From IMG/VR virus record IMGVR_UViG_3300042569_000264, positions 1 through 28,838 of that record: 28,838 nucleotides of DNA; one strand, written 5' to 3'. The notes below the pieces were generated by a model. It had not been told where the DNA came from. It saw nothing but the letters and a program-made list of their open reading frames with translations, and did not search any database. Below are positions 1-28,838 of this stretch, in pieces (the first letter of the stretch is position 1; each line of letters starts with the position of its first letter). The position numbers and the translations under genes are program-made. This DNA comes from a virus.

Positions 1-184
1 TGGTCTTGGTCAGGCGGAACAGGTTCTCATTGATGGTCTCGAGGTACTTGAACAGCTGAGTCTGGTCTTCCTTTTCGCGTGCGGCGATCTCAGTGAGCGC
101 CTTCGCCGAAGTCTCGGCAAACTGCACGAGCTTCTGGTCAGAGCTCGTTGTCGCGATGGAGTCGATGATGTCTCTGAGTGCCAT
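1..184 (-). CDS. N-terminal part of a helical tail protein, possibly tape measure (cut by window edge)
   Basis: Reading leftward from ATG at 184 gives 61 codons with no stop before the window edge, so only the N-terminus is visible. It starts MALRDIIDSIATT and continues as charged, helix-forming sequence (AETSAKALTEIAAREKEDQ) with coiled-coil character. The start has a good ribosome site (AAGTAAGG just upstream) and sits 3 bp after the stop of the membrane-protein gene. Known context: tail-assembly chaperone genes usually lie just upstream of the tape-measure gene, and in T4 the hub genes 26, 51 and 29 lie in one region. The position after gp26 and its frameshift ORF therefore suggests a tape measure or gp29-like hub protein. 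That is inference; the visible part has no diagnostic motif, and another structural or lysis protein is possible. Confidence 0.6.
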   Translation of the reverse strand, partial: MALRDIIDSIATTSSDQKLVQFAETSAKALTEIAAREKEDQTQLFKYLETINENLFRLTKT

Positions 185-187
185 ACC

Positions 188-532
188 TTACTTCTTGTCG
201 TTGCGGACGTTCCACCATGTCTGGAAGCCGATGAAGGCTCCGACGATGGAAGTCATGGCGATGTAGAACATGTCAATGATGCCGCTCAGTGCCTCAATGC
301 GAGTGACGTCCACGTAGAACACCAAGAAACCCGTGATGACGAGCATGGCAAGGAGCGAAAGCCATGCCATGCGGCGTCGGTTCGTCCATTGCTTTGAACG
401 GTCGTCGATTGGACGCTCCGTCTCTTTGGTCTCTACCTTGACTTCCTTGCGTGGTGGTTCTGTACCGATGCCGTCATACGTCGGCTGGTTCTCCCACTGC
501 TCGGTGTCAGGACTGTCTACTCTGTTAGGCAT
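188..532 (-). CDS. Small two-helix membrane protein (holin-like candidate)
   Basis: A 114-residue protein. Residues 1-50 are hydrophilic and acidic/polar. A basic patch (NRRR, 51-54) leads into a first hydrophobic helix at about 56-74 (AWLSLLAMLVITGFLVFYV), and a second follows at about 84-104 (IIDMFYIAMTSIVGAFIGF). The C-terminus is short and charged (NVRNDKK). By the positive-inside rule both ends would face the cytoplasm. Two closely spaced helices in a protein of this size fit a class II-type holin or a small virion-associated membrane protein. I do not recognise a specific family. Its start overlaps the end of the preceding 58-residue ORF by 8 bp, and its stop is 3 bp before the next start, so it is part of the tail operon and not an obvious lysis cassette. 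No endolysin is adjacent in the window. Confidence 0.75.
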   Translation of the reverse strand: MPNRVDSPDTEQWENQPTYDGIGTEPPRKEVKVETKETERPIDDRSKQWTNRRRMAWLSLLAMLVITGFLVFYVDVTRIEALSGIIDMFYIAMTSIVGAFIGFQTWWNVRNDKK

Positions 533-701
533 TTTTCTTTGCGCGCTCGGCTTCTTCTTTCAGGTGCTGAATGAGCAGAGACACGTAGATGTCACGCTCG
601 TATGGCAACCACTCTTCGATGGACGTCAGTTGATATCCGTGGTGCTGCTGAAGCGCGAAGACCGTCTTGTACCAGGAGGCGAGATCGAAGTATCCCACCA
701 T
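525..701 (-). CDS. 58-residue gp51/chaperone-like ORF, probably expressed as a -1 frameshift extension of gp26
   Basis: From ATG at 701 the ORF reads MVGYFDLASWYKTVFALQQH and ends EERAKKNA-like (…EEAERAKKNA) at 525. It has an aromatic N-terminal half, a central LTSIEEWLPYERDIYVSLL helix and a charged tail. In my memory this resembles the short proteins found next to gp26 in T4-like marine phages and labelled baseplate hub assembly or tail assembly chaperone. The ATG overlaps the gp26 stop as TGATG and has no Shine-Dalgarno sequence upstream, only a T tract. That tract is a perfect -1 slippery heptamer in the gp26 frame, and a slip there joins this ORF to gp26 in frame through Arg-Leu. The likely product is a 291-residue gp26 fusion; a separate product from coupled re-initiation cannot be excluded. 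Confidence 0.8.
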   Translation of the reverse strand: MVGYFDLASWYKTVFALQQHHGYQLTSIEEWLPYERDIYVSLLIQHLKEEAERAKKNA

Positions 702-713
702 CAAGCGAAAAAA
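678..713 (-). promoter_or_regulatory. Programmed -1 ribosomal frameshift signal at the end of gp26
   Basis: On the minus strand the gp26 codons CAT-TTT-TTC-GCT-TGA contain T-TTT-TTC (713 to 707), an ideal X-XXY-YYZ slippery heptamer. Seven nucleotides later a hairpin can form: stem GGTGGGAT (699-692), loop ACTTCG (691-686), stem ATCTCGCC (685-678). This gives 8 base pairs including two G-U wobbles in RNA. Slippery site, 5-9 nt spacer and downstream stem are the standard parts of a bacterial/phage -1 signal. After the slip the reading frame continues CGC-TTG-ATG-GTG into the 58-codon ORF. The same arrangement is known for lambda G/GT and many tail chaperone pairs. Confidence 0.75.
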
Positions 714-1399
714 TGCTCGATACCCTGTAGCCTTCGTGATTCTTTGGTTCCGTCCTTGCGAACGTAGGATACGTCCACGTAGACCTCTGGGAAGCTGGAG
801 AAGAACGGCTCGAACTTGTCCAAGTGTGCCTTGGATAGTGAGCCAATGAACTCTTCAACTTCGGTTCGTGATGCGCTGTCGACTGGATTGACCTCTTCCT
901 TGTCGAACACTGCTTCCATGCACACGCGGAGCAGAGCGGCAGACTTCCTCTCTTCCTCTTCGGCGGCAAGGGCATCCTTGATGGTTGGGTATCGCAGAAC
1001 GACACCTACCTCGTCAGTGATCATGACAGTGCGTGCCTTCTTGTCTAGAACCTTGCTGACCTGCGCTTCGTCAAGGTTGATCTCGACGTCATACTTCTCT
1101 CCGTCATCGCCGACAATCTTGGCTTCAATGACGTTGCCGACAGACTTCGAACGGAGCGCAATGAAGAAGGCTTCTACGTCGAATGGTGTCAGCGCATGAA
1201 CATCGATCTGGTCGATGACGCAGTTGTTGATCAGCTGGCAGAAGACGTCGAAGATGGCCTTCTTGTCCAGCTTGTCCGATTGCTTTGCCATCAGTAGGAT
1301 CTTCTCATCCTTGACGGTGAACGGACGGTACTTGACCTTCTTGCCAGTCGAGGGGATGGTGAAGTCATAGAGTGGTGCGGAGATCTTTGGAAAAGCCAT
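701..1399 (-). CDS. 26: Baseplate hub subunit/assembly protein, T4 gp26 family
   Basis: A 232-residue protein (T4 gp26 is about 208). It begins MAFPKISAPLYDFTIPSTGK, followed by KVKYRPFTVKDEKILLMAKQS, which is characteristic of the T4 baseplate protein family (Pfam T4_baseplate). The middle holds the CQLINNCV and LTPFDVEAFFIALRSKSVG segments, and the C-terminal third is helical (EVEEFIGSLSKAHLDKFEPFF). The start has AGGAG seven bases upstream of the ATG. In T4, gp26 takes part in assembly of the central hub. Here it follows gp54 by a 22-bp gap and ends at a slippery TTTTTTC, so a fraction of ribosomes probably make a C-terminally extended form. That behaviour, plus position ahead of a probable tape measure, suggests a tail-assembly chaperone role analogous to lambda G/GT. 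Confidence 0.85.
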   Translation of the reverse strand: MAFPKISAPLYDFTIPSTGKKVKYRPFTVKDEKILLMAKQSDKLDKKAIFDVFCQLINNCVIDQIDVHALTPFDVEAFFIALRSKSVGNVIEAKIVGDDGEKYDVEINLDEAQVSKVLDKKARTVMITDEVGVVLRYPTIKDALAAEEEERKSAALLRVCMEAVFDKEEVNPVDSASRTEVEEFIGSLSKAHLDKFEPFFSSFPEVYVDVSYVRKDGTKESRRLQGIEHFFA

Positions 1400-1421
1400 G
1401 GTGTGCTCCTAGGTCATTCAA

Positions 1422-2441
1422 TCATGGAAAGCGGAAGCCGTTCTGAATGTTTCTCAGTTGGCTGCGAACTCCCACAAGGTTAGAGTTGATCGTGTTCTGC
1501 AGATTGTTGTTATTGGATCGCAGTGTAGTTAGCCCGCTCGCGATAGAATTGGCGCGGGAGATGGTGTTGAGTAGGCGCTGGACTGGTACGGCAGACAGGA
1601 TCTTGTTCATCAGACCATTCAGGCCGAACGTGATCGACGATAGCTGCTCGCGGAAGCTCCCAGCGAGGTCGTTGGACGTACCGTATCCTGTGTAGTCGAG
1701 CGACGACAAAGCGTCTACCCTGAAGCCAGATTCAATCGGGTTCGGCAGGCGACCAGAGTTGAACGCACGACCGAATGGGTTGAACGAAATGCCGAACGGT
1801 GGTGTCGGTGGGACGCTTGGAACCTGAATCGGGTTGCTGACCGTGAAGTTGGTGAAGTTCACGAACTCATCAACGAGTTCGATCGTGTAGGCGCGATACT
1901 CAAACGTGACTGGGAGGACTTGCAACTGAGGATCGTCCCAAGACAACTCCATCGAACCGACATTGATAGGGAAGGCATCGTGCAGCGTGATGATCGCGAT
2001 CTTAGAGTTCTCGGTGTACTGGGCGATCTTGATCTCCGCCTTGATGTCATCGTAATAGCGAACCTCTCCGTCATACGCACCATTGAATGCTTTGTCGGTG
2101 CGGTTGATCATTGGTGAGATCGACTTGATCCATGCAGTGAAGAAGTCCACCGCATCCATCTTGGCGTCCACATAGAAGCTCATGTTGATGCTGTCGTGAA
2201 TCGCACCATATGGCATCTTCATTACAGAGCCGACACCATACGGACGCACATCGTCCGTCATGATACCGTATGAAGGCGTCTGAGAAGAACGACACAAGAA
2301 CGCCATCTTGCGAGACTTTTGCTGGGCGTCGCCATTGGTCAGGCATCGTGGTGGACTGAATGTCACCATGAAGTTGGATGTCTTAACGAGGCCGTCGCGT
2401 AGTGCTTCGGCCTTGAACGCTTCGACGTTGAAAGCAGTCAT
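1422..2441 (-). CDS. 54: Baseplate-tail tube initiator, gp54-like
   Basis: A 339-residue protein, close to T4 gp54 (about 320). The N-terminal two-thirds looks like a tail-tube fold: FMVTFSPPRCL near residue 25, then FLCRSSQTPSYGI, a DDVRPYGVG turn, INMSFYVDAKMDAVDFFTAW (the conserved D....F..W pattern of gp19-like tube proteins), DIKAEIKIAQYTENSKI and LHDAFPINVGSMELSWD, ending with an LPVTFEYRAYT strand. The last 130 residues are Asn/Ser-rich and helical and would be the gp54-specific extension. In T4, gp54 binds the finished baseplate and nucleates tube polymerisation together with gp48. The start codon overlaps the upstream stop as TAATG. A plain tube protein is less likely because of the length and the baseplate context. 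Confidence 0.75.
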   Translation of the reverse strand: MTAFNVEAFKAEALRDGLVKTSNFMVTFSPPRCLTNGDAQQKSRKMAFLCRSSQTPSYGIMTDDVRPYGVGSVMKMPYGAIHDSINMSFYVDAKMDAVDFFTAWIKSISPMINRTDKAFNGAYDGEVRYYDDIKAEIKIAQYTENSKIAIITLHDAFPINVGSMELSWDDPQLQVLPVTFEYRAYTIELVDEFVNFTNFTVSNPIQVPSVPPTPPFGISFNPFGRAFNSGRLPNPIESGFRVDALSSLDYTGYGTSNDLAGSFREQLSSITFGLNGLMNKILSAVPVQRLLNTISRANSIASGLTTLRSNNNNLQNTINSNLVGVRSQLRNIQNGFRFP

Positions 2442-3040
2442 TAGATCTTGCTCCTGCTGTCCTTCCAGACCGTCTTGAGTTCTGCGCCACGGAAGGACTC
2501 GGTTGGCAAGAACAACGCGGCGAACCAGTCTTGGGGTTCGATGTAGAGGAAGCGGCTGCGCATCTGCGAATAGAGGTATCGCTTGAAGGCAGGCTGAAAC
2601 ATCTTGAGGCGAGTCGTGCTCTTCAGCAGGCCATAGCTCAGGCGGATCTTGGTCGTGAAGTCCAAGTTGTCGTTGTTGACGAACTCGTACAGGCGATCCA
2701 TGAGTAGCGCACGCTCGCGGAGTGGTAGGTAATGGAAGTTGAGGCCATAGAAGCCACCCTCGGCAGGCGCGACAGGGAAGACGAGAGGGAGCGTGTCCCA
2801 GAACGGCATCTTCTCTTTAGTCTTCGGGTCGTACTTGAACATGTACATGCGACCGATCGTGATTTTGTCGTGCTCTTCTGCGCCCTCCTTCAGCTTGTTG
2901 AAGCGGACGGAGTTCTTGGACATCGTCTGGTAGTTCTTCTTCAGCCACTCGAACGACTTTCGAGTGTTGCCAAGGATGACGCCCTGACGGGACGCCTCGA
3001 TGGCTTGTCTGGTGAATACGTCAACGCCTCGTGCGGCCAT
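2441..3040 (-). CDS. Conserved T4-like virion protein next to gp4, possibly gp2 DNA end protector
   Basis: The chosen start is the ATG at 3040, which overlaps the gp4 stop as TAATG and gives 199 residues beginning MAARGVDVFTRQAI. An in-frame upstream extension of 28 residues would run into gp4 and is rich in Arg in a non-protein-like way, so I reject it. The core segment TIGRMYMFKYDPKTKEKM (about residue 60), then FPVAPAEGGFYGLNFHYLP and LRERALLMDRLY, and the end FLPTESFRGAELKTVW are, as I remember, strongly conserved in cyanophage-like T4 relatives. The family is annotated inconsistently, sometimes as gp2 DNA end protector. T4 genes 2 and 4 are neighbours, which supports that reading, but the function here is inference. 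Confidence 0.75.
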   Translation of the reverse strand: MAARGVDVFTRQAIEASRQGVILGNTRKSFEWLKKNYQTMSKNSVRFNKLKEGAEEHDKITIGRMYMFKYDPKTKEKMPFWDTLPLVFPVAPAEGGFYGLNFHYLPLRERALLMDRLYEFVNNDNLDFTTKIRLSYGLLKSTTRLKMFQPAFKRYLYSQMRSRFLYIEPQDWFAALFLPTESFRGAELKTVWKDSRSKI

Positions 3041-3480
3041 TACTTGTGTCCTCGAATCTCTTTCTCGGTCAGGATTTGGAAGGTCCAATTGCGATCGGCG
3101 CAATACTCTTCCGCAGCGGCCCACTTCGCGGAGTTCTTACCCCATGTGAGCACTTCATTTAGATAGCGCCTCGTTCTGCGTTTCGGCGGCTTCGGTTCTT
3201 TGGTCTGTGCATACGGCTTCACTTCGATCATGACGGTCTTGGTCGTGCCGTCTGGTGCCTTCTTCTGGATGACGAAGTCGGGGAAGTAACGGTGCATCTT
3301 ATTGTCGGTCGGGCAGCGGTACGGCACGATGACCTCTTCGCTCGCCCACTTGATGATGTCTGGGTGTTCGTCGAACGTCTTCATCAGCGTGAGCTCAAGG
3401 CTCGAACGGTAGATGATCTTCGTCGGATCCCCAGCGTACTTGCGAGGGTTCTTCGGGGTGAATTTGCCTTTCCAAGCCAT
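3040..3480 (-). CDS. 4: Head completion protein gp4 (TnsA-like nuclease fold)
   Basis: A 146-residue protein, almost the length of T4 gp4 (about 150). It begins [19 protein letters not shown], then IIYRSSLELTLMKTFDEHP, the conserved opening of this family. A PD-(D/E)xK nuclease signature is visible: Glu29 in the N-terminal helix, Asp68 in YFPDF, and Glu86-x-Lys88 in MIEVKP, followed by basic KPPKRRTRR. In T4, gp4 acts in head completion, after DNA packaging and before the tail joins. The fold resembles the TnsA transposase endonuclease. Start and stop overlap the flanking genes as TAATG on both sides, so its translation is probably coupled to the homing endonuclease upstream. Confidence 0.9.
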   Translation of the reverse strand: MAWKGKFTPKNPRKYAGDPTKIIYRSSLELTLMKTFDEHPDIIKWASEEVIVPYRCPTDNKMHRYFPDFVIQKKAPDGTTKTVMIEVKPYAQTKEPKPPKRRTRRYLNEVLTWGKNSAKWAAAEEYCADRNWTFQILTEKEIRGHK

Positions 3481-4064
3481 TACTGATTCTTCGCCCTTTG
3501 TCTGATGGCGGCTTCGCGCAGCTTTGCTTTCGTCTCTTCAGACAGCGGTTTTCTCTTCCTACCTTTCATCGCTTCGCTCAGCTTTGCTTTGTGTTCTGCA
3601 GACTTCGGCTGTCCCTTCTTACCCTTGAGCTTCTCAGAAATCTTCGCCCTTGTTTCTTCACTTGGAGACTTACCCTTCCGAGATTCACTCATCTTAGCTC
3701 TAGTCTCCTCAGACCGCGTCTTCCCTCGCATATTCGCTTTGGCCTCTTCAGAGCGCGGCTTGCCCTTTCTGGCCGTCGACATCTTCCTTCGAATCCACCC
3801 GAATCGTTTGTTGTTTGGTCTGTTTCCACCCAGATTCATACTCATCATGTGAACCGCCCATACCAACTTTGAGTTCTCTGGATACATCTTGACGAGCAAC
3901 TGATGCGCCAAGAAGTGTTCTTCTGGGGTGAGTTCAACTAGGTTGAACGCGTCATCACTCCCACCCATACAACGTGGTGTGATGTGGTGTACTTCCGTGT
4001 AGCCTTCAACGATGCGAAGGCGAGCACGTTCCACGAGAGAGTTGTAGATTCGATGATAGTTCAT
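3480..4064 (-). CDS. Free-standing HNH homing endonuclease with NUMOD3 repeats
   Basis: A 194-residue protein. The HNH nuclease core lies at residues 22-55: [15 protein letters not shown] with His26-His27, Asn41 in FNLVELT, then [10 protein letters not shown] with His50 and His54. From about residue 97 to 185 there are five tandem NUMOD3-type DNA-binding repeats built on S-E-E-T/A-K/R-A-K-hydrophobic and K-G-K (for example [15 protein letters not shown] and [12 protein letters not shown]). This is the layout of phage homing endonucleases. No intron or intein is seen around it. It is the first gene of the leftward operon, starts 25 nt from a promoter-like CTAAGTA, and ends TAATG-coupled to gp4. 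Its start has no clear Shine-Dalgarno sequence. It is probably a selfish insertion that has taken over the operon's leader position. Confidence 0.92.
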
Positions 4065-4074
4065 GGGACAACGG

Positions 4075-4081
4075 CTAAGTA
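4075..4081 (+). promoter_or_regulatory. Putative late-promoter element for the rightward operon
   Basis: CTAAGTA resembles the T4 late -10 element TATAAATA and the CTAAATA-type late elements reported in cyanophages, which need no -35 box because gp55-like sigma recognises only the -10. It ends exactly 25 nt before the chosen gp48 ATG (4107), a typical late-promoter leader length. The same heptamer occurs inside several coding regions, so position and symmetry, not abundance, support it. Confidence 0.45.
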
Positions 4082-4089
4082 TCTAGACC

Positions 4090-4096
4090 TACTTAG
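4090..4096 (-). promoter_or_regulatory. Putative late-promoter element for the leftward operon
   Basis: On the minus strand this reads CTAAGTA, identical to the element at 4075-4081 on the plus strand. It ends exactly 25 nt before the homing endonuclease ATG at 4064. The two elements face each other across 8 bp (4082-4089), so each lies in the other's first transcribed bases. The pair also forms an inverted repeat with 7-bp arms and could instead be a hairpin or a protein-binding site. Confidence 0.45.
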
Positions 4097-4106
4097 GCCC
4101 AATTCT

Positions 4107-4964
4107 ATGCGCCAGTCACTACTCCAAACACCACGCCAAGTTCGAGATTCGAACCGCCGAGGATCTACTCAGGTCACTGGTGCGACGTTCCCTACGTCCA
4201 TGCCAGAAGGTCCTGGGATGGTCTTCCGTATCCAGAAGTACAAGTTCGACGCCGACCAGAAGACGCGAGTCCGTCCAGTCGAGCGCCTGACCACGGCACA
4301 CATCAAACTCCCACTACCAATCGGCGGTCTGCAAGATCTCGTAGAACACAACTACAATGAGGCCGATATGGGAACGGCTCGCTTCTCGCTAGCGGCTGGG
4401 CGCGAAGCCGCAGACGCTCTACGCCGCGATGGTGCTGCCGAAGCGGCATCTGTCGTCACTAGCGCAGTCGTTGATGTCGGTTCGTACGTCGCACGCCAGA
4501 CCATCAACAGCTTGTCTAGTGGTCTAGGCGGATTGGTCTCGGCAGAGCTCGGTGACGTCCCGAACCCTTACTCGTCGATGCTCTATAGCCGCACGGCTAT
4601 TCGCCAATGGAACTTCAGCTGGAAGCTCCAGCCACTGAACGACCGCGACAGTCAAGAGCTGAAGGAGATCGTCAACATCTTCCGTTACTACTCGCTCGCC
4701 AAGATGGACGGTCGCTACCTTGATTTCCCACATGAGTTCCAGATTGCGTTCGTCGGAACTCCTGGACTCTATGGCATGGGTTCGTGCTTCCTTCGCAGTA
4801 TGACCGTCAACTACACGCCACACGGCAACCCAGTCTTCTATGCAGGAACGCTGGAACCACAGGCGGTTGAACTGAACCTCGCATTCAGTGAGTTCGAGCC
4901 ACTCACTAAGGACTCGATCGACGGAACGCAGTGGGCTCCGAAGTCTCTACAGGGGATTGAATGA
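4107..4964 (+). CDS. 48: Baseplate tail-tube cap gp48-like
   Basis: From the ATG at 4107 the protein has 285 residues (T4 gp48 is about 364). I chose this start because longer versions would read back through the divergent promoter gap into the homing endonuclease gene; AGG at 4096-4098 is a weak ribosome site. MVFRIQKYKFD (about residue 38) followed by HIKLPLPIGGLQDLVEHNYNE is the pattern I associate with gp48 of cyanophage-like T4 relatives. Further on there are YSRTAIRQWNFSWKLQPLNDRDS and RYYSLAKMDG, with LYGMGSCFLRSMTVNYTPHG near the C-terminus, resembling tube-fold strands. In T4, gp48 sits on the hub and, with gp54, starts tube growth. It is the first gene of the rightward operon and overlaps gp53. 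Confidence 0.72.
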   Translation: MRQSLLQTPRQVRDSNRRGSTQVTGATFPTSMPEGPGMVFRIQKYKFDADQKTRVRPVERLTTAHIKLPLPIGGLQDLVEHNYNEADMGTARFSLAAGREAADALRRDGAAEAASVVTSAVVDVGSYVARQTINSLSSGLGGLVSAELGDVPNPYSSMLYSRTAIRQWNFSWKLQPLNDRDSQELKEIVNIFRYYSLAKMDGRYLDFPHEFQIAFVGTPGLYGMGSCFLRSMTVNYTPHGNPVFYAGTLEPQAVELNLAFSEFEPLTKDSIDGTQWAPKSLQGIE

Positions 4965-5485
4965 TGGCAACCTACTTTGACAAGTTCCCGACCGTATCGT
5001 ACAACGGAGTCGAGCTCCGCAACATCCTGCTCAAGGCTGGTCTTGCGAAAGAGCTGCTCCGTTCGTACCAACACCTCGCGCCATACGAGATTCAGCAGGA
5101 CGACACAATCACCTCGCTTGCGTACGACTACTATGGTGACGTCGGTTTCTCATGGTTGGTCATCGTCTCGGCGCAGATCTATGATCCGTTCTTCTCATGG
5201 CCGATGCGCGACGACGAGCTAGACGAAGCACTGACGTTGCAGTATGGTTCGGTGGACGCCGCACGCAACACGATCGCGTACTACAAGAACACCGAAGATG
5301 GTTCGTTGGTCAACCCACAGACCATTGAGCTGCTCGGCACAGAGATTGAACTGGCGAACTATCAGCCTGTCAACGCATACGACGCAGCCGTCCAACAAAA
5401 CGAGAAGAACCGCAACATCCTTCTGCTCAAGCGCGAGTACGCGCCTGAGATCGCATATCAGCTTGGAGTGACACTGAGACAATGA
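4964..5485 (+). CDS. 53: Baseplate wedge protein gp53
   Basis: A 173-residue protein (T4 gp53 is about 196). Two adjacent ATGs exist at 4961 and 4964. The second is preferred because AGGGG at 4951-4955 is then 8 nt away, giving MATYFDKFPTVSYNG. The first half matches gp53 in its LysM-like character: YEIQQDDTITSLAYDYYGD followed by WLVIVSAQIYDPFFSWPM (residues about 42-80). The remaining residues are a helical wedge-binding region. In T4, gp53 joins wedges to each other and to the hub. The gene overlaps gp48 at its start and gp27 at its end (ATGA), so it is translationally coupled on both sides. Confidence 0.85.
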   Translation: MATYFDKFPTVSYNGVELRNILLKAGLAKELLRSYQHLAPYEIQQDDTITSLAYDYYGDVGFSWLVIVSAQIYDPFFSWPMRDDELDEALTLQYGSVDAARNTIAYYKNTEDGSLVNPQTIELLGTEIELANYQPVNAYDAAVQQNEKNRNILLLKREYAPEIAYQLGVTLRQ

Positions 5486-6783
5486 AGATCGTCAAGATCA
5501 AACAAGGCGCGGTTGACGAGTTCAGCTACGGCATTGAACACACGCCACCGAGCGGACAGAAGTACGACATCATCGCTCTGGTGTCGTCAATGTCATTGGT
5601 CGAGAGCTTGTTCAACAAGGCGCTCGGCCTACAGTTGGTCATCACGGACGGCGCTGGTTACATGGAGACCGTCGGCATGACCGTCGGCGACAAGATCAAT
5701 CTGGTCGTGCAGAAAGAGAACCTCGGTGAGGAAGCACGAACCATCGAAGTTGAGATGCGCGTCGCTGGTGTCACTGGTGAAGCAATGCGAGTCGGTGCTC
5801 GTGAAAAGACCTACGTTGTATCGTGCGTCAGCCTCGCAGCCTTTCAGAACTCACGCAAGAAGGTGTCTCGCTCGTTCCGTGGCACGGCCAAGGAGTGCCT
5901 GATCGATCTGTTCCAGAAGGAGCTAGAGGTCACGGTGAAGGAAGACCAGTTCGAGGACACGTTCGGTGCCGTCGACTTCATCTCGCCATGGTTGCCAGCT
6001 TTCGGCGTCGCCGACCAGTTCATCGACCGTTCTTTGTCCACCGACCAGACGCGCATCGACAACCTGTTCATGCTCTACGAGCAGATCGGTGACGGTCACA
6101 AGTTCAAGACGGTTCGCAAGATCATCGAGGACGCCAAGACACACGAGTACACGTTCTATCCGTCACAGGTTCGTGCTGAGAACACCGACGACTTCTTCCG
6201 CGCTATGGCATGGAAGCAGCACAGTCGTCCGCAGCTCGAGACTCTCATGAGTAAGGGTGTCGTTCGCTCGGCTGCTCAGATCGTCGATCCGATTGGTCGT
6301 CGTTTCATCAATGAGAAGTTCGACCTGAACGAAGAGGTCGACAAGCTCGTGCTCCTAGGCAAGTTCGTCCCATTCAACTTGGAGAAGGCAGTAGAGCTGC
6401 TCCCGTTCAATGGTTCGTCGCCGCTGGAGTCAGAACCACACGTTCGCACGGTCGTCTCTGAAGAGTCATACAACCGCGTCGAGTTGTTCGGTCGCAAGTA
6501 TGCCGCGACGCAGGCACAGCGCGAGCTCATCGGTTCTACGTGCTTCACGATGAAGGTACATGGCAACCCAGACCTTCGCGCGGGTGACATCGTCGAGATG
6601 ACTGTGCCTATCATGTACCAGAACGACGTTCGCGGTGACAACGTCTATGACCAGTCGTTCGGTGGCAAGTTCATCGTCGCAAACGTCCGCCACAACATCA
6701 CACAGGCTGATGCCTTCGAGACGTATGTCGATCTGTTCAAGGACGCATACGAGCGTCAGCAAGATGCAACCAAGAGTGAGTAA
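5482..6783 (+). CDS. 27: Baseplate central hub protein gp27-like
   Basis: A 433-residue protein (T4 gp27 is about 391). The N-terminal part has the first tube-like domain: IIALVSSMSLVESLFNKALG and LVITDGAGYMETVG, then VGDKINLVV and ARTIEVEMRVAGV. The middle contains VSRSFRGTAKECLIDLFQKEL and ADQFIDRSLSTDQTRIDNLFMLYEQIGDG, typical of the gp27/gpD hub family. A late segment LRAGDIVEMTVP is the conserved small-barrel motif near the C-terminus. Three copies would form the torus linking the spike (gp5) to the tube. It lies between gp53 and gp5, the expected hub neighbours, and starts within an ATGA overlap with gp53. Confidence 0.85.
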   Translation: MKIVKIKQGAVDEFSYGIEHTPPSGQKYDIIALVSSMSLVESLFNKALGLQLVITDGAGYMETVGMTVGDKINLVVQKENLGEEARTIEVEMRVAGVTGEAMRVGAREKTYVVSCVSLAAFQNSRKKVSRSFRGTAKECLIDLFQKELEVTVKEDQFEDTFGAVDFISPWLPAFGVADQFIDRSLSTDQTRIDNLFMLYEQIGDGHKFKTVRKIIEDAKTHEYTFYPSQVRAENTDDFFRAMAWKQHSRPQLETLMSKGVVRSAAQIVDPIGRRFINEKFDLNEEVDKLVLLGKFVPFNLEKAVELLPFNGSSPLESEPHVRTVVSEESYNRVELFGRKYAATQAQRELIGSTCFTMKVHGNPDLRAGDIVEMTVPIMYQNDVRGDNVYDQSFGGKFIVANVRHNITQADAFETYVDLFKDAYERQQDATKSE

Positions 6784-6786
6784 CAA

Positions 6787-8478
6787 ATGATCAATCCAAC
6801 AATGCATTGGTTCCTCGGTGTCATCGAAAGCGTCGATGACCCAGAACGCATCAACCGTGTCAAGGTTCGCGCAGCGGGCTATCACACCGAAGACAAGTCG
6901 CGTATCCCGACGGCAGATCTGCCATGGGCACCGATCATCACGAACACGGTGAACATGTCGTCACCGAACTACGTTCAGGGCGACTGGGTCGTCGGGTTCT
7001 TCCTTGACGGCGAACGTGGTCAGCAGCCTGTCGTGTTCGGTATCATTCACGGCATCCCTCGCGAGGCTCCGAATCCAGACCTCGGGTTCAACGACCCAGA
7101 CGGCATCTACCCGAATCGCGTCGGTGAGCCTACGACGCCTCGCAACGTCAACGGCGAGAACATCGACCAGACGAACGTCGCATGGCAGAAGAACACTTGC
7201 GCCCTCGGTATCAGCAAGGCGGATGGTTCTACATGGTCTGAGCCAACGACGCAGTATGCGGCTGAGTACTCTAAGAACCATGTCATCCAGACGCCAGCAT
7301 ACAACATGATCGAGCTGGACGACACGCAGAGTGCGGAGCGCGTCCACATCTTCCATCGCAAGGGTACGTTCATCGAGATGCACCCAGATGGTCAAATCGT
7401 CATTCGCTCGATGGGCAACAAGAACGTCATCGTCAACGGTGACACGAACATCTACTCAACTGGTGACACGAACATCACCTCAGTCGGTAACGCGAACATC
7501 CTTGCGAATGGCAACACGAACTTCTCGACTGGCGGCAACGTCTCGTGGAAGGTCGGCGGCACGATGCGCTTTGACATCGGTGGCAACCTAGACTTCGCGG
7601 TCAAGGGCGACTGGAACGTCGGCGCGGGTGGCACTGGCCGTCAGTTCGCAGGTGGCAACATGTTCATCGAGGGCGCGAAGGTCTATCTGGCTGACGGTAT
7701 CTCGAATCCAGTGGGCGATGCTGAGCCACCGATTCGTTCGACTGCTACATCTGCTCCGCTGTTTGACGCAGAGGTCGGCGCGGACGACAACGACAGCCGC
7801 GAGGCCAACGAGGCACGAGCTTCTGGTCAGGCAGCGGCAGGCATCAAGCCAAAGGCACCAGAAGAAGTCTTCACCACGGGTGAATCCGCATCGCCTGCTC
7901 CTGGCAATCGTCCAGCAGTAGCACAGACACCAGCCAACATTGATAGGAAGAACGTGTACGACACTCGACTAGGCAAATACTACACACTCGGTGACCTCAC
8001 ACGAGGCGCTGCCGATGGACGACGCCACGACGTATTCAAGGCGAAGAGTGGACTCTCTGGCGATCAGATCATCGCCAACCTCAAGTCGCTCTGTGAGAAC
8101 GTGCTTGATCCTCTGCGTGACGCAGGCGTCAAGTTCAACATCAACAGTTGCTTCCGCGACGACTCGAACTCCAACCACGGCATCGGTTGCGCGGTTGACC
8201 TCGGCTTCAACGGTATCTCGTCTGCGTTCCAAGGCGCTCAGCGCGTCTATGAGGTCGTCGGTGGCAACCTCTTCCAGTGCTTCCTTGAGTACAGCACGAA
8301 CACCGCCAAGAGCGGATGGCTCCACGTTGCCTACGTCCCAGCGGGTCAGCAGGGTCGCGGCGCTCGCATCAAGCCAGGAACTGGTGTCGTCGCTGGTGCA
8401 TCCATCAACTGGATCTCTCGTTCGGCATTCGTTGACCAGCGCCCACGTGAGACCGCACGCTTCGACGGAGCAGCATGA
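6787..8478 (+). CDS. 5: Baseplate hub spike gp5 with C-terminal M15-type peptidase domain
   Basis: A 563-residue protein. Residues 1-95 form the OB-fold collar (WFLGVIESVDDPERINRVKV, then VQGDWVVGFFLDG and PVVFGIIHGIP). Residues 211-282 are nine consecutive octads of the form xxNxxxxG (such as DTNIYSTG, DTNITSVG and NANILANG), the repeat length of the T4 gp5 triple-stranded beta-helix needle. An Ala/Pro/Ser-rich linker (about 310-390) follows. Residues about 395-540 resemble an M15/D-Ala-D-Ala peptidase: SCFRDD, then HGIGCAVDLGF with His464 and Asp471, and WLHVAY with His513 as expected zinc ligands. T4 instead has lysozyme between the OB fold and the needle. The enzyme presumably cuts peptide cross-links of the cell wall during injection. 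The gene overlaps the PAAR gene by ATGA. Confidence 0.88.
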   Translation: MINPTMHWFLGVIESVDDPERINRVKVRAAGYHTEDKSRIPTADLPWAPIITNTVNMSSPNYVQGDWVVGFFLDGERGQQPVVFGIIHGIPREAPNPDLGFNDPDGIYPNRVGEPTTPRNVNGENIDQTNVAWQKNTCALGISKADGSTWSEPTTQYAAEYSKNHVIQTPAYNMIELDDTQSAERVHIFHRKGTFIEMHPDGQIVIRSMGNKNVIVNGDTNIYSTGDTNITSVGNANILANGNTNFSTGGNVSWKVGGTMRFDIGGNLDFAVKGDWNVGAGGTGRQFAGGNMFIEGAKVYLADGISNPVGDAEPPIRSTATSAPLFDAEVGADDNDSREANEARASGQAAAGIKPKAPEEVFTTGESASPAPGNRPAVAQTPANIDRKNVYDTRLGKYYTLGDLTRGAADGRRHDVFKAKSGLSGDQIIANLKSLCENVLDPLRDAGVKFNINSCFRDDSNSNHGIGCAVDLGFNGISSAFQGAQRVYEVVGGNLFQCFLEYSTNTAKSGWLHVAYVPAGQQGRGARIKPGTGVVAGASINWISRSAFVDQRPRETARFDGAA

Positions 8479-8741
8479 GCAAGGGCGCTTCAAGAGTAGG
8501 ACAAGACAGGGCCGAGGGCATCATCCTCGGCCCTGGAGCAGATCGCGTGTTCGTGGAAGGCAAGAAGTGGTCGCTCGACCAAGACGAAGTCGCCAGCCAT
8601 TCACACTCGCCGCCTCCAACAATTCGCATGATCGCATCATCAACTCGCGTCGTCGTGCAAGGCAAGAAGCCTGTCCGTGAAGGAGACAAGGCGACTTGTG
8701 ACCACATTGCGACAGGCTCAAATCGTGTATTCGCAGGCTAA
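8475..8741 (+). CDS. 5.4: PAAR-domain spike tip protein (gp5.4-like)
   Basis: An 88-residue protein showing two related halves typical of PAAR tips: GASRVGQDRAEGIILGPGADRVFVEGKKWSLDQDEVASH, then IASSTRVVVQGKKPVREGDKATCDHIATGSNRVFAG. Visible ligand candidates for the tip metal are His90-type positions in ASHSHS and the Cys-Asp-His of ATCDHIATGS. In T4, gp5.4 (about 97 residues) caps the gp5 needle. Its start overlaps the gp5 stop, as expected for a spike-tip pair. The C-terminal RVFAG is the usual end of this phage subfamily as I remember it. Confidence 0.88.
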   Translation: MSKGASRVGQDRAEGIILGPGADRVFVEGKKWSLDQDEVASHSHSPPPTIRMIASSTRVVVQGKKPVREGDKATCDHIATGSNRVFAG

Positions 8742-8748
8742 GTAACGC

Positions 8749-9135
8749 ATGACCAAGAATCGCTACACGGACATTCTCACCTCGTTCGATCCGCATCCAC
8801 TCACTGGTGATGTTGGTCGAATCTCAGACGCAGACGCTGTCCGTCGTTCTGTTCGCAACCTTGTCCTCACTGGCAAGTACGAGCGTCGCCTCGACCCGAA
8901 CATCGGCGCGAACATCCGCTCGCTGCTCTTCGAACCAATGACTCCGTTCACGACGATTCGTCTGCGCGACTACATCGACGAGGTCATCGAGAACTACGAG
9001 CCACGTGCGATCGTGCAGAACATCATCGTTCAGCCAGACTATGACAAGCAAGAGTATTTCATCCAGATCGAGTTTCGCATCGAACAGTCCGAAGCTCCTA
9101 TTTTCCTTGACGTCTTCCTAGAGAGAATCCGCTGA
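8749..9135 (+). CDS. 25: Baseplate wedge protein gp25
   Basis: A 128-residue protein (T4 gp25 is about 132) of the GPW/gp25 family. It opens RYTDILTSFDPHPLTGDVGRI, contains DADAVRRSVRNLVLTGKYERRLDPNIGANIRSLLFEPM, and has the conserved ENYEPRAIV motif near residue 81. The C-terminal QIEFRIEQSEAPIFLDVFLERIR is the usual closing strand. gp25 resembles lysozyme-like sheath-initiator proteins of contractile systems and links the wedge core to the sheath. The start follows the PAAR stop by 7 bp; a CTAAGTA at 8738-8744 lies too close (4 nt) to act as its promoter. It overlaps gp6 as TGATG. Confidence 0.92.
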   Translation: MTKNRYTDILTSFDPHPLTGDVGRISDADAVRRSVRNLVLTGKYERRLDPNIGANIRSLLFEPMTPFTTIRLRDYIDEVIENYEPRAIVQNIIVQPDYDKQEYFIQIEFRIEQSEAPIFLDVFLERIR

Positions 9136-10901
9136 TGGCGCAGAAGTCATTCATCCCACTACAGAACCTCGACTTCAACACATACAAGGCTTCGTTGAAG
9201 GAGTTCCTCAAGACGCAGGAACAGTTCCGCGACTACGACTTCGAGGGTTCGAACCTATCGGTCTTGCTTGACCTGCTGACGCACAACACGGTCTTCAATG
9301 CCTTCTACCTGAACATGATCGGTTCGGAGATGTTCCTCGACACGGCACAGCTCCGTGACAGCATCGTATCGCACGCGAAGGAGCTGAACTACACGCCTCG
9401 CTCGCGCGCATCTGCCGTCGCGGTCGTGAACATCCGTGTCACTCCAAACGACAACCCTGCGACCATCACGATCCCGAAATACTACCCGATCGCTGGTACA
9501 TCGCCTGATGGCACACGCTTCATCTTCTTGACCAACGAACAGATCATCCTCTCGTCGTCTACGAACTACACCGCGTTCAACGTCTCGATCTACGAGGGTT
9601 CGATCGTTCGTGAAGCGTTCGAGGCACAGCGCAACTCGCGCTTCATCCTACAGAACTCGTCTGTGGATACCTCGTCTATCGAAGTCGAGATCCAGAACAG
9701 CCGAGCAGACACCACGTTGACCGCATGGGAGCGTGCGACTGCATTGTTCGGTCTGGCGCAGGACTCCAAGGTGTTCTTCGTACAGGCAGCTGACTCTGGA
9801 CGATACGAGCTTTCGTTCGGTAACGGAGTGGTCGGTGAGGCGCTTGCATTCGGCAACATCATTCGTGCAACCTATCGCATCACGGCTGGCCCAGAAGCCA
9901 ACGGTGTCCGCACGTTCTCTCGAATTCAGGACGCCGACGGCTACAGCAACATCAACATCGAGACTGTCTCTGCCGCCGCATCAGGAAGCCTCGAAGAGAC
10001 CACTGAAGACATTCGCTTCTCTGCACCGCGCTACTTCGCGACTCAGGAGCGTGCTGTCACCGCATCTGACTTCGTCACGCTGATCCGCAACCGCTTCCAG
10101 TACATTCAGGCAGCGAACGCATATGGCGGAGAGAACGCAGTGCCTCGTCAGTACGGCAAGGTCTTCATCGCAGCGAAGCCAAAGGACGCTGAGTTCCTAT
10201 CTGACGCCCAGAAGCGTGAGATTCAGGAATTCGCTCGCACACGCTGCACACTGTCTATCGATCCAGTGGTCGTTGACCCAGAGTTCCTGTACATCGTCAT
10301 TCAAGCCGACGTCAAGTACGATCCAACCAAGAGTGCAGCAGGAACCAACGGAATCGAAGCTGCCGTCCGCACTGCGATCACGGCATTCAACGAGTCTACA
10401 TTGGCAACGTTCGGGGCTGACCTGCGCCGAAGCAAGTTGATCGCAGCAATCGACGGCGCGGACAACTCGATCGTCAGCAACCAGACTAAGACGCTCATGT
10501 CGCGTCGCGTGCAAATCACTCCTGGAGTCGATTACTCTGGCACGCTGGTCTTTGGACAGCCCCTCAAGCAGGACAACGGCACGGCTCCAACAATCTTCTC
10601 TTCCAGCTTCCTCTACTCGGCGCTGGATACACAGATCAATGCACGTTTCGTTGATGACGGTAATGGTAACATGAGGATTGTTGATTCGGCAGGTGAAGTC
10701 CTGAAGGATCGCGCTGGTCGTGTTGACTATGCCGCTGGAACCGTTTCGCTCGACGCATTCAAGCTAGATCGACTCAACGAAACGTCAGTGTTCAAGCTAT
10801 ACGCCGAGGCACTGAACGATGACGTCGAGACCAACAACAACATCATCCTTCTAATCGACGATGAGGACGTCACCGTCCGCGCCGCTGGAGTTCGCATCTA
10901 A
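9135..10901 (+). CDS. 6: Baseplate wedge protein gp6 (baseplate J-like)
   Basis: A 588-residue protein (T4 gp6 is about 660). The N-terminus FIPLQNLDFNTYKASLKEFL, then YDFEGSNLSVLLDLLTHNT and FYLNMIGSEMFLDTAQLRDS, is the classic gp6 opening, followed by VSHAKELNYTPRSRASA. A central region holds ELSFGNGVVGEALAFGNII and TEDIRFSAPRYFATQERAVT, typical of baseplate J proteins, then VFIAAKPKD and the RRVQITPGVDY segment. In T4, gp6 dimers form the continuous inner ring that holds the baseplate together. Overlap with gp25 (TGATG) and a 2-bp gap to the next gene place it in the wedge operon. Confidence 0.92.
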   Translation: MAQKSFIPLQNLDFNTYKASLKEFLKTQEQFRDYDFEGSNLSVLLDLLTHNTVFNAFYLNMIGSEMFLDTAQLRDSIVSHAKELNYTPRSRASAVAVVNIRVTPNDNPATITIPKYYPIAGTSPDGTRFIFLTNEQIILSSSTNYTAFNVSIYEGSIVREAFEAQRNSRFILQNSSVDTSSIEVEIQNSRADTTLTAWERATALFGLAQDSKVFFVQAADSGRYELSFGNGVVGEALAFGNIIRATYRITAGPEANGVRTFSRIQDADGYSNINIETVSAAASGSLEETTEDIRFSAPRYFATQERAVTASDFVTLIRNRFQYIQAANAYGGENAVPRQYGKVFIAAKPKDAEFLSDAQKREIQEFARTRCTLSIDPVVVDPEFLYIVIQADVKYDPTKSAAGTNGIEAAVRTAITAFNESTLATFGADLRRSKLIAAIDGADNSIVSNQTKTLMSRRVQITPGVDYSGTLVFGQPLKQDNGTAPTIFSSSFLYSALDTQINARFVDDGNGNMRIVDSAGEVLKDRAGRVDYAAGTVSLDAFKLDRLNETSVFKLYAEALNDDVETNNNIILLIDDEDVTVRAAGVRI

Positions 10902-10903
10902 CC

Positions 10904-12616
10904 ATGCAGTACGATCGTTTCATCTCTCCATTCATCGCCAATCAGTTCCCTGACCTCTATCGCGAGGAGGGTCCTTCGTTCATTGCTTTCGTGAAGGCAT
11001 ATTACGAGTGGCTGGAGCAGGAAGGTGGCGTCTGGTCTGAAGGCAAGAGGTTGCTTGAGTACCGCGACATCGACACGACGCTGGACAAGTTCATCGAGTC
11101 GTTCCGCGCGAAGTACCTCGTCGGCGTTCCGCCTGATGTCCTTGGTGATCCACGCACGCTACAGAAGCACATCAAGGAGATCTATGCGTCCAAGGGTACG
11201 TCGCAGGGCTTGAAGCTCCTGTTCCGTCTGCTCTACAACACGGACGTCGAGGTCTACTATCCTGGTGATGACGTATTCAAGCTGTCTGACGGCAAGTGGC
11301 GTCGTCCGACCTACCTTGAGATCAGCTACACTCCATTCAACTCGCTGCTCATCGGGCAGCGCGTGTTCATGCAGCCAGAGAACGAGGGTGACGAACCAGT
11401 AGAAGCCTTCGTCGAGTCACTCGAAGTCAAGTACCGCGAAGGTCGTCGCTTGGACGTTCTCGTGGTCACGAACGTCCGTGGAACATTCAAGGCCGACCGC
11501 CTGTTGTTCTCTGATGTTCTGTCGGCAGAGAACTCACCAATCATCAAGGGATCGCTGACCTCGATCTTCAACATCGGCACGGGCTTCAACTACCAAGTCG
11601 GTGACGTCCTCGATGTCATCGGTCAGTACGGATACAGCGGTCATGCAGTCGTGACCAAAGTGTCGCGCCGCGACGGCACAGTGTTCTTCTCGATCATCGA
11701 CGGCGGCTCTGGCTACACGCTTGAGTACTCCAACATCATCCTCAACAACCCGACTTCCAATGGTGTCGGCGCTGAAGCAGAAGTGTCTGCGATCTCCAAC
11801 ACGGAGACGTTCACGACTGCGGTTGACTCTATCCAGACACAGATCACTGCAAACACCACGATCACTCAGTTCTTCAATGGGCTGACCATCGAGGAACCAA
11901 TCCTCGATCGCACGCTGAACGATGTCCTAGACGTTCGCACGTTGACCATGGGAACGATCTCTCGTCTCCGCATCGTCGCGGCTGGTCAGGGCTACACTGG
12001 TCAAGTATCGGCAGAGGCACGCGACGACATCATCGGCGGACACAATCTCCCAGATGGTCGCGGCGGCATCAAGGGCTTGAACGCTGAACTCGGCGCTCGC
12101 TCTGGTACTGGAGGAGGAGCAGTTGATGAAGTCATCGTTGTGGACAGTGGCTTCGGTTATCGTGACCTCGAGAACCTGACTCTGCGTGTTGCCGACTTGT
12201 CGCGCGAGCAGAGCAACTCCAACCCGAACGGCATCACCAATGAGATCGACGGCGTCGCGAATGTCTTCTCACAGGGCATCGGTTCTGGCTTCTGGGTCGG
12301 TAATGATGGCTTCGCAAGCGACGGTAAGTATCTGCACGACTCGTACTACTTCCAAGAGTACAGCTACGAAATTCAATCCAAGCTTCCGTTCTCACGCTAC
12401 GCCGACGTTCTCCGCACTCTATGGCATCCAGCAGGCGCGGAGCCATTCGGTCGCCCAGTCATCATCGACTCGGTTCCTGTTGAGCTAGCAGACGGTGAAG
12501 AAGCATACCAAGAGATCGAAGTCGAGCTGGAAGATGGCGTTGCGCCAATCGAAGGTGAGTCGTTCCTAGCAATTGACACCGAAGTTGAAGGTGTCATCAT
12601 TTCACTGCTTCCATAA
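10904..12616 (+). CDS. 7: Baseplate wedge protein, gp7-like
   Basis: A 570-residue protein, much shorter than T4 gp7 (about 1032). Its N-terminus ISPFIANQFPDLYREEG, then FIAFVKAYYEWLEQEGG, plus IKEIYASKGTSQGLKLLFRLLY is what I recognise from the protein after gp6 in cyanophage-like T4 relatives. Residues 150-450 have several glycine-tyrosine turn repeats: GTGFNYQVGD, DGGSGYTLEY, AAGQGYTGQV and DSGFGYRDLE. The C-terminal part (YFQEYSYEIQSKLPF, then VLRTLWHPAGAEPFGRP) is also typical. Gene order gp6 - this - gp8 fits gp7, but the alignment to T4 gp7 itself is not visible by eye, so the symbol is by position and remembered family. Confidence 0.65.
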   Translation: MQYDRFISPFIANQFPDLYREEGPSFIAFVKAYYEWLEQEGGVWSEGKRLLEYRDIDTTLDKFIESFRAKYLVGVPPDVLGDPRTLQKHIKEIYASKGTSQGLKLLFRLLYNTDVEVYYPGDDVFKLSDGKWRRPTYLEISYTPFNSLLIGQRVFMQPENEGDEPVEAFVESLEVKYREGRRLDVLVVTNVRGTFKADRLLFSDVLSAENSPIIKGSLTSIFNIGTGFNYQVGDVLDVIGQYGYSGHAVVTKVSRRDGTVFFSIIDGGSGYTLEYSNIILNNPTSNGVGAEAEVSAISNTETFTTAVDSIQTQITANTTITQFFNGLTIEEPILDRTLNDVLDVRTLTMGTISRLRIVAAGQGYTGQVSAEARDDIIGGHNLPDGRGGIKGLNAELGARSGTGGGAVDEVIVVDSGFGYRDLENLTLRVADLSREQSNSNPNGITNEIDGVANVFSQGIGSGFWVGNDGFASDGKYLHDSYYFQEYSYEIQSKLPFSRYADVLRTLWHPAGAEPFGRPVIIDSVPVELADGEEAYQEIEVELEDGVAPIEGESFLAIDTEVEGVIISLLP

Positions 12617-12625
12617 GAGAACAGC

Positions 12626-15112
12626 ATGGCGCGTAAGAAGTTTCGCCTTCGAGTCAAGAAGGGCACGTTCATTGTAGGCCAGAAGGTGTACGACAGCATC
12701 TCCAAGATGCTCGTCGGAACCATTGTTGGACTGGAGTACACCTCCAACGACATCGCCTTCCAAGTCGATCAGGCGATCGCCACACAGCGCGTCACCTCGT
12801 TTGCGACTCTGTACAACACGCTTCGCAGCACGAGCACATCTTTCGGTACAGGTCGTTCTACCGTCCGCGATACCAGCAAGTTCACTCAGTACATCGCGTC
12901 CACGAACTTCCTGACTGGCGTTGCGACGACCACGACCTATGCAACCGCATTCGGTACGAACGCGACCACCTCTCGAAACACAGACACCAGCCGCACGACT
13001 GACATCACCACGGCATACAACACGAACACCCTGTTCGCTACGAACTATGCGACGGTGTTCCTGACGACAGTCGATACGATCAGCACGTTCGACACCGCTG
13101 CTTCTACATCTCGTTCGACTGAGACCACTGGAACGACAAACCGTATCACTGCTCTAGGGACAACGCGAGCAACTGAAACTCTGCGCGTCACGACATACGC
13201 AACAAACACCGCGTATGCGACGAACTACAACACCGCATATCTGACGCAGGTCGCGACCACGTTTGCGACCACGACTGCATTCGCAACATCTGCGACAACC
13301 TCTCGCGCCACCTCGACTTCGTTCGCAACGACGTTCGCTACATCCTTCGATACGAGCGCCGCGACCGCGACCAGCAGAACAACTTCTGGTTCGACCTCAC
13401 GCAGCACGCTGACTTCGTTTGCAACGACCTTTGCAACGACCTTTGCGACTTCGTTCAACACGACCACCACATACGACACTTCTCGTTCTACGAGTGGCTC
13501 GACGACGACGGCATTCAACACTTCGTTCCTGACTACGTTCGGAACCAGTGCTTCTACGGAAACGACCAGAGCAACCGCAACCAGCCGCTCTACGAGCACG
13601 ACAACCGCATTCAACACTCTGTTCCTTACGACTGGTTCAACTTCCAGGGCGACCACCACTTCGCGAGCAACAGATACATCACGCACTACTTCATTCCAAA
13701 CATCTGGTCTGGCTGGCGCTTCTCGAGCAACTTCTCGCGGAACATCGCGTTCGACGCTCGCTACTCGCGGTACAGATAGGACGACATCATATGGCACGAC
13801 AGTGAGCGTGGGAACCAGTCGAGACACCTCTGGAACCACGACGTATGGCACCGAAGCCATTTCGACGGTGAATGGATCCTCTCCTACAAACGAACAAGCA
13901 CAGGTCGACATCGCTTCATTTGAATCTGCTGGATATGTTCTAGTCGCGGGGCCAGAGTTCCTCGATACGACCCCAGCGCAGTGGGTTTGGACTGTACAGA
14001 GGACTTCGACGATCCAGACCTCTCGTTCCACTTCTGGAACTACTTCGTACATCACGAACTTCGTTCAAGACACGAGTGTTCAGACGTTCTTCAATACGCA
14101 ATTCCTGACGAACTTCACGTTCGTCACAGCATACAACACGTTCTACGATTCGACAGTGCTCTTCGACACCAGTCGTTCTACTTCGTTCGCAACCACGACT
14201 GCATTCGGTACGACCACGACGTTCGCAACCACGTATGACACGGCGGGCACGACATTGCGAGCAACGAACACGACCACCACGTTCAACACGACGACAGGCT
14301 TCGCAACCACGACAGCGTTCGACACCTCGGCCACGACTTCTCGAGCAACCTCGCAGGCGACATCCACTTCGATCAACACGTTCTTCCAGACCTCTGGCTC
14401 AACCCAGACCACTGGAAGTACCTCGCGCGATACGACTCAGGCTACCTCTCGAGCAACAACTACGGTCTTTGATACCAGCTTCAGCACGGTCTTCAACACG
14501 ACCACTTCGTTCCAGACCACTGGTTCAACCTCGGCATCCACGACTGGTTCTACGACCACTTCGTATGCGACCACGTTCGACACCACTCGTTCCACTGACA
14601 CTTCTGCGATCACTGGAAGCGACACCACTCGCGCAACGACTCGCGACACCAACGGAACGACATCGTTCGATACTTCGCGAAGCACGTTCTTCAACACGAC
14701 GACGGCATTCGACACGCTGTTCGCGACCATCTTCGCTACCGTGTTCAATACGGCAACCACGTTCGACACAGCATTCGCGACAACGCGCGCAACAGTTTCT
14801 GTCTTTGAAACGAACCGTGGAACAACGCTGCTGACTTCTCGTGGCACGGGAACTTCTCGCCTGACGCAAGTAAATACGACGTTCGCGACTTCCACGAACT
14901 TCTCGACGAACTACGATACGAGTGTCTTGACCAGTCGTTCGACCGATACAGGCGTTTCGACCACTCGCAACACCGACCAGTTCAACCAGACTTCGTTCGG
15001 TACGAACTACATCACCACGTACGACACGGTCGCAACTACTTCGACCGCATACGACACAAGCCTCGAAACGGGCCGAGTCACCGCATTTGACACCGACAGC
15101 AGAGTGATCTAA
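12626..15112 (+). CDS. Thr-rich tetrapeptide-repeat structural protein
   Basis: An 828-residue protein. Residues 1-50 are a basic, ordinary-looking head (MARKKFRLRVKKGTFIVGQK). Most of the rest is a repeat in which every second residue alternates between Thr and an aromatic, Arg or Gly residue, giving tetrads T-x-[F/Y/R/G]-x (for example TSFATTFATTFATSFNTTTT, or TSRSTSGTTSYIT). The alternation fits a long beta-strand or beta-solenoid with one Thr ladder. A non-repeat island interrupts it at about residues 410-460 (VNGSSPTNEQAQVDIASFES, then GPEFLDTTPAQWVWTVQRT). Similar Thr/Phe/Arg repeat proteins occur in cyanophage structural regions, as I remember, with no assigned function. It lies between the gp7-like gene and gp8, so it is probably a virion or tail-periphery protein. 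Confidence 0.85.
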   Translation: MARKKFRLRVKKGTFIVGQKVYDSISKMLVGTIVGLEYTSNDIAFQVDQAIATQRVTSFATLYNTLRSTSTSFGTGRSTVRDTSKFTQYIASTNFLTGVATTTTYATAFGTNATTSRNTDTSRTTDITTAYNTNTLFATNYATVFLTTVDTISTFDTAASTSRSTETTGTTNRITALGTTRATETLRVTTYATNTAYATNYNTAYLTQVATTFATTTAFATSATTSRATSTSFATTFATSFDTSAATATSRTTSGSTSRSTLTSFATTFATTFATSFNTTTTYDTSRSTSGSTTTAFNTSFLTTFGTSASTETTRATATSRSTSTTTAFNTLFLTTGSTSRATTTSRATDTSRTTSFQTSGLAGASRATSRGTSRSTLATRGTDRTTSYGTTVSVGTSRDTSGTTTYGTEAISTVNGSSPTNEQAQVDIASFESAGYVLVAGPEFLDTTPAQWVWTVQRTSTIQTSRSTSGTTSYITNFVQDTSVQTFFNTQFLTNFTFVTAYNTFYDSTVLFDTSRSTSFATTTAFGTTTTFATTYDTAGTTLRATNTTTTFNTTTGFATTTAFDTSATTSRATSQATSTSINTFFQTSGSTQTTGSTSRDTTQATSRATTTVFDTSFSTVFNTTTSFQTTGSTSASTTGSTTTSYATTFDTTRSTDTSAITGSDTTRATTRDTNGTTSFDTSRSTFFNTTTAFDTLFATIFATVFNTATTFDTAFATTRATVSVFETNRGTTLLTSRGTGTSRLTQVNTTFATSTNFSTNYDTSVLTSRSTDTGVSTTRNTDQFNQTSFGTNYITTYDTVATTSTAYDTSLETGRVTAFDTDSRVI

Positions 15113-16737
15113 TGAGCAGGATCCTAAATCGCTTCAAGACCGAGATGGTCAGGCAGTCTATCGCAATCATCTCATCCAACACAGAACCTCTCTACGTCTT
15201 CGCGGCGAGGCCTTCGTCATGGGGTGTCGTTCCTGAAGAGAAGGACAACATCTTTGACTCTCAGCTAGAACCATGGCGTCAGATGATGTTCGGTGTGAAG
15301 GTCGATGCAACCGATGTCGCATACATGACTCGTCGATACAACTGGGAGTCTGGCAAGATCTACACTCAGTACGATCACAACCCAGCAGAGCTAGGACGAC
15401 CAGAGCTGAACTTCACTCAGTTCTATGTGCTGGTCGATGAAGCCCGCGTCTACAAGTGCATTTCCAACAATCGCCGTGTCGCATCGACGGTCAAGCCGAC
15501 TTCGCTTGACAAGGGTGTGCCAGTCGAATACGCAGATGGCTATGTGTGGATGTATCTCTACGAGATCACCAACCCACAGAAGATCCAGTTCCTGACCGAT
15601 GACTTCATGCCAGTCTTCGAAGACGCTGAAACCAAAGCAGCGGCAGTAGACGGCGCGATCTTCAGTGTCGAAATCGTCAATGGTGGAGTGGACTACCCAT
15701 TCCATGAGGGAACGGCAAACATCGCAGCAGCGAGCAACCAACGCTGGACTCTGTTCACGAATCCAGGTGTGGAGCTACGTCAGGCAGCGTTCACACCGAA
15801 CTACTTCCGCAACTGCGCGATCACCTTCACCGACAACCTCGGCCAGCAGGATGTCGTCACTATCATCAACTCCGAAGTCGTTGGTGAGAACATCGTCGTC
15901 GATCTAGTGCGCGCACCAGAAGGTATTGCGATCACTAACGGCATTCAGTTCTCAGTCGCTCCACGTATTGAAGTCGGTGGCTTCGCTGGCCTGACTGTGT
16001 CCTCATTCGAGGCTCGCGGGCTCAACCGCCCAGACAGCGCAATCGACGCGATCGCATACGCCAAGGTCAACCCAGACAATGGTGCGATCGCCAGCGTCAC
16101 CATGATCAATCCAGGAACCCTGTACACAGAAGCAGATGCTCGTGTAGTCAGTGGCAGCGGGTTCGGTTCAGGTGCTTCTCTTCGCCCGATCCTTTCGCCT
16201 CCAGGCGGTCATGGCTCGAACGTGTATGACGAGCTCTTCTCGATCAACCTCGGCATCAGCGTTCGCTTCACTGGTAACAACATTCCATTCAACGTGTCGT
16301 ACTCGCAGGTCGGTCTACTAGCAGACCCGAAGGCGTATGCCAACACTGCGGCGCTCTATGGTGCCAAGACCTTCAACATGGTCACTGAGGTTTCGGTTCA
16401 GTCAATCGGTGGATCTACCAACTTCGTCGCTGGTGAGCAGATCTACGCAGTCGGTTCTTCGAAGCGAGGAACAGTCGCGTATGCCAACTCTACCGTCATC
16501 GGCATCATCGGAGTCGCTGGTTCAGACAACAATCCTGCGACACCAGACCAATTTTCTCCAGATGAGACGCTAAGTAATCTCAACGCTTCTAAGCAGTTCC
16601 GCGTCGTTGGAGTCACCTCAACACCAGAGGTCGCGATCTTCAAGGGCAGCGTCCAGTATCTGCAGAACCTCAATCTCATTGATCGCTCAGCCGCAACGCC
16701 AGAGCAAGTCAAACTCGTAATCCGTTTCGGAACGTAA
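15112..16737 (+). CDS. 8: Baseplate wedge protein gp8-like
   Basis: A 541-residue protein, considerably longer than T4 gp8 (about 334). The N-terminal third matches gp8: SIAIISSNTEPLYVFAARPS, then WRQMMFGVKVDATDVAYMTRRYNWESG, YTQYDHN, FYVLVDEARVYKCISNN and YADGYVWMYLYEITNPQKIQFLTDDFMPV. The rest is beta-rich with turn motifs like those in the gp7-like protein (VNGGVDYPFHEGTANI, INPGTLYTEADARVVSGSGF) and a late FKGSVQYLQNLNLIDRS. In T4, gp8 dimers attach at the wedge periphery. The start overlaps the Thr-repeat gene as TAATG. Confidence 0.82.
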   Translation: MSRILNRFKTEMVRQSIAIISSNTEPLYVFAARPSSWGVVPEEKDNIFDSQLEPWRQMMFGVKVDATDVAYMTRRYNWESGKIYTQYDHNPAELGRPELNFTQFYVLVDEARVYKCISNNRRVASTVKPTSLDKGVPVEYADGYVWMYLYEITNPQKIQFLTDDFMPVFEDAETKAAAVDGAIFSVEIVNGGVDYPFHEGTANIAAASNQRWTLFTNPGVELRQAAFTPNYFRNCAITFTDNLGQQDVVTIINSEVVGENIVVDLVRAPEGIAITNGIQFSVAPRIEVGGFAGLTVSSFEARGLNRPDSAIDAIAYAKVNPDNGAIASVTMINPGTLYTEADARVVSGSGFGSGASLRPILSPPGGHGSNVYDELFSINLGISVRFTGNNIPFNVSYSQVGLLADPKAYANTAALYGAKTFNMVTEVSVQSIGGSTNFVAGEQIYAVGSSKRGTVAYANSTVIGIIGVAGSDNNPATPDQFSPDETLSNLNASKQFRVVGVTSTPEVAIFKGSVQYLQNLNLIDRSAATPEQVKLVIRFGT

Positions 16738-16747
16738 CAGGAACACC

Positions 16748-19700
16748 ATGCCTCTAGACAACTTGCAGAAGCTAGCTTCGTCGCCATACTTCGACGACTA
16801 CAACGAAGCCAAGAACTTCCACAGGATCCTCTTCCGTCCAGCTGTCGCCGTTCAGGTGCGAGAGCTCAACCAGCTACAGACGATCTTCCAGAACCAGATC
16901 GAGCGATTCGCATCGCACATCTTCAAGGAAGGTTCTATCGTCAGCGGCTGCACCATCACTGGATACAACAACTGGAAGTTCATTGCGGTTGCTCCTACTC
17001 AGGAGTCGACGGTAACGAGCGTCGATCTAGACAGCGACCTGATCGGAACTCGCTTCCGTCAGACACAGGTATCCAACACTGGCGTCATCATTCATGATGC
17101 GCAGGGAACCATCGTTCAGTTCAAGTTCGGCTACGCTGGTAACGACGACCCATCCAAGCTGTTCTACATCAAGGACAGCAACGACGACGTCATTCCAGGT
17201 CTGCCGATTCAGGTCTACAGCAGCACTGATCGCTACATCGACGAGGTTGAAGTTCGCCTTGCCAAGCAGATCACTGGAACGAACTCCAACACGACAATCC
17301 AGCTGCTCGTCGGTGATCGCGTCGACGGCGCGTTGAGTGGTGCTCGCGGCATCGTGAAGTCGGTGGTCAACACCAGCACGGTTCTGCTTGAGCGCACCTA
17401 CAAGGACTTCGTCCTGAATGAGTCCATCGTCAAGACCACAGACAGTGCAGCGAACACGACGTTGTCGTTCGTAGAGCGCAAGCTCGGCAACCTCGTCGGC
17501 ACCATCGCAACCTACTCGACTGGCACTCGCCCAGCGAACACGACCTTCGGAGTCTCTGGCTCTGCATATGGCGTCGGCGTTGCTGAAGGCGTCGTGTATC
17601 AGAAGGGTCACTTCGTTCGCGTGGAGCCACAGAGCGTCATTGTCAACGAGAACAGCGCAGATCCGTCCAACAAGTTGGTCGGTTTCGAGACCATCGAAGA
17701 GTTCATCACCGAGAACGTTGATGCATCTCTGTACGACAACGCGGCTGGAACACCAAACTTCAACGCTCCAGGCGCTCACCGCCTCAAGCTCAGCCCAACT
17801 CTTGTTGTCCGCACTCGCCCTCTGGCATCTGGAAGCACCTTCCTGCCAATCATCGAGTATGGCCCAGAAGGAGCAGCTTTCGAGCGTACCGATCCTCAGT
17901 ATGCCGCTCTTGGTGATGAGATCGCCAAGCGTACATTCGAAGAGTCTGGCAACTACGTCATCCGTCCATTCAACATCACCTCTTCGACCAACCAGTCGTC
18001 GGCGGACTTGATCAACTACAACATCGGATCGGGCATCGCATACGTCAAGGGTCGTCGCGTCGAGACCAAGAACGCTCTGCAGATTGCTGGTCGTAAGGGC
18101 GTTGACACGATCTCTTACACCAGTCAGCCAGTCTCGACCACGAACGGAAACTACTTCCGCGTGACCGAGCTGTTCGGTGACTTCGATGAAGATGGAAGCG
18201 CAACGGTTCAGCTGATGGGTACTGCCGTACTCGCGGCATCGAACACCGATCCTTCATTCACTCGCTCGACTTCGGCTGGCGGTTCCGTCATCGGTACTGC
18301 AAACATCCGCGCTCTGGAGCTCGAGAGTGGAGTCGCTGGTCAGCCAAACGCGGTCTGGCGTGCATATGTGTTCCAGGTCAACATGACTGGCAACAACTCC
18401 GTCTCTTCAGTTCGCACAGTTCGCCGCGCCGCTGGTGCTGGTGGAACTGCTCCGTTCTCGTATGCGGACGTCGTCCTGGAAGACGGCATCGCTGTCATCA
18501 AGGAGCAGGACAAGCGTCCAATGCTCTGGGAGATCGGCGTCGATGCAGTAAAGAGCCTGCGTGATGCATCCAACAACTATGCGACGACCTACAACTACAC
18601 TCATGTCGGCGCTGCAACATTCAGCGGAACAACTGAGCAGGCTGAGTTCGTTCGCCCAGATGAAACCTTCTCGTTCGCGTTCACCACTCCAGACGCAGAG
18701 TCTCGCGTCGTGGTCATCGCCGAGGCAGACATCACCACGAACAACCTCGCAGGAACGGTCACCGCAAACGCAACCACGACCGTCGTCGGCACAGGAACCC
18801 AGTTCCAGAACGACTATGCTCCTGGCGACTTCATTGTAGTGAACGGCAACCGTCGTCAGGTTGCATCTGTTGCAAACGCAACTCAGCTGACCACGACAGC
18901 AACCGTTCCTACTGCGGCTGCGAACACTCACACCCGTATTTTCAAGAACGGTCAGGTCATCAATCTGGCGACGCCAACCCGTTCTATCGCTGTGTCGACG
19001 AACAACTTCATCGTCACGCTCGACTCCTCGAACGGCTACTCGACCGCAACTGCTCCAGTGACCTTCAGGTTCTTCGCAACCAAGGGAACGTCCAACATCT
19101 GGGCGAACCCACTCCGCAAGGAAGTTCGTCGCAAGGTTCTGGTTCGCTTTGATACCAGCGCAGTCGGTTCAGCAGGCCCATGGAACCTCGGTCTCCCAGA
19201 CGTGTTCCGTCTGCGCGGCGTCTACAACGCTGCTCGCCACGCGAACGGTTCCATCGTCTCGAACACCAGCTTCAACACGGCAGTCAACCTGCTAGATGAC
19301 TTCGTACTGAATGACGGTCAGACTGCTCAGCAGTACAACCACTCCAGCATCGCTCTTCGTCCAGGCGTTTCTACTACCAAGTTCGCGAACACATGGCTGC
19401 TCGCTGAGGTCGATTGCTTCGTAGCGAACAACGCGTCTTCTGGTTCTGGTGGCTTCTTCAGCATCGAGTCATATCCTGTCGACGACAGCTACGGAGCAAA
19501 CACTTCGTCTACGATCTCGATCTATGAAGTGCCAACCCACTTCAACACGACGTTCGACAAGCTCTACAACCTCCGCAACTGCATCGACTTCCGCCCATAC
19601 AAGGTCGCGACTGCTAACGTCTCGACTTCCATTGCGACGTCGACTGCAAACCCAGCGTCGAACAACGAATTCCAGGCTTCGACTGCGAACTTCAATCCGC

Positions 19701-21733
19701 ACCCAAGCATCGGCCTGTTCCGCACGAACTTCACGCACTATCTGCCTCGCAAGGACTTGATCGTTGTGAACCCAGAAGGTGGATTCGAAGTCGTCGAGGG
19801 TATCCCATCCAAGAATCCGAAGTTCCCTTCGATCGAGGATGAGTCGCTCGTCATCGGCCGCGTCAGCCTACCAGCTTACCCAACTGCACCAGACGACCAG
19901 CTCGCGTACATCAACGCGACCAAGACTCGTGCTGTCATTCAGCTGGTCACACAGCGTAGGTTCACGATGCAGGACATCTCTGCGATTGAGCAGCGCGTCA
20001 CTCGCCTCGAATACTACACCACGCTGAACGCACTTGAGCTCTCTGCAAAGGATTTGCTCATCACAGACGCAGCGGGCAACGATCGCTTCAAGAACGGCTT
20101 CCTAGTCGAGCCATTCAACAGCCATGCGCTCGGACGCGTCGACTCGCCAGAGTACCGCATCACGATCGACGAAGATGAGGGCGTAGCGATTCCGTTCACT
20201 GCTCCTACCGTGTTCCCAATCGAGCTGGACGTTTCTGGTTCTACTGGTCTGCGCGTCACTGGCGACATGGTTACGCTGGACTACACGGATGAAGCGTTCA
20301 TCACTCAGCCATATGCTTCTGCGTTCCGCGAGCCAGAGCCGCAGATCACGAACCCTCGCCAGCCTGTCACATACAGCGGATATCTCGCAGTCAACCCTCT
20401 GTTCTGGACTCAGGAGAACTACAACACTCCAGCGACTTCACAGACTGGATCCACCGACTTCGAAGGTCCAGTTGTTGGGCTCACTCGTCCTTCGTTCACG
20501 AAGACCTCTGCGAAGATCGGTGTCGCGAAGCCTAAGCCGCTGCCTTCGTATGCCGAAGATCAGATCATTCCGATCAACGTTACGACTGGCCCATCAGTTT
20601 CGGGTGAGCCTCTGGTTGTCAACAACAACCAGCTCATCGGTGCGAAGCGTCTCGAGTTCACTGCTTCTGGTATGCGCCCAAACACTCTGCATGACCTAGT
20701 CATCGGTGGTCGCTATGTTGTCGGTCAGTACACATCGGATCACGCTGGTAACGTTCAGCTCACTCTGATCGGCGGCGCACTCACTTTCGAGTTCCCAGGA
20801 AACGTCTTCCCAGTTGGATCGCACGCAATCGAGCTCAAGTCTGCGGACGGCGAGTCTTACGCGGCGACTTCGGTCAGCGTCACTTATACCGCAGTCAACA
20901 ATCCAACTGTTCCAGTGGTCAAGCCTCGCCCAGTCGAGTACAACCCAGATTGGTTCACCCTGCGTCTGTCGCTCAACGGCACTTCCGAGAAGGTCGTCAA
21001 GTCCACAGACCCAGCGGCTTCTCGTCAGTTGAGCTTCACTGCTTCGCTGAACACCACAGATCTGGATCGAATCATCAGCCTTGTCGGCCAGTCGATCACT
21101 TCGCCAACCATTCGCTTCTCTGCGACGGGTGCGACTGTATCGCCTGAAGTGGTCTCTGTCGTGGATCTGTTCGCAGGCACGAACGTGACGCTGACTCCAA
21201 CTGACGGCGGCGGTGTCATCTCTGCGTCGTTCACTGGAACAGCAGTGCCTCTCAATGTTGCGCTGTCTACAACGGCAGAGCGCCCATGGCTTGTCACGAT
21301 CGAGACTCCGCAGCCGCAGCCAGGAATCGGAACTCCTCCACGCACGAGCGCGAACGTCGCAATCCAGACTTTCAACGGAGGCGCTCCAGCCTTCGCCGCT
21401 TCTGGTGTGGGCTACGCTGCGCTGACTGGTGTCGCCTCTCAGGACTCTGCGAACAACTCTGGTTCGTGGTCGATCTCTGCAATCACAACCAGCGGTCCAA
21501 CTGCGACGTTCTCGAGCTCGAACAACACGTTCCAGGTTTCGCTTGCAAACAACTCGGTCGCTGCCTCAGTTGTCCAGATCACGGCTACATACACTCTCGG
21601 GGCCAACAGCTTCAGCAGCCAGACCGTCGTAACCCTAAGCACGACGACTGCGCCGCGTGAACCAACCGAACCTCGCTGGGGAATCGGCGGTCGTCGCAAC
21701 CCAGAGTATGATGGTTTCTTCGCCAGCTTCTAA
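16748..21733 (+). CDS. Giant baseplate/fibre-base protein with DUF4815-type N-terminus
   Basis: A 1661-residue protein, the largest in the window. Residues 8-70 (LASSPYFDDYNEAKNFHRIL, then FRPAVAVQVRELNQLQTIFQNQIERF and IFKEGSIVSG) are the signature I associate with DUF4815 proteins of T4-like marine phages. The following roughly 1000 residues are beta-rich, with YVKGRRVETKN, a fibre-like module near 665-735 (VVGTGTQFQNDYAPGDFIVV, then NGNRRQVASVANATQLT), YNLRNCIDFRPYK and FTMQDISAIEQRVTRLEYYT. The last 400 residues resemble Ig-like or FN3-like modules (RLEFTASGMRPNTLHDLVIG, then VQITATYTLGANSF). The role is probably the peripheral baseplate scaffold that carries fibres, replacing T4 gp10-type proteins. 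AGGAAC before the ATG is a modest ribosome site. Confidence 0.8.
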   Translation: MPLDNLQKLASSPYFDDYNEAKNFHRILFRPAVAVQVRELNQLQTIFQNQIERFASHIFKEGSIVSGCTITGYNNWKFIAVAPTQESTVTSVDLDSDLIGTRFRQTQVSNTGVIIHDAQGTIVQFKFGYAGNDDPSKLFYIKDSNDDVIPGLPIQVYSSTDRYIDEVEVRLAKQITGTNSNTTIQLLVGDRVDGALSGARGIVKSVVNTSTVLLERTYKDFVLNESIVKTTDSAANTTLSFVERKLGNLVGTIATYSTGTRPANTTFGVSGSAYGVGVAEGVVYQKGHFVRVEPQSVIVNENSADPSNKLVGFETIEEFITENVDASLYDNAAGTPNFNAPGAHRLKLSPTLVVRTRPLASGSTFLPIIEYGPEGAAFERTDPQYAALGDEIAKRTFEESGNYVIRPFNITSSTNQSSADLINYNIGSGIAYVKGRRVETKNALQIAGRKGVDTISYTSQPVSTTNGNYFRVTELFGDFDEDGSATVQLMGTAVLAASNTDPSFTRSTSAGGSVIGTANIRALELESGVAGQPNAVWRAYVFQVNMTGNNSVSSVRTVRRAAGAGGTAPFSYADVVLEDGIAVIKEQDKRPMLWEIGVDAVKSLRDASNNYATTYNYTHVGAATFSGTTEQAEFVRPDETFSFAFTTPDAESRVVVIAEADITTNNLAGTVTANATTTVVGTGTQFQNDYAPGDFIVVNGNRRQVASVANATQLTTTATVPTAAANTHTRIFKNGQVINLATPTRSIAVSTNNFIVTLDSSNGYSTATAPVTFRFFATKGTSNIWANPLRKEVRRKVLVRFDTSAVGSAGPWNLGLPDVFRLRGVYNAARHANGSIVSNTSFNTAVNLLDDFVLNDGQTAQQYNHSSIALRPGVSTTKFANTWLLAEVDCFVANNASSGSGGFFSIESYPVDDSYGANTSSTISIYEVPTHFNTTFDKLYNLRNCIDFRPYKVATANVSTSIATSTANPASNNEFQASTANFNPHPSIGLFRTNFTHYLPRKDLIVVNPEGGFEVVEGIPSKNPKFPSIEDESLVIGRVSLPAYPTAPDDQLAYINATKTRAVIQLVTQRRFTMQDISAIEQRVTRLEYYTTLNALELSAKDLLITDAAGNDRFKNGFLVEPFNSHALGRVDSPEYRITIDEDEGVAIPFTAPTVFPIELDVSGSTGLRVTGDMVTLDYTDEAFITQPYASAFREPEPQITNPRQPVTYSGYLAVNPLFWTQENYNTPATSQTGSTDFEGPVVGLTRPSFTKTSAKIGVAKPKPLPSYAEDQIIPINVTTGPSVSGEPLVVNNNQLIGAKRLEFTASGMRPNTLHDLVIGGRYVVGQYTSDHAGNVQLTLIGGALTFEFPGNVFPVGSHAIELKSADGESYAATSVSVTYTAVNNPTVPVVKPRPVEYNPDWFTLRLSLNGTSEKVVKSTDPAASRQLSFTASLNTTDLDRIISLVGQSITSPTIRFSATGATVSPEVVSVVDLFAGTNVTLTPTDGGGVISASFTGTAVPLNVALSTTAERPWLVTIETPQPQPGIGTPPRTSANVAIQTFNGGAPAFAASGVGYAALTGVASQDSANNSGSWSISAITTSGPTATFSSSNNTFQVSLANNSVAASVVQITATYTLGANSFSSQTVVTLSTTTAPREPTEPRWGIGGRRNPEYDGFFASF

Positions 21734-21742
21734 GAGAACAAG

Positions 21743-23365
21743 ATGTCTAATCTGATCACGCAAACATTCAAAGTGGGACTCCCAAGCGGAGTCCCAGGAT
21801 CATGGTTCACCAAGGTCGACACGTTCTTCAAGAAGAAGAGCTCGGCCTACGGCTGTAGGATCTACATCTGCAACATCGACAACGGTGTTCCAAACCCAGA
21901 CTCAATCGTGCCAAACTCTGAGGTCGTACTCCAGCCTTCGAGCATCAACGTATCCTCTAACGGCACGACTGCAACGACTTTCACGTTCTCGCAGCTCGTA
22001 TATCTCGAGCGCGAGCGCCGCTATGGTCTGGTGATCTGCCCACTCGGCGCATTCCCAGACTACGAGCTATGGACGGCAAAGGTTGGAGAGACTGACCTTG
22101 CTTCTGGTACTCGCGTGACCACGAACCCTCTGCTAGAGGGAACTTACTTCACGAAGAACTCGCTGGCATGGAACGAGAGTGCTTCTGAAGACCTCAAGTT
22201 CACGCTCTATCGCGCGAAGTTCACATCGCCGAGCGCATCAATCAAGATTCGCAATCGCAGGGTTGAGCTCGTTCGCCCATCGTCCATCGTACTCACTCCA
22301 GGCATCAACGGTGTCAAGGAAGGCGATGAAGTGTACGGATGGGACGCTGCGACTGGAACTCCTATCGCAAACACATTCGCGAAGGTTCGTCAATTCGATA
22401 CTGCGACAGGCATCCTCAGCCTAGTCGATTCGACTGCAAACTTCTCAGCCAACCAGATCATCACCATTGTTCGCCCAGCGACATCTGGAAGCCTAGTCGG
22501 CGCTGGTCAGGTCGGTCTTGTCACTATCGGCGCAATCGAGAACGTAGGCTATCAGTCGATCGTTCCTCGCTTTGGTTTCAATCGCCAAGGTGGAGCAGTT
22601 GAGCTTTCGTTCCGCGGAACTAGGTTGACTGCCAACACGCCAGTCCTAGATGCGACCACAGTTCGTCTTGACTCCGACGCTGAGTTCGAGTTCCAGGACG
22701 CACGCCGAGTGATTTCATCCGCCACGAACGAGCGCATCAACCTCGCCAACGCATACAGTGTCGAGATGACTGCAAGCTTCCGCTCGGATGGTACGAACTT
22801 CACTTCGCCGTTCTTCACTCTGAATCAGGCAAACCTCGTTGCTCTTCGTCAGGCGATCAACAACGACGCCACCAATGAACACACGAACAACGGTGCTGCT
22901 CTATCCAAGTACGTCAGCCGCGTTGTTGAGCTCGGTGAGGGACAGGACGCTGAAGACCTTCGCGTCTACCTGACCGCCTTCCGCCCTGCTGGAACGAACG
23001 TCCGCGTCTATGCCAAGCTGCTGAACGCAGAAGATGAGCAGACGTTCGACGAGAAGTTCTGGACAGAGATGACTCAGTCTGGCGGTGTCAATGTGTTCTC
23101 CGACCCAGCAGACCAGAGAGACTATCGCGAGCTAGTGTTCTCGCTCCCAAACGGAGCAGCGAATGCTCCATCTCCAGGAGCTGCGAACGGCGCAGCATAC
23201 ACGGACTCTACTTTCGTTCCGCTGCCTGGAATCGTCACCTATCAGAATGGTGGGCATCTGTATCGCGGATACAAGAAGTTCGCAATCAAGGTCGTCCTCC
23301 TTTCAGAGAACGGCGTAAATACACCTAAGATCAACGACATGAGGGCGATCGCTCTACAACTATGA
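21743..23365 (+). CDS. Baseplate-periphery structural protein, companion of the DUF4815 protein
   Basis: A 540-residue protein beginning MSNLITQTFKVGLPSGVPGS and WFTKVDTFFKKKSSAYGCRI. The next 180 residues (IYICNIDNGVPNPDSIVPNS, TTATTFTFSQLVYLERERRYGLVI, YELWTAKVGETDLASGTRV, DLKFTLYRAKFTSP) form a beta-sandwich-like segment that, as I remember it, is the C-terminal half of single longer DUF4815 proteins in cyanophages. The C-terminal 200 residues hold AEDLRVYLTAFRPAGTNVRVYAKLL and end with VLLSENGVNTPKINDMRAIAL. It may therefore be one half of a protein that is fused in relatives. It follows the giant gene by 9 bp and overlaps the next gene by ATGA. Confidence 0.72.
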   Translation: MSNLITQTFKVGLPSGVPGSWFTKVDTFFKKKSSAYGCRIYICNIDNGVPNPDSIVPNSEVVLQPSSINVSSNGTTATTFTFSQLVYLERERRYGLVICPLGAFPDYELWTAKVGETDLASGTRVTTNPLLEGTYFTKNSLAWNESASEDLKFTLYRAKFTSPSASIKIRNRRVELVRPSSIVLTPGINGVKEGDEVYGWDAATGTPIANTFAKVRQFDTATGILSLVDSTANFSANQIITIVRPATSGSLVGAGQVGLVTIGAIENVGYQSIVPRFGFNRQGGAVELSFRGTRLTANTPVLDATTVRLDSDAEFEFQDARRVISSATNERINLANAYSVEMTASFRSDGTNFTSPFFTLNQANLVALRQAINNDATNEHTNNGAALSKYVSRVVELGEGQDAEDLRVYLTAFRPAGTNVRVYAKLLNAEDEQTFDEKFWTEMTQSGGVNVFSDPADQRDYRELVFSLPNGAANAPSPGAANGAAYTDSTFVPLPGIVTYQNGGHLYRGYKKFAIKVVLLSENGVNTPKINDMRAIALQL

Positions 23366-23574
23366 TCAAGAATCTAGCCAAGGTCGAACAAGCGCCAGAC
23401 TTCTCCAAAGACATGGAGACTGGAGCCGTCATCAACACTAACGTGGCCGCTCTCAAATCATACCGAGCGCGACGCAAAACGATCATTGAGCTAGAGGACA
23501 CGAAGTCGCGTCTAGGTGCGATCGAGCTAGAACTGCTAGCACTCAAAGAACTCATCTCTAATCTGAAGAACTAA
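23362..23574 (+). CDS. Small coiled-coil structural-region protein
   Basis: A 70-residue protein with ATG inside the previous stop (ATGA at 23362-23365). The first 30 residues read DFSKDMETGAVINTNVAALKSYRARR, and residues 33-70 form a leucine-rich coiled coil (TIIELEDTKSRLGAIELELL, then ALKELISNLKN). Small proteins of this shape are common between baseplate and fibre genes of T4-like marine phages and have no assigned role that I know of. A fibre-assembly or trimerisation helper is plausible from the position and coiled coil only. Confidence 0.8.
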   Translation: MIKNLAKVEQAPDFSKDMETGAVINTNVAALKSYRARRKTIIELEDTKSRLGAIELELLALKELISNLKN

Positions 23575-23576
23575 CC

Positions 23577-24596
23577 ATGCCAGTAGTAATCCCACAGCTC
23601 TCGTTCGCCAACACGTTCGGACACTGGATCCAGATCACCAATCTGTTGTCCAATGCTATGTCCAGCATCGTGGTGACCACGAACGGCATTGCGACGACTG
23701 GCAACGCCATCGTCAACGGAAGCATCACATCCAACACAATCACTGTCGGTCGCATTCAGGGCATCGGGTCTGCAATCAACGTTGCGACTTCTAACGTCAC
23801 GTTCGACACGACAACCAACACGATCTTCAACGGCACCACGCAGTTCAACGGCAACGCGACATTCCAAGCAGCGTCGCGAATGATCGTCGCAGGCGCGAAC
23901 GCCACCCACCGAGTTATCGCCTTCAACTCTAACGGCGTCGGCAGCTTCATCACTCTGCGCCTACAAGAACTCACAGACGTGTCGATGTCTGGTGCCGCGA
24001 ACGGTCACACGATCTTCTACAACGGCAACACGTTCTTCCTTGCACCGCCAGTCAACAATTTCGACACGCTCACTGCCAACACAGCGACAATCAATTCGCT
24101 GTCTGTTGGAACCATCTCTTCACCACTGACAGTTGTCGGTGCAGCGAACAGCAGCATCTCGAACCTCCTGTATGTGAACCCAGCGGCTTCTCGAGTCGGC
24201 GTCGGTGTTCCTACTCCTCTGGCTGCGCTGCACATCAACGGCGGAATCATCGCCTCTGGTGACATTCAGGCGCGCAACGTCTCTGACATCCGCTTCAAGA
24301 AGAACATTCGCCCAATCCAGGATGCTCTGGTCATTGTCGATTCCGTCGGCGGCTATCGCTTCCAGTGGAACGAAGATGTTGAGTCTGTAGACTACACCAC
24401 GCACTATGACGGCGAAGACGACCTCGGTGTCATCGCACAGGATGTCAAGTCTGTCCTACCAGAAGCAGTCGGCGTTCGCGATGACGGTTCTCTGTCGGTC
24501 GACTACATCAAGCTCATCCCTGTCTTGCTCGCCGCTGTCAAGCAGCTGAAGCAGCGCGTAGAAGAGCTGGAGGCAAAGCATGGCGACCAGACTTAA
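23577..24596 (+). CDS. Tail fibre/spike protein with C-terminal S74 self-cleaving chaperone
   Basis: A 339-residue protein. The N-terminal 220 residues are Asn/Thr-rich, beta-prone fibre sequence (NAIVNGSITSNTITVGRIQG, TTNTIFNGTTQFNGNATF) with the common fibre motif RVGVGVPTPLAALHINGGI just before the end domain. Residues 236-339 are a Peptidase_S74 intramolecular chaperone: Ser236-Asp-x-Arg-x-Lys241 in SDIRFKKNI, which carries the Ser and Lys of the proposed cleavage dyad, then LGVIAQDVKSVLPEAV and DYIKLIPVLLAAVKQLKQRVEEL, a C-terminal coiled coil. In this family the domain helps trimer folding and is released by cutting next to the Ser. The result would be a trimeric fibre of about 235 residues per chain, too short for a long fibre alone. 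The gene overlaps the next by 17 bp. Confidence 0.88.
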   Translation: MPVVIPQLSFANTFGHWIQITNLLSNAMSSIVVTTNGIATTGNAIVNGSITSNTITVGRIQGIGSAINVATSNVTFDTTTNTIFNGTTQFNGNATFQAASRMIVAGANATHRVIAFNSNGVGSFITLRLQELTDVSMSGAANGHTIFYNGNTFFLAPPVNNFDTLTANTATINSLSVGTISSPLTVVGAANSSISNLLYVNPAASRVGVGVPTPLAALHINGGIIASGDIQARNVSDIRFKKNIRPIQDALVIVDSVGGYRFQWNEDVESVDYTTHYDGEDDLGVIAQDVKSVLPEAVGVRDDGSLSVDYIKLIPVLLAAVKQLKQRVEELEAKHGDQT

Positions 24597-25254
24597 CCTC
24601 ATGGTGGATCAGGGTAGCGACTTCCGCACCACGATCCTCCTAGAAGACGCCAATGGCCCGATCAACCTGACCACCTATCAGGCGCGTGCGGAGTTCAGGC
24701 AGCACTTCTCTTCCGTGAGGAGCTACCCGATTGATGTTCAGTTGGCGAACAACGGCATCGTCACTCTGCTCTTGCCTGCTTCTCGAACCACGAACATCCG
24801 TTACGGTCGATACGTCTATGACGTTGAGCTGACCTCTAACACTGGTGTCGTTTCACGCATCTCAGAAGGCATCTTGACTCTGAACCCAGAAGTCACTAGA
24901 GCTTCTGCGAACGGTGCTCCAGTGCCATCAGCGAACGTGTCATTCCAGTTCTTCGGCCCAACGAACACTCCATACGCAGACGCTGATGTGTTCACACCGA
25001 ACGCTGTCCTGATGGAAGGTTCTGTCGTTGCGACACCGAACACAGAAACAGTGACGCTCAAGTGGCAGACATACAACAGCGAAACTCAGGTGTGGTCTGA
25101 CATCACTTCTGGTCAGGGCGGCTTCTTGGTCATTCCTTCTGGTCTTGAGTACACACCATCGTCAACCAACAACATCCAGGTTCGCATGTTCGCTTCCACT
25201 CCAGGAGCTAACGCTGCGTCTGGATCTGCTCAGTTCTTCTACAGCCCAGCATGA
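24580..25254 (+). CDS. Fibre-region virion protein with N-terminal beta domain
   Basis: A 224-residue protein. The ATG at 24580 lies inside the S74 gene and has a strong GGAGG six bases upstream, which decides the start despite the 17-bp overlap. Residues 1-110 (LNLMVDQGSDFRTTILLEDANG, then PINLTTYQARAEFR, GIVTLLLPASRTTNIRYGRYVYDVEL and SRISEGILTLNPEVTR) match a family I remember as abundant in cyanophage fibre regions and related to BppU-like N-terminal domains of baseplate upper proteins. The second half (VSFQFFGPTNTPYADADVF onward) is a second beta domain. It may be a fibre adaptor or a short receptor-binding protein; the function is inferred from neighbours. Confidence 0.8.
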   Translation: MATRLNLMVDQGSDFRTTILLEDANGPINLTTYQARAEFRQHFSSVRSYPIDVQLANNGIVTLLLPASRTTNIRYGRYVYDVELTSNTGVVSRISEGILTLNPEVTRASANGAPVPSANVSFQFFGPTNTPYADADVFTPNAVLMEGSVVATPNTETVTLKWQTYNSETQVWSDITSGQGGFLVIPSGLEYTPSSTNNIQVRMFASTPGANAASGSAQFFYSPA

Positions 25255-25604
25255 TCGTCGTTCGCGCCTTCCAAGAAAATCAACCGTTCATCGTGAAGGC
25301 GCAACACGGCAACGCGCTAGGAGTCATCGTACTTCCAGGAGAAGAACAAATGCGTGTTCGTAGAAACGACAGCAGCTCTGCTCGCATTCGTGTGACTAAC
25401 ACGACTGGAGGACTGCTTCAGCAAGCCCCAGATGCAGGCATCACAATCGTATCCAGCGGTGTTCTGGACGACTCTATCACGCGCCTCGACCGTCTATCAG
25501 ACGTCGTCGAAGTTGAACCTGTTGACGGCGCAACACTAGTCTATGACCAAGACACAGACACATACGAAACCCGTCAACTAGATCTTGACGGCGGCATTTT
25601 CTGA
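25251..25604 (+). CDS. Small fibre-region protein ending in the DGGxF motif
   Basis: A 117-residue protein starting in an ATGA overlap. A beta-rich N-terminus (MIVVRAFQENQPFIVKAQHG) precedes a C-terminal segment with RLDRLSDVVEVEPVDGATLV, then YDQDTDTYETRQLDLDGGIF. The LSDV...GATLVYD...DTYE pattern is common at the ends of tail-fibre proteins of T4-like marine phages. It could be a small fibre tip, or a fragment left when a longer fibre was exchanged. Its last 21 bp are nearly repeated at the end of the next gene. Confidence 0.78.
   Translation: MIVVRAFQENQPFIVKAQHGNALGVIVLPGEEQMRVRRNDSSSARIRVTNTTGGLLQQAPDAGITIVSSGVLDDSITRLDRLSDVVEVEPVDGATLVYDQDTDTYETRQLDLDGGIF
25584..25604 (+). repeat. 21-bp direct repeat, copy 1, at a gene 3' end
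   Basis: The last seven codons of the gene, including its stop, begin CTTGACGGCGGCA and end TTCTGA. The copy at 27084-27104 matches at 19 of 21 positions, and both copies end exactly at their stop codons, 1500 bp apart. They encode LDGGIF and LDGGNF. The repeat brackets the 496-codon fibre gene. Confidence 0.85.
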
Positions 25605-25613
25605 GGAGCTTAG

Positions 25614-27104
25614 ATGTCTAACATCATCCGCCTTCGTCGTTCTAACTCGGTAGCTTCTCCAGCAACACTGGATGAAGGCGTACCAGCGTACAGCTTTAAC
25701 AGCGACAGGCTTTTCATCGGTAACACGAGCAACCTACCGATCGTCATCGGTGGTCGCTACTTCACTGCGAAGTTGGAGCATACTCCAGGTGTCTTGACTG
25801 CGAACGCAGCAATCATCACCGATGCCAACAACAGCGTTCAGGACTTGAGGGCAGCGTCTTTCCGCATCGGCCCTTCAGGTGGAACGCAGTACCAGATCAC
25901 CCAGATCACAGAAACCCTCAGCGCTGGATCGACGAACACTCAGTTGGTCACGGCGAAGGGTGTCTACGACTACGTCTCTAGCCTCGGTGCTAGCTCAGAC
26001 CTCAACGGTCTGACCGATGTCACCATCGCAGCAGTTGCCAACGCGCAGATGCTGGTATTCGATGGAACGACATCCCAGTGGCGCAACAGAACACTGACTG
26101 GTCATGTTACCATCAACTCTGTTGGAAACACGACAATCACAGCGGGTGCGATTTCCAACACGGAGATCTCGGACTCTGCGGGCATCAACCGTTCTAAGCT
26201 CGGCCTCGGAACGGCGAACCATGTCGTGATCAACAACGGCACTGGCGTCATGACTTCAGAAGCTCAGCTCGCGATCGCTCGCGGTGGCACTGGAGTCGGT
26301 ACTGTTCCAACAAACGGACAGCTCTTGATCGGTAACGGATCAGGCTACACGCTTGCCCAGATTGGTGGAACGACCAACCAGCTCACTGTCACTTCTGGTT
26401 CGGGAAGCATCACGCTGTCTCTACCAAACAGCGTCGCGATGCCTGGAAGCTTGTCCGTCACTACGACTTTCGGTGCGACAGGTGCGGCGACCTTCTCCAA
26501 CACAGTGAACGTCACTGGTCTGATGACCGTGTCGAACTTGAACGGTGCAACGGCAAACGTCGCAACTCTGAACGTCAGCGGCAACGCGACAATCCAGGGA
26601 GACCTCGTTGTCAACGGCAACCTGACTACCCTTGATGTCGCCAACATCGCAGTGGAAGATCCTCTCATCTTCCTAGCACGAAACAACAACTCGTCTGACT
26701 CCGTCGACATCGGCCTCTATGGTCTGTACGACACGACTGGTACGCAAGATCGATACACTGGATTCTTCCGCGACGCAACGGATGGCAAGTGGAAGCTGTT
26801 CGCCAACACAACAGCAGTTCCAACCGCCACAGTCGATACGGCTGGAGCTGGATACACAGTCGCAACGCTTGTCGCTAACCTAGAGTCAGCCAACGTCGCC
26901 ATCACTGGAGGAACGATTGCTGGTATCACCGATCTTGCAGTCGCAGACGGTGGTACTGGAGTTTCTAGCTTCACAGTGAACGGCGTTCTATTCGGCTCTT
27001 CCGCTTCTGCCCTTGGCTTCGCGACTGGTACGCTAGGACAAGTCATGCAGATCAACGGCTCAGGCGTTCCTTTCTTCGGCCACCTTGACGGCGGCAACTT
27101 CTGA
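25614..27104 (+). CDS. Tail fibre protein with GGTG repeats
   Basis: A 496-residue protein with a good ribosome site (GAGGAG upstream of the ATG). The N-terminal 70 residues (IIRLRRSNSVASPATLDEGV, then RLFIGNTSNLPIVIGGRYF) form a probable attachment part. Then come fibre repeats: KLGLGTANHVVINNG, LAIARGGTGVGTVPTNGQLL, VADGGTGVSSFTVNGVLFGS and a TLNVSGNATIQGDLVVNGNL beta-strand module, followed by a globular segment at about 340-400 (NIAVEDPLIFLARNNNSSD, then FFRDATDGKWKLFANT). It ends GHLDGGNF. It is a receptor-region fibre by composition and position. The DGGxF end matches the neighbouring short gene at both protein and DNA level. Confidence 0.85.
   Translation: MSNIIRLRRSNSVASPATLDEGVPAYSFNSDRLFIGNTSNLPIVIGGRYFTAKLEHTPGVLTANAAIITDANNSVQDLRAASFRIGPSGGTQYQITQITETLSAGSTNTQLVTAKGVYDYVSSLGASSDLNGLTDVTIAAVANAQMLVFDGTTSQWRNRTLTGHVTINSVGNTTITAGAISNTEISDSAGINRSKLGLGTANHVVINNGTGVMTSEAQLAIARGGTGVGTVPTNGQLLIGNGSGYTLAQIGGTTNQLTVTSGSGSITLSLPNSVAMPGSLSVTTTFGATGAATFSNTVNVTGLMTVSNLNGATANVATLNVSGNATIQGDLVVNGNLTTLDVANIAVEDPLIFLARNNNSSDSVDIGLYGLYDTTGTQDRYTGFFRDATDGKWKLFANTTAVPTATVDTAGAGYTVATLVANLESANVAITGGTIAGITDLAVADGGTGVSSFTVNGVLFGSSASALGFATGTLGQVMQINGSGVPFFGHLDGGNF
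27084..27104 (+). repeat. 21-bp direct repeat, copy 2, at a gene 3' end
   Basis: This is the second copy of the CTTGACGGCGGCA...TTCTGA repeat described at 25584-25604, again ending on the TGA stop codon. The two differences lie in the codon before the final Phe (ATT versus AAC region). Confidence 0.85.
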
Positions 27105-27129
27105 TTTACCCGTTTGCTAAGGAGTGACT

Positions 27130-27336
27130 ATGGATCCGCAAATTGAATTTGTCAACGCCCTACTGGCTAAGTACCGTGAAACCATTGGCGATCTGCTCAA
27201 CGAGAATGTGATCCTCAAGACACAGCTCGGCATCGCAAACGCCAAGCTAGCAGAAGCCTCTTCGACTTCACCAGAGGCTGTCAAGCCTACCAAGAAGCCA
27301 AAGAAGGCAACTGATGTCAACGATTCCGACTTCTAA
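27130..27336 (+). CDS. Small coiled-coil protein of the fibre region
   Basis: A 68-residue protein. The ATG at 27130 is chosen because AAGGAG at 27119-27124 lies 5 nt upstream; the in-frame GTG at 27124 overlaps that site and cannot be the start. Residues 3-45 are a heptad-like helix (IEFVNALLAKYRETIGDLLN, then ENVILKTQLGIANAKLAEA). Residues 46-68 are a Lys/Pro/Ser tail with KPTKKPKKATDVNDSDF. This shape is known from small proteins beside fibre genes in cyanophage-like genomes, with no assigned role. It overlaps the next start by 23 bp. Confidence 0.8.
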   Translation: MDPQIEFVNALLAKYRETIGDLLNENVILKTQLGIANAKLAEASSTSPEAVKPTKKPKKATDVNDSDF

Positions 27337-28838
27337 CATCACATTCACGGAGCTGAACTCGGCTCTGAATTTCCCGTTCGCTGGAAACAACAACATCACG
27401 CTAGGCCCGAACAACATCATTCGACGCCTCACGGGAAACACCTCACTACTCAACGACACCACGCCAATCAGCACTGCTGATCTGGCTGGTAAAGTCGTGT
27501 TCGCGAATCTGGCGGCAAACACCGCATCGGCCAACACTTCCAACTTCGGCAACCGAACCAACCCAGTGTTCGCCGAAGCTATCGTGAGCTTCAACACAGA
27601 CATGAGAGATGTCGTAGCCAACTGGTCTACGACCGTGCTAACCGACACGTTCGGCAACATCACTCCTGGCGATGTAACCATCACGCCAATCACGGCGACT
27701 TCTGCTCGCCTTCGCCTTCGCAACGACAGCAACGTTCCAGTCATCAAGGCTGGCGACATTCGTGCGACTGTCAATCTAGTCGCACCGAATGCTCTGATCG
27801 GTGACGGTACGGTGACCGACTTCACTGTTCGCCAAGAGAACATCACGGTTCCTATGCGTGCGCAGATGCTCGACAGCGGCCTCGTTGTGTCGGGAGAAAC
27901 CAATCCGACTGCAATCGACTTCCAGCCAGTCGTGGCAACCACTACGCTCGTTGCCACTTCCACTATCGCATCGAACGCATCATTCACATTCACCGCGACG
28001 CGTGTGTCTGGAAGTGACGCAACCATCACGATCTCTCCAACAACGATCAATCTTGAGCTTCGACGCCAAGACATCGGCACAGTTACGGCAGTCTACGATA
28101 TCGACGTCACGCTGTTCAGCAATGGCGTTCGCATCATCAACCAAGTCCAGCGCGTCACGCTCACTGCCACTCGCCAGCTAGCTGCGATGCAGCTGAATGC
28201 AAACACGGCTTCTGCTCGCTCGTACGCGAACAACGCGACGTTCAACGTGTTTGCCTTGCTGAACGCGGCTGTCCCTGACCTATCGGGAACATCTGTTGTC
28301 TGGAGCATCTCAGAAGCATCTGGCAACAGCGCAACGCTCACTGTCGGCTCCTCGAACACATCTGCTTCTTCGGCAAACCTGAGCTTCGGTTTCGTATCTG
28401 GTACGTTCGGTCTGAAGAGAGAGAACTATGTCGTTCGAGCAGAACAACGCTATGGTAACGGACAGGTCGTCACTTCCAACTCAGTCAGCGTCACGCTAGA
28501 AGGCGGAAACATCGGCCATAGCTACAGCGCTCCACCTTCTGTTGCTGCGAGTGGCTATCAGGCGCAGACTGCCATCACTTCAGGAAGCGCGACAGTTCTG
28601 GCTCCACAGGCTGCTTTGAGCTGGCGCTCGCAGCTGATCAGCGGTACATCTGCGACTGTCTCGCAGACCGCTTCGACCATCACGCTACAGTTGCCAGCGA
28701 CTGCTCGTGGTTCTTCATTCTCGAATGAATACACCATCACCTCTGTAGTCAGCTTCGATGGGCAGGAAATTGCATCTCGCGCTAGCAGCTTGATCATGAA
28801 CGCCTCGTTCAACAACTACACCTTCTCAGTCGCTGCGC
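27314..28838 (+). CDS. Large fibre/adhesin-like protein, C-terminus beyond window
   Basis: From the ATG at 27314 (GAAGG at 27303-27307, six bases upstream) an open frame runs about 508 codons to the window edge with no stop. It starts MSTIPTSNITFTELNSALNF, similar to the opening 'xIsFSxLxxxF...' seen in many fibre-region proteins of T4-like marine phages. The rest is Thr/Ser/Asn-rich beta sequence with repeated Ig-like strand patterns: ISFNTDMRDVV-like (VSFNTDMRDVVANWS), DATITISPTTINLELRRQDI, SGTSVVWSISEASGNSATLT and SSFSNEYTITSVVSFDGQEI. It looks like tandem beta-sandwich modules of an adhesin or decoration protein. Total length and ending are unknown. Confidence 0.85.
   Translation, partial: MSTIPTSNITFTELNSALNFPFAGNNNITLGPNNIIRRLTGNTSLLNDTTPISTADLAGKVVFANLAANTASANTSNFGNRTNPVFAEAIVSFNTDMRDVVANWSTTVLTDTFGNITPGDVTITPITATSARLRLRNDSNVPVIKAGDIRATVNLVAPNALIGDGTVTDFTVRQENITVPMRAQMLDSGLVVSGETNPTAIDFQPVVATTTLVATSTIASNASFTFTATRVSGSDATITISPTTINLELRRQDIGTVTAVYDIDVTLFSNGVRIINQVQRVTLTATRQLAAMQLNANTASARSYANNATFNVFALLNAAVPDLSGTSVVWSISEASGNSATLTVGSSNTSASSANLSFGFVSGTFGLKRENYVVRAEQRYGNGQVVTSNSVSVTLEGGNIGHSYSAPPSVAASGYQAQTAITSGSATVLAPQAALSWRSQLISGTSATVSQTASTITLQLPATARGSSFSNEYTITSVVSFDGQEIASRASSLIMNASFNNYTFSVAA

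Follow-up and report, generated by a model that had tools for sequence, protein, structure and literature searches.

The gp26 gene and the short reading frame that follows it very probably constitute a tail assembly chaperone pair of the G/GT type, the longer member of which would be produced by -1 frameshifting. The window, by which is meant the whole stretch of 28,838 nucleotides that was analysed (IMG/VR record IMGVR_UViG_3300042569_000264, positions 1 to 28,838), carries the locus on its minus strand. This assignment draws on the slip site, its reading frame, the conservation of both, an RNA element, and a fold resemblance, all of which were read from the sequence.

The gp26 gene and its -1 frame extension

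The putative short form, gp26 (TAC-N, 232 residues), is encoded by positions 701 to 1,399 (minus strand). It matches the T4_baseplate family PF12322 with an E-value of 4.9e-46 and a profile score of 157.6 bits versus a cut-off of 24.5, and it also matches phrog_150 (E 1.6e-46). The 3' end of the gene reads CAT TTT TTC GCT TGA, with the protein ending in His-Phe-Phe-Ala. Near this end lies the slippery heptamer T_TTT_TTC (707 to 713, minus strand), positioned in the X_XXY_YYZ register that simultaneous slippage needs, and the zero-frame TGA stop codon (701 to 703, minus strand) is located one codon (3 nt) past it. This is the sole in-frame T6 heptamer in the 7,875 codons scanned in the window, the genes of which use TTT and TTC in a ratio of 24:400.

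The -1 frame is open from the slip site to a stop codon at 527-525 and reads FF-RLMVGYFDL... across the junction. The gp51-like extension that it specifies (TAC-C; 525 to 707, minus strand) adds 60 residues after the Phe-Phe pair before the stop, and the predicted joined product would thus contain 231 + 60 = 291 residues. The extension matches columns 55-115 of the 121 in phrog_634, a family labelled 'baseplate hub assembly catalyst' (E 1.7e-23), as well as the C-terminal columns 231-282 of phrog_150, which are its last 52. An ATG at position 701 overlaps the gp26 stop codon (TGATG), and no Shine-Dalgarno sequence is found just before it. An earlier reading made from the letters of the DNA (the sequence-only reading) had given the same coordinates for the module as a whole (525 to 1,399) and for the heptamer, the same product lengths of 232 and 291 residues, and an extension ATG devoid of a Shine-Dalgarno sequence, and all of these were confirmed.

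The AlphaFold2 model of gp26 has a pLDDT of 93. Its best match in VIA-align is the HK97 tail assembly chaperone 2ob9, with a moderate Z-score of 7.2 (the next match is at 4.5); the alignment comprises 85 residues, falls within the N-terminal 87 residues of gp26, and has an rmsd of 3.7 with 8% identity. A Foldseek search of the same model against the PDB gave no significant match. The HK97 match is taken as support and not as proof, given that a Z-score of this size can reflect a common arrangement. A helical structure is predicted for the extension, at a pLDDT of 84.5.

Immediately upstream of gp26 is a tail tube protein gene (1,422 to 2,441, minus strand; phrog_45 tail tube, E 6.4e-35; PF23849). 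The proposal in the sequence-only reading that gp26 and its extension serve as a tail chaperone gains support from the HK97 fold match, from this adjoining gene, and from the short gp26 and long gp51 copies of T4. On the other side, a small conserved ORF (188 to 532, minus strand) overlaps the end of the extension, keeps its syntenic position in relatives, and matches phrog_14936 / phrog_27150, as do its counterparts in DLP6 and phiM19. Chaperone genes of the G/GT type lie between the tail tube and tape measure genes. Here a tape measure gene would fall past the end of the window; in relatives, the long ORF past the small one shows weak tape-measure matches or else matches to endolysin families.

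Several further features of the region can be described. In DLP6 and phiM19, the counterparts of the small ORF sit between the chaperone gene and the presumed tape measure gene. The first ~200 residues of the 339-residue tail tube-like protein match tail tube families, and its long C-terminal part is unmatched. A homing endonuclease with NUMOD3 motifs (3,480 to 4,064, minus strand; phrog_655, PF07460) adjoins the gp4 head-completion gene, and an 828-residue ORF among the baseplate genes (12,626 to 15,112, plus strand) matches no PHROG family at a threshold of 1e-3.

Conservation of the slippery site

Relatives were gathered from named phages and from scans of viral contigs, using gp26 alone as the query with the junction excluded. 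When the window protein served as the single query, the viral-contig scan returned no match, and alignment queries were required. At the DNA level no likeness to the window was found among phage records, and the window locus is ~42% identical at best to those of named phages. T4, one Vibrio phage, and one Ackermannvirus were set aside for their different gene ends, leaving 166 loci with the window included.

An alignment of gp26 ends had been put forward in the sequence-only reading as a check for a conserved slippery site, and such a site was found. Of the 166 loci whose gp26 has the typical end, 166 contain T_TTT_TTN 0-9 nt before the stop codon, the commonest spacing being 3 nt (124 of 166), and in these same loci the heptamer is followed, in the -1 frame, by the conserved gp51-like extension. 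The heptamer is TTTTTTT in 88 loci, TTTTTTC in 72, TTTTTTA in five, and TTTTTTG in one. Codon usage alone yields log10 P = -48.7 for these heptamers among 93 representatives less than 60% identical to one another, the identity cut being the sole control for kinship in the statistics. As a control, the last eight codons of the other ORFs in the same loci were inspected, and a T6 site was observed in 2 of 507. The T6 site also extends to Straboviridae (Aeromonas 65, AS-zj, and Cronobacter LPCS28), Pootjesviridae (phiM9), Menderavirus, and the Delftia phage PhiW-14. The slippery signal is strongly conserved, far beyond chance.

RNA elements flanking the slip site

Following a 7-nt spacer (706-700), the RNA of the window can form an 8-bp hairpin with a 6-nt loop (678 to 699, minus strand), which is the likely stimulator; structures 5-9 nt past the slip site are common, though not universal, in G/GT-type chaperone genes. 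Its sequence, read from 699 to 678, is GGTGGGAT-ACTTCG-ATCTCGCC, and its calculated stability is -9.4 kcal/mol; stem, loop, and spacer are exactly those claimed in the sequence-only reading. When the window is varied synonymously, ~2.5% of the variants have a hairpin of equal or greater stability at the same place, and the total downstream MFE lies barely under control (z -0.7). Taken alone, the window hairpin is real but modest, and the structural case rests on the family.

For the family, the controls were protein-preserving (synonymous) variants generated for each locus. The RNA lying 3' of the slip site is more stable than these controls: the mean z is -1.9, and of the 90 loci 82% fall below control. 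The family-wide probability for the 5' base of a stem is under control at 0-6 nt and over control from 7 nt on. Compact hairpins are found in the window, in DLP6, and in the loci L097, L012, and L108; an alternative form, consisting of a 9-12 bp stem that closes a loop of ~38 nt, is observed in another set of loci. Such a long stem (at least 8 bp, in one register) is present in 20 representatives versus 2.5 expected. One pair within it, formed by the first base of a Leu codon (CTG/TTG) and the third base of a Gln codon (CAG/CAA), covaries, with 17 C-G, 10 T-A, 2 C-A, and 0 T-G combinations; both positions are synonymous (Fisher p 3e-6). RNAalifold detected no global consensus structure in an ungapped alignment of 90 loci because the stem forms differ between lineages.

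AGGG (723 to 726, minus strand), a weak Shine-Dalgarno-like element, begins 13 nt before the slippery heptamer. Pairing of the upstream RNA with the anti-Shine-Dalgarno sequence beats the protein-preserving control across the family (p 3.7e-9), and in the window it is weak, at -4.2 versus -3.8 kcal/mol for the control.

Groups that retain the extension without a T6 heptamer

The gp26 ends of two groups read ATT/GTT TTC ATT/ATC or CTT TTC/TTT and contain no T6 heptamer. One consists of the Ackermannviridae, of which Salmonella S8, Dickeya phiDP23.1, Klebsiella phi1_146021, and Serratia 2050H1 were examined. Here the extension again occupies the -1 frame with no ATG near the gp26 stop codon, and NTT_TTC_AT(T/C) precedes that stop without forming a canonical heptamer. 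The site in Serratia 2050H1 is GGTTTTC, the slip sequence of T7 gene 10. In the second group, composed of the Vibrio phages K355, K452, and D524 (L090, L173, and L177), the extension lies in the -1 frame from a TAATG, and these phages may have switched to reinitiation.

The chances appear evenly balanced for a broader proposal, namely that the ratio of the two forms across T4-type phages is set by a three-part signal, complemented by a non-canonical route to the long form in the heptamer-less Ackermannviridae and Vibrio group. The parts, to which the same even weight is attached, would be the Shine-Dalgarno-like element ~13 nt upstream, T_TTT_TTN itself, and a stem 7 nt downstream. It is equally a matter of balance whether, within that signal, the form of the stem varies by lineage while the 7-nt spacing is kept.

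Alternative routes to the extension

The -1 frameshift advanced in the sequence-only reading is supported by the universal slip site, the constant -1 frame, the start-less relatives, and the selected RNA structure. If the extension were instead an independent small gp51 arising by termination-reinitiation at TGATG, two separate proteins would result, and the overlap in the window, the presence in 24 of 90 representatives of an ATG no more than 5 nt from the stop codon of gp26, and the separate 'baseplate hub assembly catalyst' listed in most database records are all in keeping with this. However, ATG, GTG, and TTG are absent from the first 15 codons of the extension in 39 of the 90 representatives, despite the fact that conserved residues already occur within these codons (as judged from an alignment of 51 extensions), and therefore restarting cannot make the extension there; ATG alone is missing from the first 15 codons past the slip site in 57 of 90. 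Reinitiation likewise leaves the invariant T_TTT_TTN and the structure spaced 7 nt from it unexplained, and T4 gp51 has the extension domain fused to a gp26-like domain. An exclusively separate gp51 is thus considered highly improbable. Less so, albeit still unlikely, is the synthesis of some free gp51 through coupling alongside the fusion, which would lead to three products where the ATG is kept. Some lineages, that of the window among them, do have a start codon close to the stop codon of gp26, but ATG 701 is not preceded by a Shine-Dalgarno sequence, and the ATG is not conserved.

Frameshifting on the ribosome is also preferred over stuttering of the polymerase on the T tract, a route to the fusion that we judge to be even more improbable than reinitiation. 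Although a run of six to seven T residues could in principle slip, the X_XXY_YYZ register is always kept and a structure 7 nt downstream is selected, neither of which a polymerase needs, and the run in the window comprises just six T residues. The same tract might be regarded as a chance occurrence, or as a sequencing error splitting a single gp26-gp51 gene, inasmuch as homopolymer runs are generally error-prone. That reading is already refuted by the recurrence of the identical layout in 166 loci, which come from numerous phages and metagenomes and include complete isolate genomes, and its probability is negligible.

Proposed mechanism and its significance

In the mechanism that we infer, which extends to the occurrence and rate of frameshifting and to the binding partners, most ribosomes would stop at the gp26 TGA and release the short form of 232 residues. 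A minority of them, holding tRNA-Phe at the TTT and TTC codons of T_TTT_TTC and paused by the RNA structure 7 nt downstream, would slip back one base, bypass the stop codon, and continue through the helical, gp51-like domain of 60 residues to give the 291-residue protein. If lambda is a guide, the short form may cover the tape measure protein in many copies, and the less abundant long form may recruit tail tube subunits.

The loci support the assignment of T4 gp26 and gp51, for years described as hub proteins with no clear function, as short and long tail assembly chaperones, a pair that most relatives would obtain by frameshifting and that T4 encodes in two genes. Conservation of the RNA signal provides natural variants for measuring the effects of spacing and stem form on the ratio of short to long protein. 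Many database records annotate half of the fusion protein as a separate 'gp51'. Records of T4-like phages such as L001, L003, and L004 list the -1 extension as a 'baseplate hub assembly catalyst' gene in its own right, and the start codons assigned to it lack conservation. The abstract of the 2022 report by Vladimirov and coworkers is said to name T4 genes 26 and 51.

Comparison with known systems

A 2010 review places T4 gp26 and gp51 among the chaperones of hub assembly; it calls gp51 essential, gives it no known function, and notes that the particle lacks it (PMC3004832). The sequence-only reading had spoken of a 'T4-type baseplate hub gene'; its chaperone component is supported, and the label itself is misleading in light of that description. 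A 2016 review treats the G-T frameshift as a conserved trait of long-tailed phages 'except T4' (PMC5009743). According to two citing papers (PMC12846349 and PMC10885494), Vladimirov, Gautam & Davidson put forward in 2022 that T4-like phages carry frameshifted genes for tail assembly chaperones; from that work, the former paper reports poly-T slippery sites in TAC-N genes of T4-like phages and the latter separate short and long copies in some of them. As these citing accounts have it, the principle of frameshifting in T4-like phages is not new, having been proposed in 2022, and the present locus fits the frameshifting kind. In the literature searched, no experimental demonstration of frameshifting in the T4-type gp26 family was found, which agrees with a remark in the sequence-only reading.

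To the extent that the citing papers convey the 2022 work, the window locus is fundamentally alike to the kind described there. The evidence for a stimulatory RNA and the two heptamer-less groups that keep the -1 extension are possibly additional to it; the RNA-structure evidence was produced here and is perhaps already contained in that paper.

The window locus resembles lambda gpG/gpGT, chaperones that are absent from the virion (PMC5009743), in its short form, its predicted -1 frameshifted long form, and its position near the tail tube gene. It differs in its T_TTT_TTC slip sequence and in belonging to a T4-type contractile-tail phage; no sequence similarity between the window locus and lambda gpG/gpGT was found. 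Unlike the HK97 chaperone 2ob9, gp26 contains ~145 further residues that the structural match leaves uncovered. The likeness to T4 is one of family, in that PF12322 is present in both gp26 and gp51 and the extension family in gp51. T4 gp51 comprises a gp26-like domain followed by the extension, whereas T4 gp26 is without it. In T4 the short and long forms are provided by two genes that are oriented divergently and lack a frameshift site, rather than by the single gene with a slippery end found in the window.
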